This document shows positions 1 to 64,000 of a stretch of DNA of 64,000 nucleotides, in pieces. The notes under the pieces were generated by a model that was given only the letters and a program-made list of their open reading frames with translations, was not told where the DNA came from and did no database searches. Numbering within the stretch: position 1 is the first letter of the stretch; the number at the start of each line of letters is the position of its first letter. Position numbers and translations under genes: made by a program. Source of the stretch: Geodermatophilus telluris (GTDB lineage: Bacteria > Actinomycetota > Actinomycetes > Mycobacteriales > Geodermatophilaceae); NCBI RefSeq assembly GCF_900102745.1, contig NZ_FMZF01000006.1, forward strand, positions 93,559-157,558. The letters run 5' to 3'.

Positions 1-653
1 GCCAGCTTCCGGTCGTCGACGTCGACGGCGACGATCGTGGTCGCCCCGGCCAGCCTCGCCCCGGCGATCGCGGCGTCGCCGACCCCGCCGCAGCCGAACA
101 CGGCCACCGACTCGCCGCGCTGCACGCCACCGGTGTTGATCGCCGCCCCGACGCCGGCCATCACGCCGCAGCCGAGCAGCCCGGCGGCCGTCGCCGGGGT
201 CTGCGGGTCGACCTTGGTGCACTGCCCGGAGTGCACCAGGGTCTTCTCGGCGAACGCGCCGATCCCGAGCGCCGGAGAGAGCTCGGTGCCGTCGGCCAGG
301 GTCATCCGCTGGGCGGCGTTGTGGGTGTCGAAGCAGTACTGCGGCTGCCCCTTGCGGCAGGCGCGGCACTGCCCGCAGACGGCCCGCCAGTTGAGCACCA
401 CGAAGTCGCCGACCGCGACGTCGGTGACGCCCTCGCCGACCGCCGAGACGGTCCCGGCGGCCTCGTGGCCGAGCAGGAACGGGAACTCGTCGTTGATGTT
501 GCCCTCGCGGTAGTGCAGGTCGGTGGCGCAGACGCCGCACGCCTGCACGTCGACGACCGCCTCACCGGGCCCGGGGTCCGGGACGAGGACCGTCTCGACG
601 GTCACCGGGGCGCCCTTGCTGCGGGCGACGACGCCCTTCACCTCGTAGGCCAT
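1..653 (-). CDS. S-(hydroxymethyl)mycothiol dehydrogenase, partial (3' end beyond window)
   Basis: Zinc-dependent medium-chain alcohol dehydrogenase that oxidises the mycothiol adduct of formaldehyde. The 217 visible codons start at an ATG reading [17 protein letters not shown], the usual N-terminus of this family. Visible are the catalytic zinc region ([13 protein letters not shown], then GHEAAG), the four-cysteine structural zinc loop ([15 protein letters not shown]) and the beginning of the NAD-binding Rossmann motif ([15 protein letters not shown]). The C-terminus lies before base 1. It is divergent from glyA and the sarcosine oxidase genes, whose demethylations can release formaldehyde, so a detoxifying role in that pathway is a sound inference. 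The assignment to the mycothiol subfamily rests on recognition of the N-terminus. Confidence 0.9.
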
Positions 654-749
654 GGCGGTGGAGCTCCTCTCGTGGGGGTGCGCGACCGGTCGCGCCGGTG
701 GGGTGGCCGCTGGTGCGGGGAGCCCGCGGGACGACGTCCCGGCTGCCCC

Positions 750-778
750 TTGACCCTGCCCGGCGCCCACCCTAGTGT
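750..778 (+). promoter_or_regulatory. Predicted promoter of the glyA-sox-dimethylglycine oxidase operon
   Basis: TTGACC at 750-755 and TAGTGT at 773-778 are separated by exactly 17 bases, fitting a vegetative actinobacterial promoter. The expected transcription start, near 785, falls just before the palindrome at 787-800, so a bound repressor would block it. Confidence 0.6.
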
Positions 779-786
779 GGTCGACG

Positions 787-800
787 ACTGATATACCAGT
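787..800. promoter_or_regulatory. Predicted GntR (FadR-type) operator before glyA
   Basis: ACTGATATACCAGT is a 14-bp palindrome with a single mismatched symmetric pair. It matches the TGGTATACCA-like sites bound by many FadR-subfamily GntR regulators. It begins 8 bases after the -10 of the glyA promoter and lies between glyA and the divergent formaldehyde dehydrogenase. Twelve of 14 bases recur at 11597-11610, at the same offset from a second promoter. Confidence 0.65.
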
Positions 801-835
801 CCTCGCTCCACATTCCCGACAGAGGGGACCCCGGC

Positions 836-2158
836 ATGGTCGTCCAGACCCGCGAGGCTCCGCGGACCGCTCCCGCCCGCCTGCTCGACCGGTCGCTGCG
901 GGAGACCGACCCGGAGGTCTCCGCCGCGATCTCCGCCGAGCTGACGCGGCAGCAGACCACGCTGGAGATGATCGCCAGCGAGAACTCGGCCCCCGTGGCC
1001 GTCATGCAGGCGCAGGGCTCGGTGCTCACCAACAAGTACGCCGAGGGCTACCCCGGCCGCCGCTACTACGGCGGGTGCGAGCACGTCGACGTGATCGAGC
1101 AGCTGGCCATCGACCGGCTGAAGGCGCTGTTCGGCGCCGAGTACGCGAACGTGCAGCCGCACTCGGGCGCCCAGGCCAACGCGGCGGCGATGTCGGCGCT
1201 CCTGCAGCCCGGGGACACCATCCTGGGGCTGGACCTGGCGCACGGCGGCCACCTGACCCACGGGATGAAGCTCAACTTCTCGGGCAAGCTCTACGACGTC
1301 GCGGCCTACCACGTGCGGCCCGACGACCACCGCGTCGACATGGCCGAGGTCGAGCGGCTGGCCCACGAGCGCCGGCCCCGGCTCATCATCGCCGGCTGGT
1401 CGGCCTACCCGCGGCAGCTGGACTTCGCCGGGTTCCGGCGGATCGCCGACGAGGTCGGCGCCTACCTGATGGTCGACATGGCGCACTTCGCCGGGCTGGT
1501 CGCCGCCGGACTGCACCCCTCGCCCGTCCCGCACGCCCACGTGGTCACCTCGACCACCCACAAGACCCTCGGCGGTCCGCGCGGCGGCGTCGTCCTGGCC
1601 ACCGCCGACCTGGCCAAGAAGTTCAACTCCTCGGTCTTCCCGGGTCAGCAGGGCGGCCCGCTGGAGCACGTGATCGCCGCCAAGGCCGTCGCCTTCAAGC
1701 TGGCCGCCGAGCCCGCGTTCCGGGAGCGGCAGCAGCGGACGCTCGCCGGCGCCCGGCTGCTGGCCGACCGGCTGCTGGCCCCCGACTCCCGCGAGGCGGG
1801 CATCGACGTGGTCAGCGGCGGCACCGACGTCCACCTCGTCCTGGTCGACCTGCGGGGGTCCGAGCTCGACGGCCGGCAGGCCGAGGACCGGCTGCACGCC
1901 GTCGGCATCACGGTCAACCGCAACGCGGTGCCCTTCGACCCCCGCCCGCCGATGGTCAGCTCCGGGGTGCGGATCGGCACCCCCGCGCTGGCGGCCCGCG
2001 GCTTCGGCCTCGACGACTTCGCCGAGGTGGCCGACGTCATCGCGGCCGCGCTGCGCCCCTCGACCGGTGAGGAGCAGCTCGCCGGGCTCCGCGGCCGGGT
2101 CACCCGGCTGGCCGAGCGCCACCCCCTGTACCCCGAGCTGACGGAGGTCTCCCGATGA
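836..2158 (+). CDS. glyA: Serine hydroxymethyltransferase
   Basis: A 440-residue PLP enzyme that interconverts glycine plus 5,10-methylene-THF and serine plus THF. The PLP lysine is Lys243 in [13 protein letters not shown]. The family N-terminal signature ([33 protein letters not shown]) is intact and the length is normal. It is the first gene of the operon and its stop overlaps the soxB start by 4 bases (ATGA). Here it would capture the glycine and methylene-THF produced by demethylation of dimethylglycine and sarcosine and pass serine to SdaA. It is probably a pathway copy; whether a housekeeping glyA exists elsewhere cannot be seen from this window. Confidence 0.95.
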
Positions 2159-3387
2159 GCCCCCGCACCCCCGGCGCGGACCTGCCGGAGCACCCCGACT
2201 CCCTCTGGCGCGACCCCGAGCCGCGGAGGTCCTACGACGTGGTCATCGTGGGCGGCGGCGGGCACGGCCTGGCCACCGCGCACTACCTGGCGAAGGACCA
2301 CGGCATCACGAACGTCGCGGTGCTGGAGAAGGGCTGGCTGGCCGGCGGCAACATGGCCCGCAACACCACGATCATCCGGTCCAACTACCTGTGGGACGAG
2401 AGCTCGGCGATCTACGAGCACGCGCTGAAGCTGTGGGAGGGGCTGGAGGAGGACCTCGACTACCCGATCCTGTTCAGCCAGCGCGGCGTGCTCAACCTCG
2501 CCCACACCCTGCAGGACGTCCGCGACAGCGTCCGCCGCGTCGAGGCGAACAAGCTCAACGGCGTCGACGCCGAGTGGCTGGAGCCCGACGAGGTCCGCAA
2601 GGTCTGCCCGGTCGTCAACACCTCGACCGACATCCGCTACCCGGTCCTGGGGGCGACCTACCAGCCGCGCGCGGGCATCGCCAAGCACGACTACGTGGCC
2701 TGGGGCTTCGCCCGCCGCGCCTCCGACGCCGGGATCGACCTCGTCCAGGACTGCGAGGTCACCGGCTTCACCACCGACGGCGACCGGGTCACCGGTGTCC
2801 GGACCTCCCGGGGCGACATCGCCGCCGGCACCGTCGTCCTCTGCGCGGCCGGCTCCACGTCGGTGCTCACCGACATGCTCGGCATCCGCGTGCCGATCCA
2901 GAGCCACCCGCTGCAGGCGCTGGTCTCCGAGCTGCTCGAGCCGGTGCACCCCACCGTGGTCATGTCCAACGCGGTGCACGTCTACGTCTCCCAGGCGCAC
3001 AAGGGCGAGCTGGTCATGGGCGCCGGCGTCGACTCCTACAACGGGTACGGCCAGCGCGGCGCCTTCCACGTCATCGAGCGCCAGATGGCCGCCGCCGTGG
3101 AGCTGTTCCCGGTGTTCGCGCGGGCGCACCTGCTGCGCACCTGGGCGGGCATCGTCGACACCAGCCCCGACGCCTCGCCGATCGTCGGGCGGACCCCCTA
3201 CGCGAACGTGTGGCTCAACTGCGGCTGGGGGACCGGCGGGTTCAAGGCCACCCCCGGCATCGGCTCGGCCCTCGCGCACACGATCGCCTCCGGCGAGCCC
3301 CACCCGCTCGTCGCGCCGTTCGGCCTCGACCGCTTCACCACCGGCGCGCTCGTCGACGAGCACGGCGCGGCCGCCGTCGCCCACTGA
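2155..3387 (+). CDS. soxB: Heterotetrameric sarcosine oxidase, beta subunit
   Basis: A 410-residue flavoprotein subunit in which sarcosine is oxidised. An N-terminal FAD-binding dinucleotide fold ([20 protein letters not shown], about residues 29-48) is followed by the motif RAGIAKHDY. His178 in that motif occupies the position that carries covalent FMN in characterised members. The C-terminal [19 protein letters not shown] and [12 protein letters not shown] motifs are typical of the DAO-fold beta subunit. Translation is coupled to glyA by a 4-base overlap, and soxD follows. Confidence 0.95.
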
Positions 3388-3418
3388 CCGTCGCCTACTG
3401 ACACAGGGAGCAACCCCG

Positions 3419-9641
<6,223 letters not shown>

Positions 9642-9644
9642 GAG

Positions 9645-9702
9645 AGGACCACCCTCCCCCCACGCCTCGCTCCGCTCGGCGCGGGCCCCTGGAGGGTGGC
9701 CG
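9645..9702. terminator. Hairpin element A, terminator-like, one arm of an inverted-repeat pair
   Basis: This 58-base element begins 4 bases after the dimethylglycine oxidase stop. Its ends pair perfectly (CCACCCTCC with GGAGGGTGG) around an inner GC-rich hairpin. A second copy, reversed and 56 of 59 positions identical, lies at 10801-10859. It should end the sox-dimethylglycine oxidase transcript. Confidence 0.65.
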
Positions 9703-9803
9703 CCCCGGCCCGTCACCTCCGCCGGACCGGCGGGCGGCCCGACCACCGGGCGCCCGCCGGCCCGCGGCGTGCCCACCCGACCGCGCCCACTGGAGGACCG
9801 CCC

Positions 9804-9929
9804 GTGCGCACCGACACCCTCGAGACCTCCCTGGGGCAGCTCCCCGCCCGGGAGCCCGTCCCGGGCGGAGGGGCCACCGCCGCGCTGCTCCTGCGGCACA
9901 CCGTCGCGTCCGCGCGCGGGGCGTCGTGA
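9804..9929 (+). pseudogene. Truncated methenyl-THF cyclohydrolase/cyclodeaminase-like ORF (41 codons)
   Basis: A GTG with a good ribosome site (ggagg at 9792-9796) opens a 41-codon frame whose sequence TLETSLGQLPAREPVPGGG resembles the N-terminus of the formiminotransferase-cyclodeaminase family. That family usually continues for about 200 residues; here it stops after ATAALLLRHTVASARGAS. The missing function, methenyl-THF cyclohydrolase, would fit this one-carbon cluster, so a decayed gene is likely. The TGA overlaps the folP start (GTGA), so the surviving fragment may now serve to couple ribosomes into folP, which has no ribosome site of its own. Confidence 0.55.
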
Positions 9930-10795
9930 CCGGCACGGCGCTGGCGGCGGCCCCCCGCCCGACCGGGACCGCCGCGTCCCTGGGCCGGGCGCTCCGGACC
10001 CGGCGGCCCCTGGTCTGCGGCGTCCTCAACGTCACCCCCGACTCCTTCTCCGACGGCGGGCGCTTCCGCAGCTTCGACCGCGCCCTGGAGCGCGGGCTCA
10101 CCCTGGCGGCCGAGGGCGCCGACCTCATCGACGTCGGCGGGGAGTCGACCCGGCCGGGCGCGCGCCCGCCGACGCTCGCCGAGGAGCTGGACCGGGTGGT
10201 CCCGGTGGTCGAGGCCCTGGCCGGGCGGGTCGCCGTGCCGCTGTCGGTCGACACCTCCCGGCCCGAGGTCATGGGCGCGGCGGTGGCCGCCGGCGCCGGC
10301 ATGGTCAACGACGTACGGGCGCTGCAGCGGCCCGGCGCCCTGGCCGCGGCCGCGGAGCTGGGCGTGCCGGTGTGCCTGATGCACATGCAGCGCTCGCCGG
10401 AGACCATGCAGGAGGACCCGCGCTACCGGGACGTCGTCGGGGAGGTGCGCGCCTTCCTCGCCGGGCGGCTGCGGGACTGCCTGGAGGCCGGCATCCCCCC
10501 GGAGCACCTGCTGGTGGACCCGGGGTTCGGCTTCGGCAAGACGCTGGCCCACAACCTCGCGCTGCTGCGGTCGCTCGACGCGCTCACCGGGCTGGGGGTC
10601 CCGGTCATGGTGGGGCTGTCCCGCAAGTCGCTGCTCGGGCAGCTCACCGGGCGGGGCGTGGCCGACCGGCTGCCCGGCTCCCTGGCGGCGGCCGCCGTCG
10701 CGGTCCAGCGGGGCGCCACCGTGCTGCGCGTGCACGACGTCGCGGCCACGCGGGACGTCCTCGCCGTCCTCGACGCCGTCGGCTCGGTGACGTGA
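9926..10795 (+). CDS. folP: Dihydropteroate synthase
   Basis: A 289-residue TIM-barrel enzyme that joins 4-aminobenzoate to hydroxymethyl-dihydropterin diphosphate to make dihydropteroate for folate synthesis. The family motifs are present: GVLNVTPDSFSDGGRF, DVGGESTRPGA, SVDTSRPEV, CLMHMQRSPETMQ, VDPGFGFGKTLAHN, MVGLSRKSLLG and LRVHDV. The GTG start overlaps the stop of the preceding fragment. It stands alone, without folB, folK or folE beside it, in a cluster of folate-consuming demethylases. It may be a second, pathway-linked copy that raises folate supply, which is inference. Confidence 0.92.
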   Translation: MTGTALAAAPRPTGTAASLGRALRTRRPLVCGVLNVTPDSFSDGGRFRSFDRALERGLTLAAEGADLIDVGGESTRPGARPPTLAEELDRVVPVVEALAGRVAVPLSVDTSRPEVMGAAVAAGAGMVNDVRALQRPGALAAAAELGVPVCLMHMQRSPETMQEDPRYRDVVGEVRAFLAGRLRDCLEAGIPPEHLLVDPGFGFGKTLAHNLALLRSLDALTGLGVPVMVGLSRKSLLGQLTGRGVADRLPGSLAAAAVAVQRGATVLRVHDVAATRDVLAVLDAVGSVT

Positions 10796-10800
10796 TGGAA

Positions 10801-10859
10801 CGGCCACCCCTCAGGGGCCCGCGCCGAGCGGAGCGAGGCGTGGGGGGAAGGGTGGTCCT
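10801..10859. terminator. Hairpin element B, bidirectional terminator between folP and the GntR gene
   Basis: Inverted copy of element A, lying between the convergent folP and GntR genes. Relative to A it has a one-base insertion and two substitutions in the outer stem, yet the outer stem still pairs apart from one G-T wobble. This suggests selection for RNA structure. Confidence 0.7.
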
Positions 10860-11525
10860 TCAGATGACCGCGCGGATCGCCCGCTCGAACCCGAGCACGT
10901 GCTCGCGGGCGAGGTCGTCGGCCCGGTCGGCGTCGCCGGCGGCGATCGCGCGGAGCAGCTCGACGTGCTCCCCGACGTGCTCGTCGACCGAGGGCAGCCG
11001 GTCCAGGAACAGGCAGAAGATCCGCGTCGCCAGGTTGTCGTACCGGATCAGGACGTCCTCCAGGTGGGGGTTGCCCGAGGCCCGGTAGATGGCCCGGTGC
11101 ACCGCGAGGTCCCACCGCATCAGCTCGGTCCGGTCGGTCCGGTCGACGCGCAGGTGCTGGATGCTCGCGGCCAGCTCCTCGAGCTCGGCGGGCGACGAGC
11201 GGGCGGCCCGCTCGGCGGCACGCCGGGCAGCCAGCGGCTCGAGCTGGGCGCGGATGTCGGAGATGTGCGCCAGGTCGGAGATGTCCATGCCGGTCGCGAA
11301 GGTCCCGCGCCGCGGGTAGGAGACCACCAGCCGGTCGCCCTCCAGGCGCTTGAGCGCCTCCCGGACCGGGGTCCGGCCCACCCCGAGGTCCCCGGCCAGC
11401 TCGTCGTCGTCGATCGGGTCGCCGGGGCGGATGTCGAGCATGATCAGCCGGTCCCGGACCGCCACGTAGGCCTTGTCCGCCAGGGAGACGACGGACGAGT
11501 CGAGGTCCAGGGGGGCAGCGGTCAC
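10860..11525 (-). CDS. GntR-family transcriptional regulator, FadR subfamily
   Basis: A 221-residue regulator. The N-terminal winged helix (residues about 10-75) contains GVGRTPVREALKRLEGDRLV, the standard GntR recognition segment, and the rest is the all-helical FCD ligand domain (DLAVHRAIYRASGNPHLEDVL, EHVELLRAIAAGDADRA). The GTG at 11525 is preferred over the ATG at 11582 because the extra 19 codons are rich in codons rare here. It lies between folP and divergent sdaA. Matching palindromes before sdaA and glyA suggest that it represses both until a pathway metabolite binds. Ligand unknown. Confidence 0.88.
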   Translation of the reverse strand: MTAAPLDLDSSVVSLADKAYVAVRDRLIMLDIRPGDPIDDDELAGDLGVGRTPVREALKRLEGDRLVVSYPRRGTFATGMDISDLAHISDIRAQLEPLAARRAAERAARSSPAELEELAASIQHLRVDRTDRTELMRWDLAVHRAIYRASGNPHLEDVLIRYDNLATRIFCLFLDRLPSVDEHVGEHVELLRAIAAGDADRADDLAREHVLGFERAIRAVI

Positions 11526-11558
11526 GGACAGATCGTAGAGGGTGACCGCCGCAGGGTC

Positions 11559-11587
11559 TTGCCTCGTCGGAGCGAACGACATACCGT
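11559..11587 (+). promoter_or_regulatory. Predicted sdaA promoter
   Basis: TTGCCT at 11559-11564 and TACCGT at 11582-11587 are spaced by 17 bases. The expected start of transcription, near 11594, abuts the palindrome at 11597, the same geometry as at glyA. Confidence 0.5.
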
Positions 11588-11596
11588 GACGATACA

Positions 11597-11610
11597 TCTG
11601 ATATACCAAT
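11597..11610. promoter_or_regulatory. Predicted GntR operator before sdaA
   Basis: TCTGATATACCAAT matches the glyA-proximal palindrome in 12 of 14 bases, including the central TGATATACCA. It sits 9 bases after the predicted -10 of sdaA and in the divergent interval with the GntR gene, so it may also serve autoregulation. Confidence 0.65.
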
Positions 11611-11663
11611 CGTGTACCTGAACCTGGGGCGCAGACCGGTGACCGGGGGAGAGGGAGGCAGCG

Positions 11664-13037
11664 GTGACCATCAGCGCCTTCGACCTGTTCAAGGTCGGCA
11701 TCGGCCCGTCCAGCTCGCACACCGTCGGCCCCATGCGCGCGGCCTGCACCTTCGCCTCCCGCCTCCGCGACGAGGGGCTGCTGGGACGGGTCGCCGGGGT
11801 GCGCTGCGAGCTGTTCGGGTCGCTGGGGGCCACCGGGCACGGGCACGGCAGCGTCAAGGCCGTCGTCCTCGGCCTGGAGGGCGAGCAGCCCGACCTGGTC
11901 GACCCGGTCGCGGCCGAGCCGCGGGTCGACGCCGTCCGCCGCGAGGGGAAGCTCCTGCTCGCCGGCGAGCACCCGATCGCCTTCGCCGTCGACGACGACG
12001 TCGTGCTGCACCGCCGCCGGCGGCTGGAGTTCCACAGCAACGGCATGGTCTTCCGGGCCCTGGGCGCCGACGGCGAGGAGGTCGAGCGGCGCACCTACTA
12101 CTCCGTGGGCGGCGGCTTCGTCCTCGACCAGGACGACGCCGGCGAGCCGGCCCTCGTCGAGGACCCCACACCCGTCCGGTACCCCTTCCGCACCGGCGAG
12201 GAGCTGCTGGCCCGCACGCGGGAGACCGGCCTGCGGATCAGCGACGTGGTGCTCGCCAACGAGCTGGCCTGGCGCAGCGAGGCGGAGGTCCGCGCCGGTC
12301 TGCTGCACGTGTGGTCGGTCATGCAGGAGTGCGTCGAGCGGGGCACCCGCACCCCCGGCGTCCTGCCCGGCGGGCTCAGGGTCCGCCGCCGCGCCGCCGC
12401 GCTGCGCGCGCAGCTCGAGGAGCACCCGGACGAGGCCGACCCGCTGCGCGCGATGGAGTGGGTGACCCTCTACGCCCTGGCGGTCAACGAGGAGAACGCC
12501 GCCGGCGGCCGGGTGGTCACCGCGCCGACCAACGGCGCCGCCGGCATCGTGCCCGCCGTCCTGCACTACTACCGCGACTTCGTGGGGTCCTACGACGAGG
12601 ACGGCGTCGTCCGGTTCCTGCTCACCGCCGCCGCGATCGGGCTGCTGTTCAAGGAGAACGCCTCCATCTCCGGCGCCGAGGTCGGCTGCCAGGGGGAGGT
12701 CGGCTCGGCCTGCTCCATGGCCGCCGCCGGCCTCGCCGAGGTGCTCGGCGGGACGCCGGAGCAGGTGGAGAACGCCGCCGAGATCGGCATCGAGCACAAC
12801 CTCGGCCTCACCTGCGACCCGGTCGGCGGGCTGGTGCAGATCCCGTGCATCGAGCGCAACGCCGTCGGCTCGGTCAAGGCGATCACCGCCGCGCGCATGG
12901 CCGTGCGCGGGGACGGCCGGCACCACGTCCCGCTGGACAAGGCGATCAAGACGATGCGCGAGACCGGGGCCGACATGAAGGACAAGTACAAGGAGACCGC
13001 CCGTGGCGGGCTGGCGCTCAACATCGTCGAGTGCTGA
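11664..13037 (+). CDS. sdaA: L-serine ammonia-lyase (iron-sulfur type)
   Basis: A 457-residue single-chain serine deaminase that converts L-serine to pyruvate and ammonia. The beta domain starts with [20 protein letters not shown]. The alpha domain carries [20 protein letters not shown] and [19 protein letters not shown], whose cysteines include the ligands of the 4Fe-4S cluster. The GTG start follows a gagggagg ribosome site. It completes the route dimethylglycine to sarcosine to glycine to serine to pyruvate. It is 10 bases before purU and probably cotranscribed with it under the predicted GntR operator. Confidence 0.95.
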
Positions 13038-13047
13038 GGAGGCACCC

Positions 13048-13896
13048 GTGTCCCACCCGTTCACCCTCACGCTCAGCTGCCAGGAGCGCCCGGGCATCGT
13101 GCACGCGGTCAGCTCGTTCCTGTTCCGCCACGGCTGCGACATCGTCGAGCACCAGCAGTTCGACGACGCCGTCCGCGGTCAGCTGTTCCTGCGCACGGCC
13201 TTCGTCTGCACCGAGGACACCGACTGCGCGCGCCTGTCGGCGGAGTTCCGGGCGGTGGCCGAGGAGTTCGGCATGACCTACCAGGTCAGCGGGGACCGGC
13301 CGCAGCGGGTGGTGGTCATGGTGTCCAAGCTGGGGCACTGCCTCAACGACCTGGTGTTCCGCTGGCGCGCGGGCAGCCTGGGCGCCGAGCTCGTCGCGGT
13401 GGTGTCCAACCACGAGGACCTGCGCCCGATGGCGGAGGCGGCCGGCCTCCCGTTCGTCCACGTCCCGGTGACGCCGGCGACCAAGCGCGAGGCCGAGGCG
13501 CGGCTGCTCGAGCTGGTGGAGGAGTACCGGGCCGACCTGGTCGTGCTGGCCCGCTACATGCAGATCCTCTCCGACGAGACGTGCGCCGCCCTCTACGGCC
13601 GGGCGATCAACATCCACCACTCGTTCCTGCCGGGGTTCAAGGGCGCCAAGCCCTACCACCAGGCCTTCGACCGCGGGGTCAAGCTGGTCGGCGCGACGGC
13701 CCACTACGTCACCGCCGACCTGGACGAGGGGCCGATCATCGAGCAGGAGGTCATCCGCATCGACCACACCTACGACCCGCGGGCGCTGGCCACGGTCGGC
13801 CAGGACGCGGAGGCGCTGGCGCTGTCGCGGGCCGTCCGGTGGCACGGCGAGCAGCGGGTGCTCCTCAACGGGCACAGCACCGTCGTCTTCCGCTGA
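13048..13896 (+). CDS. purU: Formyltetrahydrofolate deformylase
   Basis: A 282-residue hydrolase that releases formate from 10-formyl-THF and so regenerates free THF. An N-terminal ACT-like domain (LSCQERPGIVHAVSSFLFRH) is followed by a formyltransferase-type catalytic domain with INIHHSFLPGFKGAKPY and ATAHYVTADLDEGPIIEQ, carrying the Asn, His and Asp active-site set. The GTG is preceded by a strong gaggagg site. In demethylation clusters it drains the one-carbon pool. The usual partners FolD or a cyclohydrolase are not intact here (see the fragment at 9804). Confidence 0.94.
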   Translation: MSHPFTLTLSCQERPGIVHAVSSFLFRHGCDIVEHQQFDDAVRGQLFLRTAFVCTEDTDCARLSAEFRAVAEEFGMTYQVSGDRPQRVVVMVSKLGHCLNDLVFRWRAGSLGAELVAVVSNHEDLRPMAEAAGLPFVHVPVTPATKREAEARLLELVEEYRADLVVLARYMQILSDETCAALYGRAINIHHSFLPGFKGAKPYHQAFDRGVKLVGATAHYVTADLDEGPIIEQEVIRIDHTYDPRALATVGQDAEALALSRAVRWHGEQRVLLNGHSTVVFR

Positions 13897-13966
13897 GGAG
13901 ACGGCCCTCACCCACCCCGTCGCCCGGTCACCGCATGACGCGCGGACGGTCGGGCACAACACAACG

Positions 13967-14416
13967 GTGAAGACCGCTGTCGTCGCCGTCCTCGGCGGCC
14001 TGCTGACCCTCGCCGGCATCGCGCTGCTCGTGCTGCCCGGTCCCGGCTTCGTGCTGGTCGCGGCCGGCCTCGCCGTGCTGGCGACGCGCTTCCCGTGGGC
14101 GAGGAAGCCGCTGGACTACGCCAAGGAGAAGGCGAAGGAGGGCGTCGAGGAGGTGGCCCGGAGCCCGTGGCGCGCCGCCGGGGCGGTGCTCGCCGCGCTG
14201 GTGCTGGTCGCGCTCGGGGTGCTCGCGCTCGCCGGTGTCGACCTGCCCTTCGTCAACGCCTTCACCGCCGTGGTGCTCATCCTCTCCGGGCTCTTCCTGA
14301 TCGGCACGGTCGTCTTCGCCCGGCGCCAGGAGAAGCTCGAGCAAGCCCGGGCGCACCGCCCGGCGGGCCGGCCGGGCACCGGCGGCGCCTACCGCGCCGC
14401 CCCGCACGGCTCCTGA
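13967..14416 (+). CDS. PGPGW-family small membrane protein
   Basis: A 149-residue integral membrane protein. Two hydrophobic stretches near the N-terminus surround LPGPGFVLVAAGLAVLATRFPWARKPLD, the signature of the PGPGW family, followed by a charged amphipathic segment and two more membrane spans. Function is unknown in the family. It begins with GTG and lies 70 bases after purU on the same strand, so it could be read through from it, although no functional link is evident. Confidence 0.8.
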   Translation: MKTAVVAVLGGLLTLAGIALLVLPGPGFVLVAAGLAVLATRFPWARKPLDYAKEKAKEGVEEVARSPWRAAGAVLAALVLVALGVLALAGVDLPFVNAFTAVVLILSGLFLIGTVVFARRQEKLEQARAHRPAGRPGTGGAYRAAPHGS

Positions 14417-14634
14417 GCGCCGCGCCGCCAGCGGTCCGCCGGCGGCGGCGACCGGGAGCGGCGCACCGGGGCGGGACCGCCGTGCGGGTGCACGCCGGAG
14501 GAGGAGAGCCCCTCGCCGGGCAATGACAGGTCGTGGGCGACGCCGACGCGGCCGCGGGCGTGGGGTCGGGTCCGTGGGGCCCCCGACCTCCCTCGCACCG
14601 CGGCGCGCTCCCGGTCGCGTGACACGATGCGGCC
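14417..14634. other. Intergenic stretch without recognised gene
   Basis: These 218 bases hold GC-rich short inverted repeats (gccgccagcggtccgccggc) and no convincing ORF, RNA or promoter. An open minus-strand frame here is an antisense shadow of the patatin gene. Confidence 0.5.
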
Positions 14635-15507
14635 ATGGCGACGCCACCGGTGCCCCGGGGTCCGGCCGGGACCGGCGGCACGGCCTTCGTCCTCGGCGGC
14701 GGGGGTGTCCTGGGGGCGGCCGAGGTGGGCATGCTGCAGGCCCTCCTCGAGCGCGGCATCCGCCCCGACCTGGTCGTGGGCACGTCGGTGGGCGCGATCA
14801 ACGGCGCCGTCGTCGCCGCCGACCCCGGCCCCGGCGCGGTCCAGCGGCTGCGCGGCGTGTGGGAGGAGCTCGCCTCCCGTCGGGTGTTCGCCGGCTCCCT
14901 CCTCGCCCGGGTGGGCACCCTGGCGCGCACCCGCACCCACCTGCACCCCCGTGAGCCGCTGCGCGAGCTGCTCGAGGCCGAGCTGCCGGTGCGCACCTTC
15001 GCCGAGCTGCCGGTGCCCTTCCAGTGCGTCGCGGCGAGCATCGAGCGGGCCGCCGAGCACTGGTTCTCCGACGGCCCGCTCGTCGACGCGGTGCTCGCCT
15101 CCTGCGCGGTGCCCGGGCTGCTCCCGCCGGTGGCGATCGGCGGCGAGCACTTCCTCGACGGCGGCCTGGTGCACAGCATCCCGGTCGGCCGCGCGGTCGC
15201 CCTCGGTGCGCGCACGGTCTACGTGCTGCACGTCGGGCGCATCGACCGCCCGCTGCGGCCGCCGGCCCGGCCGTGGGACGTGGCCACCGTCGCCTTCGAG
15301 ATCGCCCGGCGGCACCGCTTCGCCGCCGACCTGGCCACGCTCCCGGAGGGGGTCACCGTGCACGTGCTGCCCGCGGGGGACCCGGCGCCGCCCGGTGCCG
15401 CCACCCTGCGCTACCGCGACTTCTCCGGGGTGCCCGCCCGCATCGAGCGGGCCCGCGCCGCCGCCGGGGAGCTGCTGGACCGGGTCGCCGCGGGCGGGGT
15501 GGGCTGA
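14635..15507 (+). CDS. Patatin-like phospholipase family protein
   Basis: A 290-residue NTE/RssA-type lipid hydrolase. It has the oxyanion-hole glycine run (AFVLGGGGVLGAAEVGML), the nucleophile elbow GTSVG with Ser51, and the catalytic aspartate in FLDGGLVHSIPV, so the Ser-Asp dyad is complete. No signal peptide is visible, suggesting a cytoplasmic or peripheral membrane location. It is followed after one base by an acyltransferase, and the pair may act together in phospholipid acyl turnover. Confidence 0.9.
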   Translation: MATPPVPRGPAGTGGTAFVLGGGGVLGAAEVGMLQALLERGIRPDLVVGTSVGAINGAVVAADPGPGAVQRLRGVWEELASRRVFAGSLLARVGTLARTRTHLHPREPLRELLEAELPVRTFAELPVPFQCVAASIERAAEHWFSDGPLVDAVLASCAVPGLLPPVAIGGEHFLDGGLVHSIPVGRAVALGARTVYVLHVGRIDRPLRPPARPWDVATVAFEIARRHRFAADLATLPEGVTVHVLPAGDPAPPGAATLRYRDFSGVPARIERARAAAGELLDRVAAGGVG

Positions 15508-15508
15508 G

Positions 15509-16537
15509 GTGCTGCCCCCGCGCCGCGTCCGGCGGGTCGCCGGCCCCCTGCTGCTCGCGGCGCTGGTCGCCGTCGTGGCGCTGCTGCCCGTGCTGGTGGT
15601 GCTGGCGCTGGTCGCCTCGTTCTTCCTGCCGGGGCGCTGGCGCGCGCTGCGGCTGCTGGCCTTCGCCGTCGTCTACCTCGCCCTCGAGGTTGCCGGGCTC
15701 GCCGTCGCCGGTGTGCTGTGGGTGCTCGGCGGCCTCGGCCGGCGGCTGGACACCCCGCGGTCCCGCGCGGCCCACTACACGGCGCTGCGGCTGCTGCTCG
15801 ACGTGCTCATGCGGGCCGCCCAGCGGCTGTTCGCGCTGCGGCTGGTCACCGACGGCGAGTCCTGGTCACCGCTGGACGACGGCGTGCCCGGCTCGACCAA
15901 CGCGATGCTGGTGCTCTCCCGGCACGCGGGCCCGGGGGACTCGTTCCTGCTGGTCAACACGCTGATGAACCGCGACCACCTGCGCCAGCCGCGGATCGTG
16001 CTCAAGGACGTGCTGCAGCTCGACCCGCTCATCGACGTCTACCTCAACCGGCTGCCCAGCACGTTCGTCTCCTCGGGGCCGGGCGCCGGCGACCGCGCGG
16101 AGGCCGCCATCGCCGAGCTGGCCCGCGACCTCGGCGAGGAGGACGCGCTGCTGATCTTCCCGGAGGGCGCGAACGCGACCCCGGGGCGCCGCCTCCGGGC
16201 CCTCCAGCGGCTGCGCGAGCGCGGGCTGGTCGCGGCGGCGCGCCGGGCCGAGGCGATGCGCCACCTGCTGCCCCCGCGCCCGGGCGGGGTGGTCGCGGCG
16301 CTGCAGGCGGCCCCGCACGCCGACGTGGTGCTCGTCGCGCACACCGGGCTGGAGCACCTGAGCACGGTGCGCGACGTCTGGCGGGGCCTGCCGGTGGACA
16401 AGACCCTGCACCTGCGCTGGTGGTTCGTCCCGGCCGCGGAGGTGCCGCGGGAGCAGGCCGAGCTGACCGACTGGCTCTACCGCTGGTGGGCCACCATCGA
16501 CGACTGGATCACCACGACGTCGAGCGACACGCGGTAG
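15509..16537 (+). CDS. Membrane-associated PlsC-type acyltransferase
   Basis: A 342-residue protein with two to three N-terminal membrane spans (about residues 8-75) and a lysophospholipid acyltransferase domain. The active-site box reads HAGPGD, a valid HX4D, and the phosphate-binding box FPEGAN replaces the usual FPEGT. The GTG start comes one base after the patatin stop, so the two are an operon. A 1-acylglycerol-3-phosphate acyltransferase role is likely, but the long C-terminal part (RWWFVPAAEVPREQAELTDW) is not diagnostic of substrate. Confidence 0.82.
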   Translation: MLPPRRVRRVAGPLLLAALVAVVALLPVLVVLALVASFFLPGRWRALRLLAFAVVYLALEVAGLAVAGVLWVLGGLGRRLDTPRSRAAHYTALRLLLDVLMRAAQRLFALRLVTDGESWSPLDDGVPGSTNAMLVLSRHAGPGDSFLLVNTLMNRDHLRQPRIVLKDVLQLDPLIDVYLNRLPSTFVSSGPGAGDRAEAAIAELARDLGEEDALLIFPEGANATPGRRLRALQRLRERGLVAAARRAEAMRHLLPPRPGGVVAALQAAPHADVVLVAHTGLEHLSTVRDVWRGLPVDKTLHLRWWFVPAAEVPREQAELTDWLYRWWATIDDWITTTSSDTR

Positions 16538-16544
16538 AGATCTG

Positions 16545-16577
16545 TTGACTCTCGATAGGTAGTGATCGAGGATCACT
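16545..16577 (+). promoter_or_regulatory. Promoter with palindromic operator for the DUF2975-XRE pair
   Basis: TTGACT at 16545-16550 and GAGGAT at 16568-16573 are 17 bases apart. A perfect inverted repeat, AGTGATC-gag-GATCACT (16561-16577), covers the -10. Transcription should start near 16580, at the GTG at 16581, so the mRNA may be leaderless. The downstream XRE protein is the natural candidate to bind here. Confidence 0.55.
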
Positions 16578-16580
16578 GCC

Positions 16581-17060
16581 GTGATGACGGCACGGCGGGC
16601 TGTGCTCCCGCTCCGGGTCCTGCTCGTCCTGCTCTTCGGGCTGCTGGTCGTGCTCGAGACCGTGTCGCTGCCCGGCCAGTTCGCGCACCTGGCCGAGCAG
16701 CGCCCCGACCTCGCCCACCTGCGGTGGCCGCTGACGGCGGTGACGGTGTTCTGGGTGGTCTGCGCGCAGGTGGTGGTCGTGGCCACCGGGAAGCTGCTCA
16801 CGCTGTTCGAGCAGGACCGGGTGTTCAGCGACGGGGCCTCCCGCTGGGTCGACGTCGTCCTGTGGGCCATCGGTGCCGCCTGGGCGGTGCTGGCGGTCGT
16901 CTCGGCCCGGGTGGCGCTCACCGCCGAGGACCCCGCCCTGCCGCTGCTGCTCCTGCTGCTGCTCGCCGGGGTCGGCGCGCTCGGGCTGCTGGTCGTGGTG
17001 GCGCGGGCGCTGCTGCGGCAGGCGACCACGCTGCGCACCGACCTGGACGCGGTCATCTGA
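16581..17060 (+). CDS. DUF2975 membrane protein
   Basis: A 159-residue membrane protein with four predicted spans, of the DUF2975 family. The segment GKLLTLFEQDRVFSDGASRWVDVVLWAIG is typical of the family. No ribosome site precedes the GTG, fitting the leaderless promoter just upstream. DUF2975 genes are very often paired with a small Cro/C1-like regulator, as here, where the stop TGA and the next ATG share a base (TGATG). Function unknown. Confidence 0.85.
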   Translation: MMTARRAVLPLRVLLVLLFGLLVVLETVSLPGQFAHLAEQRPDLAHLRWPLTAVTVFWVVCAQVVVVATGKLLTLFEQDRVFSDGASRWVDVVLWAIGAAWAVLAVVSARVALTAEDPALPLLLLLLLAGVGALGLLVVVARALLRQATTLRTDLDAVI

Positions 17061-17305
17061 TGCCCATCGTGGTGCGCATCGACGTGGAGCTGGCCCGCCG
17101 CAAGATGAGCGTGGGGGAGTTCGCCGAGCGGGTGGGGCTGACGCCGGCCAACGTGGCCGTGCTGAAGAACGGCCGGGCCAAGGCCGTCCGGTTCAGCACG
17201 CTGGAGGCCATGTGCCGGGTGCTCGGCTGCCAGCCCGGCGACCTGCTCGAGTGGGTGCCCGACGACCAGGAGGCCCCGACCGCCGCCCAGGAGGCCGCCC
17301 GGTGA
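17060..17305 (+). CDS. Small XRE (Cro/C1-type) transcriptional regulator
   Basis: An 81-residue protein that is almost entirely one helix-turn-helix domain: KMSVGEFAERVGLTPANVAV followed by RFSTLEAMCRVLGCQPGDLLEW, the YozG-like form paired with DUF2975. It is translationally coupled to the DUF2975 gene upstream, and its stop overlaps the next GTG by 4 bases. It probably controls its own operon through the palindrome at 16561-16577. Confidence 0.88.
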   Translation: MPIVVRIDVELARRKMSVGEFAERVGLTPANVAVLKNGRAKAVRFSTLEAMCRVLGCQPGDLLEWVPDDQEAPTAAQEAAR

Positions 17306-18492
17306 GCCGCGCCGTGGGCCACGCGGTGGGTGAGGACGTCGACGTCCTCGTCGTCGGTGCGGGGCTCGCCGGTCTGCACGCCGCCACCCGGCTGGCCGAG
17401 GCGGGCCACTCCGTGCTGCTGGCCGAGCGCCGGCCCGCGCTGGACGGCGCCGTGCGCACCACCGGGATCCTCGTCCGCAAGACTCTCGACGACTTCGCCC
17501 TCCCGCCGGAGAGCCTCGGGCCGCCGATCCGGCGGGTGGTGCTCTACCCGCCCGGCCTGCACCGGCCGGTGGCGCTGGTCAGCGACCGCGACGAGTTCCG
17601 GGTGGGCGACATGGGCCCGCTGTACACCGCCGCGGCGCGCACCGCGGTGCGCGCGGGGGTCCGCCTCGCGCTGGGCACCCGCTACGCCGGCCGGCGCGAC
17701 GGCGTGTCCCTGCTCGAGGGGCCGGCCGGGCCGGCCCGGGTGCGGGCCCGGTTCGTCGTCGGTGCCGACGGGGCTCGCTCGCGCGTCGCCCGCGACCTGG
17801 GCCTCGACCGCAACCGGCACCTGCTCGTCGGCGCCGAGGAGGTCTTCGCCGTCCCCGACCGCGGGCTGCCGCCGGCCTTCCACTGCGTGCTCGACCCGTC
17901 GCTGGCCCCCGGCTACCTGGCCTGGGTGGTCGACGACGGCCGGCACGCGCACGTGGGCGTGGCCGGCTACGCCGAGCGCTTCCCCGGCGGGCTGCGCCGC
18001 ACCCTGCAGCGCTTCGCGGCGACCGCCCCCGGCCTCACCGGCGTCGCCCGGCCCGCGGAGGTGGAGCGGCGCGGCGGGCCGATCCCGGTGGGCGGCCTCC
18101 TGCGCCGGATCGGCTGCCCCGACGGGCTGCTCGTCGGCGACGCGGCCGGCGCGGTCTCCCCGCTGACCGCCGGCGGCCTCGACCCGTGCCTGCGGCTGTC
18201 CGACCGCGCCGCCGACGTCCTCGACGAGGCGCTGCGGACCGGCCGGCCCGACGCGCTGGCCGGTTACGACGGGGCCGCGCTGCGCGCCGCCTTCCGCGGG
18301 CGGCTGGCGCTGCGCCGCGGGCTGGCCGCGGTGCGGACCCCCGCGGCCGCCACGGCGGCGTTCGCGCTGCTGCGCACGCCGCCCGGGCGCGCCGCCGCCC
18401 GTGCGGTGCTCTTCGCCGACCGGTCCTTCCCGGGCGCCCGGCCGGCCGCGGCCGCGCCCCGCCCGGCGGCGGCCGGCGCCCGGCTCAGCTGA
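17302..18492 (+). CDS. FAD-dependent oxidoreductase, geranylgeranyl-reductase/PHBH-like
   Basis: A 396-residue flavoprotein. It has the N-terminal FAD fold VLVVGAGLAGLHAATRLAEAG, the central RFVVGADGARSRVARDLGL motif (a DG-type flavin hydroxylase/reductase signature) and the third FAD motif DGLLVGDAAGAVSPLTAGGL. The family includes geranylgeranyl reductases and aromatic hydroxylases, and the substrate cannot be deduced. It overlaps the XRE stop by 4 bases, and its 3' end overlaps the convergent phosphotransferase gene by 8 bases. Confidence 0.8.
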   Translation: MSRAVGHAVGEDVDVLVVGAGLAGLHAATRLAEAGHSVLLAERRPALDGAVRTTGILVRKTLDDFALPPESLGPPIRRVVLYPPGLHRPVALVSDRDEFRVGDMGPLYTAAARTAVRAGVRLALGTRYAGRRDGVSLLEGPAGPARVRARFVVGADGARSRVARDLGLDRNRHLLVGAEEVFAVPDRGLPPAFHCVLDPSLAPGYLAWVVDDGRHAHVGVAGYAERFPGGLRRTLQRFAATAPGLTGVARPAEVERRGGPIPVGGLLRRIGCPDGLLVGDAAGAVSPLTAGGLDPCLRLSDRAADVLDEALRTGRPDALAGYDGAALRAAFRGRLALRRGLAAVRTPAAATAAFALLRTPPGRAAARAVLFADRSFPGARPAAAAPRPAAAGARLS

Positions 18493-19282
18493 GCGCGTCG
18501 CGCAGCAGGTCCGCCGACTCCCGGTACCACTGCTGGGTCTCGGTGGCGCGACGCCGGGCGCCCCCGGCCCACCAGTACCGCGCGAAGGCGGCGTGACCGT
18601 TGGCGACCGCGGTGCCGACGATGTCGTAGGACCAGTCGTGGTTGCACCGGACCGCGGGCACCAGCCGGTCCCGGTCGGCCGCGGAGGGGCCGTAGCTGTC
18701 GACGAACAGCCGCAGCCGGCGCAGCACCTGCCCCCGGCGGGAGTCGCCGACGTGGTGGTCGGGGCGCAGCGGCGCCCACAGCCGGACGGCGCCGGCGACG
18801 TCCCACACGCGGCTGCCGGGGCTGGCGAGGTCGAAGTCGATGAACGCCACCGCCCGGCCCTCCCGGAACACCACGTTGTCCAGGTTGAGGTCGTTGTGGC
18901 TGACCAGCCCGCCGGCGAACTCGGGCGGCGGGGACGCCGGCCAGGGGTGCGGCCCGGGGTCGAGGCCGGCCACCGCCGCGTGGTACTCGCGCAGCAGGTG
19001 GGCCACGCTGACCAGCGCCTCGTCGGTGAGCGCCCAGGACGGGTAGGGCGGGGTGACGGCGGTGCCGGGCACGTAGCTGAGCACCTCGCGGCCCCGCTCG
19101 TCGACGCCGAGGAAGCGGGGCGCGCCGCCGAAGCCGACCCGCTCCAGGTGCTCGAGCAGCGCGTGGGTGGCCGGGCTGGAGGGCCGCAGCGGCCGGCGGA
19201 CGGTGTCGCCGACCCGCACCACCCGCCCGTGGTTGGTGAAGCCGCCCTCGAGCGGGACCTCGCACTCCTGGTGGCCGGGCAC
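18485..19282 (-). CDS. Phosphotransferase, aminoglycoside-phosphotransferase (APH) fold
   Basis: A 265-residue kinase-like protein. The catalytic loop LVSHNDLNLDNVVF and the metal-binding AFIDFDLA (Brenner and DFG-equivalent motifs of APH/choline kinases) are intact, and the C-terminal helices fit. The real substrate is unknown; such genes act on sugars, choline or fructosamine more often than on antibiotics. It begins with GTG and stands alone on the minus strand. Confidence 0.82.
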   Translation of the reverse strand: MPGHQECEVPLEGGFTNHGRVVRVGDTVRRPLRPSSPATHALLEHLERVGFGGAPRFLGVDERGREVLSYVPGTAVTPPYPSWALTDEALVSVAHLLREYHAAVAGLDPGPHPWPASPPPEFAGGLVSHNDLNLDNVVFREGRAVAFIDFDLASPGSRVWDVAGAVRLWAPLRPDHHVGDSRRGQVLRRLRLFVDSYGPSAADRDRLVPAVRCNHDWSYDIVGTAVANGHAAFARYWWAGGARRRATETQQWYRESADLLRDALS

Positions 19283-19346
19283 GGGCCTCCTCGCGGAACT
19301 CGTCGGGCAGGCTGGTCGGGCGGGCTCGTCGGGCGGCGCCGGGGCC

Positions 19347-20294
19347 TCAGTCGCCGAGCACGGCGTGGGCCAGGGCCGTGTGGGTCACGATGCCACCGAC
19401 CAGCCCGCTGCGGAGGGCGGCGCGGACAGCCGGCGCCTTGGCCGTGCCGTAGGGGAGGACGAGCACCTCCGGGATCTGCCGCAGCTGGTCGGCGCCGATG
19501 CCGATCATCCGCTCGGACAGCTCGGTGCGGACCGGCGCGCCGTCGGCGGCCAGGAACACGCCGGACACGTCGGCGACCACCCCGAGGTCGCGCAGCGCGG
19601 CGCGGTCGGCCTCGGACACGGCGTCGTGCAGCGTCGACTGGCCGGGCGCCCACAGGCCGACGCCGGCCACCGCCCGGGTGACGTGCGGCAGCTGGGCGAA
19701 GGCGCGGGCGACCTCGGGCTGCCGGCGCAGCGCGGCGGCCGTCGCGGCGTCGGGGACGGTGAAGGGCGCGTAGAACACGTGCGCCGGGCCGCCGGAGGCC
19801 CGGGCCACCCCGCGGACGACGTCGACGGAGGTGTCGGGGCCGCCGGGCAGCGAGAGCACCCCGGTCAGCTGCACCACCGGCGTCCCGGGCAGCGGGGGCA
19901 GCGCCTCGGCCATCGCGCTCACCGCCCGCGCCCAGGCCAGGCCGAGCACGTCGTCGGGGGTGACCACCTCGGCCAGCAGCCCGGCGGCGGCCCGGCCCAG
20001 GTGCCCGCGCAGCGAGGCGTCGTCGTCGTCCGGGGTGTCGACGACGACGGCGTGCTGCAGGCCGTAGCGGTCGCGCAGCCGGACCGAGAGGTCGACGTCG
20101 ATGCCCCCCTCGTGCCGGATCTCGATGCGGACCAGGCCGCTGCGGCGCGCGGCGTCCAGCAGCCGGGCGACCTTGAAGCGGCTCAGCCCGAACTCGTCGG
20201 CGATCTCCACCTTGGAGCGGCCGTCGAGGTAGTAGCGGCGCGCGATCGAGGCGCTGAGCACGATCCCGGCCGGCCCCACGCGGTCCCCGTCCAT
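19347..20294 (-). CDS. SorC-family sugar-binding transcriptional regulator
   Basis: A 315-residue regulator with an N-terminal helix-turn-helix (YLDGRSKVEIADEFGLSRFK) and a C-terminal SorC sugar-phosphate domain ending in GLVGGIVTHTALAHAVL. The ATG at 20294 is favoured because the ribosome site AGGAGG lies 6-7 bases upstream; a GTG one codon earlier is too close. It is divergent from the polyol importer and presumably controls it in response to a phosphorylated polyol or sugar. Palindromes between the two genes are candidate binding sites. Confidence 0.9.
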   Translation of the reverse strand: MDGDRVGPAGIVLSASIARRYYLDGRSKVEIADEFGLSRFKVARLLDAARRSGLVRIEIRHEGGIDVDLSVRLRDRYGLQHAVVVDTPDDDDASLRGHLGRAAAGLLAEVVTPDDVLGLAWARAVSAMAEALPPLPGTPVVQLTGVLSLPGGPDTSVDVVRGVARASGGPAHVFYAPFTVPDAATAAALRRQPEVARAFAQLPHVTRAVAGVGLWAPGQSTLHDAVSEADRAALRDLGVVADVSGVFLAADGAPVRTELSERMIGIGADQLRQIPEVLVLPYGTAKAPAVRAALRSGLVGGIVTHTALAHAVLGD

Positions 20295-20306
20295 CACTCC
20301 TCCTGC

Positions 20307-20320
20307 TGCTCATCTGAGCA
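20307..20320. promoter_or_regulatory. Candidate SorC operator, palindrome
   Basis: TGCTCA-tc-TGAGCA is a perfect inverted repeat 12 bases upstream of the regulator's ATG. Half-site variants recur as CATCTGAG at 20388-20395 and TCACATGAG at 20407-20415, nearer the importer operon, so the regulator may bind cooperatively across the interval. Confidence 0.5.
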
Positions 20321-20447
20321 CTGCGCGGCTCACCTTGGCACAACTCCTTGACGCACGGTCGGGTGCCGGAGAGACTCACGCCACACACATCTGAGTGACA
20401 CGTCGCTCACATGAGCGGCCCTGTGTTACGGGTTGGGGGGACCGCCG

Positions 20448-21815
20448 GTGTCCGGACACGCGCGACCCGCCCCCGCCGCCGTCGCGGCGACGGTGCTGGT
20501 GCTGGGGCTGAGCGGCTGCGCCGGGTGGGGTGGCGGCCCCACCGGCGGCGGGCCCGACACGATCAACGTGCTGATGGTCAACAACCCGCAGATGGAGGAC
20601 CTGCAGCAGCTCACCGCGGAGCACTTCACCGCCGAGACCGGCATCACGGTCAACTACACGGTGCTGCCGGAGAACGACGTCCGCGACAAGATCAGCCAGG
20701 AGTTCTCCAGCCAGGCGGGGCAGTACGACGTCGCCACGCTGAGCAACTTCGAGATCCCGATCTACGCCCGCAGCGAGTGGATCGCCCCGCTCGACGAGTA
20801 CGTCGAGGCCGATCCGGAGTTCGACCAGGACGACGTCCTCGCCCCGCTGACGGCCTCGCTGTCCGGCGACGACGGCCGGCTCTACGGCGAGCCGTTCTAC
20901 GGCGAGTCCTCCTTCCTCATGTACCGCGCCGACGTGCTCGAGGCCGCCGGCATCGAGATGCCGGCGAACCCGACCTGGCAGGAGGTCGCCGACATCGCGG
21001 CCGCGGTGGACGGCGCCGAGCCGGGCATGGCCGGGATCTGCCTGCGCGGCCAGCCCGGGTGGGGGCAGGTGTTCGCGCCGCTGACCACGGTGGTCAACAC
21101 CTTCGGCGGCACCTGGTTCACCGAGGACTGGGAGCCGCAGGTCGACAGCCCGGAGTTCCGGGACGCCGTGCAGTTCTACGTCGACCTGGTCCGCGAGCAC
21201 GGGGAGACCGGCGCGCCCCAGGCCGGCTTCACCGAGTGCCTCAACAACGTCGTCCAGGGCAACGCCGCCATGTGGTACGACGCCACCTCGGCCGCCGGGT
21301 CGCTGGAGGCCGAGGACTCCCCGGTCAAGGGCCTGATGGGCTACGCGCCCGCGCCGGTGGTGGAGACCGACAGCGCCGGCTGGCTCTACGCCTGGTCCTG
21401 GGCCGTGCAGCAGGCCAGCACCAAGAAGGACGCCGCGTGGGAGTTCGTCTCCTGGGCCTCCAGCGCCGGGTACGAGGAGCTCGTCGGCGCCGAGCTGGGC
21501 TGGTCGCGGGTGCCCGCCGGCAAGCGGGCCTCCACCTACGGCAACCCCGACTACCTCGCCGAGGCCTCGGCCTTCGCCGAGCCGACCCTGGCCGCCATCG
21601 AGGCCGCCGACCCGGACGACCCGGGGGTGCAGCCGCGCCCGGCGCCCGGCATCCAGTTCCTCGGCATCCCGGAGTTCCCGGACCTGGCCACCCAGGTGTC
21701 CCAGGACGTCAGCTCCGCGATCGCCGGCCAGATGACCGTCGACGAGGCGCTGGCCCGCGGCCAGGACCTCGCCGAGGACGTCGCCGAGCGCTACCGGGAG
21801 CGCGCGTCGGGATGA
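20448..21815 (+). CDS. Sugar/polyol ABC transporter substrate-binding lipoprotein
   Basis: A 455-residue extracellular binding protein. The signal peptide ends in the lipobox LSGC (about residues 21-24), so it is anchored to the outer face of the membrane. The mature part is of the family-1 extracellular solute-binding type; VLMVNNPQMEDLQQLTAEHF and the later ALAWSW-like region resemble SmoE/MtlE polyol binders. The GTG at 20448 gives a proper signal peptide and is preceded by a G-rich ribosome site. It is the first gene of the polyol operon. Confidence 0.88.
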   Translation: MSGHARPAPAAVAATVLVLGLSGCAGWGGGPTGGGPDTINVLMVNNPQMEDLQQLTAEHFTAETGITVNYTVLPENDVRDKISQEFSSQAGQYDVATLSNFEIPIYARSEWIAPLDEYVEADPEFDQDDVLAPLTASLSGDDGRLYGEPFYGESSFLMYRADVLEAAGIEMPANPTWQEVADIAAAVDGAEPGMAGICLRGQPGWGQVFAPLTTVVNTFGGTWFTEDWEPQVDSPEFRDAVQFYVDLVREHGETGAPQAGFTECLNNVVQGNAAMWYDATSAAGSLEAEDSPVKGLMGYAPAPVVETDSAGWLYAWSWAVQQASTKKDAAWEFVSWASSAGYEELVGAELGWSRVPAGKRASTYGNPDYLAEASAFAEPTLAAIEAADPDDPGVQPRPAPGIQFLGIPEFPDLATQVSQDVSSAIAGQMTVDEALARGQDLAEDVAERYRERASG

Positions 21816-21885
21816 CCGGCGCACCCACCACCCGGACCTGCACGCCCGCGGGCACGGCAACCGCCCGCGAGGGGGAGGAGCGGCC

Positions 21886-22851
21886 ATGAGCACGACCATC
21901 GAGCGCAGGCGCGACGACGTCGGGTCACCCCCGCCCCCGCCGCCGTCGGGGGCGCTGCGGCGCACGTCGGACTGGGCCCGCCGCGCGCCCCTGCTGCCGG
22001 CGCTGCTGTTCACGATCCTGGTGACGCAGCTGCCCTTCGTCGTCACGCTGGTCGTGTCCTTCATGGACTGGAACGCCTACTACCCCGACGAGCGCGGGTT
22101 CACCGGCTTCAGCAACTACGCCAGCGTGCTCACCGACGTGAACATGCGCGAGGCGATCCTCACCACGGTGGTCCTGACCGTGGTGGTCGTCCTGGTCAGC
22201 CTGCTGCTGGGCATGGGCATCGCGCTGCTGCTCGACCGGCAGTTCCGCGGCCGCGGCGTGGTGCGCACCCTGATGATCACGCCGTTCCTCGTCGTCCCGG
22301 TGGCCGCGGCGCTGCTGTGGAAGCACGCCCTGTTCAACCCCGAGTACGGCCTGCTCAACGGCACCCTCACCGCGATCTGGCGGCTGTTCGGCTCGGAGGA
22401 CGCGCCGCAGCCGGACTGGATCACCGCCGCGCCGCTGGTCTCGGTCGAGGTCGCCCTGATCTGGCAGTGGACGCCGTTCATGATGCTGATCCTGCTGGCC
22501 GGGCTGCAGAGCCGGCCGCTGGACGTCATCGAGGCCGCGCGCATCGACGGCGCGAGCACCTGGCAGGTCTTCCGCTACATGACCTTCCCGCACCTGCGCC
22601 GCTACCTGGAGCTCGGCGCGCTGCTCGGGTCGATCTACATCGTCCAGAACTTCGACGCGGTCTTCACGATCACCTCGGGCGGCCTGGGCACCGCCAACCT
22701 GCCCTACGTCATCTACCAGACCTTCTACCAGGCGCACGACTACGGCCGGGCGTCCGCGGCGGGCGTCGTGGTGGTCATCGGCACGATCGTCATCGCCACG
22801 CTCGCACTGCGGACCGTCTCGACGCTGTTCCAGGAGGAGAACGCGCGATGA
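21886..22851 (+). CDS. Sugar/polyol ABC transporter permease 1
   Basis: A 321-residue MalF-type inner-membrane permease with six predicted spans. The cytoplasmic coupling loop EAARIDGASTWQVFRYMTFP carries the EAA motif that contacts the ATPase. The ATG follows a gggggaggag ribosome site. It overlaps the next permease by 4 bases (ATGA), so the two subunits are made together. Confidence 0.93.
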   Translation: MSTTIERRRDDVGSPPPPPPSGALRRTSDWARRAPLLPALLFTILVTQLPFVVTLVVSFMDWNAYYPDERGFTGFSNYASVLTDVNMREAILTTVVLTVVVVLVSLLLGMGIALLLDRQFRGRGVVRTLMITPFLVVPVAAALLWKHALFNPEYGLLNGTLTAIWRLFGSEDAPQPDWITAAPLVSVEVALIWQWTPFMMLILLAGLQSRPLDVIEAARIDGASTWQVFRYMTFPHLRRYLELGALLGSIYIVQNFDAVFTITSGGLGTANLPYVIYQTFYQAHDYGRASAAGVVVVIGTIVIATLALRTVSTLFQEENAR

Positions 22852-23741
22852 GCTCCGTCACCGACGTCGGCCCGGTCGCCGCCACCCGCACGCCCGAGGG
22901 CGAGCCCCGCGCGCCGCGCAAGCCGCGCAGCGGCGCCCTGCTCGGCGTGCTCGCCTGGCTGATCGGGATCCTGTTCGTCGTCCCCGTGCTCTGGATGGTC
23001 CTGACGTCGTTCCACAGCGAGGAGGACGCCGCGACCAACCCGCCGTCGCTGTTCGCCCCGCTGACGCTGGAGGGCTACCGGTCCTTCTTCGGCATCGGCA
23101 CCGGCGCCAACCCGTGGCCGTCGCTGGCCAACTCGCTGACCGCCAGCGTGGTGTCCACGGTGATCGTGCTGCTGCTGGCCATCCCGGCGGCGTACGCGCT
23201 GTCGATCCGGCCGGTGCGCAAGTGGACCGACGTGCTGTTCTTCTTCCTGTCCACCCGGATGCTGCCGGTGGTCGCGGGGCTGCTGCCGATCTACCTGTTC
23301 GCGCAGGTCAGCGGGCTGCTGGACAACATCTGGCTGCTCATCGTCCTGTACACCGCGATGAACCTGCCGATCGCGGTGTGGATGATGCGCTCCTTCCTCG
23401 CCGAGGTGCCGGTGGAGATCCTCGAGGCGGCCTCGATGGACGGCGCGGGCCTGCTGCTCACCCTGCGCCGGGTGGTCGCGCCGATCGTGCTGCCGGGCAT
23501 CGCGGCCACCTCGCTGATCTGCTTCATCTTCAGCTGGAACGAGCTGCTGCTGGCCCGCACCCTCACCGGCACCGTCGCGCAGACCGCGCCGGTGTACCTG
23601 ACCGGCTTCGTCACCAGCCAGGGGCTCTTCCTCGCCCAGGTGTGCGCCGCCGCCTTCGTGGTGTCGCTGCCGGTGCTCATCGCCGGGTTCGCCGCCCAGG
23701 ACAAGCTGGTGCAGGGGCTGTCGCTGGGAGCGGTCAAGTGA
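22848..23741 (+). CDS. Sugar/polyol ABC transporter permease 2
   Basis: A 297-residue MalG-type permease with six predicted spans. Its EAA loop reads ILEAASMDGAGLLLTLRRVV. The N-terminal span and IPAAYALSI region match the second permeases of SmoG/MtlG-like polyol importers. It is coupled to permease 1 and followed after 38 bases by the dehydrogenase. Confidence 0.93.
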   Translation: MSSVTDVGPVAATRTPEGEPRAPRKPRSGALLGVLAWLIGILFVVPVLWMVLTSFHSEEDAATNPPSLFAPLTLEGYRSFFGIGTGANPWPSLANSLTASVVSTVIVLLLAIPAAYALSIRPVRKWTDVLFFFLSTRMLPVVAGLLPIYLFAQVSGLLDNIWLLIVLYTAMNLPIAVWMMRSFLAEVPVEILEAASMDGAGLLLTLRRVVAPIVLPGIAATSLICFIFSWNELLLARTLTGTVAQTAPVYLTGFVTSQGLFLAQVCAAAFVVSLPVLIAGFAAQDKLVQGLSLGAVK

Positions 23742-23779
23742 GGAGCCGGGTGTGAGGGGCGCGGCGTGAGGGGCGCGCC

Positions 23780-24793
23780 GTGAGGGCGGCGGTCCTGCGC
23801 GGCCCCGGCGACGTCGTCGTCGAGGAGCGCCCGGTCCCCGAGCCGGGGCCGGGGGAGGTGCTCGTCCGCGTCACCGCGGTGGGCGTGTGCGGCTCGGACA
23901 CCCACTACTACGACCACGGGCGGATCGGCCGCTACGTCGTCGAGGCGCCGCTGGTGCTCGGCCACGAGGCCGCCGGGGAGGTGGTCGCCCTCGGCCCCGG
24001 CGTGACCGCCCCGGCCGTCGGGCAGCGCGTGTCGGTGGAGCCCGGGGTGCCCGACCTGACCTGCGCGCAGTGCCTGGCCGGCCGCTACAACCTCTGCCCG
24101 GGCATGCGGTTCTTCGCCACCCCGCCGGTCGACGGCGCGCTCGCCGAGTACGTCACCGTGCACGCCGCCTTCGCCCACCCGGTGCCCGACGGCCTGGGGA
24201 ACGACGCCGCCGCGCTGCTCGAGCCGCTGTCGGTGGGCATCTGGGCCTGCCGCCGCGGCGGGGTCACCGCCGGCTCCCGGGTGCTGGTGGTCGGCGCCGG
24301 CCCCATCGGCCTGGTCAGCGTGCAGGCGGCGTTGGCCTTCGGCGCCACCGAGGTGGTGGTCTCCGACGTCAACCCCGCGCGGCTGGCGCTGGCCCGCGAG
24401 CTGGGCGCCACCGCCGTCGTCGACGCCCGCAGCGAGCGCCCCACCGACCTCGGGGACCCGCCCGGCGTGCTGCTGGAGTGCTCGGGCGTGCCCGCGGCGA
24501 TCGCCGAGGGGATCCGGGCCCTGGACCGGGCCGGCCGCGCGGTGCTCGTCGGCATGGGCGGCGACGAGGTGCCGCTGCCGCTGTCCGTGGTGCAGGAGCG
24601 CGAGCTGGAGGTCACCGGCACCTTCCGCTACGCCGGCACCTGGCCGACGGCGATCGCGCTGGTCGCCGCCGGGCGGGTCGACCTCGACCGCCTGGTCACC
24701 GGCAGCTACGACCTCGACGGCACCGAGGACGCCCTCACCGCCCGCCGCCGCGACCCCGGCTCGGTCAAGGTCGTCGTCCGCCCCGGCCCCTGA
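23780..24793 (+). CDS. Zinc-dependent polyol dehydrogenase (sorbitol/iditol/xylitol type)
   Basis: A 337-residue medium-chain dehydrogenase that would oxidise an imported polyol to a ketose. The catalytic zinc site is present (GVCGSDTHYYDHGRIG, LVLGHEAAGEVV), as is the cofactor fold [17 protein letters not shown]. The structural zinc loop (CAQCLAGRYNLC) has three of the usual four cysteines; an aspartate occupies the first position, so that site may be lost, as in some sorbitol dehydrogenases. It lies inside the ABC importer operon, which supports a polyol substrate. Confidence 0.85.
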   Translation: MRAAVLRGPGDVVVEERPVPEPGPGEVLVRVTAVGVCGSDTHYYDHGRIGRYVVEAPLVLGHEAAGEVVALGPGVTAPAVGQRVSVEPGVPDLTCAQCLAGRYNLCPGMRFFATPPVDGALAEYVTVHAAFAHPVPDGLGNDAAALLEPLSVGIWACRRGGVTAGSRVLVVGAGPIGLVSVQAALAFGATEVVVSDVNPARLALARELGATAVVDARSERPTDLGDPPGVLLECSGVPAAIAEGIRALDRAGRAVLVGMGGDEVPLPLSVVQERELEVTGTFRYAGTWPTAIALVAAGRVDLDRLVTGSYDLDGTEDALTARRRDPGSVKVVVRPGP

Positions 24794-24818
24794 CCCCACA
24801 CCGCAGGAGGAGAGTCCC

Positions 24819-25931
<1,113 letters not shown>

Positions 25932-25948
25932 GCACCCAGGAGCCTGCC

Positions 25949-27451
25949 GTGCCACCGCTCGCCGCCGCGACGCTGCCCGCCCTCGCCGGCACCCTGCCGG
26001 TGCCCACCTACGACCGCACCCGGGTGCGGGCGGGGATCGTGCACCTGGGGGTGGGTGCCTTCCACCGCTCCCACCAGGCCCTCTACCTCGACCGGCTGCT
26101 CGCGGCCGGGCAGGGGGAGGAGTGGGGCATCTGCGGGGTCGGCGTGCTGCCGTCGGACCGCCGGATGGCCGAGGTCATGGCGGCCCAGGACTGCCTCTAC
26201 ACCCTCGTCGTCCGCCACCCCGACGGCACCGCGGAGGCCCGCGTCGTCGGCTCGATCGTGGAGTACCTGCTGGCGCCCGACGACCCCGACGCGGTCGTGG
26301 AGAAGATGGCGGCGGAGACCACGCGGATCGTCTCGCTGACCGTCACCGAGGGCGGCTACGCCCTCGACCCGGTCACCGGCCGGTTCGACCCCGCCGACCC
26401 CGGCGTCGCCCGCGACCTGGAGCCCGGCGCGGCGCCCTCGACCTGGTTCGGCCTGCTCGCCGAGGCGCTGGTGCGCCGCCGCGAGCGCGGGCTGGCGCCG
26501 TTCACCGTGGTGTCCTGCGACAACGTGCAGCACAACGGCGACGTCGCCCGGCGCAGCTTCGCCGCGTACGCGGCCCTGCGCGACCCCGAGCTCGGCGCCT
26601 GGGTGGAGCGGGAGGTCGCCTTCCCCAACTCCATGGTCGACCGGATCACCCCCGCCACCACCGACGACGACCGCGCCGACGTCGCCCGGCGCCTCGGCGT
26701 GGAGGACGGCTGGCCGGTGGTGTGCGAGCCGTTCGTGCAGTGGGTGCTGGAGGACCGCTTCCCGCTCGGCCGGCCGCCGCTGGAGGAGGCCGGCGTGCAG
26801 GTGGTGGCCGACGTCGAGCCCTACGAGCGGATGAAGCTGCGGCTGCTCAACAGCGGCCACCAGGCGCTGGCCTACCTGGGCACCCTCGCCGGGTACCGGC
26901 TGGTGCACGAGGCGGCGCAGGACCCGCTGTTCCAGCGGCTGCTGCTGGACTACATGGAGCGCGAGGCGACCCCGACGCTGCTGCCGGTGCCCGGCATCGA
27001 CCTCGACGCCTACCGCCGGCAGCTCATCGAGCGGTTCGCCAACCCGGCGATCCGCGACACCCTGGCCCGGCTGGCCTTCGACGGGTCCGAGCGGCTGCCC
27101 AAGTGGCTGCTGCCCGTGGTGCGGGACAACCTGGCCGCCGGCGGCGAGGTCGCCCGGTCGGCCGCGGTGGTCGCCGGCTGGGCCCGCTACTCCGAGGGCG
27201 TCGACGAGCAGGGCGCGCCGATCCCGATCGCCGACCGGCGCAGGGAGCGGCTGGCGGCCAACGCCGGCCGGCAGCGGGAGGACCCGCTGGCGTTCCTCGC
27301 CGACCGCGAGCTGTTCGGCGACCTCGTCGACGACGCGCGGTTCACCTCGCCCTACCGGGCGGCGCTGGCCTCCCTGTACGAGCGCGGCGCGCGGGCGACC
27401 GTCGAGGACGTCGTCGCCGGTACCGTGCCCGCCGCGACCGGCGGCCGCTGA
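25949..27451 (+). CDS. Mannitol dehydrogenase family protein
   Basis: A 500-residue polyol-specific long-chain dehydrogenase that would oxidise D-mannitol or arabitol to fructose or xylulose. It starts GIVHLGVGAFHRSHQALYLD, the N-terminal NAD fold of this family. The catalytic segment ERMKLRLLNSGHQALAYLG supplies the Lys, Asn and His residues. The GTG at 25949, with its caggag ribosome site, is chosen because the frame upstream is a shadow of the ATPase gene. A sugar kinase that often ends such operons is not present here. Confidence 0.92.
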   Translation: MPPLAAATLPALAGTLPVPTYDRTRVRAGIVHLGVGAFHRSHQALYLDRLLAAGQGEEWGICGVGVLPSDRRMAEVMAAQDCLYTLVVRHPDGTAEARVVGSIVEYLLAPDDPDAVVEKMAAETTRIVSLTVTEGGYALDPVTGRFDPADPGVARDLEPGAAPSTWFGLLAEALVRRRERGLAPFTVVSCDNVQHNGDVARRSFAAYAALRDPELGAWVEREVAFPNSMVDRITPATTDDDRADVARRLGVEDGWPVVCEPFVQWVLEDRFPLGRPPLEEAGVQVVADVEPYERMKLRLLNSGHQALAYLGTLAGYRLVHEAAQDPLFQRLLLDYMEREATPTLLPVPGIDLDAYRRQLIERFANPAIRDTLARLAFDGSERLPKWLLPVVRDNLAAGGEVARSAAVVAGWARYSEGVDEQGAPIPIADRRRERLAANAGRQREDPLAFLADRELFGDLVDDARFTSPYRAALASLYERGARATVEDVVAGTVPAATGGR

Positions 27452-27461
27452 GCCCCGGGCG

Positions 27462-27866
27462 TCAGCCGGCGTCGAAGAGCACCACCTCGTCGGGCTGCGC
27501 GGTGAACGGGTTGGCCCACTCCGAGGCGGCGCCGGTGATCGGCTGGGCGTCGGTGACCACGACGTGCGGCGTGCCGGGGTAGACGGCGAGCACGCGGGTG
27601 GGCGAGGTCAGCGTCTCGGTGTGCTCGACGAGCTCGCCGCGGCGCAGCAGCCGCGTCGTCCGTCGGCCGCGCAGCTCCGCGCCGACCTCGGCCACCCACA
27701 CCGCGCCGTCGGCGGCGAAGGTGATCGAGCGCACCCGCCGGCCGGGGGGCGCGGGGGCGCAGCCGGCGAAGTCGGCGAGCGCCTCGTAGAGCCGCTCGGC
27801 CTGCTCGTCGTCGCTCGCTCGGGGGAGGAAGAAGGCCACCACGCCGGCGATCCTGCCCCGGGCCAC
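27462..27866 (-). CDS. Hypothetical protein
   Basis: A 134-residue protein I do not recognise. Its composition and codon use fit the genome. It has no signal peptide or membrane span, and the central part (RSITFAADGAVWVAEVGAEL, TPHVVVTDAQPITG) suggests a small alternating beta fold. It is convergent with the mannitol dehydrogenase gene, leaving 10 bases between the stops, and lies 63 bases downstream of the VOC gene on the same strand. Confidence 0.6.
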   Translation of the reverse strand: MARGRIAGVVAFFLPRASDDEQAERLYEALADFAGCAPAPPGRRVRSITFAADGAVWVAEVGAELRGRRTTRLLRRGELVEHTETLTSPTRVLAVYPGTPHVVVTDAQPITGAASEWANPFTAQPDEVVLFDAG

Positions 27867-27929
27867 CGACGCTCCCGCGGCCCGGGGCGGGGGTGGGTCG
27901 GGGCAGGTGTGGGTCGGGGCAGGGGCGGG

Positions 27930-28433
27930 TCAGAGCACGGTGGAGCCGTACATCTCGCCGAGCGGGTCGGCGATGAGCTCGATGCGGGCGCCGTCGGGGT
28001 CGCGGAAGTACACCGACACGCCGCTGTGCACCTCGTGCGGGACGCCGGCGTCGGCGAGCCGGGCGACGAGGTCCTGCCAGCGGTCGGGCTCGACGCTGAT
28101 CGCCAGGTGGTGCAGCCCGCCGAGCACCTCGGCGTAGGGGCCGACGTCGAGGCCGGGGAAGTCGAAGAAGGCCAGCAGGTTGCCGTGGCCGATGTCGAAG
28201 AAGAAGTGCGAGGACCCCGGGTAGTCGCGGTTCTCGATCAGCTCGGTGAGGGGGAAGCCGAGCACGTCCTGGTAGAAGCGCACCGTCGCCTCGACGTCGC
28301 TGCTGATCAGCGCGGTGTGGTGCAGGCCGCGGGCGGTGGAGGCCGGCCGCTGCCCGGCGGGGCGCAGGTGGGCGGCGCGGATGCGGGCCCTCTCGGCGTC
28401 GCGTGCCGTCGGGTCGGGTGCGGTCGCGGTCAT
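27930..28433 (-). CDS. VOC (glyoxalase/dioxygenase fold) family protein
   Basis: A 167-residue metalloprotein of the vicinal oxygen chelate superfamily. GLHHTALISSDVEATVRFYQ provides the first metal histidine, GLHHLAISVEP the second, and VSVYFRDPDGARIELIA the glutamate, as expected for one full VOC module. The specific reaction is not predictable. The ATG has a cgaggag ribosome site. A hairpin upstream (28453-28493) separates it from the PHB depolymerase gene on the same strand. Confidence 0.88.
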   Translation of the reverse strand: MTATAPDPTARDAERARIRAAHLRPAGQRPASTARGLHHTALISSDVEATVRFYQDVLGFPLTELIENRDYPGSSHFFFDIGHGNLLAFFDFPGLDVGPYAEVLGGLHHLAISVEPDRWQDLVARLADAGVPHEVHSGVSVYFRDPDGARIELIADPLGEMYGSTVL

Positions 28434-28452
28434 GGCGGGCGTCTCCTCGGTC

Positions 28453-28493
28453 GGGCCGGCGTCGTGCGACCGATCGTCGCAGGACGCCGGCCC
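28453..28493. terminator. Terminator-like hairpin after the PHB depolymerase gene
   Basis: GGGCCGGCGTC (28453-28463) pairs perfectly with GACGCCGGCCC (28483-28493), with a further TGCGAC/GTCGCA stem inside. It probably ends the depolymerase transcript before the VOC gene. Confidence 0.6.
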
Positions 28494-28509
28494 GGCGCGC
28501 AGGGCTGCG

Positions 28510-29754
28510 TCAGCGGGCGCGCGCCGCCACCGGGGCGTCCTCGGCGGCCGCGACGAACGACCGGACCACCGGGTAGATCTCGGCCTCCCAGCGGGCGCCG
28601 GCGAACACGCCGTAGTGGCCCACGCCCTGCTGCAGGTGGTGGTGCCGCCGCTCGGCCGGGATGCCGGTGCACAGCGCGTGCGCCGCCTCGGTCTGCCCGG
28701 GTGAGCACAGGTCGTCCTGGGCGCCCTCGACGGTGAGCAGCGCGGTGTCGGTGATCGCGGCGGGGTCCACCCGCTGCCCGCGCCAGGTGAACTCGCCGCG
28801 GGGCAGGTCGTGCTCCATGAACACCCGCTGCAGCGTCTCCAGGTAGAACTCCGCCGGCACGTCCATGACCGCGCCGTACTCCTCGTAGAAGGCGCGGGTG
28901 GTGGCCGCGGCCGCCTCGTCGCCGGCCACCATCGAGCGGTACATCTGCAGGTGGGCGCGCAGGTGCCGGCGCGGGTTCATCGACATGAACGCCGTCAGCT
29001 GGGTGACGCCGGGGTAGACGCGGCGGCCGGCGCCGGGGTGGCGGGCCGGCACGGTGGTGGTGAGCAGCCGCTCGTAGCGCGAGATGGAGTGCCGGCCGGC
29101 GCCGTCGTTGACCCGGTTGGGGTTGACCCGGGTGTCGATCGGCCCGGCCATCAGCGTCAGGCTGCGCGGCTGGGCGGGGTCGCCGGCGGCGGCCATCACC
29201 GCGACGGCGGCCAGCACCAGCGGCGCCGGCTGGCACACGGCCATGACGTGGGTGTCGCGGCCCAGGTGCCGCATCGCGGCGAGCACGTGGTCGACGTACT
29301 CGTCGAGGCCGAACCGGCCGGCCTCCAGCGGCACGTCGCGGGCGTTGTGCCAGTCGACGACGAAGACGTCGTGGTCGGCCAGCAGGGTGCGCACGGTCGG
29401 GCGCAGCAGGGTGGCGAAGTGCCCCGAGATCGGCCCGACGACGAGCACCTGCGGCTGGCCGGCCACGTCGGGCTTGCCGAAGTGCAGCACGTCGGCGAAC
29501 GGCGTCGACAGCACCGGCTCCACGACCACCTCGGCGCTGCGCCCGTCGACGTCGACCGCGTCGATGCCCCACTCGGGCCGCACGTGCGTGGGGCGCGCCT
29601 CGGCGAGCACCCGGCAGGCGGCCCGCAGCCGGCGGGGCACCGGCAGCCCGGCCAGCGGCGCCGGCAGCGCCTCCAGCGCCCGGGCGGTGAGCGCCGTCGT
29701 CGTCCGGGCCGGTGCGGTCAGCCGCTGCTGCCACTCGTAGGCGGTGTAGAGCAC
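28510..29754 (-). CDS. phaZ: Intracellular poly(3-hydroxybutyrate) depolymerase
   Basis: A 414-residue alpha/beta hydrolase that degrades stored PHB. The nucleophile is Cys174 in VMAVCQPAP, the cysteine type found in intracellular PhaZ in place of serine. WHNARDVPLEAGRFGLDEYV and QLTAFMSMNPRRH are characteristic of the family, and the C-terminal histidine lies in HLQQGVGHYGVFAG. The GTG at 29754 (reading VLYTAYEWQQ) has a gaggggg ribosome site and matches family starts better than the GTG at 29793. The acyl-CoA synthetase upstream could activate released acids. Confidence 0.87.
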   Translation of the reverse strand: MLYTAYEWQQRLTAPARTTTALTARALEALPAPLAGLPVPRRLRAACRVLAEARPTHVRPEWGIDAVDVDGRSAEVVVEPVLSTPFADVLHFGKPDVAGQPQVLVVGPISGHFATLLRPTVRTLLADHDVFVVDWHNARDVPLEAGRFGLDEYVDHVLAAMRHLGRDTHVMAVCQPAPLVLAAVAVMAAAGDPAQPRSLTLMAGPIDTRVNPNRVNDGAGRHSISRYERLLTTTVPARHPGAGRRVYPGVTQLTAFMSMNPRRHLRAHLQMYRSMVAGDEAAAATTRAFYEEYGAVMDVPAEFYLETLQRVFMEHDLPRGEFTWRGQRVDPAAITDTALLTVEGAQDDLCSPGQTEAAHALCTGIPAERRHHHLQQGVGHYGVFAGARWEAEIYPVVRSFVAAAEDAPVAARAR

Positions 29755-29833
29755 GGGTGCGTCCCCCTCGGGTCCTGGTGTGGTCCGCGCCACACCCGGC
29801 CGACGGTAGGCGACGGCCCGCCGTTCGGCGCGC

Positions 29834-31426
29834 TCATCCGGCCAGGTCGGCGTACGTCGTCCGCAGGTCGCGCTTGAGGATCTTGCCGCTGGCGTTCTTG
29901 GGCAGCGCGTCGGCCAGCGCCACGTGGCGGGGGGCCTTGAACCCGGCCAGCCGCTCGCGGCAGAAGGCGACCAGCTCCTCGGGGGTCACCGGCTGCCCGT
30001 CGCGGGGGACCACCACGGCGGCCACGGCCTCGATCCACCGCGGGTGCGGCACGCCGAAGACGGCGACCTCGGCGACGGCGGGGTGCTGGTAGAGCACCTC
30101 CTCCACCTCGCGGCTGGCCACGTTCTCCCCGCCGGTCTTGATGACGTCCTTCTTCCGGTCGACGACGGTGACGTAGCCGTCCTCGTCGGCCACGCCGAGG
30201 TCGCCGCTGTGGAACCAGCCGTTGCGGAAGGCCTCCGCCGTCTTCTCCGGGTCGTTCCAGTAGCCGGCCGTGGCGTGCGGGCTGCGGTGCACGATCTCGC
30301 CCTCCACGCCGGGGCCCACCGGGCGGTCCTCGTCGTCGACGACGCGGGTCTCGCTGTTGACCACCGCGGTGCCGGCCGACCCGGGCTTGCGCAGCTGGTC
30401 CTCGGGGGAGAGGACCAGCGCCAGCGCGGACATCTCGGTCTGGCCGTAGAAGTTGAACAGCGCCATCCCGGGCAGCCGGCGGGACAGCTCCTCCACCACG
30501 GCCACCGGCATGATCGACGCGCCGTAGTACCCCTTGACCAGCGAGGACAGGTCGCGGCGGTCGAGGTCGGGGGAGCGCAGCAGCCCGATCCACACCGTCG
30601 GCGGGCAGAACAGGCTGGTGATCCGCTCCCGCTCCACGGTCTCGAGCACCGTGGCCGGGTCGGGCCCGGGCAGCACCACGTTGGTCCCGCCCAGGTAGAG
30701 GTTGGGGTTGAGGAAGCAGTGCTGCGCGGCGACGTGGAACAGCGGCAGCGCGTGCAGCGCCACGTCGTCGGCGGTGTAGCGGCCGTCGACGATGCAGCTG
30801 ACGTACTGGCTGACCAGGCTGCGGCTGGTCATCATCACGCCCTTGGGCCGCGACTCGGTGCCGCTGGTGTACATCAGCTGCAGCACGTCGTCGTCGGCCA
30901 CCGGCACCTGCGGGGGCGAGGCGTCCGCGTGCGCCGTCCAGGTCTCGTAGGCCTCCCAGCCCTCCGGTGGCGCGGTGTCCCCGCCGCCGAGCACGCCGCG
31001 CACCCGGACCTCCCCGTCGCGGCCGGACAGCCGCAGCGCCTCGCGGGCCACCGGCAGCAGCGCGGCCTCCGCGACGACGCCGACCGTGCCGGAGTGCCCG
31101 AGCACGTAGGCGACCTCGCCGGCCTGCAGCATGAAGTTCACCGGGACGGCGATGGCGCCGAGCCGGGCCAGCGCGAAGGTGAGCGCCACGTAGCCGTCGT
31201 CGTTGTGCGACAGCAGCGCCACCCGGTCACCCTTGGCCAGCCCCCGGTCGGCCAGCGCGTGGGCGGTGCGGTTGACCACGGCGTCGAGCTCGGCGTAGGT
31301 CCAGGACCGGTCGCCGAAGCGCAGCGCGGTCTTCCCCGGCGCGCGGACCGCCGAGCGGTGCAGCAGGTCGCCGAGGGCGTGCCCGCGGGCGGTCGCGATG
31401 GTCGCGGTGAGCTGGTCGTCGAACAC
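29834..31426 (-). CDS. Acyl-CoA synthetase (AMP-forming)
   Basis: A 530-residue ANL-superfamily ligase that activates a carboxylic acid to its CoA thioester. The phosphate-binding loop MYTSGTESRPKGVMMT, YGQTEMS, the hinge region GYVTVVDRKKDVIKTGGENV and the catalytic lysine in LPKNASGKILKRDLR are all present. The GTG at 31426 has an aaggag ribosome site. Medium- or long-chain fatty acid or a related acid is the probable substrate. It is on the same strand as phaZ and divergent from the liv-type transporter. Confidence 0.9.
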   Translation of the reverse strand: MFDDQLTATIATARGHALGDLLHRSAVRAPGKTALRFGDRSWTYAELDAVVNRTAHALADRGLAKGDRVALLSHNDDGYVALTFALARLGAIAVPVNFMLQAGEVAYVLGHSGTVGVVAEAALLPVAREALRLSGRDGEVRVRGVLGGGDTAPPEGWEAYETWTAHADASPPQVPVADDDVLQLMYTSGTESRPKGVMMTSRSLVSQYVSCIVDGRYTADDVALHALPLFHVAAQHCFLNPNLYLGGTNVVLPGPDPATVLETVERERITSLFCPPTVWIGLLRSPDLDRRDLSSLVKGYYGASIMPVAVVEELSRRLPGMALFNFYGQTEMSALALVLSPEDQLRKPGSAGTAVVNSETRVVDDEDRPVGPGVEGEIVHRSPHATAGYWNDPEKTAEAFRNGWFHSGDLGVADEDGYVTVVDRKKDVIKTGGENVASREVEEVLYQHPAVAEVAVFGVPHPRWIEAVAAVVVPRDGQPVTPEELVAFCRERLAGFKAPRHVALADALPKNASGKILKRDLRTTYADLAG

Positions 31427-31718
31427 GGGAGGGCTCCTTCGCCGCCGTCGGTCCCGGGGAGCCGGGTGTAGCAGCCGCGGACACCCGCCGTCGAGCAGCC
31501 GCCCGGTCCTGACACGGCCGGGGGACGCGGACAATGTCGCCGGCACCCGTAGCGGTGGCACCGGGGGTGTGTCGCGGGCACGTCGGGAACCCCTCCGGGT
31601 GCGGACGGTCGCGTCTCGGATCACCGAGTGGTCACAGTCGTGCCGTCGCAGCCCGACAGGCCTTGACCTGCGGCCTATCGTTCCGCCGCATGTGCTCCAC
31701 ATCACCTCCGGTCGCCCC
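31427..31718. other. Divergent intergenic region between acyl-CoA synthetase and livF
   Basis: These 292 bases must hold promoters in both directions. A TTGACC lies at 31663-31668 on the plus strand, but no well-spaced -10 is clear. A GTG at 31692 is an alternative livF start. No small gene is convincing here. Confidence 0.4.
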
Positions 31719-32507
31719 GTGCTGACCGTCGACTCGCTGCAGGTCACCTACGGCGGCGCCGTCGAGGCCGTCCGGGGCGTGTCCATGGAGGTGCCCGACG
31801 GCGCGGTCGTCGCGGTCCTCGGCAGCAACGGCGCCGGCAAGAGCACCCTGCTGCGCACGATCTCCGGCACCCTGCGGCTGCACCGCGGCCGGGTCGACGC
31901 CGGCTCCGTGCGCCTCGGCGACCTCGACCTCACCCGCCGCGACGCCGGCCAGATCGTGCGCGCCGGCGTCGTCCAGGTGCCGGAGGGGCGGCGGATCTTC
32001 GGCCGGCTCACCGTGGAGGAGAACCTGCGCGCCGGGGGCATGGGCAACCGCGACCGCGCCGCCAAGGCCGAGGCCGTCGCCCGGGTGCACGACCTGTTCC
32101 CGGTGCTGCGCGAGCGGGCCGGCCAGCGCGCCGGGCTGCTGTCGGGCGGGGAGCAGCAGATGCTGGCCATCGGCCGCGCGCTGATGGCCAGCCCGCGGCT
32201 GCTGCTGCTCGACGAGCCCTCCCTGGGCCTGGCGCCGCGGGTCATCGGCCAGATCGGCGAGGTGGTCGCCGAGATCAACCGGCAGGGCACCGCGGTGCTG
32301 CTGGTCGAGCAGAACGCCACCATGGCCCTCGGCGTCGCGGACCGCGCCTACGTCCTCGACGTCGGCAAGGTGTCGCTGTCGGGCAACGCGCGCGAGCTCG
32401 CGCAGACCGACGAGGTGCAGCGGCTCTACCTCGGCCACACCGGGGACGCCCCCGAGCAGCGCACCGACCGCGCGCCGCTGCGCAGCCTGTCGCGGTGGTC
32501 GGCGTGA
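31719..32507 (+). CDS. livF: Branched-chain amino acid-type ABC transporter ATP-binding protein
   Basis: A 262-residue ATPase with Walker A GSNGAGKSTLLRTISG, the LivF-typical GVVQVPEGRRIFGRLTVEENL, signature LSGGEQQMLAIGRAL and Walker B LLLLDEPSLGLAP. The GTG at 31719 gives the canonical N-terminus VLTVDSLQVTYGG; a GTG at 31692 would add nine residues. It begins a five-gene importer and overlaps livG by 4 bases (GTGA). The true ligand may be a branched-chain amino acid or a carboxylic acid or amide. Confidence 0.9.
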   Translation: MLTVDSLQVTYGGAVEAVRGVSMEVPDGAVVAVLGSNGAGKSTLLRTISGTLRLHRGRVDAGSVRLGDLDLTRRDAGQIVRAGVVQVPEGRRIFGRLTVEENLRAGGMGNRDRAAKAEAVARVHDLFPVLRERAGQRAGLLSGGEQQMLAIGRALMASPRLLLLDEPSLGLAPRVIGQIGEVVAEINRQGTAVLLVEQNATMALGVADRAYVLDVGKVSLSGNARELAQTDEVQRLYLGHTGDAPEQRTDRAPLRSLSRWSA

Positions 32508-33484
32508 GCGCGCCCGCGGCCGAGACCCGCAGCGACGTCCCCCCGGTCGAGGTCGAGCACGTCAGCGTCGCCTTCGGCGCCATCAAGGCGCTCAGCGACG
32601 TCTCGTTCACCGTTCAGCCGGGCAGCATCCACGCCGTCATCGGGCCCAACGGCGCCGGCAAGTCGACGCTGTTCAACGTCCTCTCCGGCGTCTACAAGGC
32701 CACCGAGGGCGAGGTCCGCTTCGGCGACGCCCGCCTCAGCACCATGCGGCCGTTCCAGATCGCCGGCGTCGGTGTGGCCCGCGCCTTCCAGAACATCGCG
32801 CTCTCGGGCGCGCAGACCGTCGCCGAGAACCTGATGCTCGGCCGCCACCACCTCACCAAGGCCGGCTTCCTCTCCTCCGGGCTGCGGCTGCCGCGCGCCA
32901 CCCGCGAGGGGAGGGTGCACGGCGAGCGCATCCGCGAGATCGCCGAGTTCCTCGACCTGGGGCCCAAGCTGCACACCCCGGTCGGCGTGCTGTCCTACGG
33001 CGACCAGAAGCGCGTCGAGGTGGCCCGCGCGCTGTGCATCGAGCCGCGGCTGCTGCTGCTCGACGAGCCGGTGGCCGGCATGAACGCGCAGGAGACCGTG
33101 CGGATGGCCGACGCGATCCGGGAGATCCGCTCGGCGCTGGGGATCTCGATCATCCTCGTCGAGCACGACATGGGGATGGTCATGTCGCTGGCCGACCGGG
33201 TCACCGTCCTGGACTTCGGCCGCCGCATCGCCGACGGCACCCCGGCGCAGGTCCAGTCCGACCCCGAGGTCATCCGCGCCTACCTGGGCTCGGGCACCGA
33301 CGTCGACCCGGCCGAGGCGGCCGCCGCCGCGCACGGCGGGACACAGCACGGCGCGACACAGCACGACCCGACGGAGCACGGCACCGCAGGGCACGGCGCC
33401 ACCGCGCACGGCGCGACAGCACACGGCACGACCGAGCACGGCACCGCTGACCACGCCACCGACGTCCCGGGGAGCCGGCCGTGA
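32504..33484 (+). CDS. livG: Branched-chain amino acid-type ABC transporter ATP-binding protein with His-rich tail
   Basis: A 326-residue ATPase. The first 275 residues are an ordinary LivG: Walker A GPNGAGKSTLFNVLSG, LSYGDQKRVEVARAL as signature, Walker B LLLLDEPVAGMN, and SIILVEHDMGMVMSLADRV. Family members usually end soon after IRAYLG. Here about 50 further residues follow, with nine histidines at five-residue spacing, mostly as HG-x-x-x (residues 277-320). The tail is encoded by a 15-base repeat at 33332-33463. It could bind metal or be a neutral expansion. Both ends overlap neighbouring genes by 4 bases. Confidence 0.9.
   Translation: MSAPAAETRSDVPPVEVEHVSVAFGAIKALSDVSFTVQPGSIHAVIGPNGAGKSTLFNVLSGVYKATEGEVRFGDARLSTMRPFQIAGVGVARAFQNIALSGAQTVAENLMLGRHHLTKAGFLSSGLRLPRATREGRVHGERIREIAEFLDLGPKLHTPVGVLSYGDQKRVEVARALCIEPRLLLLDEPVAGMNAQETVRMADAIREIRSALGISIILVEHDMGMVMSLADRVTVLDFGRRIADGTPAQVQSDPEVIRAYLGSGTDVDPAEAAAAAHGGTQHGATQHDPTEHGTAGHGATAHGATAHGTTEHGTADHATDVPGSRP
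33332..33463 (+). repeat. Degenerate 15-bp tandem repeat encoding His-pentapeptides
   Basis: Nearly nine units beginning cacgg- or cac- every 15 bases, within the 3' end of livG. Each keeps the His codon, and most keep the following Gly and a Thr/Ala-rich remainder. Confidence 0.8.
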
Positions 33485-34371
33485 CCCAGTTCCTGTCCCT
33501 GCTGCTCAACGGCATCTCGCTGGGCGCCATCTACGCGCTCATCGCCCTGGGCTTCGTGATCATCTTCAAGGCCAGCGAGGTGGTGAGCTTCACCCACGGC
33601 TCGCTGCTGCTGCTCGGCGCCTACACGATCGCCCGGCTGTCGGACACCCTCGGGTTCTTCCCGGCGGTGCTGGTCGGCGTCCTGGTCACCGCCGTGGCGG
33701 CGTTCCTGGTCGAGCGGTTCATCATCAACCGGCTGCGCGGCGCCCCGGTGATCAGCCTGGCCATCGTCACCATCGGCGTCGACATCATCCTGCTCACCGA
33801 GCTCATCCGGCAGATCGGCCCGGACATCCTCAACGTCCCGCACCCGTGGGGCGGCGACTCGGTGCGCATCGGCGGCGTGGGCATCAGCGAGAACCGGCTC
33901 ATCGCCATGGGCGTCGCCGGGGTCCTGATCATCGCGTTCTTCGTCGCGTTCAAGTACTCCAGCTGGGGCGTGGCGATGCGCGCCTCGGCCGAGGACGGCG
34001 AGGCCGCGGCGCTCATGGGCATCCGCCAGGGCCGCGTCTCGGCGCTGGCCTGGGTGGTCGCCGGCGTGCTGGCCGCCGTCGCCGCGCTGTTCCTCGTCGG
34101 CGCGCCCACCCCGGGCGTGAGCGCGGCCGCCTACACGGTGGCGCTGCGCGCCTTCCCGGCCGCCATCCTCGGTGGCCTGGACTCCACCGGCGGCGCGCTG
34201 GTGGGCGGGCTGCTCATCGGCATCACCGAGGCACTCGCCGCCGGGTACCAGGAGCAGCTGTCCTTCCTCGGCCGCGGCTTCGGCGAGGTCGCCCCCTACG
34301 TCGTGATGATCATCGTGCTGCTCGTCCGCCCCTCCGGCCTGTTCGGGACCAAGGAGCTGACACGTGTCTGA
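33481..34371 (+). CDS. livH: Branched-chain amino acid-type ABC transporter permease
   Basis: A 296-residue LivH-type permease with about eight hydrophobic spans. NGISLGAIYALIALGFVIIF at the N-terminus and AAILGGLDSTGGALVGGLLIG in the coupling region are typical. Its GTG start overlaps the livG stop and its 3' end overlaps livM by 8 bases, so production of the subunits is coupled. Confidence 0.93.
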   Translation: MTQFLSLLLNGISLGAIYALIALGFVIIFKASEVVSFTHGSLLLLGAYTIARLSDTLGFFPAVLVGVLVTAVAAFLVERFIINRLRGAPVISLAIVTIGVDIILLTELIRQIGPDILNVPHPWGGDSVRIGGVGISENRLIAMGVAGVLIIAFFVAFKYSSWGVAMRASAEDGEAAALMGIRQGRVSALAWVVAGVLAAVAALFLVGAPTPGVSAAAYTVALRAFPAAILGGLDSTGGALVGGLLIGITEALAAGYQEQLSFLGRGFGEVAPYVVMIIVLLVRPSGLFGTKELTRV

Positions 34372-35614
34372 CACCCTCTCCGCCCCGGCCGGCGCCGGCC
34401 GCGCGCCGGCGGCCCCGGCCGGCTCCGCGCCGCGCCGGTCGCCGGCCCGGCTGCTCACGCCGCTGCTGCTGCTCGCCTTCCTCGTCGTGCTGCTGGCCCT
34501 GCCGCTGTACGTGGAGGAGTTCTGGCTGCGCACCGGCTTCGCCGTCGCCGGCGCGATCGTCGGCGCCATCGGGCTGAACCTGCTGGTGGGCACCACCGGG
34601 CAGCTGTCGCTGGCGCACGCCTTCTTCCTCGCCGTCGGCGCGGTCAGCTACACCTTCATCTCCGGGGAGTCCGGCGGCCTGGGCACCCGGGCGGCGCTGC
34701 GCGGCCTGGAGCTGCCGCCGATCGTCGGCATGGTCGTCGGGGTGCTGCTCGCGGGCCTGGCCGGGCTGGTGTTCAGCCCGATCGCGGCGCGGCTGCGCGG
34801 CATCTACCTCGGCGTCGCCTCGCTGGGCCTGGTGTTCATCGGCGTGCACGTGCTCAACACCTGGACGCCGGTGACCGGCGGCTTCAACGGCCGCTCGGTG
34901 CCGGAGTTCTCGCTGTTCGGGTTCAGCTTCGGCAACGACGACCCGCAGCTGTTCGTCCTCGGCGTCCCGTTCCGCGAGGCCGAGCGGCTGTGGTACCTGG
35001 GCATCGTCCTGGCCCTGGCCGCCTACCTCTTCGCCCGCAACCTGCTGCGCAGCCGGCCCGGCCGGGCGCTGCAGACGCTGCGCGACAGCGAGGTGGCCGC
35101 CTCGGTCATGGGCGTCAACGTGCAGGCCTACAAGGCGCGGGTGTTCCTGGTCAGCTCCATGTACGCGGGCCTGTCGGGCGTGATGTACGCGCTGTCGATC
35201 GGCAGCATCGCGCCGGAGTCCTTCGGCCTCACCGTGTCGATCCTCTACCTGGCGATGATCGTGCTCGGCGGGCTCGGCTCGGTGGCCGGCGCCGCCCTGG
35301 GCGCGGCCTTCGTCACCGCGCTGCCGCTGGTCTTCCAGCAGTTCGCCGACGTGCTGCCGCTGGTCAGCGCCCCCGGCGAGGGCGGCATCAACGCCGGCAT
35401 CGCGGCCCGCTACCTCTTCGGGCTGGCGATCATCATCGTCGTCCTCTTCGAGCCCGGCGGCCTGGCCGGGTTCGCCAACCGCTTCCGCAGCCGAGGCCGC
35501 CGGTCCGCCCGCGCCCCCGGCCGCGGATCCCCGAGCGCCGCACCGGCCTCGGCGTCGAGCACCACCGTCACCGACCCGTCCGATCCACCAGCGCAAGGGA
35601 GCAGCACCAGATGA
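34364..35614 (+). CDS. livM: Branched-chain amino acid-type ABC transporter permease
   Basis: A 416-residue LivM-type permease. NLLVGTTGQLSLAHAFFLAVG and the coupling segment LRDSEVAASVMGVNVQAYK are diagnostic. Both N- and C-terminal extensions are Ala/Pro/Arg-rich and probably disordered. The GTG at 34364 lies inside the livH 3' end, and the stop overlaps the ATG of the binding protein by 4 bases. Confidence 0.93.
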   Translation: MSDTLSAPAGAGRAPAAPAGSAPRRSPARLLTPLLLLAFLVVLLALPLYVEEFWLRTGFAVAGAIVGAIGLNLLVGTTGQLSLAHAFFLAVGAVSYTFISGESGGLGTRAALRGLELPPIVGMVVGVLLAGLAGLVFSPIAARLRGIYLGVASLGLVFIGVHVLNTWTPVTGGFNGRSVPEFSLFGFSFGNDDPQLFVLGVPFREAERLWYLGIVLALAAYLFARNLLRSRPGRALQTLRDSEVAASVMGVNVQAYKARVFLVSSMYAGLSGVMYALSIGSIAPESFGLTVSILYLAMIVLGGLGSVAGAALGAAFVTALPLVFQQFADVLPLVSAPGEGGINAGIAARYLFGLAIIIVVLFEPGGLAGFANRFRSRGRRSARAPGRGSPSAAPASASSTTVTDPSDPPAQGSSTR

Positions 35615-36870
35615 CAGCAGGGAAGCGTCTACGGGGGGCCACCGTCCTGGCCGCTGCCGCCGTCGTGGCGGTCAGCGGCTGCAGCACCAAGGCACCGGAG
35701 AGCGGTGGCGGCGGTGGCGGCGGTGGCGGCGGAGGCGGCGAGGGGGAGGTCACCACCGACGTCGGCATCGAGGGCACCACCATCCGGCTCGGCGTGCTCA
35801 CCGACCTGACCGGTGTGTTCGCCGCGCTCGGCACCGACATCACCAACGGCAACACGCTGTACTGGCAGGACAACCAGGTCTGCGACACCTACGACGTCGA
35901 GCTCGACGTCCAGGACACCAACTACGTGCCGCAGACCGGCGTGCAGCTCTACTCCGGCATGGAGCCCAACATCCTGGCGATGCAGCAGACGATCGGCTCG
36001 CCGATCAACACCGCACTCGCCCCGGAGTACGAGAGCGACTCGATCGTCAACTTCCCGTCGGCCTGGGCGCGCACGCTCACCGAGATCCCGGGCACCGGCG
36101 TGCTGGGCGCCACCTACGACGTGGAGCTGGCCAACGGCTACCAGTACCTGTTCGACCAGGGCCTGCTGCAGGACGGCGACACCGTCGGGCACATCTACTT
36201 CGAGGGTGAGTACGGCGAGAACGGCCTGGCCGGCAGCGAGGCCGTGGCCGAGGCCCGGAACCTGACCGTCGTCCCGGCGCAGATCAAGTCCGCCGACCAG
36301 GACATGTCCGCCCAGATCACCCAGTTCGCCTCCGAGGGCGTGGACGCGATCGTGCTGACCGTCGCCCCCGCGCAGACCGCCTCGGCGGCCGCGGTGGCGC
36401 AGGCCCAGGGCCTCGACGTCCCGATCCTGGGCAGCAACCCGGTGTTCGCGCCGGGCCTGCTGCAGGGCCCGTCGGCGCAGTGGCTCAAGGACCACCTGTA
36501 CGTGTCCTCGCCGATCACCTCGTGGGACTCCCAGCCCGAGCTGCTGCAGGAGTACCAGGCGGCCTACCCGAACACCACGCCGAGCCTCGGCGCGGTCTTC
36601 GGCTACGCCATGGGTGACGTGATGAAGCAGGTGCTCGACTCCGCCTGCGAGGAGGGCGACCTGACCCGCGAGGGCGTGCTCGCCGCGTTCGGCGAGCTGT
36701 CCGACGTCGACACCGGCGGCCTCCTCGTGCCGATCAACGGGTTCGAGACCGGGGTGTCGCCCAGCACGCAGAGCATCATCCTGCGGCCGGCCGACGTCCC
36801 CGGCGGCGCCGAGGTCGTGCAGGAGGCGTTCGAGGGCGAGCTGGCGGCCGACCTGGCCGGCGGCGAGTAG
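35611..36870 (+). CDS. ABC transporter substrate-binding lipoprotein (LivK-like)
   Basis: A 419-residue periplasmic-binding-protein-like lipoprotein. The signal peptide MTAGKRLRGATVLAAAAVVA leads to the lipobox VSGC. After the cysteine comes a linker with twelve consecutive glycines, an unusually plain tether, then a type-1 ligand-binding fold (TTIRLGVLTDLTGVFAALG). It supplies substrate to the LivFGHM-type importer. The sequence does not show the ligand; the nearby acyl-CoA synthetase and phaZ leave a carboxylate possible. Confidence 0.88.
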   Translation: MTAGKRLRGATVLAAAAVVAVSGCSTKAPESGGGGGGGGGGGGEGEVTTDVGIEGTTIRLGVLTDLTGVFAALGTDITNGNTLYWQDNQVCDTYDVELDVQDTNYVPQTGVQLYSGMEPNILAMQQTIGSPINTALAPEYESDSIVNFPSAWARTLTEIPGTGVLGATYDVELANGYQYLFDQGLLQDGDTVGHIYFEGEYGENGLAGSEAVAEARNLTVVPAQIKSADQDMSAQITQFASEGVDAIVLTVAPAQTASAAAVAQAQGLDVPILGSNPVFAPGLLQGPSAQWLKDHLYVSSPITSWDSQPELLQEYQAAYPNTTPSLGAVFGYAMGDVMKQVLDSACEEGDLTREGVLAAFGELSDVDTGGLLVPINGFETGVSPSTQSIILRPADVPGGAEVVQEAFEGELAADLAGGE

Positions 36871-36923
36871 CAGCAGGGAGCCGGGCCGGCCCTGCACGCG
36901 GGCCGCTCCAGCACCGCACCAGC

Positions 36924-36953
36924 GGCGCCCCCTCCCTCCGGGGAGGGGGCGCC
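36924..36953. terminator. Bidirectional terminator hairpin
   Basis: A 13-bp perfect stem, GGCGCCCCCTCCC (36924-36936) with GGGAGGGGGCGCC (36941-36953), and a TCCG tetraloop. It lies between the convergent liv operon and the CocE-type gene. Confidence 0.85.
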
Positions 36954-36972
36954 GTCCTGCGTCCGCCGGCGC

Positions 36973-38634
36973 TCAGCGCAGGACCGGCAGCTCCACGCAG
37001 GAGGGGTGCGCGGCGTCGGCGAACACCTCGAACCGGCAGGGCCGGCCGGTGGTGGCCGACGCGAAGGGCTCCCCGGTGCCCAGGTTGCGGGCGAAGCGCG
37101 GGAACGCCCCGCCCGACACCTGCACGCGCAGCCGGTGCCCGGCCCGGAAGCGGTAGGCGGTGGGGAACAGCTCGACGTCGACGGCCAGCACGCCGTCCTC
37201 GCCCACGACGACGTCGGCGGCCGGCACGGTGCGCGGGTGCAGCCGCCGGATCCCGTCGACGACGTTGCGCGAGACCCCTGCCGGGTCGACGTCGCAGAGC
37301 CGCACGAACAGGTCGGCGTGCTCGAGGTCGGTGCGCACGAACACCCGCGCGCGCACGTGCCCGACGACGTCGAGGTCGCGGGGGAGCACCGGCCCGGTGG
37401 ACACCAGGACGTCGTCGCGGGCCTCGACCGCGGCGTTGTCGGCCTGCCGGCCGGGCCGCTCCAGCAGCGGGCCGCCCACGGTGGGCGTGGGGTCGGCGGG
37501 GTCGTAGGTGAACCGCCGGGGCGGGGCGTCGCCGGTCTCCGGCTGCTCGGTGAGGCCGCCGTCGGCCCGCAGGTGGTGCGCCACGGGCGAGCTGCCCGGT
37601 GGCGGCCAGGTCTCCGACTCCAGCCACGTGCCGGCCTGCTGCAGGTACAGCCGCACCGGCGCGCCGGTGGGCGCCGGGCCGCCGTCCAGGTGGTGGCGCA
37701 GCCAGCGCACGTCGCTGCGGACGATCTCCTTCAGCTCCCCGGGGTCGCCGTGCAGCCACGGGCCGACGGTGATCCGGGCGGGGACCCCGGCGGCGCGCAG
37801 GCGGGCGTGGTCGGTGAGCTGGGCGGCGGCGAACAGGTCCCACCAGCCGGTCACCATGTTGGTCGGGGGGAAGCCGGTCAGGTCGGCGTCGTCGTGGTCG
37901 ACGCCGTCCCAGAACGGGTCGCCGGGCGCGGCGTGGCCGGTGAAGTCGCGCCAGAACGGCACGGGTGCCCCGACGGCGGCGGTGTCGGCGGCCTGCAGCG
38001 GCAGCAGCCGCAGCGCCCGGTGCACCCGCGCCCGCAGCCGCGGGCTGAGCGGCCCGGGCAGCCCGCCGGCCTCCTGGCGGCCGATGGCCACCGACCAGCG
38101 CAGCGCGTTCTCCAGTGCCGGGGCGCCGTGGTCGTAGAAGGCGGTGGTGATCCGCGCGCCGGTGATGTGCGGCGAGACCGCCACCAGCGGCGGGTCGGCG
38201 TAGGGCGCCACCGCCCACTGGGTGTGGCCGAAGTAGCTGCCGCCAGTCATCGCCACCCGCCGGTCGCACCACGGCTGGGCGCGCACCCAGGCGAGGGTGG
38301 CCAGGCCGTCCTCGTGCTCGGTGCTGAACGGCCGGAAGTGCCCGCCGGAGCCGAACGTGCCGCGGGTGGACTGCACGAACACCTGGAAGCCGCGCCGGGC
38401 GTAGGGGGCGGCGAAGGCGTGCGCGACCAGCCCGGCGCGGCCGTAGGGGAGCCGGATGAGGACGACCGGCAGCGGGCCGGCCGCGCCGGCGGGCCGGTAG
38501 TGGTCGCCGAGCAGCGTCACGCCGTCGGGCACCGGGACGGCGACGTCGCGCTCGACGGTGTAGCGCACCGCGCGCAGCGGCAGGCCCAGCGCCGCGTCGG
38601 CCAGCAGGCCCCCCAGCCGGGCGAGCACGCTCAC
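36973..38634 (-). CDS. CocE/NonD family hydrolase (X-Pro dipeptidyl-peptidase fold)
   Basis: A 553-residue serine hydrolase. The alpha/beta-hydrolase nucleophile is Ser133 in MTGGSYFGHTQW, and the C-terminal part (DLFVRLCDVDPAGVSRNVVDG, RFRAGHRLRVQVSGGAFPRF) is the jelly-roll domain of X-Pro peptidases and cocaine esterase. Such enzymes cleave acyl, amide or ester bonds; the substrate is unknown. The GTG at 38634 overlaps the stop of the upstream oxidoreductase by 4 bases, so the two form an operon. Confidence 0.88.
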   Translation of the reverse strand: MSVLARLGGLLADAALGLPLRAVRYTVERDVAVPVPDGVTLLGDHYRPAGAAGPLPVVLIRLPYGRAGLVAHAFAAPYARRGFQVFVQSTRGTFGSGGHFRPFSTEHEDGLATLAWVRAQPWCDRRVAMTGGSYFGHTQWAVAPYADPPLVAVSPHITGARITTAFYDHGAPALENALRWSVAIGRQEAGGLPGPLSPRLRARVHRALRLLPLQAADTAAVGAPVPFWRDFTGHAAPGDPFWDGVDHDDADLTGFPPTNMVTGWWDLFAAAQLTDHARLRAAGVPARITVGPWLHGDPGELKEIVRSDVRWLRHHLDGGPAPTGAPVRLYLQQAGTWLESETWPPPGSSPVAHHLRADGGLTEQPETGDAPPRRFTYDPADPTPTVGGPLLERPGRQADNAAVEARDDVLVSTGPVLPRDLDVVGHVRARVFVRTDLEHADLFVRLCDVDPAGVSRNVVDGIRRLHPRTVPAADVVVGEDGVLAVDVELFPTAYRFRAGHRLRVQVSGGAFPRFARNLGTGEPFASATTGRPCRFEVFADAAHPSCVELPVLR

Positions 38635-39593
38635 GCGGCCCCGTCCCCGCCGGGCAGCAGCAGCACCTTGCCCGTCGTCCGGCGGCCCTCCAGCTCCTCG
38701 TGCGCCCGCCGGGCCTCGGCCAGCGGCAGGCGCGCGCCGATGCGCACGTCGAGGCGGCCGGCGGCGACCAGGTCGAGCACCGCGCCGGCCAGCGCCCGCA
38801 GCAGCTCCGGCGTGCGGGTGTAGGTGGCCAGCGTGGGGCGCTGCACGTAGACCGAGCCGTGCGCGGCCAGCTGCTGCAGCTCCAGCGGCTCGGGCTGCCC
38901 GCTGGAGGCCCCGTAGAGGATCATCCGCCCGGTGGGCCGCAGCGCCCGCAGCCCCGCGGCGAAGGTGCTGCGGCCCACGCCGTCGTACACCGCCGCGGCG
39001 CCCTCCCCGCCGGAGAGCTCGCGCACCCGCTCGGCGAACCCGTCGTAGCCCACGACGACCTCGTCGGCGCCGGCGCCGCGGGCCAGCTCCGCCTTCTCCT
39101 CGGTCGACGTCGTGGCCAGCACGTGCCCGCCGCGCTGCCGCACCAGTTGGGTGAGCAGCAGCCCGACGCCACCGGCGGCGCTGTGCACGACCACCCAGTC
39201 GCCGTCGGCCACCGGGTGGGAGTCCGCGGCCAGGTAGTGGGCGGTGCAGCCCTGCAGCATCACCGCGGCGGCCAGCTCCGCGCTCACCCCGTCGGGCACC
39301 GGGACGAGCGCGCCGCGCCGGGCGGCCACCCGCCCGGCGTAGCTGCCGGGCACGTTGAGCCAGGCCACCCGCTCCCCGGTGCCGACGACGCGGCCGGCGC
39401 CCTCGGCGCCCACCACCGCCGGCGGGGAGGCGGTGTAGGGCGGGCGGCCCTCGCGCTCGTAGACGTCGCGGAAGTTGACGCCCACCGCCTCGACGTCGAC
39501 CAGCACCTCGCCGTCGCGGGGCTCGGGGTCGGGCACGTCCCGGACGGTGAGCACCTCCGGTCCGCCGGTGCGCTCGTAGACCACTGCCTGCAC
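38631..39593 (-). CDS. Zinc-less medium-chain quinone oxidoreductase
   Basis: A 320-residue MDR-family NADPH-dependent reductase of the quinone oxidoreductase type. It has MQAVVYERTGGPEVLTVRDV at the start, GVNFRDVYEREGRPPY, the cofactor fold WVVHSAAGGVGLLLTQLVRQ and a C-terminal EGRRTTGKVLLLP, and lacks the cysteine-rich zinc loop. It is translationally coupled to the CocE-type hydrolase downstream. The physiological substrate is unknown. Confidence 0.9.
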   Translation of the reverse strand: MQAVVYERTGGPEVLTVRDVPDPEPRDGEVLVDVEAVGVNFRDVYEREGRPPYTASPPAVVGAEGAGRVVGTGERVAWLNVPGSYAGRVAARRGALVPVPDGVSAELAAAVMLQGCTAHYLAADSHPVADGDWVVVHSAAGGVGLLLTQLVRQRGGHVLATTSTEEKAELARGAGADEVVVGYDGFAERVRELSGGEGAAAVYDGVGRSTFAAGLRALRPTGRMILYGASSGQPEPLELQQLAAHGSVYVQRPTLATYTRTPELLRALAGAVLDLVAAGRLDVRIGARLPLAEARRAHEELEGRRTTGKVLLLPGGDGAA

Positions 39594-39694
39594 GTCGCCT
39601 CCTCGGGTCGGCCGCCGCGCCGGGGCCGTCGCCCGTGCCTACCACCGGGCGGCGCCCCCTGGTAGCCGAGGGCGGGGCCTGGCACGCTCGGCGC

Positions 39695-40333
39695 GTGCAG
39701 CGGGCCTTCGGCGTGGACGTCCCCGAGACCGTCGCGGAGATGTGCCGGCCGGCGGCCAGCGCGGTGCTCGTCTACGACGCGCAGGTGGGCATCCTGGCCC
39801 ACGTCCGCGACCGCGAGGCGCTGACCGGCCGGATCGCGGACGTCCTGCGCGCCGCGCGCGGGGCCGGCGCGCCGGTCCTGTACGTGCGGCACGTGTCGCT
39901 GCCGCCCTCGCACATGGGGGTGGCGGCGCTGCGCACCGCGATGGCCTGGCAGCGGCGGGACCGCGCCGACGCCGTCACCGCCGCCTTCCCGCCCGACGCC
40001 GAGCACACGCAGATCACCGGCGACCTGGCACCGGCCGACGGCGAGCCGGTGTTCGACAAGCTGGGCATGTCGGCGCTGGTGGGCACGCCGCTGGAGGCCG
40101 TGCTGCGCGACCGCGGGGTGAACACGCTGGTCCTGGTCGGCGCGGTGCTGGAGATCGGCATCGAGCCCACCGCCCGGCACGCCGCCGACCTCGGGTTCCT
40201 GCCCGTGGTGGTCGACGACGCCTGCGGGGTGGTCGACGAGGAGGCCGCCCGCCGGTCGCTCGCCGCGCTGGACTACAGCCTGCTGTCCCACCGCTGCACC
40301 GCCGCCGAGGTCGTCGCCGCGTTCGGCGGGTGA
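39695..40333 (+). CDS. Isochorismatase-family hydrolase without the usual catalytic cysteine
   Basis: A 212-residue protein with the isochorismatase fold. The first aspartate (VLVYDAQVGIL) and the lysine (VFDKLGMSAL) of the catalytic set are present. Where cysteine hydrolases read E-x-C-V before the TA-R-A helix, this protein reads EIGIEPTARHAADLGF, so Gly replaces Cys. Amidase chemistry is therefore unlikely, and an isochorismatase-like vinyl-ether hydrolase, which also lacks that Cys, or a non-catalytic protein is possible. The GTG at 39695 has no clear ribosome site. It is monocistronic. Confidence 0.8.
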   Translation: MQRAFGVDVPETVAEMCRPAASAVLVYDAQVGILAHVRDREALTGRIADVLRAARGAGAPVLYVRHVSLPPSHMGVAALRTAMAWQRRDRADAVTAAFPPDAEHTQITGDLAPADGEPVFDKLGMSALVGTPLEAVLRDRGVNTLVLVGAVLEIGIEPTARHAADLGFLPVVVDDACGVVDEEAARRSLAALDYSLLSHRCTAAEVVAAFGG

Positions 40334-40448
40334 CGCCCGGCCCGCGGCGCAAGAGCCGGGCGCCCCTGTCGGTGCCCCGCACGCGGCGGTACCCACACCG
40401 GTACGCCGGTGCGTGCCGTCACCGGCGACCCGTCCCGGGGGAGGACCC

Positions 40449-40682
40449 GTGAAGCGCCTCGCTCTGCCCGCACTCGTCCTGTCGTTCGCCGCGGCGTCGG
40501 TCGCCACCGCCGGCGCCGCGTCCGCCGCACCCACCGAGCCCGCCGCCTGCTTCGGGGCCTTCTCCAGCACCTTCGCCCAGATGTTCGTGCCGTCCGGGGC
40601 GCTGGTGTCCGGGGCGGCTCCAGGAGGTGGCATCGGCACGGTGGCGTCCGAGAAGCCGAACGACCCCACCGGCTGCCCCTAG
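40449..40682 (+). CDS. Small secreted protein
   Basis: A 77-residue protein. A signal peptide KRLALPALVLSFAAASVAT with the probable cleavage site ASA-APT leaves a mature chain of about 45-50 residues with two cysteines (ACFGAF and a C-terminal TGCP), which could form one disulfide. The GTG has a gggggagga ribosome site. I do not recognise the family. It lies between two unrelated genes. Confidence 0.65.
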   Translation: MKRLALPALVLSFAAASVATAGAASAAPTEPAACFGAFSSTFAQMFVPSGALVSGAAPGGGIGTVASEKPNDPTGCP

Positions 40683-40707
40683 CGGGCCGGGCCGGCCGCG
40701 CCCGCGG

Positions 40708-40992
40708 TCACCGCCCCGGGCGGTAGGCGTCCCGGCGGTGGGCGACGTCGACCACGGTCACCGTCCGGCTCCCGTCGTCGATCCGGTGCACGACCCGGTA
40801 GGTGCCGCGGCGGGCGCTGTCCCTGTCCGCGAGTGGCGGCCGGAGCCGGTTGCCGACGCGGTGAGGGGCGTCGAGCAGTGGTCCGGTGACGAACTCGTAC
40901 GTCGCGGTGGCGACGGCCTCCGGCAGGTGCTCGGTGAGCTGACGGCGGGCGGTCGGCGTGACGGCCAGGGTTTATGGGCGGTCGTCCGTCAC
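40708..40992 (-). pseudogene. RelE/ParE-family toxin, inactivated by a stop at codon 7
   Basis: The 95-codon frame reads VTDDRP, then TAA (40972-40974), then TLAVTPTARRQLTEHLPEA and on through RRGTYRVVHRIDD and TVVDVAHRRDAYRPGR, a full RelE/ParE toxin. The GTG overlaps the antitoxin stop by 4 bases (GTGA), the standard operon arrangement, which argues that this was the true start. Relatives usually have Tyr or a similar residue at the stop position. No in-frame ATG, GTG or TTG follows until about codon 70, so toxin production should be abolished unless CTG is used or the stop is read through. Confidence 0.8.
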
Positions 40993-41273
40993 GGACGGCG
41001 CGGGTGGTGGCGGCGCATCGCCGCGTCCAACTCCTCGCGGGACTCGACCTCGCCGCGCGCCAGCTCGTCCTCGGAGGCGTGCAGGCGCCGCATCGCGTCG
41101 GCATCGGCGAGGATCTCGATCGTCTCCTCGAGCGACTCGAGGTCCTCCGTGGCCACCAGCACGGCGGACGGCTTGCCGTGCACGGTCACGTACACCCGCT
41201 CGTGCTGTCCGCTCACCCGGGCGACCAGACGGGACAGGTGTGCCTTGACGTCGGCCAGGGCCATCGTCGTCAT
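40989..41273 (-). CDS. Phd/YefM-family antitoxin
   Basis: A 94-residue antitoxin. The N-terminal Phd/YefM DNA-binding fold is clear (MALADVKAHLSRLVARVSGQ, VYVTVHGKPSAVLVATEDLE), followed by an acidic, charged C-terminal toxin-wrapping segment (HASEDELARGEVESREELD). The ATG at 41273 fits family starts. It is intact while the downstream toxin carries a nonsense codon, so it may be left as an orphan repressor. Confidence 0.88.
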   Translation of the reverse strand: MTTMALADVKAHLSRLVARVSGQHERVYVTVHGKPSAVLVATEDLESLEETIEILADADAMRRLHASEDELARGEVESREELDAAMRRHHPRRP

Positions 41274-41467
41274 GGTCAGGATCCGACCAAACCCTGCCCA
41301 CGGCGTCCGCGCGGTGTGCACGTGCGGTCGCCGGGGGCGGCGGCCGACCGCGGTGCGGGCACGCGGAGCACGCCGGCCCGCGACGGCACGCCACGCTCCC
41401 GGGGCCTGGTGCGGCGGGCCGCCCGCACCGCAGGATGGGGCTCCCGTCCCGCGTCCGGAGGAGACCC

Positions 41468-42625
41468 ATGAGCCCGCAGCTGCCGTCCTCGGCGTCGGTC
41501 GTCGTGATCGGCGGGGGCGTGGTGGGCCTGGCGACGGCGTACGAGCTCGCCCACGCCGGCGTGCGCGACGTCGTCCTGCTCGAGCGCGACTCCTTCGGCT
41601 CGGGCTCCACCTGCCGGGCCGCCGGCGGGGTGCGGGCGATGTTCTCCGACCCCGTCAACGTCACCCTCGGCGCCCGCAGCCTGGAGACCTTCCGCGACTT
41701 CCCGGCCCGCTTCGGCCAGGACGTCGACTTCGCCCAGGTCGGCTACCTGTTCCTGCTGTCCACGCCCGCGGAGGTCGCGGACTTCACCGCCGCCGTCGCG
41801 CTGCAGAACGACCTCGGCGTGCCCAGCCGGATGGTCGACGTCGCCGAGGCGCGGCGACTGTCCCCGCTGGTCGACGGCGACGGGCTGCTCGCCGCCGCCT
41901 GGTCGCCCACCGACGGCCACTGCACGCCGGAGTCGGTCGTCCTCGGCTACGCCGCCGCGGCCCGCCGCGCCGGCGCCACGCTGGTGCCGCACTGCGCCGT
42001 CACCGGGGTCGACGTCGCCGAGGGCCAGGTCACCGGCGTGCGCACCCGGGCCGGGCGGGTGCAGACCGACGCCGTCGTCGTCGCCGCGGGGCCGTGGTCG
42101 GCGGAGGTGGGCCGCCTCGCCGGCATCGACCTGCCGGTGGAGCCGCTGCGCCGGCAGATCCTGGTCAGCGAGCCGGTGCCCGGCCTCGACCCGCACACCC
42201 CCTTCACCATCGACTTCGCCACCTCCTTCTACTTCCACCGCGAGGGCGCCGGCGTGCTCATGGGCATGTCCGACCCCGACGAGACGCCCGGCTTCCGGCT
42301 CACCCGCTCCGAGGCGTGGCTGCCGCGGCTGGGCGCCGCGGTGGAGCGGCGGGCGCCCGCGCTGGCGTCGGTGGGCATCGCCAGCGGCTGGGCCGGCCTC
42401 TACGAGATGACGCCGGACCACAACGCGCTCATCGGCCGGTCCGCCGAGGTGGAGGGGCTGCTCTACGCCACCGGCTTCTCCGGGCACGGGTTCCTCATGG
42501 GCCCGGCCGTGGGGGAGGTGGTGCGCGACCTGTACCTGGGGCGCGAGACGCTGGTCGACGTCGCCGGGCTCGACGTCCGGCGGTTCGCCACCGCGGGCGC
42601 CCGCCCGGAACTGAACATCGTGTGA
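41468..42625 (+). CDS. FAD-dependent amine/amino-acid oxidase (DAO family)
   Basis: A 385-residue flavoprotein with the N-terminal fold VVVIGGGVVGLATAYELAHA, the SGSTCRAAGGVRAMFSDP loop and the C-terminal LYATGFSGHGFLMGPAVGEVV motif typical of sarcosine-oxidase-beta-like DAO proteins. The ATG has a ggaggag ribosome site. It is 22 bases before an ALDH7-type dehydrogenase, as in amaA-amaB of Pseudomonas, where the oxidase acts on L-pipecolate. That substrate is inferred from context only; another cyclic or secondary amino acid is possible. Confidence 0.8.
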   Translation: MSPQLPSSASVVVIGGGVVGLATAYELAHAGVRDVVLLERDSFGSGSTCRAAGGVRAMFSDPVNVTLGARSLETFRDFPARFGQDVDFAQVGYLFLLSTPAEVADFTAAVALQNDLGVPSRMVDVAEARRLSPLVDGDGLLAAAWSPTDGHCTPESVVLGYAAAARRAGATLVPHCAVTGVDVAEGQVTGVRTRAGRVQTDAVVVAAGPWSAEVGRLAGIDLPVEPLRRQILVSEPVPGLDPHTPFTIDFATSFYFHREGAGVLMGMSDPDETPGFRLTRSEAWLPRLGAAVERRAPALASVGIASGWAGLYEMTPDHNALIGRSAEVEGLLYATGFSGHGFLMGPAVGEVVRDLYLGRETLVDVAGLDVRRFATAGARPELNIV

Positions 42626-42647
42626 CCGACAGAGGAGTTCGCAGAAC

Positions 42648-44177
42648 GTGACCAGCCTGCCCACCGCCGAGGAGCTCCGGACCCTCGCCCGCGAGGCCGC
42701 CGGACGCTGCGGCGTCGACCTCGACGCCGTCGCCGGCGACCACCCGGTGACCTCCCCGCTCACCGGGACCCCGCTGGCCTCGGTCCGCTGGGACACCGCC
42801 GGCGACGTCGAGACGGCCGTCGCCCGCGCCGGCGAGGCGTTCCGCGCCTGGCGGACGACGCCGGCGCCGGTGCGCGGCCAGCTCGTGCGCCGCCTCGGCG
42901 AGCTGCTGCGCGAGCACAAGGCCGACCTCGCCACCCTGGTCAGCCTGGAGGTCGGCAAGATCACCTCCGAGGCGGCCGGCGAGGTGCAGGAGATGGTCGA
43001 CATCTGCGAGTTCGCCGTCGGCCTGTCCCGCCAGCTCTACGGGCGCACCATCAGCTCCGAGCGCCCCGGCCACCGGCTCATGGAGACCTGGCACCCGCTC
43101 GGCGTCGTCGGCGTCATCAGCGCCTTCAACTTCCCGATGGCCGTCTGGTCGTGGAACACCGCCGTGGCGCTGGTCTGCGGCGACCCGGTGGTGTGGAAGC
43201 CCTCGGAGCTCGCGCCGCTGTCGGCGCTGGCCGCCGCGGCGCTGCTGGACCGGGCGATCGCCGAGACCGGCGCCCCGGCCGGGCTCAGCCAGGTCGTGCT
43301 CGGCGGCGCCGACGTCGGCGAGGCGCTGGTGGACGCGCCCGGGGTGGCGCTGCTGTCGGCCACCGGGTCCACCCGGATGGGCCGGGTCGTCGGCCCGCGG
43401 GTCGCCGACCGCTTCGGCCGCTCGCTGCTCGAGCTCGGTGGCAACAACGCCGCGATCGTCACCCCCTCGGCCGACCTCGACCTGGCCACCCGGGGCATCG
43501 TCTTCTCCGCCGCCGGCACCGCCGGGCAGCGCTGCACCACGATGCGGCGGGTCATCGCGCACGTCGACGTCGTCGACGCGCTCGTCGAGCGGGTGGCCGC
43601 GGCCTACCGTGCCCTGCCGATCGGCTCGCCGATCGCGCCCGGGACGCTGGTCGGCCCGCTGGTGCACGACGCCGCGTTCAAGGCGATGCAGGACGCGCTC
43701 GAGGCTGCCCGGCAGCAGGGCGGCGAGGTCGTCGCCGGCGGCGGGCGGCGGCTGGCCGACGAGGCGCCGGACGCCTACTACGCCGAGCCGGCGCTGGTGC
43801 GGATGCCCGGGCAGACCGACGTGGTCCGCCAGGAGACGTTCGCCCCGATCCTCTACGTGCTGCCCTACCGCACGCTGGAGGAGGCGGTGGCGCTCAACAA
43901 CGACGTCCCGCAGGGGCTGTCGTCGAGCATCTTCACCTCCGACCAGGCCGAGGCGGAGCGGTTCCTGGCCGCCGACGGCTCCGACTGCGGCATCGCCAAC
44001 GTCAACATCGGCACCTCCGGGGCGGAGATCGGCGGGGCCTTCGGCGGGGAGAAGCACACCGGCGGCGGCCGCGAGTCGGGGTCCGACGCGTGGAAGGCCT
44101 ACATGCGGCGGGCCACCAACACCATCAACTACTCCGGCGAGCTGCCGCTGGCGCAGGGCGTGGAGTTCCCGATCTGA
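42648..44177 (+). CDS. Aldehyde dehydrogenase, ALDH7 (piperideine-6-carboxylate dehydrogenase) type
   Basis: A 509-residue NAD-dependent dehydrogenase. The catalytic cysteine is Cys296 (TAGQRCTTM) and the glutamate lies in SLLELGGNNAAIV. GGAFGGEKHTGGGRESGSDA near the C-terminus is the antiquitin/ALDH7 signature. The likely reaction is alpha-aminoadipate semialdehyde (or its cyclic form) to alpha-aminoadipate in lysine or pipecolate breakdown. The neighbouring oxidase supports this, although the usual lysine 6-aminotransferase is absent here. It is followed by a perfect 36-base palindrome. Confidence 0.88.
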   Translation: MTSLPTAEELRTLAREAAGRCGVDLDAVAGDHPVTSPLTGTPLASVRWDTAGDVETAVARAGEAFRAWRTTPAPVRGQLVRRLGELLREHKADLATLVSLEVGKITSEAAGEVQEMVDICEFAVGLSRQLYGRTISSERPGHRLMETWHPLGVVGVISAFNFPMAVWSWNTAVALVCGDPVVWKPSELAPLSALAAAALLDRAIAETGAPAGLSQVVLGGADVGEALVDAPGVALLSATGSTRMGRVVGPRVADRFGRSLLELGGNNAAIVTPSADLDLATRGIVFSAAGTAGQRCTTMRRVIAHVDVVDALVERVAAAYRALPIGSPIAPGTLVGPLVHDAAFKAMQDALEAARQQGGEVVAGGGRRLADEAPDAYYAEPALVRMPGQTDVVRQETFAPILYVLPYRTLEEAVALNNDVPQGLSSSIFTSDQAEAERFLAADGSDCGIANVNIGTSGAEIGGAFGGEKHTGGGRESGSDAWKAYMRRATNTINYSGELPLAQGVEFPI

Positions 44178-44184
44178 CGCGCCG

Positions 44185-44220
44185 ACACGGACCCAGTCGT
44201 CATGACGACTGGGTCCGTGT
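44185..44220. terminator. Perfect 36-bp palindrome, terminator-like
   Basis: The two 18-base arms (ACACGGACCCAGTCGTCA and its exact complement) meet with no spacer. It lies 8 bases after the ALDH stop and 16 bases before the phosphofructokinase ATG, so it could end one transcript and also shape the 5' end of the next. Confidence 0.65.
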
Positions 44221-44235
44221 GGGAGCGTCCTCCCC

Positions 44236-45558
44236 ATGGTCGACTCCGCGGACCTCGCCGTCCGCACGCTGGGCCCGTGCCGCATCGACTCGCCGCTGGC
44301 CCCGCGGCTGGGCGCCCGGGAGACGACGCAGCACTCCGTCGTCGAGGAGGACCGCATCCTCTTCGACGACACGCTGTCGATGGCCGGCGCCCGCGGCGTG
44401 CCGCTCGAGCAGCTGCCCAGCCTGGAGCCCGGCGGCCCGCGCAAGAAGATCTACTTCGACCCGGCCAAGACCCGGGTCGGCATCGTCACCTGCGGCGGGC
44501 TGTGCCCCGGCCTCAACGACGTCATCCGCGGGCTGGTGCTGGAACTGTCCCGGCACTACGGCGTCCGGCGGATCGTCGGCTTCCGCAACGGCTACCGGGG
44601 GTTCATCCCGGAGTTCGGCGAGGACGTGCTCGACCTGACCCCCGAGGTCGTCATGCACATCGACGACGAGGGCGGCACCATCCTCGGCACCTCCCGGGGC
44701 AAGCAGGACCCCGAGGCGATCGTGGACGCCCTCGAGCGCCTCAACATCAACATCCTGTTCGTCATCGGCGGGGACGGCACCATCCGCGGCGCGATGGACG
44801 TCGTGCGGGTGGTTGAGGAGCGCGGCCTGAAGGTGGCCGTGATCGGCATCCCGAAGACCATCGACAACGACATCCCCTACATCGACCAGAGCTTCGGCTT
44901 CCAGACGGCGATGTCGGAGGCGACCAAGTCGATCCACGCGGCCAGCGTCGAGGCCCGCTCGGCGCCCGGCGGCATCGGCCTGGTCAAGCTCATGGGCCGG
45001 CACTCGGGGTTCATCGCCTGCTACTCCACGCTGGCCAAGGACGACGCCGACTACGTGCTCATCCCCGAGGTGCCCTTCGCCCTCGACGGCGAGCGCGGGT
45101 TCCTCGAGCACCTGCGCCAGCGGGTGCAGGAGCGCGGGCACGCCGTGGTGGTCGTCGCCGAGGGCGCGGGGCAGGAGCACGTGGAGGGCGAGGAGCCCGG
45201 CCGCGACGCCTCGGGCAACGTCCGCTTCGGCGACATCGGCCGGCTGCTGCGCAAGCGGATCATCGAGCACCTCGACGCGCGTGGGGTGGAGAACAACGTG
45301 CGCTACTTCGACCCGAGCTACGCCATCCGCAGCGTGCCGGCCAACCCCTACGACAGCGCGTACTGCCTGCGCCTGGCGCACGCCGCGGTGCACGCGGCGA
45401 TGGCCGGGCGCACCGAGGTGATCGTGGCCCGCCGGCGGCGGCGCTTCGTGCACATCCCGATGGGGCTGGCGGTCAGCCGCCGCAACCACGTCGACCCGCT
45501 GGGCGACCTGTGGATGTCGGTGCTCGAGGCCACCGGTCAGCCGGTCCGCTTCGAGTAG
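44236..45558 (+). CDS. ATP-dependent 6-phosphofructokinase, plant-like subgroup
   Basis: A 440-residue phosphofructokinase. GIVTCGGLCPGLNDVIRGLV and the active-site motif FVIGGDGTIRGA (GGDGT at residues 178-182) are combined with IPKTIDNDIPY (206-212). Gly in GGDGT together with Lys in PKTIDND is the pairing seen in ATP-using plant-type enzymes, whereas pyrophosphate-using ones have GGDD. It phosphorylates fructose 6-phosphate in glycolysis. It is flanked by a palindrome upstream and a 15-bp-stem terminator downstream, hence monocistronic. Confidence 0.9.
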   Translation: MVDSADLAVRTLGPCRIDSPLAPRLGARETTQHSVVEEDRILFDDTLSMAGARGVPLEQLPSLEPGGPRKKIYFDPAKTRVGIVTCGGLCPGLNDVIRGLVLELSRHYGVRRIVGFRNGYRGFIPEFGEDVLDLTPEVVMHIDDEGGTILGTSRGKQDPEAIVDALERLNINILFVIGGDGTIRGAMDVVRVVEERGLKVAVIGIPKTIDNDIPYIDQSFGFQTAMSEATKSIHAASVEARSAPGGIGLVKLMGRHSGFIACYSTLAKDDADYVLIPEVPFALDGERGFLEHLRQRVQERGHAVVVVAEGAGQEHVEGEEPGRDASGNVRFGDIGRLLRKRIIEHLDARGVENNVRYFDPSYAIRSVPANPYDSAYCLRLAHAAVHAAMAGRTEVIVARRRRRFVHIPMGLAVSRRNHVDPLGDLWMSVLEATGQPVRFE

Positions 45559-45559
45559 C

Positions 45560-45599
45560 GGGGGCCGGTCCGGGCGCCTCGGCTCCCGGACCGGCCCCC
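45560..45599. terminator. Bidirectional terminator hairpin
   Basis: A 15-bp perfect stem, GGGGGCCGGTCCGGG (45560-45574) with its complement (45585-45599), and a 10-base loop. It lies between the convergent phosphofructokinase and PadR genes. Confidence 0.88.
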
Positions 45600-45607
45600 G
45601 GTGCCGC

Positions 45608-46336
45608 TCACGTCGCCGGCGTCCCGGCCTGGCCGGGAGTCCCGGTCTGGCCGGGGGTCCCGGCGTCGGGGCCCTCGGCGAGCAGCAGGTACAGCGCCCG
45701 CCGGGCCTCGGCGAGGACGGCGGCCGCGGCGGTCAGCTGCGCCTCCGACCCGGTGCGCGAGACCTGGCGCACCGCGCCGTGCACCTGCTCGAGCAGGCCG
45801 CGCAGGTCGGGGCCGGCCGCGCCGTCGGCGGTGCCGCCGAACGGGTCGGCCCAGGTGTCGCGGCGCTCCTCGACGTGCTGCCGGCCGGCCTCGGTCAGCG
45901 TGACCAGCTTGCGGCCGGCCTCGGCGGTGACGGTGGCCAGGCCCTCGTCCTCCAGCGCGCTGATCGTCGGGTAGACCGCGCCGGGGCTGGGCGTCCAGCG
46001 GCCGCCGCTGCGCTCGGCGATGGCCTGCATGAGCTGGTAGCCGTGCATCGGCTGCTCGGCGAGCAGCAGCAGGACGGCGGTGCGGACGTCGCCGCGGGGA
46101 GCCCGGCCACGGCCGTGGCGCCGGCCACCGGGGCCGAGACCGCGCCCGCCGGGGCCGAAGCCGCGGCCGCCCGGGCCGAACTCGGGACCGCCGGGACCGA
46201 AGCCGGGACCGCCCGGGCCGAAGCCGGGGCCGGGGCCGAAGCCGCCGGGACCGCCCTCGTGCGGGTGGTGGTGGGGGCCGCGGAAGCCGCGGCGCGGGCC
46301 GGGCTGCCGGCCTCCGGGGAAGGGGTGGGAGAACAT
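45608..46336 (-). CDS. PadR-family transcriptional regulator with Gly-Pro repeat N-terminus
   Basis: A 242-residue regulator. The winged helix is at about residues 84-150 (AVLLLLAEQPMHGYQLMQAI, SPGAVYPTISALEDEGL). The first 80 residues are low complexity: a His-rich start and several FGPGG/GPGGR repeats. The C-terminus carries three GTPGQ-like repeats. The ATG has a caggagg ribosome site. It is probably self-regulated through the inverted repeat at 46355-46377. The effector is unknown. Confidence 0.88.
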   Translation of the reverse strand: MFSHPFPGGRQPGPRRGFRGPHHHPHEGGPGGFGPGPGFGPGGPGFGPGGPEFGPGGRGFGPGGRGLGPGGRRHGRGRAPRGDVRTAVLLLLAEQPMHGYQLMQAIAERSGGRWTPSPGAVYPTISALEDEGLATVTAEAGRKLVTLTEAGRQHVEERRDTWADPFGGTADGAAGPDLRGLLEQVHGAVRQVSRTGSEAQLTAAAAVLAEARRALYLLLAEGPDAGTPGQTGTPGQAGTPAT

Positions 46337-46354
46337 CTCAGGACCTCCTGTGTC

Positions 46355-46377
46355 GTATCGGATGACGCTAACGATAC
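46355..46377. promoter_or_regulatory. Candidate PadR operator
   Basis: GTATCG (46355-46360) and CGATAC (46372-46377) form an inverted repeat with an 11-base spacer, 19 bases upstream of the PadR ATG. It resembles the ATAC/GTAT-containing sites of PadR proteins. The stop codon of the VanZ-like gene lies inside it. Confidence 0.5.
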
Positions 46378-46910
46378 ATCGCTACCGTCGCCCCGTCTAC
46401 TGCCGCCGTACCGGGTGCACCCACCGGTCCTGAGCCGGTGCGGTCGGCCGCGGCGACGATCGCCCCGACCAGCACCGCCCCGACCGCGTTGAGCAGGGCG
46501 TCGACGGGGGAGACCACCCGGCCCAGGGGCAGGAGGAGCTGCAGCCCCTCGATCGCGCCGCCGGTCGCGAGCGCGACCGCGGCCAGTCGCCCGGCTGCGG
46601 CGAGCCCCGGCCACAGCCGCACGGCGAGGGCCGCCGGTGCCGCGAGCAGCAGGAGGTTGCCGACCAGCTGCAGCAGCGTGGCGGGGGAGGCGAGGCCGGT
46701 CAGGTACCAGCGCAGCTCCGCCCCGGGTGCGCCCCACGCCCACCCGGACCCCTCCGGCACGAGGGTCAGCGCCGCCACGACGGCGAGGGCCAGGGCGAGT
46801 CCGGCACCGAGCGGCAGTCGCCGGCCGGAGGGTCCGCGGCCGGTGCCTGCGGCGGGGGAGCGCTGGTCGAGGTCCACGACCCCAAGGTCGATCCACCACC
46901 CGCGCGCCAC
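46368..46910 (-). CDS. VanZ-like membrane protein
   Basis: A 180-residue protein with about four to five membrane spans. ELRWYLTGLASPATLLQLVG and the GLQLLLPLGRVVSPVDALLNA segment (EGxQ...GR..DxxDxxxN-like) identify the VanZ family; the core motif is slightly relaxed. Function in this context is unknown, and teicoplanin resistance should not be assumed. The GTG start at 46910 is uncertain. Its 3' end runs into the PadR promoter region, so the two genes may be partly cotranscribed. Confidence 0.7.
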   Translation of the reverse strand: MARGWWIDLGVVDLDQRSPAAGTGRGPSGRRLPLGAGLALALAVVAALTLVPEGSGWAWGAPGAELRWYLTGLASPATLLQLVGNLLLLAAPAALAVRLWPGLAAAGRLAAVALATGGAIEGLQLLLPLGRVVSPVDALLNAVGAVLVGAIVAAADRTGSGPVGAPGTAAVDGATVAMYR

Positions 46911-46947
46911 CTGCGCGCGGGCTGGGAGGCGGCTGACCGTCTCCTCC

Positions 46948-46963
46948 GACCGTTATCCCCAAC
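46948..46963. promoter_or_regulatory. Shared motif GACCGTTATCCCCAAC, copy 1
   Basis: This 16-base string is matched in 15 of 16 positions at 52342-52357. On the minus strand it lies about 40 bases upstream of the VanZ-like start and reads GTTGGGGATAACGGTC, so it may be a promoter or regulator site. Confidence 0.35.
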
Positions 46964-47129
46964 CCGACGTCGACACGGGACGGAAACGGCACCGTGCCGC
47001 GGCGAGGGGAGGGGACCTGACCGCGGGTCACAGCAGCGGCACGGCGCGTTCCCAGGTGCGTCACAGGTTGGGGGTCGACCCTGGGAGGCGAACGGCCGGA
47101 GGGACCGGCTGCCGGACTAGGAGTGTCCC

Positions 47130-47723
47130 GTGCGCAAGAAGATCGTCCTCGCCGCCACCGCCGGTGTGCTCGCGCTGACCGGCCTCGGGCTCGCCGTCCC
47201 CGCGATGGCCGACGAGGAGGAGACCGGCACGACCGAGGCCACCACCGCCGAGGACCGCATCCGCGACGCGCTCTCCGGCCTCGTCGACGACGGCTCGATC
47301 AGCCAGGAGCAGGCCGACGAGGTGGCCACCACGCTCAGCGACGCCGGCCTGGGCGGGCACGGCGGGCACGGCTGGTTCCGCGGCTTCGACCTCTCCGTCG
47401 CGGCGGAGACCCTGGGGCTGAGCGAGGACGACCTCCGCACCGCGCTGGAGGCCGACGGCGCCAGTCTGGCCAGCGTGGCCGCCGACCAGGGCGTGGCCGT
47501 CGAGGACCTCGTCGCCGCCCTGACCGCCGCCGCCCGCGAGCACCTCGACGAGGCCGTGGCCGACGGCCGGCTCACCCAGGAGCAGGCCGACGAGCGGGCG
47601 GCCGACATCGAGGGCTGGATCACCGAGCGGGTCAACGACACCGACACCGACACCGACGCCGACACCGACGGCGGCCCGCGCGGCGGCTGGGGTCCCTGGG
47701 GGCACTGGGGCGACGACGACTGA
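47130..47723 (+). CDS. Exported acidic protein with C-terminal Trp/Gly/Asp tail
   Basis: A 197-residue secreted protein. The signal peptide MRKKIVLAATAGVLALTGLG is cleaved probably after AMA (about residue 27). Two similar helical modules follow (RIRDALSGLVDDGSISQEQA and HLDEAVADGRLTQEQADERA), then an Asp/Thr repeat and a tail rich in Gly, Trp and Asp. Such repeated SHOCT-like or helical segments are common in exported actinobacterial proteins of unknown role. The GTG start has a ctaggag ribosome site. Confidence 0.75.
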   Translation: MRKKIVLAATAGVLALTGLGLAVPAMADEEETGTTEATTAEDRIRDALSGLVDDGSISQEQADEVATTLSDAGLGGHGGHGWFRGFDLSVAAETLGLSEDDLRTALEADGASLASVAADQGVAVEDLVAALTAAAREHLDEAVADGRLTQEQADERAADIEGWITERVNDTDTDTDADTDGGPRGGWGPWGHWGDDD

Positions 47724-47834
47724 CCCGCGCCCGGCGACCTCCTGACGGCACCCGCTGACGGCGCCGCCCGCACCCGCGGGCGGCGCCGTCGTGCCGTCCA
47801 CGGTGCGGGCCGGGGGTGGACGGATCCGTCCGCC

Positions 47835-47853
47835 TGAGGTTAGCCTCGCCTCA
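47835..47853. promoter_or_regulatory. Possible DtxR/IdeR iron box
   Basis: TGAGGTTAGCCTCGCCTCA matches the iron-box consensus at about 15 of 19 positions, with a near-perfect left half. It ends 21 bases before the GTG of the downstream gene and would overlap its promoter. Confidence 0.5.
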
Positions 47854-47874
47854 CCACGATCCGAGGAGGTCTGC

Positions 47875-48300
47875 GTGGGGCTGCGACTGCCGGTCGGCGA
47901 CGTGACCGTGCTGCTGGGACCCGACGGTGCCCGGAGCCGGGTGATGACCGCCCTGGACGACGACAGCGGCCGCTGCGCCTCCGGGCACGCGTCGGTGCGG
48001 GTGCACCGGCTCGCCGCCCGGGCCGGTGCGGACGTGCGCGACCGGCTCGAGGCGATCGAGGCCGTCGCCGCGCAGGGCGCGACCATCGTGCTCGTCGACC
48101 GCTTCACCGACGGCCTGCCCGCCCCCGAGCGGCGCCGGCTGCTCGCCGCCCTGCGGCCGGTGGCCACCGCCGGGCGCGCCGTCCTCGTCGACGACGCCGA
48201 CCCGGTGGCCGCGCTCGCCGTGGCCGACGGCGCGCTGCGCGCCGACCCGTCCGGCGGGCTCGTCCACGAGCCGCTGGGCGCCGACCTGCTGGCGTCCTGA
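47875..48300 (+). CDS. Hypothetical protein, degenerate ABC-ATPase-like
   Basis: A 141-residue protein. The segment VTVLLGPDGARSRVMTAL looks like an ABC Walker A in which the essential Lys and Ser/Thr are lost, and TIVLVDRFTDGLPAPERRRLL resembles a Walker B and D-loop without the catalytic acids. A LSGG signature is absent. It is therefore probably non-hydrolysing. The GTG has a strong gaggaggt ribosome site. The iron box upstream and the Cys-rich gene convergent with it suggest metal-related control. Function unknown. Confidence 0.65.
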   Translation: MGLRLPVGDVTVLLGPDGARSRVMTALDDDSGRCASGHASVRVHRLAARAGADVRDRLEAIEAVAAQGATIVLVDRFTDGLPAPERRRLLAALRPVATAGRAVLVDDADPVAALAVADGALRADPSGGLVHEPLGADLLAS

Positions 48301-48350
48301 CCCGCGGCGTCCTGACCCGCGGCGTCCTGACCCGCGGCGTCCTGACCGAC
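48291..48350 (+). repeat. 15-bp tandem repeat spanning a stop codon
   Basis: Four direct copies of ggcgtcctgacccgc (the fourth with two changes), starting inside the last codons of the upstream gene. Because 15 is a multiple of three, each copy repeats the same in-frame TGA. Confidence 0.85.
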
Positions 48351-48362
48351 GGCGTCCGGGGT

Positions 48363-48390
48363 CGCGTCCGGGGCCGTGGCCCCGGACGCG
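48363..48390. terminator. Bidirectional terminator hairpin
   Basis: A 13-bp stem, CGCGTCCGGGGCC (48363-48375) with its exact complement (48378-48390), and a two-base loop. It lies between convergent genes. Confidence 0.8.
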
Positions 48391-48400
48391 GGGGAGGGGA

Positions 48401-48691
48401 CTAGCGGGCCGAGTAGGTCAGGCAGTCCGCGGCGTCGGCCTCGGGCCCGACGCTGATCCCCGGGGCGGTGCACTCGAGCTTGTCGTTGTGCACGCAGTCG
48501 GAACGGTGGCAGGCGCCGACCATCCCGCTGCGGCCGAGACCGCCGCGGAAGCTGATCTCCACGAAGGTGCCGCAGTGGGCGTGGTCGCCCCCGACGGTGA
48601 TCGCCCCCGCGTGGCACTGGTGCTCGGCGTTGTAGGAACAGCTGCTCACCGCGCAGTCCTGCACCTGGGGCATGTCCTGGAGAGAGGTCAT
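48401..48691 (-). CDS. DUF1540 cysteine-rich protein
   Basis: A 96-residue protein made of two DUF1540 modules, each with four cysteines: CAVSSCSYNAEHQC with a later AHC, and CHRSDCVHNDKLEC with a later ADC. The pattern suggests metal binding. The ATG at 48691 fits family starts. A second possible iron box lies about 42 bases upstream, so expression may respond to iron. It is convergent with the degenerate ATPase-like gene. Confidence 0.88.
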   Translation of the reverse strand: MTSLQDMPQVQDCAVSSCSYNAEHQCHAGAITVGGDHAHCGTFVEISFRGGLGRSGMVGACHRSDCVHNDKLECTAPGISVGPEADAADCLTYSAR

Positions 48692-48732
48692 GGACCCAGG
48701 CTGGCACGCCCGCGGAGGGCCCGCCAGCCAAG

Positions 48733-48751
48733 GAAGGCTAGCCTGACCTGC
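48733..48751. promoter_or_regulatory. Possible DtxR/IdeR iron box
   Basis: The 19 bases starting GAAGGCTAGCCTGACC match the iron-box consensus at about 12-13 positions, concentrated in the central 15. It lies upstream of the DUF1540 gene (minus) and 118 bases before the P-loop gene (plus). Confidence 0.4.
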
Positions 48752-48868
48752 GCGAACGCCGTCCGGCGGGCACGTCCGGCGGGTTCCGTGCGTTGACCTG
48801 TCGACGGACCCGGCCGGGCACCGGCACCCTCCGGGCCGGCCCCCCGGCGGGCCAGGTGGAGGTGGGAG

Positions 48869-49459
48869 ATGACCCTGTCGACCGGTGGGGACCCGGCGCC
48901 CGGCGCGCCCGGTGCCGCGACCGGCGGCCCCGCGCTCGTGGTGGTCGGCGGGCTGCCCGGCAGCGGCAAGACGACCCTGCTGCGGCAGGTGCTCGACCGC
49001 GACGTGCCGGGCGTGACCGGCGTGGACTCCGAGCACGTCGCCGAGCGGCTGGCCGGCGCCGGCGTCCCCTACCGGCTGCTGCGCCCGCTGGTGCACGCGG
49101 TGCACCGCGTGGCCGTGCTGCGGGCGCTGGCCGGCCCCGCCCCGGTCGTCGTCCTCACCGACCCCTGGACGAGCACCGCCTGGCGCGCCGTCGTGCTGCG
49201 GGCCGCGCACCGGGCCGGGCGGGCGGTGCGGCTGGTGCTGCTGGAGACCACGCCCGAGGAGGCCGCGGCCGGCCAGCGCGAGCGCGGCCGGGCCATCTCG
49301 GCCGGCGCCATGCGCCGGCACGCGGCCCGGTGGGCCCGCCTGCAGCAGGCGCGCGCCGAGGCGGCCGGGTCGGAGGGTCCCGACGACGTCCTCGTCGTCG
49401 ACCGCGAGGCGGCCCGGCGGCTCACCCTCGACGACGTCCTGGGCCGCATCGGCGGCTGA
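48869..49459 (+). CDS. P-loop (AAA_33-type) ATP/GTP-binding protein
   Basis: A 196-residue protein with Walker [16 protein letters not shown] at about residues 28-42, followed by a kinase-like alpha/beta core ([40 protein letters not shown]). Such small proteins resemble zeta-toxin or gluconate-kinase folds, and the substrate is not evident. The ATG has a ggaggtgggag ribosome site. It is convergent with the P-type ATPase gene, with only 3 bases between the stops. Confidence 0.75.
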
Positions 49460-49462
49460 GCC

Positions 49463-52009
49463 TCAGCCCGCGGGGGTCAGGCCCAGGGCCCGCTCGAGCA
49501 GGCGGAACCGGTAGACCGCGCTCAGCACGGCGAACCAGAGCAGCAGCGCCGGCAGCACCGTGGCGAACACGGGGTCGGCGGCGTCGGTGAGCCCGAAGTA
49601 GTCGGTGAGCACGGGCACGAACAGCAGCCCGGTGAACGCCACCACCAGGCCGGCCACCAGCAGCGCCGGCCGCCGGTCGCCGTCGGGGGGAGTCCAGGAG
49701 GCGAAGAACCGGTTCGGCGGGCGCAGGAACAGGATGAGCAGGAACGCGGCGTAGGACACGAAGGTCGACAGGCCGGTCTGCGCGCCGATCGTCGCGGCGG
49801 CCTCGGCGAACCCGACGTCGGAGGAGGAGACGCCGGTGTAGCGCTCGAAGTCGGCCACCACCTGCTCGGGCGTGCGCGCCGTGCCCACGGCGTCGATGAG
49901 CGCCGTGTAGAGCGTGGCGTACACCCCGACCCCGGCCGCCGCGGTGACCACCATCGCCGGGACGACGAAGCGCCACAGCGAGGTGAGCAGGTGCGGGTCG
50001 GGCCGCTCCGGCCGCGCCCAGGTGGTGAGGAACAGCGTCGGGACGCCGACGGTGAGCAGCGTCAGCCCGACCTGCGCGGGGGAGTAGGGGAACCCCAGGC
50101 CGAGCATGGTGACCGCGACGATCACCAGCCCCTGGGTGCCCACCCGGGCGAGGAACACCTGCATCGAGGTGCCGATGCCGGTGATGATCCGGCGGCCCTC
50201 GTGCTGGGCGGGCAGCAGTGCGCCGATCGCGTCGTCGGTGAGCACGATGTCGGCCACGTCCCGGGTGACCGCGCTGCCGCTGCGCATCGCCACCCCGACC
50301 TGCGCCCGCTTGAGCGCCCGCGCGTCGTTGACGCCGTCGCCGATCATCGCGACGTAGCGGCCCTGGCGGCGCAGCGCGTCGACCAGCCGTTCCTTCTGCT
50401 CCGGCGCGACCCGGCCGAAGACGGCGGTGCGGGTGACCAGCGCGTCGAGCCCGGCGTCGTCCAGCGCGGCGAGCTCCGCGCCGGAGACCGGGTCGCCGGC
50501 GTCCATGCCCGCCTGCCGGGCGAGCGCGGCGACCGTGCGCGGGTCGTCGCCGGAGACCACCTTGAGGTCGACCCCGTCGGCGGCGAAGCGGGCCACCGTC
50601 TCGGGCACGCCGGGGCGCAGCTCGTCGGCCAGGACCACCAGCGCCAGCGGCTCGAGCGCGGGCAGCCGGGCCCGGCCGTCGCCGTCGCGCAGGGGGGCGG
50701 CGGGGTCGGCCGGGCGGGCGGCGACGAGCACCCGCAGGCCCCGCGAGGTGCGGGCGGCGACGGCGTCGGTGAGGTCCGCCCCGGGCGTCGCCGGTGCCAG
50801 GGAGTCGGGCGCACCGAGCACCAGCACGCCGTCGTCGGTGCGCACCGCGCTCCACCGCAGCGCCGAGGAGAACGGCACCTCCTCGCGCACCGGGAGCGCC
50901 GTCCCCGGGAGCGCGGCGGCCAGCGCGGCGGAGGTGAGGTTGGCCGCGGCGGTGCTGCGGGCCGCCGTCCCGACCAGCCGCTCCACCGCCTCCCGCGGCA
51001 GCCGGCCGACCGGCACCACCTCGGCGAGGGTGAGCCGCCCGGTGGTCAGCGTGCCGGTCTTGTCGGTGCACACCACGTCGACGTTGCTGATGGACTCCAC
51101 GGCGTTGACCTGCTGCACCAGCGCGCCGTCGCGGGCGCTGGCCGCGGCGCCGACGGTGTAGGCGAGCGCGACGAGGAAGAACAGCCCGTAGGGGACCAGG
51201 CCCGACAGCACCGCGGTGGTCTGCACCACGCGCTCCACCGACAGCCCCTCGAGGGCGGCCTGCAGCAGGATGGTGGCGCTCATCAGCCCGACGAGCACCA
51301 TGACCAGCCGGACGACGAAGTCGATCCGCCGCTGCAGCGGGGTGGCGTCGGTGCTCACCCGGCGGACGTCGGCGGTCAGCCGACTGGCGTAGCTGGCGCC
51401 CCCGACGTCGCGGGCCAGCTGCCAGCCCTCCCCGCCGGCGGCGAAGCTGCCCGACAGCAGGTCGTCGCCGGGCCGCTTGGGCTGCGCGTCGGACTCGCCG
51501 GTCAGCAGCGACTCGTCGGCCTCCACTGCGCCCTCCAGCAGCGGCCCGTCGACGACGACCTGGTCGCCGGGGCGCAGGTGCAGCACGTCGCCGCGCACCA
51601 CCTCGTGCGGCAGCACCTCCTCGTCGTGGCCGTCGCGCACCACCGTGACCCGGCCGCGGGAGAGCAGCTGCAGGCGGTCGAGCTTGCGCTTGGCGCGGAT
51701 CTCCTGGACGGCGCTGATGGCGGCGTTGACCAGGCCCAGGCCCACGCTGGTGACCGCGTCGCTGTAGCGGCCGAGGGCCAGGAGCGCAGCGCCGATGGTG
51801 AACAGGATCGTGTTGAAGGTGTTGAAGACGTTGGTGCGCAGGATCCGCGCGTAGCCGCGACCGGACGCTCGCGGCGCGGCGTTGCCCTCCCCGCGGCGGA
51901 GCCGGGCCTGCGCCTCCGCTCGGGTCAGGCCCCAGCTGCCGGCGGCGCGGTCGGTGGTACGGGTGGGCTGCACGGCGGCCACCCTGACAGGCGGCGCGGC
52001 GGCGGGCAC
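49463..52009 (-). CDS. Cation-translocating P-type ATPase
   Basis: An 848-residue membrane pump. The actuator motif LLTGESDAQ (170-173), phosphorylated Asp316 in VVCTDKTGTLT, and YVAMIGDGVNDARALKRAQ are intact, so it should hydrolyse ATP. The ion-site helix M4 reads SGLVPYGLFFLV instead of the PEGL of calcium/magnesium pumps, and no CPC heavy-metal motif is present, so the ion is uncertain. About ten spans are predicted. The GTG start at 52009 is the likeliest; a 29-bp palindrome lies 11 bases upstream. Confidence 0.9.
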   Translation of the reverse strand: MPAAAPPVRVAAVQPTRTTDRAAGSWGLTRAEAQARLRRGEGNAAPRASGRGYARILRTNVFNTFNTILFTIGAALLALGRYSDAVTSVGLGLVNAAISAVQEIRAKRKLDRLQLLSRGRVTVVRDGHDEEVLPHEVVRGDVLHLRPGDQVVVDGPLLEGAVEADESLLTGESDAQPKRPGDDLLSGSFAAGGEGWQLARDVGGASYASRLTADVRRVSTDATPLQRRIDFVVRLVMVLVGLMSATILLQAALEGLSVERVVQTTAVLSGLVPYGLFFLVALAYTVGAAASARDGALVQQVNAVESISNVDVVCTDKTGTLTTGRLTLAEVVPVGRLPREAVERLVGTAARSTAAANLTSAALAAALPGTALPVREEVPFSSALRWSAVRTDDGVLVLGAPDSLAPATPGADLTDAVAARTSRGLRVLVAARPADPAAPLRDGDGRARLPALEPLALVVLADELRPGVPETVARFAADGVDLKVVSGDDPRTVAALARQAGMDAGDPVSGAELAALDDAGLDALVTRTAVFGRVAPEQKERLVDALRRQGRYVAMIGDGVNDARALKRAQVGVAMRSGSAVTRDVADIVLTDDAIGALLPAQHEGRRIITGIGTSMQVFLARVGTQGLVIVAVTMLGLGFPYSPAQVGLTLLTVGVPTLFLTTWARPERPDPHLLTSLWRFVVPAMVVTAAAGVGVYATLYTALIDAVGTARTPEQVVADFERYTGVSSSDVGFAEAAATIGAQTGLSTFVSYAAFLLILFLRPPNRFFASWTPPDGDRRPALLVAGLVVAFTGLLFVPVLTDYFGLTDAADPVFATVLPALLLWFAVLSAVYRFRLLERALGLTPAG

Positions 52010-52019
52010 GGCGGCGGGC

Positions 52020-52048
52020 CGCGACGATCAGGTGACCTGATCGTCGCG
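52020..52048. promoter_or_regulatory. 29-bp palindrome upstream of the P-type ATPase
   Basis: Arms CGCGACGATCAGGT and ACCTGATCGTCGCG pair perfectly around a single G. Its place 11 bases before the start codon would suit an operator for the pump, or a terminator for the small gene upstream. Confidence 0.5.
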
Positions 52049-52103
52049 TGTCCTCCCTCACGGTGGGCGGTGGGGTCGGACGCGCTGCGGTGAGGTGGGA
52101 CGC

Positions 52104-52313
52104 TCAGTCGGGCGCGAGCCGGCGGCACTCGGGGCAGGGGTCGGCCGAGCCCAGCCCGCGGCGTCCGGCCCACGACCCCTGGACGACGGCGACCGGCGTC
52201 CCGCAGACGGCGACCCACGGCGGCGGCCCGTCGGCGGCATCCCGCGGGACGGCGTGCGCCCGGCTGCTCTCCTGGTCCCGGCCGGCCGCGTGGCCGCTCC
52301 CCGCGCTCGTCAC
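52104..52313 (-). CDS. Putative small protein with C-terminal cysteines
   Basis: A 69-codon frame beginning with GTG. The first half is low complexity, but the second (WVAVCGTPVAVVQGSWAGRR, then DPCPECRRLAPD) has the spaced cysteines of a small zinc ribbon. Third-position GC fits coding sequence. It lies between the P-type ATPase and the alpha/beta hydrolase in a 362-base interval otherwise without genes. The shared 16-base motif at 52342 is 29 bases upstream. Could be spurious. Confidence 0.45.
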   Translation of the reverse strand: MTSAGSGHAAGRDQESSRAHAVPRDAADGPPPWVAVCGTPVAVVQGSWAGRRGLGSADPCPECRRLAPD

Positions 52314-52341
52314 CGGCCCAGTGTCCCGGACGCCCGTCCCT

Positions 52342-52357
52342 GACCGTTATCTCCAAC
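52342..52357. promoter_or_regulatory. Shared motif GACCGTTATCTCCAAC, copy 2
   Basis: Differs from the copy at 46948-46963 in one base. It lies between the small minus-strand ORF (start 52313) and the alpha/beta hydrolase (start 52411). Both copies sit 30-40 bases before a minus-strand start codon. Confidence 0.35.
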
Positions 52358-52410
52358 TGGTCACCGCAATCCGGACGACAGCAGCCGGTGACGCCGGTCA
52401 GGCTGGCGCG

Positions 52411-53283
52411 GTGACGACGGAGCACCGGGTGACCGTGGCCGGGGGCGTGCAGCTGTGGGCCGAGGAGCGCGGGGACCCGGCCGCCCCGCCGCTGCTGCTG
52501 GTCATGGGCGCCAACGCCAGCGGCGTGCTGTGGCCCGAGGAGCTGGTCGACCTGCTGGCCGCGCGGCACTCGGTGGTCCGCTACGACCACCGCGACACCG
52601 GCCGCAGCTCCGCCGTCCTCGACCGCGCGCCCTACGCCGTCGCCGACCTCGCGCGCGACGCCCTGGCCGTCCTCGACGCGCTGGGGATCGCGCGGGCGCA
52701 CGTCGTGGGCATGTCGATGGGCGGGACGCTCGTCCAGCTGCTGCTGCTCGACGCGCCGGAGCGGCTGCGCAGCGCCACCCTGCTCTGCACCTCCGCCCTC
52801 GGCGCCGGGCTGGCCGACGTCGCGGGCACGAGCGGGCTCCCCGGTCCCGCGCCCGCGCTGCTCGAGTACTGGCAGACCATGGGCGGCGACCGCGACCGGG
52901 CGGCCGAGCTGGACTGGCGGGTGGAGCACTGGCGGCTCCTGGGCGGCGGGGTGCTGCCCTTCGACGCCGCCTGGTTCCGCGCGCTGGAGGAGCGGGCGAT
53001 GGACCACGCCGGCAGCGTCCGCGGGCCGGTGGCGCACGCGCTGGCCGACCAGGCCGGCCTCGACCGCGGCGCGGAGCTCGCCGCCGTCCGGGTGCCCACC
53101 CTCGTGGTCGACGCGCCGGCCGACCCCGTGAACCCGCCGCCGCACGCCGCCCACCTCGCCGCCGTGGTCGGCGGCGCGCGGCTGGTCCGGGTGCCCGGCA
53201 TGGGGCACGCGCTGCCGCCCCCGGTGCACGCACCGCTGGCCGCGGCGGTCTCGGCGCACACCGCCGCCGCCGACGCCGGCTGA
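52411..53283 (+). CDS. Alpha/beta hydrolase
   Basis: A 290-residue hydrolase. The oxyanion region is LLLVMGANASGVLWPEELVD, the nucleophile elbow VVGMSMGGTLVQLL, the acid falls in VVDAPADPVN and the histidine in RVPGMGHALPPP, so the triad is complete. It resembles the aclacinomycin methylesterase/RdmC-like and DhaA-like group, without clues to substrate. The GTG at 52411 has no clear ribosome site; an open frame further upstream is non-coding in character. Confidence 0.85.
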   Translation: MTTEHRVTVAGGVQLWAEERGDPAAPPLLLVMGANASGVLWPEELVDLLAARHSVVRYDHRDTGRSSAVLDRAPYAVADLARDALAVLDALGIARAHVVGMSMGGTLVQLLLLDAPERLRSATLLCTSALGAGLADVAGTSGLPGPAPALLEYWQTMGGDRDRAAELDWRVEHWRLLGGGVLPFDAAWFRALEERAMDHAGSVRGPVAHALADQAGLDRGAELAAVRVPTLVVDAPADPVNPPPHAAHLAAVVGGARLVRVPGMGHALPPPVHAPLAAAVSAHTAAADAG

Positions 53284-53373
53284 CCGCCACCCCACCGCCC
53301 CCCGGGGCGACCTCCCGCGGGCGTCGTGCGCCGCCGCTCTCCGGAACCGGCCCGACCGGGCCATGCTGTCGCC

Positions 53374-54246
53374 GTGACCGCCCCCGTGACGCCGCTGCCG
53401 TGGTTCCCGGCAGCCGAGGCGCCCGGCGGCGGGCGGTCCCCGGCCCCCCGCGGCGCCGTCGACCGGCTCGTCCTCGACCCCGCCGCCGTCTCGCTGGCCG
53501 GGCCCCGCGGGCAGGACCAGGACGCCGGCCTCGCCGGGCCGGCGCTGCTCGTCGTCGCCGACGGCGTGGGCGGCGGCAACGGCGGCGCGCAGGCCGCCCG
53601 GGTGGCGGTCACCGAGGTCGCCCGCCGGGCCGCCGCCGCGCGGGAGTCGGGCGAGGACGACGCCCCCGACGCGGGCCTGGCCGCCGCGCTCGCCGCTGCC
53701 GACGCCGCCGTCCGGTCGGCCGCCGCCGGTGACCCCGCGCTGGCCGGGATGGCGACCACCTGCACCGCCGCGGTGCTCACCCGCGACGGGCGGGTCGTGG
53801 TGGCCCACGTCGGCGACAGCCGCGCGCACCTGCTGCGCGGCGGCGTGCTCACCCGGCTGACCACCGACCACACGCTGGTGCAGGCCCTCGTCGCCTCCGG
53901 CGAGCTGAGCCCCGAGGAGGCCGCGACCTCCTCGATGCGCTCGGTGCTGCTGCGCGCGCTGGGCGGGTCGGCCGACCCCGGCCCGGCGGACCTCGTCGCC
54001 GTCCGGCCCGAGCCGGGCGACCGGCTGCTGGTCTGCTCCGACGGGCTCTCCGGCGTGGTCCCGGCCGCGACCCTGCAGCGGGTGCTCACCGCCGAGCGGC
54101 GCCCCGCGGCCGCCGCCTCCCGACTCGTGCTGGCCGCGCTGGCGGCCGGCACCCGCGACGACGTCACGGTGGTCGTCGGGGACGTCGCCCCGGCCGGCTG
54201 GGCCGGCAGCACCGCGACGGTCGCGGTGGGCGCCCTCGCCGGCTGA
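53374..54246 (+). CDS. PP2C-family serine/threonine phosphatase
   Basis: A 290-residue metal-dependent phosphatase. RGQDQDAGLAGPALLVVADGVGGGNGG supplies the DG metal motif, VAHVGDSRAHLLRGGVLTRL the second, RLLVCSDGLSGVV the third, and TRDDVTVVVGDV the last aspartate. The first, usually NED, is QDQ-like, a mild deviation. No membrane span is seen, so it is a soluble counterpart of Stp/PstP. It lies 90 bases after the alpha/beta hydrolase on the same strand and is followed by a hairpin. Confidence 0.9.
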   Translation: MTAPVTPLPWFPAAEAPGGGRSPAPRGAVDRLVLDPAAVSLAGPRGQDQDAGLAGPALLVVADGVGGGNGGAQAARVAVTEVARRAAAARESGEDDAPDAGLAAALAAADAAVRSAAAGDPALAGMATTCTAAVLTRDGRVVVAHVGDSRAHLLRGGVLTRLTTDHTLVQALVASGELSPEEAATSSMRSVLLRALGGSADPGPADLVAVRPEPGDRLLVCSDGLSGVVPAATLQRVLTAERRPAAAASRLVLAALAAGTRDDVTVVVGDVAPAGWAGSTATVAVGALAG

Positions 54247-54247
54247 G

Positions 54248-54300
54248 CCGGGCGGAGCCAGACCGCGTGGGCGGGGGGCTTGCCCGGCGGCTCCGCCCGG
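54248..54300. terminator. Terminator-like hairpin after the PP2C gene
   Basis: CCGGGCGGAGCC (54248-54259) pairs perfectly with GGCTCCGCCCGG (54289-54300). It starts at the PP2C stop and precedes the EF-G2 leader region. Confidence 0.7.
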
Positions 54301-54396
54301 GGGCAGGGTGTGACGCGAGACACATCCCGTGACGACCCGGGAGGCCGCGGTGCCCGACCCAGCAGTCGACAGGACCGATCCCGACAGCGAGGCACC

Positions 54397-54432
54397 CGGC
54401 CGCCCGGCCGGGGACGACCGGCCGGGCGGCCG
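54397..54432 (+). promoter_or_regulatory. Strong hairpin directly before the EF-G2 start codon
   Basis: CGGCCGCCCGGCCGG (54397-54411) pairs perfectly with 54418-54432, closing a 6-base loop. It ends 2 bases before the GTG at 54435, where a ribosome site would be expected and none is seen. A 37-codon frame (GTG 54329 to TAG 54442) runs through it and overlaps the EF-G2 start by 8 bases. Confidence 0.5.
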
Positions 54433-54434
54433 CC

Positions 54435-56504
54435 GTGGGTAGGGACGTCGTCCCGGCGCCGGCTCCCCGCGAGCCCGCCCGGGTGCGCAACGTGGCGCTC
54501 GTCGGGCACGCCGCGGCCGGCAAGACCACCCTCGCCGAGGCGCTGCTCGTGGCCACCGGGGCGCTGCCGCGCGCCGGGCGGGTCGAGGACGGCACCACCT
54601 GCCTCGACAGCGACGACGTCGAGGTCCGCCAGCAGCGCTCGGTGACCCTCGGGGTGGCCACCGTCGAGCACGAGGGCACCCGGATCACGCTGCTGGACAC
54701 CCCGGGCAGCCCGGACTTCGTCGGTGAGCTGCGGGCCGGGTTGCGGGCCGCCGATGCCGCCCTCTTCGTCGTCTCGGCCGTCGGCGGGGTGGACGCCTCC
54801 ACCGTGGCGCTGTGGGAGGAGTGCGCGGCGGTCGGCATGCCCCGGGCCGTCGTCGTCACCCAGCTCGACCGGGCCCGCGCCGACGCCGAGGAGACCGTCC
54901 GGCTGTGCCAGACCGCGCTGGGCGCCGGCGTCTACCCGGTGCACCTGGTCGACCGGGGGCCCGACGGCGCCGTCCGGGACGTGGTCAACCTGCTGCAGCC
55001 CGGCGCCCAGGCCCCCGACGCCGACCGGCTCCGCAGCGAGCTCATCGAGGGGATCATCGGCGAGAGCGAGGACGAGGCGCTCATGGAGCGCTACCTCGCC
55101 GGCGACGAGCTCGTGCAGGGCGACCTGATGAGCGACCTGGGGACCGCGGTCGCCCGCGGGCACTTCCACCCCGTGCTCTGCGCGGCCCCGCTGCAGGGCA
55201 TCGGCCTCGACGCGCTGCTCTACCTGGTCGTCCACGGCTTCCCCTGCCCGACCGAGCACGGCTGCCCGCCGGTCACCCGCCCCGACGGGTCACCGGCACC
55301 GGCCCTGTCGTGCGACCCCGACGGCCCGCTGGTGGCCGAGGTGGTCAAGACGACGACCGACCCCTACCTGGGGCGGGTGTCGCTGCTGCGGGTGTTCTCC
55401 GGCACGCTCACCCCCGACACGCCGGTGCACGTCTCCGGGCACGGCGGCGCCGAGCGCGGCCACCCCGACCACGACGCCGACGAGCGGATCGGCGCGATCT
55501 CCTCCCCGCTGGGCGCGGCGCTGCGGCCGGTGGCGTCCTGCCCGGCCGGCGACGTGTGCGCGGTCGCCCGGCTGACCTCCGCCGAGACCGGCGACACGCT
55601 GTCCTCGCCCGGCGACCCGCGGCTGGTACCGCCGTGGGAGCTGCCGGTGCCCCAGCACCCGGTCGCCGTCGAGGCCGCCTCCCGCGGCGACGAGGACCGG
55701 CTGGGTCCCGCCCTCGCCCGGCTGGCCGCCGAGGACCCCACCCTGCGCGTCGAGCGCTCCCGCGACACCGGCCAGCTGCTGCTGTGGTGCGTCGGGGAGG
55801 CCCACGGCGAGGTGCTGCTCGAGCGGCTGCGCTCCCGGCACGGGGTGGCGGTGACGACGGTGCCGGTGCGGGTGCCGATGGTGGAGACGCTCGCCGGGCC
55901 GGCGAAGGCCACCGGCCGGCTGGTCAAGCAGTCCGGCGGGCACGGGCAGTACGCCGTCGTGGTGGTGGAGGCCGAGCCCGGGGAGCCGGGGTCGGGCATC
56001 ACCTTCGCGCAGCGCGTCGTCGGCGGGGCGGTGCCCTCCCAGTACCACGGCAGCGTGGAGAAGGGGGTGCGCGCCCAGGCGGCGAAGGGCGTGCACGACG
56101 ACCGGCCGCTGGTCGACGTCCGCTTCGTGCTCGTCGACGGCAAGGCGCACTCGGTCGACTCCTCCGACGCGGCCTTCCAGTCCGCCGGGGCGCTGGCCGT
56201 CCGCGAGCTCGCGGCCGCCGCCGGCACCAAGGTGCTCGAGCCGTGGTGCGAGGTGCAGGTGGTGGTGCCCGGCGAGCACGTGGGCGCGGTGATGAGCGAC
56301 CTGTCCTCGCGGCGCGCCCGGGTGACCGGCAGCGACGCCGACCCCGCGCGCGACCGGACCACCGTGCGCGCCGAGGTGCCCGAGCTGGAGCTGCTCGGCT
56401 ACGCCGGGGCGCTGCGCTCGGTCAGCCACGGCACCGGGTCGTTCACCCGCCGCCCGCTGGGCCACGAGCCGGCGCCGGCGTCGCTGGTCGCCGTCCCGGT
56501 GTAG
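54435..56504 (+). CDS. fusA2: Elongation factor G-like protein (EF-G2)
   Basis: A 689-residue translational-GTPase homologue. The P-loop is VGHAAAGKTT (24-32), and LLDTPGSPDFVGELRAG is G3. The G4 motif, normally NKxD, reads TQLDRAR, so guanine specificity may be reduced. C-terminal domains IV and V are present (GGHGQYAVVVVEAEPG, ALAVRELAAAAGTKVLEPW). Mycobacterial EF-G2 is known to be dispensable and to lack ribosome-stimulated GTPase activity. This gene is probably the same paralogue, not the housekeeping fusA. A long hairpin sits against its start. Confidence 0.88.
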   Translation: MGRDVVPAPAPREPARVRNVALVGHAAAGKTTLAEALLVATGALPRAGRVEDGTTCLDSDDVEVRQQRSVTLGVATVEHEGTRITLLDTPGSPDFVGELRAGLRAADAALFVVSAVGGVDASTVALWEECAAVGMPRAVVVTQLDRARADAEETVRLCQTALGAGVYPVHLVDRGPDGAVRDVVNLLQPGAQAPDADRLRSELIEGIIGESEDEALMERYLAGDELVQGDLMSDLGTAVARGHFHPVLCAAPLQGIGLDALLYLVVHGFPCPTEHGCPPVTRPDGSPAPALSCDPDGPLVAEVVKTTTDPYLGRVSLLRVFSGTLTPDTPVHVSGHGGAERGHPDHDADERIGAISSPLGAALRPVASCPAGDVCAVARLTSAETGDTLSSPGDPRLVPPWELPVPQHPVAVEAASRGDEDRLGPALARLAAEDPTLRVERSRDTGQLLLWCVGEAHGEVLLERLRSRHGVAVTTVPVRVPMVETLAGPAKATGRLVKQSGGHGQYAVVVVEAEPGEPGSGITFAQRVVGGAVPSQYHGSVEKGVRAQAAKGVHDDRPLVDVRFVLVDGKAHSVDSSDAAFQSAGALAVRELAAAAGTKVLEPWCEVQVVVPGEHVGAVMSDLSSRRARVTGSDADPARDRTTVRAEVPELELLGYAGALRSVSHGTGSFTRRPLGHEPAPASLVAVPV

Positions 56505-56552
56505 CGGCCGGTCGGGCCCAGCGGTCGGCCCCGCTGCAGATCCCCGGAGCGG

Positions 56553-56601
56553 CCCCGTCCGGAGGCTCGCCACGAGCTCGCGAGTGGTGAGGGGGACGGG
56601 G
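56553..56601. terminator. Terminator-like hairpin after EF-G2
   Basis: CCCCGTCC (56553-56560) pairs with GGACGGGG (56594-56601), enclosing a second stem, CTCGCCAC with GTGGTGAG (one wobble). A TAGCCT resembling a -10 follows at 56611-56616 before pgsA2. Confidence 0.7.
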
Positions 56602-56647
56602 TCGGTGAACTAGCCTCGGGCACGGTGTGCAGCGGGGTGGAGGAGCA

Positions 56648-57310
56648 GTGACGTCGTCGCAGGGGCCGTCGGCCACGGGGCCGGGGCCCGTCGTCGACCG
56701 CAACGCGCTGCCCGACCGCGTCTGGACGGTGCCCAACGCGCTGTCGGTGCTGCGGCTGCTCGGCGTCCCGCTGTTCCTGTGGCTGCTGCTGGGCCCGCGG
56801 GCCGACGGCTGGGCCGTGGTCGTCCTCATGGTCGCGGGGGTCACCGACTACGCCGACGGCAAGCTCGCCCGCGTGCTCGGGCAGTCCAGCCGGCTGGGCG
56901 CGCTGCTCGACCCCGCCGCCGACCGCCTCTACATCGTCTCGACGCTGATCGCCTTCGTGCTCCGCGACGTGGTGCCGCTGTGGTTCGTGGCGCTGCTGGT
57001 GGGCCGCGAGCTCGTGCTCGGGGTGGCGCTGCTGCTGCTGCGCCGCCACGGCTACCCGCCGCTGCAGGTGCACTACCTGGGCAAGGCGGCCACCTTCATC
57101 CTGCTCTACGCCTTCCCGCTGCTGCTGCTGGCCGACGGCGGCGGCGCGCTGGTCGCCGTCCTCACCCCGGTCGCCCGGGCGCTGACCATCTGGGGCGGCG
57201 CGCTCTACCTGCTCGCCGGCGTGCTCTACGTCGTCCAGGTGCTCGGCCTGCTGCGCGCCGAGCGGGCGGTCCCCGTCGGGGCGGGCGCGGCGCCCCGTCC
57301 GGCGCCGTGA
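56648..57310 (+). CDS. CDP-alcohol phosphatidyltransferase (PgsA2-like)
   Basis: A 220-residue membrane enzyme with about five to six spans. The CDP-alcohol motif is intact: TDYADGKLARVLG followed by SRLGALLDPAADR (D-x2-DG-x2-AR-x8-G-x3-D-x3-D). It makes a phospholipid such as phosphatidylglycerol phosphate or cardiolipin. The GTG has a ggaggag ribosome site. Its place before DUF881-sbp-DUF881-gcvH matches Rv1822 (pgsA2) in mycobacteria. Its stop overlaps the next GTG by 4 bases. Confidence 0.9.
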   Translation: MTSSQGPSATGPGPVVDRNALPDRVWTVPNALSVLRLLGVPLFLWLLLGPRADGWAVVVLMVAGVTDYADGKLARVLGQSSRLGALLDPAADRLYIVSTLIAFVLRDVVPLWFVALLVGRELVLGVALLLLRRHGYPPLQVHYLGKAATFILLYAFPLLLLADGGGALVAVLTPVARALTIWGGALYLLAGVLYVVQVLGLLRAERAVPVGAGAAPRPAP

Positions 57311-58191
57311 GCGCGCCCCGCGGGGGCGGGGGTGCGCGGTCGATGGGCGCCTCGCTGCTCGACCAGGTGCTCGCCGAGACCCTCGACCCGGCCTACGCCC
57401 GTGCCGCCCGGGCCCGCGCCGCGCGCGGGGAGGACGCCGGCCCCCGCCGGCGTCGCCGGCTGGGCCCCACGGCGGTCGCGCTCACCATGGTCGGCGCCGG
57501 CCTGCTGACCGCGGTGACCTGGGACCAGGCCGCCTCGGGGGCCGAGGGCCGCCAGGAGGTCCGCGCCGCGCTGGTCACCGAGATCGAGGCGCAGTCGGCG
57601 ACCACCGACGGCCTCGCCGCCGAGCTGGAGGCGCTGCGCCAGCGGGTCACCGGCGCGCGCGAGGACGCGCTGGCCGCCACCGCGCAGGGCCAGCGCGCCA
57701 TCGACGACCTCGACGCCGCCGAGCAGGCCGCCGGCCTGGTGCCGGCGATCGGGCCGGGGCTGCTGGTCACCCTCGCCAACGCCGAGGCCGACGCCGACTC
57801 CGACCCGGTCGGCGGCGGGGGCGGCGAGGACTCCCGCGGGCGGGTCCAGGACGGCGACCTGCAGCTGGTGGTCAACGCGCTGTGGGCGTCGGGCGCCGAG
57901 GCGGTGGCCGTCAACGGCCAGCGGCTGGGGCCGACGACGGCCATCCGCTTCGCCGGGGAGGCGGTCCTCGTCGACTTCCGCCCGGTCACCAACCCCTACG
58001 AGGTCAGCGCGATCGGCGACCCGGACGAGCTCCGGTCGCGGTTCCTGGCCAGCTCCGAGGTCGGCGCGCTCGCCGTCGTCTCGGACCTGTACGGCCTGCG
58101 CTTCGAGTTCGCCGAGGAGGACGAGCTGTCCGTGCCCGCCGGGGGAGTCCCCGAGCTGCGATCCGCCGTCCCGGCCGGAACGGGGGGCTGA
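57307..58191 (+). CDS. DUF881 family protein (Rv1823-like)
   Basis: A 294-residue protein with one membrane anchor (LGPTAVALTMVGAGLLTAVT, about residues 51-70), a coiled-coil stretch (AELEALRQRVTGAREDALAA) and the extracytoplasmic DUF881 domain (LVVNALWASGAEAVAVNGQRL, IRFAGEAVLVDFRPVTNPYE). Its molecular role is unknown; the block is conserved next to the glycine cleavage H gene. It is coupled to pgsA2 by a 4-base overlap. Confidence 0.9.
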   Translation: MSAPRGGGGARSMGASLLDQVLAETLDPAYARAARARAARGEDAGPRRRRRLGPTAVALTMVGAGLLTAVTWDQAASGAEGRQEVRAALVTEIEAQSATTDGLAAELEALRQRVTGAREDALAATAQGQRAIDDLDAAEQAAGLVPAIGPGLLVTLANAEADADSDPVGGGGGEDSRGRVQDGDLQLVVNALWASGAEAVAVNGQRLGPTTAIRFAGEAVLVDFRPVTNPYEVSAIGDPDELRSRFLASSEVGALAVVSDLYGLRFEFAEEDELSVPAGGVPELRSAVPAGTGG

Positions 58192-58194
58192 GGC

Positions 58195-58527
58195 GTGCTG
58201 CCCGTGATCGGCCTGGCCGTCGGCATCGTCCTCGGCCTGGTGTTCGACCCGACCGTGCCGGTGGGCCTGCAGCCCTACCTGCCCATCGCGGTGGTCGCCG
58301 CGCTCGACGCGGTCTTCGGCGGCGTCCGGGCGCGGCTGGACGGCATCTTCGACGCGAAGGTCTTCGTCGTGTCGTTCGTGTCCAACGTCGTCGTCGCCGG
58401 GCTGATCGTCTTCCTCGGTGACCAGCTGGGCGTCGGCGCGCAGCTGTCGACGGCGGTCGTCGTCGTGCTGGGCATCCGCATCTTCGGCAACGCCGCGGCC
58501 ATCCGCCGGCACGTGTTCCGGGCATGA
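58195..58527 (+). CDS. sbp: Small basic protein (SBP, DUF1290 family)
   Basis: A 110-residue membrane protein with three spans. It matches the SBP family through LAVGIVLGLVFDPTVPVGLQ, VVAALDAVFGGVRARLDGIF and DAKVFVVSFVSNVVVAGLIV. In Bacillus it lies next to division genes; in mycobacteria it sits between two DUF881 genes (Rv1824), as here. Its stop overlaps the next ATG by 4 bases. Confidence 0.92.
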   Translation: MLPVIGLAVGIVLGLVFDPTVPVGLQPYLPIAVVAALDAVFGGVRARLDGIFDAKVFVVSFVSNVVVAGLIVFLGDQLGVGAQLSTAVVVVLGIRIFGNAAAIRRHVFRA

Positions 58528-59459
58528 GCGGCACCCCGCGTCCCGACGACGCCGAGCGGCCCGGCCCGCCCGCCGACGACGACGTCCCCGCGGCCACCGG
58601 GGAGCGTCCGGCCGGGGAGGAGCAGCTCACTGAGGAGCCGGCCCCTGAGGAGCCGGCCCCTGAGGAGCCGGCCCCGGAGGAGCCGGCCCCCGAGGAGCCG
58701 GCCCCCGAGGAGCCGGCCCCCGAGGAGCCGACCTCCGAGGAGCGGCCCGCCGCGCCGGCGGCCGGCCCCGCGCGGCGCCGGCAGCGGCGGGTCGCCGGCG
58801 CGCTGATCGCCGTCCTCACCCTGCTGCTCGGCTTCGCCATCGCCGTGCAGGTGCGCAACACCGACACCGGCGAGGCGCTCGCGGCCACCCGCGAGGAGGA
58901 CCTCGTCGGCATCCTCGACTCCCTCGACTCCCGCGAGGCCCAGCTGCGCCAGCAGATCGCCGACCAGCGGGCCGCGCTGCGCGACCTGTCCGGCACCGAC
59001 AGCCGCTCGGCCGCCGCGCTCGAGGAGGCCACCGCCCGGGCCCAGGCGCTGGCCGTCCTCAACGGCACCGTCGCCGCCGAGGGCCCGGGACTGGTCATGA
59101 CCATCCGCGACCCGCAGGGCCAGGTGCGCGTCGCCGACCTGCTCGACGCCGTCCAGGAGCTGCGCGGCGCGGGCGCGGAGACGCTGCAGATCGACGGCGT
59201 CCGGGTCGGCGTCTCCACCGCGGTCACCGGGGAACCGGGGGCCCTGCGGATCGACGGCCGGCCGGTGAGCGCGCCCTACGAGGTGGTGGTGATCGGCTCG
59301 CCCCAGGACCTGCAGACGGCGATGAGCATCCCCGGCGGCGTCGTGGACCGGGTGGGCCGGCAGGGCGGCAGCGTCGACATCGAGCAGCGCGACCGCGTCG
59401 TGGTGGACGCGTTGCGACCCCTCGACGAGCCTCAATACGCTCAGCCGCAGACCGAGTGA
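58524..59459 (+). CDS. DUF881 family protein with EEPAP repeat N-terminus (Rv1825-like)
   Basis: A 311-residue protein. The acidic N-terminal cytoplasmic region contains about seven EEPAP pentads (residues about 33-70), encoded by a 15-base tandem repeat. A membrane span ([20 protein letters not shown]) and a coiled coil ([20 protein letters not shown]) follow, then the DUF881 domain ([20 protein letters not shown]). It is coupled to sbp. The pair of DUF881 proteins may form a membrane-anchored complex with SBP; this is inference. Confidence 0.9.
58630..58734 (+). repeat. 15-bp tandem repeat coding for EEPAP
   Basis: About seven copies of gaggagccggcccc(t/c), differing mainly in the last base, within the second DUF881 gene. 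The array is likely to vary in copy number between strains. Confidence 0.85.
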
Positions 59460-59511
59460 GGACCTCTCCACCCCCCGGGGAGGCCGCGGACGACCCTGGA
59501 GACGACGCCGC

Positions 59512-59916
59512 ATGACCACGCCCGACGACCGCCGCTACACCGACCAGCACGAGTGGGCGCTCGTCCAGGGGGGCGGGGACTCCGGCACGGTGGTCCGCGT
59601 CGGCATCACCGACCACGCCCAGGACGCGCTGGGGGACATCGTCTTCGTGCAGCTGCCCGAGGTGGGCGCCGAGGTGGCCCCCGGCAACCCGATCGGCGAG
59701 GTGGAGTCGACCAAGTCCGTCTCCGACGTGTACTCGCCGGTCGCCGGCGTCGTCACGGCGGTCAACGAGGCGCTCAGCGACACCCCCGAGACGGTCAACG
59801 CCGACCCCTACGGGCAGGGCTGGCTGGTCGAGGTCACCGTGTCCGGGGACGGCGGGGACCCCACCGCCGACCTGCTCGACGCGGCCGCCTACCAGGCGCT
59901 GGTCGACGCGTCCTGA
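59512..59916 (+). CDS. gcvH: Glycine cleavage system H protein
   Basis: A 134-residue lipoyl carrier that shuttles the aminomethyl group between the P, T and L proteins. Lys68 in [16 protein letters not shown] is the lipoylation site, and [11 protein letters not shown] is the family start. It lies in the conserved order of Rv1826. GcvP is encoded 3 kb downstream. GcvT and lipoamide dehydrogenase are not in this window. Confidence 0.97.
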
Positions 59917-60178
59917 GCACCCCCGGGTCCCCGGGAGACCCCCGCCCGATCACTATGCTGCCCTCGGGAACGGGCTCCGGCCCGGCCCGCTGGGACTGCT
60001 GTGGCGTCGCCCCGACGCCCGGTTGACCCTCGGGTCGACCGCTGGTTCCATGACCAACGGCCCGCCGTGCCCCGCACGGCGGCCGACCACGAACGGACCG
60101 TCCGGTCCGTCGTCCGCCGGCCGCCCGCGGCAGACCCCCTCGCCCGCGGCGGTGCCCCCTGCACCGGAGGAGACAGAC
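59917..60178. other. Intergenic region upstream of the FHA gene
   Basis: These 262 bases contain a short CCCGGG-rich inverted repeat just after gcvH, a TATGCT resembling a -10 near 59953, and GGTTGACC/GGTCGACC symmetry near 60023-60038. No gene is convincing. Probably the garA promoter region. Confidence 0.4.
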
Positions 60179-60697
60179 GTGCACTGCACTCGTTGTGGCC
60201 ACGACAACCCCGAGGGCAGTCGCTTCTGCGCGCAGTGCGGCGCCGCCCTCTCCCAGGAGCGGGTCGGCGAGTCGACCAGCGTGATCCCCAAGGTCGGCGG
60301 CGAGGACTCCGGCGAGGTCCCCGAGGTCTCCGAGCCCGCCCCCGACGCGCACGCCGGCGCCGTCGAGTCGCTGCCGGCCGGGTCGGCCCTGCTGGTGGTC
60401 AAGCGCGGCCCCAACGCCGGCAGCCGGTTCCTGCTCGACCAGGACGTGACCACCGCCGGCCGGCACCCCGACAGCGACATCTTCCTCGACGACGTGACCG
60501 TCAGCCGCCGGCACGTGGAGTTCCACCGCGAGGGCGGCGGCTTCTCGGTGCACGACGTGGGCAGCCTCAACGGCACCTACGTCAACCGCGAGCCGGTCGA
60601 CGTCGCGACGCTGGCCGGTGGCGACGAGGTGCAGATCGGCAAGTTCCGCCTCGTCTACCTGACCGGCCCCCGCACCGGCGAGCCCGCCGCCCGCTGA
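60179..60697 (+). CDS. garA: FHA-domain regulator with N-terminal zinc ribbon (GarA/OdhI-like)
   Basis: A 172-residue protein. A zinc ribbon (CTRCGHDNPEGSRFCAQCG, Cys 3, 6, 17, 20) comes first, then GESTSVIP, which resembles the ETTS phosphorylation motif with Thr33 as candidate target. A standard FHA domain (about residues 75-165) carries TTAGRHPDSD, SRRHVEF and SLNGTYVNREPV. GarA/OdhI inhibits 2-oxoglutarate dehydrogenase and tunes glutamate metabolism. Gene order equals Rv1827. Mycobacterial GarA lacks the zinc ribbon, so this is a variant architecture. The GTG has a ggaggaga ribosome site. Confidence 0.88.
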   Translation: MHCTRCGHDNPEGSRFCAQCGAALSQERVGESTSVIPKVGGEDSGEVPEVSEPAPDAHAGAVESLPAGSALLVVKRGPNAGSRFLLDQDVTTAGRHPDSDIFLDDVTVSRRHVEFHREGGGFSVHDVGSLNGTYVNREPVDVATLAGGDEVQIGKFRLVYLTGPRTGEPAAR

Positions 60698-60701
60698 GCC
60701 G

Positions 60702-61484
60702 GTGCCCGGAGCGCCCGCCAGCGCGTCCGGGGGCGCCGCCGACGCGCGCACCCCGCGCCTGACCATCGGCGCGGTGCTGACGGCGCTGCGCGACGACTTC
60801 CCCGACGTCACGATCAGCAAGATCCGGTTCCTCGAGAGCGAGGGACTGGTCGCCCCGCAGCGGACGCCGTCGGGCTACCGGAAGTTCTCCCGGGCCGACG
60901 TCGACCGGCTGCGCTACGTGCTCACCGCGCAGCGCGACCACTACCTGCCGCTGCGGGTCATCAAGGAGCACCTCGACGCGCTCGACCGCGGGCTGCCGGT
61001 GCCCGGCACCGGCCCCGCCGTGCCGGGCCCCGCCGTGCCGGGCCCCGACGTGCCCGCCGACGGGCCGGCGGCTGGGCACCGGGCCGCCCCGGCGCCGGCC
61101 GCCCCGGCTGCCGAGCGCCCGCTGCCGGCCGAGGAGTTCGCCCGCGCGGCCGGCCTCGAGGCGGGGCAGCTGGCCGACTGCGTCCAGTACGGCCTGCTGG
61201 CCCCCGACGCCGACGGCCGCCACCCGGCCGGCGACCTGCCCATCGCGCAGGCCGCCGCGGGCCTGGCCCGGCACGGCATCGAGCCGCGGCACCTGCGGGT
61301 GTTCCGCACCGGTGCCGAGCGCGAGGCGGTGCTGGTCGAGCAGCTGCTCGCGCCGGTGCTGCGGTCGCGCTCGGAGGACGCCCGCGCCCGCGCGGCGGAG
61401 GAGCTGGCGCAGCTCGCCGGGCTGTCCGCGCAGCTGCACCGGGCCCTCCTGGAGGCACGCCTCCGGGACCTCCTGCGCCCCTGA
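60702..61484 (+). CDS. ftsR: MerR-family regulator FtsR
   Basis: A 260-residue MerR protein equivalent to Rv1828, named FtsR for activating ftsZ in Corynebacterium. The winged helix is RLTIGAVLTALRDDFPDVTI, SKIRFLESEGLV, then RTPSGYRKFSRADVDRLRYV. A Pro/Ala-rich linker with a GPAVP-type repeat joins it to a C-terminal domain (RHGIEPRHLRVFRTGAEREA). The GTG is 4 bases after the garA stop, so the two are cotranscribed. Confidence 0.92.
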   Translation: MPGAPASASGGAADARTPRLTIGAVLTALRDDFPDVTISKIRFLESEGLVAPQRTPSGYRKFSRADVDRLRYVLTAQRDHYLPLRVIKEHLDALDRGLPVPGTGPAVPGPAVPGPDVPADGPAAGHRAAPAPAAPAAERPLPAEEFARAAGLEAGQLADCVQYGLLAPDADGRHPAGDLPIAQAAAGLARHGIEPRHLRVFRTGAEREAVLVEQLLAPVLRSRSEDARARAAEELAQLAGLSAQLHRALLEARLRDLLRP

Positions 61485-61574
61485 GGGCGGCGTACGGTGG
61501 ACCTGCCGCCGGAGGGGCCGCCGTCCACGCCGTGCCGGCGCTCGCCCGTACGCCGCAGCTGAGGGAGCAACACC

Positions 61575-62060
61575 GTGCAGGAACTCAGAGTCGTCGGGGT
61601 CCGGGTCGAGCTGCCCGGCAACCAGCCCATCCTGCTGCTCAAGGAGACGCAGGGGGAGCGCTACCTGCCGATCTGGATCGGTGCGGTGGAGGCCGCGGCG
61701 ATCGCGTTCGAGCAGCAGGGGGTGCGGCCCGCGCGGCCGATGACCCACGACCTGCTGCGCGAGGTCGTGCGCACCCTGGGCGCCGAGCTCGAGGCGGTCA
61801 ACATCACCGAGATGCGCGACGGCATCTACATCGCCGAGCTGGTGTTCGGTGACGACCGGGTCGTCTCCGCCCGGCCCTCGGACGCCGTCGCCCTGGCCGT
61901 CCGCACCGGGGCACCGATCTACGGCGCGGAGGAGCTGCTCGACGAGGTGGGCATCGAGATCCCCGACGAGCAGGAGGACGAGGTCGAGAAGTTCCGCGAG
62001 TTCCTCGACCAGATCTCGCCGGAGGACTTCGGCGCCGGGTCCGGTTCCGGCGGGGCGTGA
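61575..62060 (+). CDS. Bifunctional nuclease family protein (DUF151, Rv1829-like)
   Basis: A 161-residue protein of the BFN/DUF151 family: LPIWIGAVEAAAIAFEQQGV, RPMTHDLLREVVRTLGAELE and ARPSDAVALAVRTGAPIY are its conserved blocks. The fold has been linked to nuclease activity in plants, but the role in bacteria is unsettled. The C-terminus is acidic. The GTG has a gagggagc ribosome site. Gene order matches Rv1829. Confidence 0.92.
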   Translation: MQELRVVGVRVELPGNQPILLLKETQGERYLPIWIGAVEAAAIAFEQQGVRPARPMTHDLLREVVRTLGAELEAVNITEMRDGIYIAELVFGDDRVVSARPSDAVALAVRTGAPIYGAEELLDEVGIEIPDEQEDEVEKFREFLDQISPEDFGAGSGSGGA

Positions 62061-62071
62061 ACGGGCGGGGT

Positions 62072-62105
62072 GCGTGTGACCCCGTCCGCCACAGTCGTCA
62101 CACGC
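62072..62105. promoter_or_regulatory. Inverted repeat between the nuclease-family and MerR genes
   Basis: GCGTGTGAC (62072-62080) and GTCACACGC (62097-62105) are exact complements 16 bases apart, just after the upstream stop. It could be a terminator or a MerR-type operator; the rest of the 256-base interval shows nothing clear. Confidence 0.4.
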
Positions 62106-62316
62106 GTCCCGACCGGCGCGGACGGGCTACAGCAGCGCGACGCACCTGCCGATACCACCCCTCCGGGGTGCTCGCGGCGACACGCCGCCCGCGTCAGTTG
62201 ACCGCCCTGGGGGCCCGGCTTACGGTCGCGGACAACACCGGTGTGATCCGTGGGGAAGCGGATCTGACCGGGACGCCCGCCGCGACCGTGGCGGCACGCG
62301 AAGGAGGACCGCTGAC

Positions 62317-62892
62317 GTGAGCGACCAGAGCGAGGGCTCCCAGGGTCAGCTCTTCAGCGACGCCGCCGTCGGGGCACCGGACTACGACGAGGTCGACAGC
62401 GACCTGGTCGGGTACCGCGGCCCGACGGCGTGTGCCGCGGCCGGGATCACCTACCGCCAGCTCGACTACTGGGCCCGTACCGGACTGGTCGCCCCCTCGG
62501 TGCGCAGCGCCACCGGCTCGGGGACTCAGCGGCTGTACTCGTTCCGCGACATCCTGGTGCTCAAGGTGGTCAAGCGGCTGCTCGACACCGGGGTGTCGCT
62601 GCAGAACATCCGCCGGGCCGTCGACCACCTGCGCAACCGCGGCACCAAGGACCTCGCCAACGTGACGCTGTTCTCCGACGGCGCGACGGTCTACGAGTGC
62701 ACCTCGGCCGAGGAGGTCGTCGACCTGCTCGCCGGCGGTCAGGGCGTGTTCGGCATCGCCGTCTCCGGTGCGCTGCGCGAGCTGTCCGGGGAGCTGGCCG
62801 AGCTGCCCGCCGAGCGGCTCGACGGCGCCCCGCTGCACGCGGCCGAGGACGAGCTGGCCATGCGCCGCCGTCGTCGCGTGCAGACCGCGTAA
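62317..62892 (+). CDS. MerR-family transcriptional regulator (Rv1830-like)
   Basis: A 191-residue regulator. The DNA-binding part is [20 protein letters not shown] followed by [20 protein letters not shown], with [20 protein letters not shown] as dimerisation helix. A small C-terminal domain ([20 protein letters not shown]) is typical of the Rv1830 group rather than of metal-sensing MerR proteins; no cysteine sensor site is seen. The GTG follows a gaaggagg ribosome site. Lies before gcvP as in mycobacteria. Confidence 0.92.
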
Positions 62893-62915
62893 CCCACCGA
62901 AGCTCCTCCGGAGCC

Positions 62916-62967
62916 GGCACTGCCGGCGGTGCTCGGCGATCGCCGGCGCTGCAGCACCGGCAGTGCC
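62916..62967. terminator. Terminator hairpin between MerR and gcvP
   Basis: GGCACTGCCGG (62916-62926) pairs with CCGGCAGTGCC (62957-62967) and encloses a second small palindrome, CGGCGATCGCCG. No glycine-riboswitch-like structure is apparent in this leader. Confidence 0.75.
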
Positions 62968-63025
62968 CGGGGAACGCCGTCGGTGCGGCTCCGCCCGACC
63001 CGGGAGGGTGCCGCGCCGCCGCTGG

Positions 63026-63031
63026 TAGCGT
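63026..63031 (+). promoter_or_regulatory. Possible gcvP -10 element
   Basis: TAGCGT ends 7 bases before the gcvP ATG, and no ribosome site is seen. A transcript starting at or just before the ATG would be leaderless, which is common in actinobacteria. No convincing -35 is visible. Confidence 0.4.
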
Positions 63032-63038
63032 CGTGACA

Positions 63039-64000
63039 ATGGCGGATGCTGCTGCTGGCCCCCTCCCGTCGCTGTCCGCGCTGAGCCCCGCGGGGTCGTT
63101 CGCGGCCCGGCACATCGGCCCCCGCGCCGACGAGACCGCCGCGATGCTCGAGACCGTCGGGTACGACTCGCTGCAGTCGCTGGTCGACGCGACCGTGCCC
63201 GAGGTCGTGCGCGACCGCGACGAGCTGAGCCTGCCGCCGGCCGCCGACGAGGCCGCCGTCCTCGCCGAGCTGCGCGAGCGGGCCGCGGCCAACGAGCTGA
63301 GCGTCCCGATGATCGGCCTGGGCTACTCCGGCACGGTCACCCCGGCGGTCATCCAGCGGAACATCCTGGAGAACCCCGCCTGGTACACCGCCTACACGCC
63401 CTACCAGCCCGAGATCAGCCAGGGCCGGCTCGAGGCGCTGCTGAACTTCCAGACGGTGGTCGCCGACCTCACCGGGCTGCCCGTCGCCGGCGCCTCGATG
63501 CTCGACGAGGCCACCGCCGCCGCGGAGGCGATGACCCTGGTCCGCCGGGCGGGGCGCGCCAAGCCCGACGCCGTGTTCGTCGTCGACGCCGACACGCTGC
63601 CGCAGACCCTCGCCGTCCTCGAGACCCGCGCCGAGCCGCTGGGCATCCGGCTGCACGTCGCCGACCTCTCCGCCGGGTGGCCGGCCGACCTGCCCGCGGC
63701 CGGCGCGTTCGGCGTGCTGGTGTCCTACCCGGGCGCCAGCGGCGCGGTCCGCGACCACCGGGCGCTGGCCGAGGCCGCGCACGCCGCCGGCGCCGCGGTC
63801 GTCGTCGCCGCCGACGTGCTGGCGCTGACCCTGCTCGAGGCGCCGGGCGAGTGGGGCGCCGACGTCGCCTGCGGCAGCACCCAGCGCTTCGGCGTCCCGC
63901 TGGGCTACGGCGGCCCGCACGCCGGCTACCTGTCGGTGCGCGAGGGCCTGGCCCGCCAGCTGCCCGGCCGGCTGGTCGGGGTCTCGGTGGACGCCGACGG
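63039..64000 (+). CDS. gcvP: Glycine dehydrogenase (decarboxylating), P protein, partial
   Basis: The first 320 codons of the P protein, cut by the window end. [20 protein letters not shown], the N-terminal FxxRHIG signature, is followed by [40 protein letters not shown] and the glycine-rich [17 protein letters not shown], all diagnostic of GcvP. The enzyme decarboxylates glycine with PLP and passes the aminomethyl group to GcvH. The PLP lysine lies beyond the window. A hairpin upstream separates it from the MerR gene. Confidence 0.96.

Follow-up and report, generated by a model that had tools for sequence, protein, structure and literature searches.

Two nearly identical hairpins, inverted with respect to each other, lie on either side of folP in a 64,000-nucleotide stretch of the Geodermatophilus telluris genome (this whole stretch is called the window below). 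Are they the two ends of a cassette, a pair of terminators, or two separate members of a repeat family? The answer favoured here, with a probability of about 0.77, is that both belong to one family of palindromic repeats, short and non-autonomous, that works like REP elements.

The hairpin pair and its surroundings

The features of the window on which the argument turns are the following.

7164–9641, plus strand: FAD-dependent oxidoreductase/GCV_T gene (dimethylglycine-dehydrogenase-like), ending in TAG; Pfam DAO, FAO_M, GCV_T and GCV_T_C, and gene call
9644–9719, plus strand: left hairpin copy; covariance model R1, 69.2 bits, and BLAST
9804–9929, plus strand: formiminotransferase-cyclodeaminase remnant of 41 codons; Pfam FTCD_C at E 0.009, a weak match that stays under the cut-off
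9926–10795, plus strand: folP (dihydropteroate synthase); Pfam Pterin_bind, E 2.9e-82
10784–10860, minus strand: right hairpin copy, inverted; covariance model R1, 96.3 bits, and BLAST
10860–11525, minus strand: GntR/FCD regulator gene, ending in TGA; Pfam GntR and FCD
56533–56606, minus strand: third hairpin copy, divergent, of type B; covariance model R1, 47.8 bits, and gene context

The first-pass annotation had described an inverted, near-identical pair of elements, each folding into a hairpin, with three differences that leave the outer stem paired apart from one G-T wobble. Alignment and folding of both copies confirm this description. Positions 9645–9702 and the reverse complement of 10801–10859 are equal in 56 of 59 columns, the exceptions being one 1-base gap and two substitutions, and a BLAST search of the genome with a 60-nt left-copy query retrieves the right copy at 95% over query positions 1–58 (E 1.5e-19). 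The likeness reaches beyond 59 bp: a repeat search on the window gives the pair as 66-nt arms of 88% identity, and the covariance model extends each copy to 76–77 nt, including a tail related to GTTCCAGCACGTCACC. This model comprises 21 rows, the right copy among them, and both copies or their close kin were used in finding the family. Compared with shuffled sequences, the fold energies of the two strands have z values of -1.1 and -2.0 for the left copy and of -2.9 and -2.8 for the right one; the hairpins of the pair are thus more stable than the shuffle mean, moderately and not extremely so. Nothing in Rfam matched within the window at the gathering threshold.

Each copy belongs to the gene outside it. 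The left copy begins 2 nt past the TAG (9639–9641) of the oxidoreductase gene, its owner, and the right copy begins on the final A of the TGA stop that closes its own owner, the convergent gntR-type gene. The third copy lies antisense, flanked by two plus-strand genes. It was also retrieved by a pattern scan for type B, with one mismatch, at G000:C4:150120–150149 (G000 is the label of the G. telluris genome itself, and C2 and C4 are contigs of it); the type B core occurs at 8 places in this genome with up to two mismatches.

The hairpin proper measures about 57 nt (AAGGACC ... GGCC) and is built of an outer stem, a conserved internal loop and an inner stem, with the consensus AAGGACC-N-CCCTGC-CCCCCAC...GCGGG-CCCCT-GCAGGG-N-GG-CC. 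A 16-nt 3' tail like GTTCCAGCACGTCACC, which brings the unit to 76–77 nt, was recognised in 46 of 91 copies of the own genome and in 137 of 196 copies of its relatives. In 64 of 92 distinct copies, one and the same pair is an A-C mismatch. Tandem part-copies with a 63-bp period lie at G000:C2:365557–365806, each of them beginning at the CCCCCC that precedes the inner stem.

Both sides have changed at 10 of the 21 pairs in the 21-copy alignment, which contains 43 doubly changed cells against 11.3 in shuffles, none of the 500 shuffles reaching 43. The paired differences had initially been read as a sign of selection on RNA structure, which is possible; they are also explicable by template-switch correction of palindromes. 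Among the 228 double changes counted over 92 distinct rows, 124 are of the transition type and 104 are transversion-type flips. Such flips do not pass through a wobble pair and are what template switching is expected to produce, so that paired changes in these hairpins are by themselves no proof of RNA selection. Template-switch correction of palindromes has indeed been argued to be able to maintain RNA stems (PMC8794818). The arms may stay complementary through such correction, through RNA selection, or through both. Assigning the RNA strand from wobble asymmetry (127 forward A-C cells versus 24 G-T cells) was abandoned, because two pairs (64, 24) dominate these counts.

Copy number, range and stop-codon register

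That the element could be part of a repeated family, as the first-pass annotation had proposed, is fully supported by the genome. At least 144 matches to the model at E<=10, and at least 141 at E<0.01, were found among 150 scored candidates, and the genes at whose stop codons most copies sit are unrelated. About 140 copies is a rough lower bound, since the best 150 candidates were scored and tandem part-copies were counted. A BLAST search with the left copy retrieves 46 genomic places, itself counted among them. Two whole contigs, of 391,548 and 234,939 bases, hold 9 matches each, with densities of the same order.

As far as searched, the family is confined to Geodermatophilaceae. With at most the 67 best candidates scored per genome, the model matched 37 of 43 genomes of the family and none of 28 genomes from other families of the order. 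A scan of named genomes with one 21-base pattern returned at least 117 stretches; among the matches listed, 79 of 80 are from Geodermatophilaceae, with Geodermatophilus, Blastococcus, Modestobacter and Goekera among the genera. The pattern also matched one Streptomyces locus (L283), which has no model match and was taken as a chance occurrence. Copy number may differ sharply within a genus: in genus g11, genome G035 has at least 67 matches versus none in G066, and in genus g4, G028 has 4 versus at least 67 in G062. Such copy-rich and copy-free genomes within one genus would be useful for spotting a mobilising gene.

The position of the copies relative to genes was analysed from 422 nhmmer hits in fetched loci, reduced to 91 copies of the own genome and 196 of relatives once duplicates from overlapping loci, rows without a 5' end and hits below 25 bits had been dropped; genes were called with a simple codon-usage caller. 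The copy starts within -3 to +6 nt of a same-strand stop codon in 63 of the 91 own-genome copies and in 160 of the 196 copies of relatives. All 63 start between -2 and +3, and the other 28 are located elsewhere than at a stop. Uniform placement in 3' spacers of at least 10 nt would hit a 10-nt stop window 8% of the time. The two whole contigs, which were picked because they hold the folP locus, have 12 of 16 copies at a stop after removal of two partial hits, or 9 of 13 once the pair and its orthologue in G003 are set aside. Tailed copies are mostly found at stops (43 of 46 in the own genome, 119 of 137 in relatives), compared with 20 of 45 and 41 of 59, respectively, for untailed ones.

The identity of the stop codon also depends on the gap between stop and copy. 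Of the 63 host genes, 29 end in TAG or TAA, versus 36 of 339 genes on contig C4 (p 4e-10); the figure for host genes of relatives is 41 of 160, the background having been measured on contig C4 only. At gap 0, TAG accounts for 13 of 15 stops in the own genome and for 23 of 35 in the relatives. At gap +3, it is TAG in 9 of 9 own-genome cases, yet in only 7 of 15 in relatives. At gap +2, TGA prevails, with 27 of 30 and 84 of 84 cases. Filled genes were also compared with orthologues classed as empty, in comparisons that overlap, are not independent and are heavily weighted by the ssb site. Opposite a copy that forms TAA at gap -2, the empty orthologue has TGA in all 12 of 12 comparisons; opposite one that forms TAG at gap 0, TGA is found in 16 of 20; and for filled genes ending in TGA at gap +2, the empty orthologue has TGA in 101 of 127 and TAG in 26. 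Gap-dependent stop identity, together with TGA in the empty orthologues, suggests that the edge of the copy seemingly supplies the end of many stops, that is, their final one or two bases (T+AA, T+AG). A by-eye alignment of L197 with L193 likewise suggests insertion between the T and the GA of a stop. Among 221 host genes, 167 have a C just before the T of their stop codon, versus 208 of 339 in the background (p 5e-4), which is moderately above background.

Filled and empty sites, and the folP locus in relatives

Presence or absence of a copy at a given gene end varies between species. At the end of ssb, for which 19 of the 25 genus genomes searched gave loci to examine, a copy is found in 14 loci and is missing from 5, the own genome being among the latter. 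Where present, it sits inside the rpsF-ssb-rpsR-rplI row, between ssb and rpsR, as identified from the Pfam matches of one locus (L196). Rows of three to four hairpins of sub-families A and B are seen between ssb and rpsR in L204 and L207. At the end of the gntR-type gene, a match was found in 10 of 18 orthologous loci, two of them weak. Three loci with no match at this position (L137, L140 and L142) keep remnants that resemble a left arm by eye, so that some absences reflect decay of a copy and not a site that never gained one.

Many untailed copies are lodged in other palindromes. In L113, L116, L119, L122 and L323, such copies sit within the apical loop of another copy, in the same geometry each time. 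A second family of perfect palindromes (GTCCCACCCGAC ... GTCGGGTGGGAC) occurs at 9 places in the own genome (for example C2:517307-517338 and C4:197228-197259), and untailed copies lie in or next to several related stretches. Four paralogous DUF222-HNH genes (L091, L092, L093 and L110, around 2001-2076) share an untailed copy, which occupies the middle of a palindrome and replaces about 94 nt, part of the HNH region, of the intact paralogue L082. More generally, native sequence is missing from several filled sites, in amounts of about 13 to 94 nt. No clear target duplication was seen among 23 filled/empty pairs checked by eye, and no uniform empty site among the site comparisons. In some of these pairs, for instance those involving L237, L061, L115 and L308, the subject carries a copy or part of one and is thus no true empty site.

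The folP locus itself was compared across 18 orthologous loci. The pair does bracket the cyclodeaminase remnant and folP, as first described, and it had been suggested that its members could be the ends of a transferable or invertible cassette. Such a cassette would account for the bracketing, for the presence of folP in some relatives and its absence from others (intact in 10 loci, in pieces in 2 and absent from the 1.5-kb flanks in 6), and for three loci (L132, L133 and L144) in which folP is flanked by matches on both sides, two of them weak. The enclosed unit should then be gained or lost together with both ends, which is contradicted by the 18 loci, where the presence of folP and that of the copies are uncoupled. 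Among the 10 intact folP loci, L140 has no copy match, even with filters off, and L131 and L136 have the gntR-side copy only. Conversely, copies are found without folP (loci L129 and L130; genomes G003 and G006), and in G022 (L142) a copy follows folP itself. The roughly 140 other copies, mostly located at unrelated genes, also speak against a structure dedicated to folP. The cassette is therefore extremely improbable. This independent variation of folP and copies indicates that the pair corresponds to two separate gene-end copies; folP and the remnant lie between them because each outer gene bears its own copy at its end. Cyclodeaminase-like sequence adjoins folP in several relatives.

The G003 locus aligns with this genome up to a point within the left copy and again from the folP-facing end of the right copy onwards, so that the order is the DMGDH-like gene, a left arm only, then a full right copy. 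folP was either lost there or never gained, with one end of the event inside a hairpin. On a broader scale, one G003 contig covers little of the G000 contig.

Function, mobility and known repeats

The other half of the initial proposal, that the hairpins are terminators, fares less well than the notion of a repeated family. In a scan restricted to this pair, no terminator-like site was found in 8500–12000 and no T-run follows the hairpins. The gene that follows a stop-codon copy is on the same strand in 36 of 63 cases, close to the background of 214 of 346 measured on one contig (Fisher p 0.49), and in 24 of these 36 cases it lies within 120 nt. In relatives, the next gene is on the same strand in 111 cases, convergent in 44 and unassigned in 5. 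With the T-run absent and next-gene orientation at background, a dedicated intrinsic terminator is unlikely, and the copies inside the ssb-rpsR row led to the same rejection.

A broader version of this idea would have the repeats mainly selected and kept by the host as RNA elements of the 3' UTR, acting as terminator, exonuclease barrier or translation-coupled signal. The fixed orientation, the exact register to the stop codon, the strong conservation of pairing with double changes and the preference of the tailed form for stops are all in line with such a role. In addition to the terminator data, what tells against it is that species differ in whether the ssb-rpsR row contains a copy, that 104 of the 228 double changes fit template switching, and that many untailed copies sit inside other palindromes. 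Selection as RNA is hence considered quite unlikely as the main explanation. A more limited effect of the hairpin, as a block to 3' exonucleases or through an influence on transcription or translation termination, is possible.

The preferred reading, a family of non-autonomous mobile repeats, calls for a comparison with known systems, of which REP elements are the closest kind. REPs are described as high-copy extragenic palindromes located just downstream of genes (Di Nocera et al. 2013, PMC3733652), and the present family resembles them in its copy number and in its location mainly downstream of genes. It is unlike them in size and build, with about 76 nt and two stacked stems compared with a REP unit of 20-40 bp (PMC3733652), and in its orientation, which is fixed relative to the host gene. 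GTAG REPs often provide ORFs with their TAG stop (PMC3733652), a trait that the present family seems to share. The unpaired GTAG tag at one end of such REPs is rare here: GTAG directly precedes the hairpin, at -4 to -1, in 4 of 91 own-genome and 10 of 196 relatives' copies (within -8 to -1 in 7 and 12), and base counts show none. No RAYT (Y1) match was found in the 76 family genomes searched. Some REP families sit within other palindromes, and CGTC REPs have no dedicated transposase (PMC3733652). The latter have a CGTC or CCTC tag at one end; tail positions here read C, G, T and C in 51, 55, 55 and 60 of 93 copies, outside the stem and on its 3' side. The CGTC REPs have an 8-9 bp stem and a 4-5 nt loop, unlike the two stems and internal loop seen here. 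Given these differences in size, two-stem build, tag and Y1_Tnp, the hairpins are best called REP-like and are filed neither as GTAG nor as CGTC REPs. TnpAREP cuts at C|T beside a hairpin, and the stems of E. coli REPs hold conserved mismatches (PMC8266576). The C preceding the T of the stop and the recurrent A-C mismatch are reminiscent of these features, with the differences that the C excess is moderate and that Y1_Tnp is missing. The word Actinobacteria is absent from the main text of PMC3733652.

No paper on palindromic or hairpin repeats of Geodermatophilus or Geodermatophilaceae was found in the open-licence literature. Among actinobacterial short repeats, the MIRU of mycobacteria are inserted at stop codons in one orientation and carry a small ORF linking operon genes. 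The copies in Geodermatophilaceae differ from them in being hairpins.

How would such hairpins move? A search for PF01797 (Y1_Tnp, including RAYTs), the transposase family sought, matched 0 of 76 genomes of the family and 5 of 14 control genomes; in the genus it matched 0 of 19, and among the other families of the order 2 of 12. Since there is no PF01797 match, mobility is inferred from the distribution of the copies and from the site comparisons. Copies would spread as mobile DNA with a preference for palindrome loops and for the T of stop codons, and insertions elsewhere within genes would mostly be purged. The inserted hairpin would end up in the 3' UTR and there might act on termination or as a block to 3' exonucleases. 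A more specific form of this scheme, in which REP-like hairpins that are not moved by Y1 enzymes target the T of the stop and palindrome loops and replace the final stop bases, is put forward tentatively, its chances being well short of even.

Spread by replication template switching between hairpins, with no transposase at all, overlaps with the favoured mobile-repeat explanation as its possible engine. The negative Y1 search is compatible with it, and so are the many flips among the arm changes and a breakpoint common to the nested copies, the tandem copies and the G003 junction, which falls at the CCCCCC preceding the inner stem or close to it. It fits less easily with insertion at unrelated stop codons that, from base counts, share no flanking homology to guide a switch, or with a stop register seemingly too exact for random switching, and the transposase argument relies on the one family sought. 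This engine is regarded as unlikely.

Should the non-Y1, stop-targeting form hold, it would imply an undescribed hairpin-targeting enzyme, or mobility by template switching, in Geodermatophilaceae. If the mobile-repeat reading is right, on the order of a hundred genes in this one genome would end in copies of one mobile-looking hairpin, which often forms part of the stop codon. Such a family would then be a densely replicated natural experiment on the RAYT-free spread of palindromic repeats, as well as a natural test of the effect of a stop-codon hairpin on mRNA decay and translation termination.
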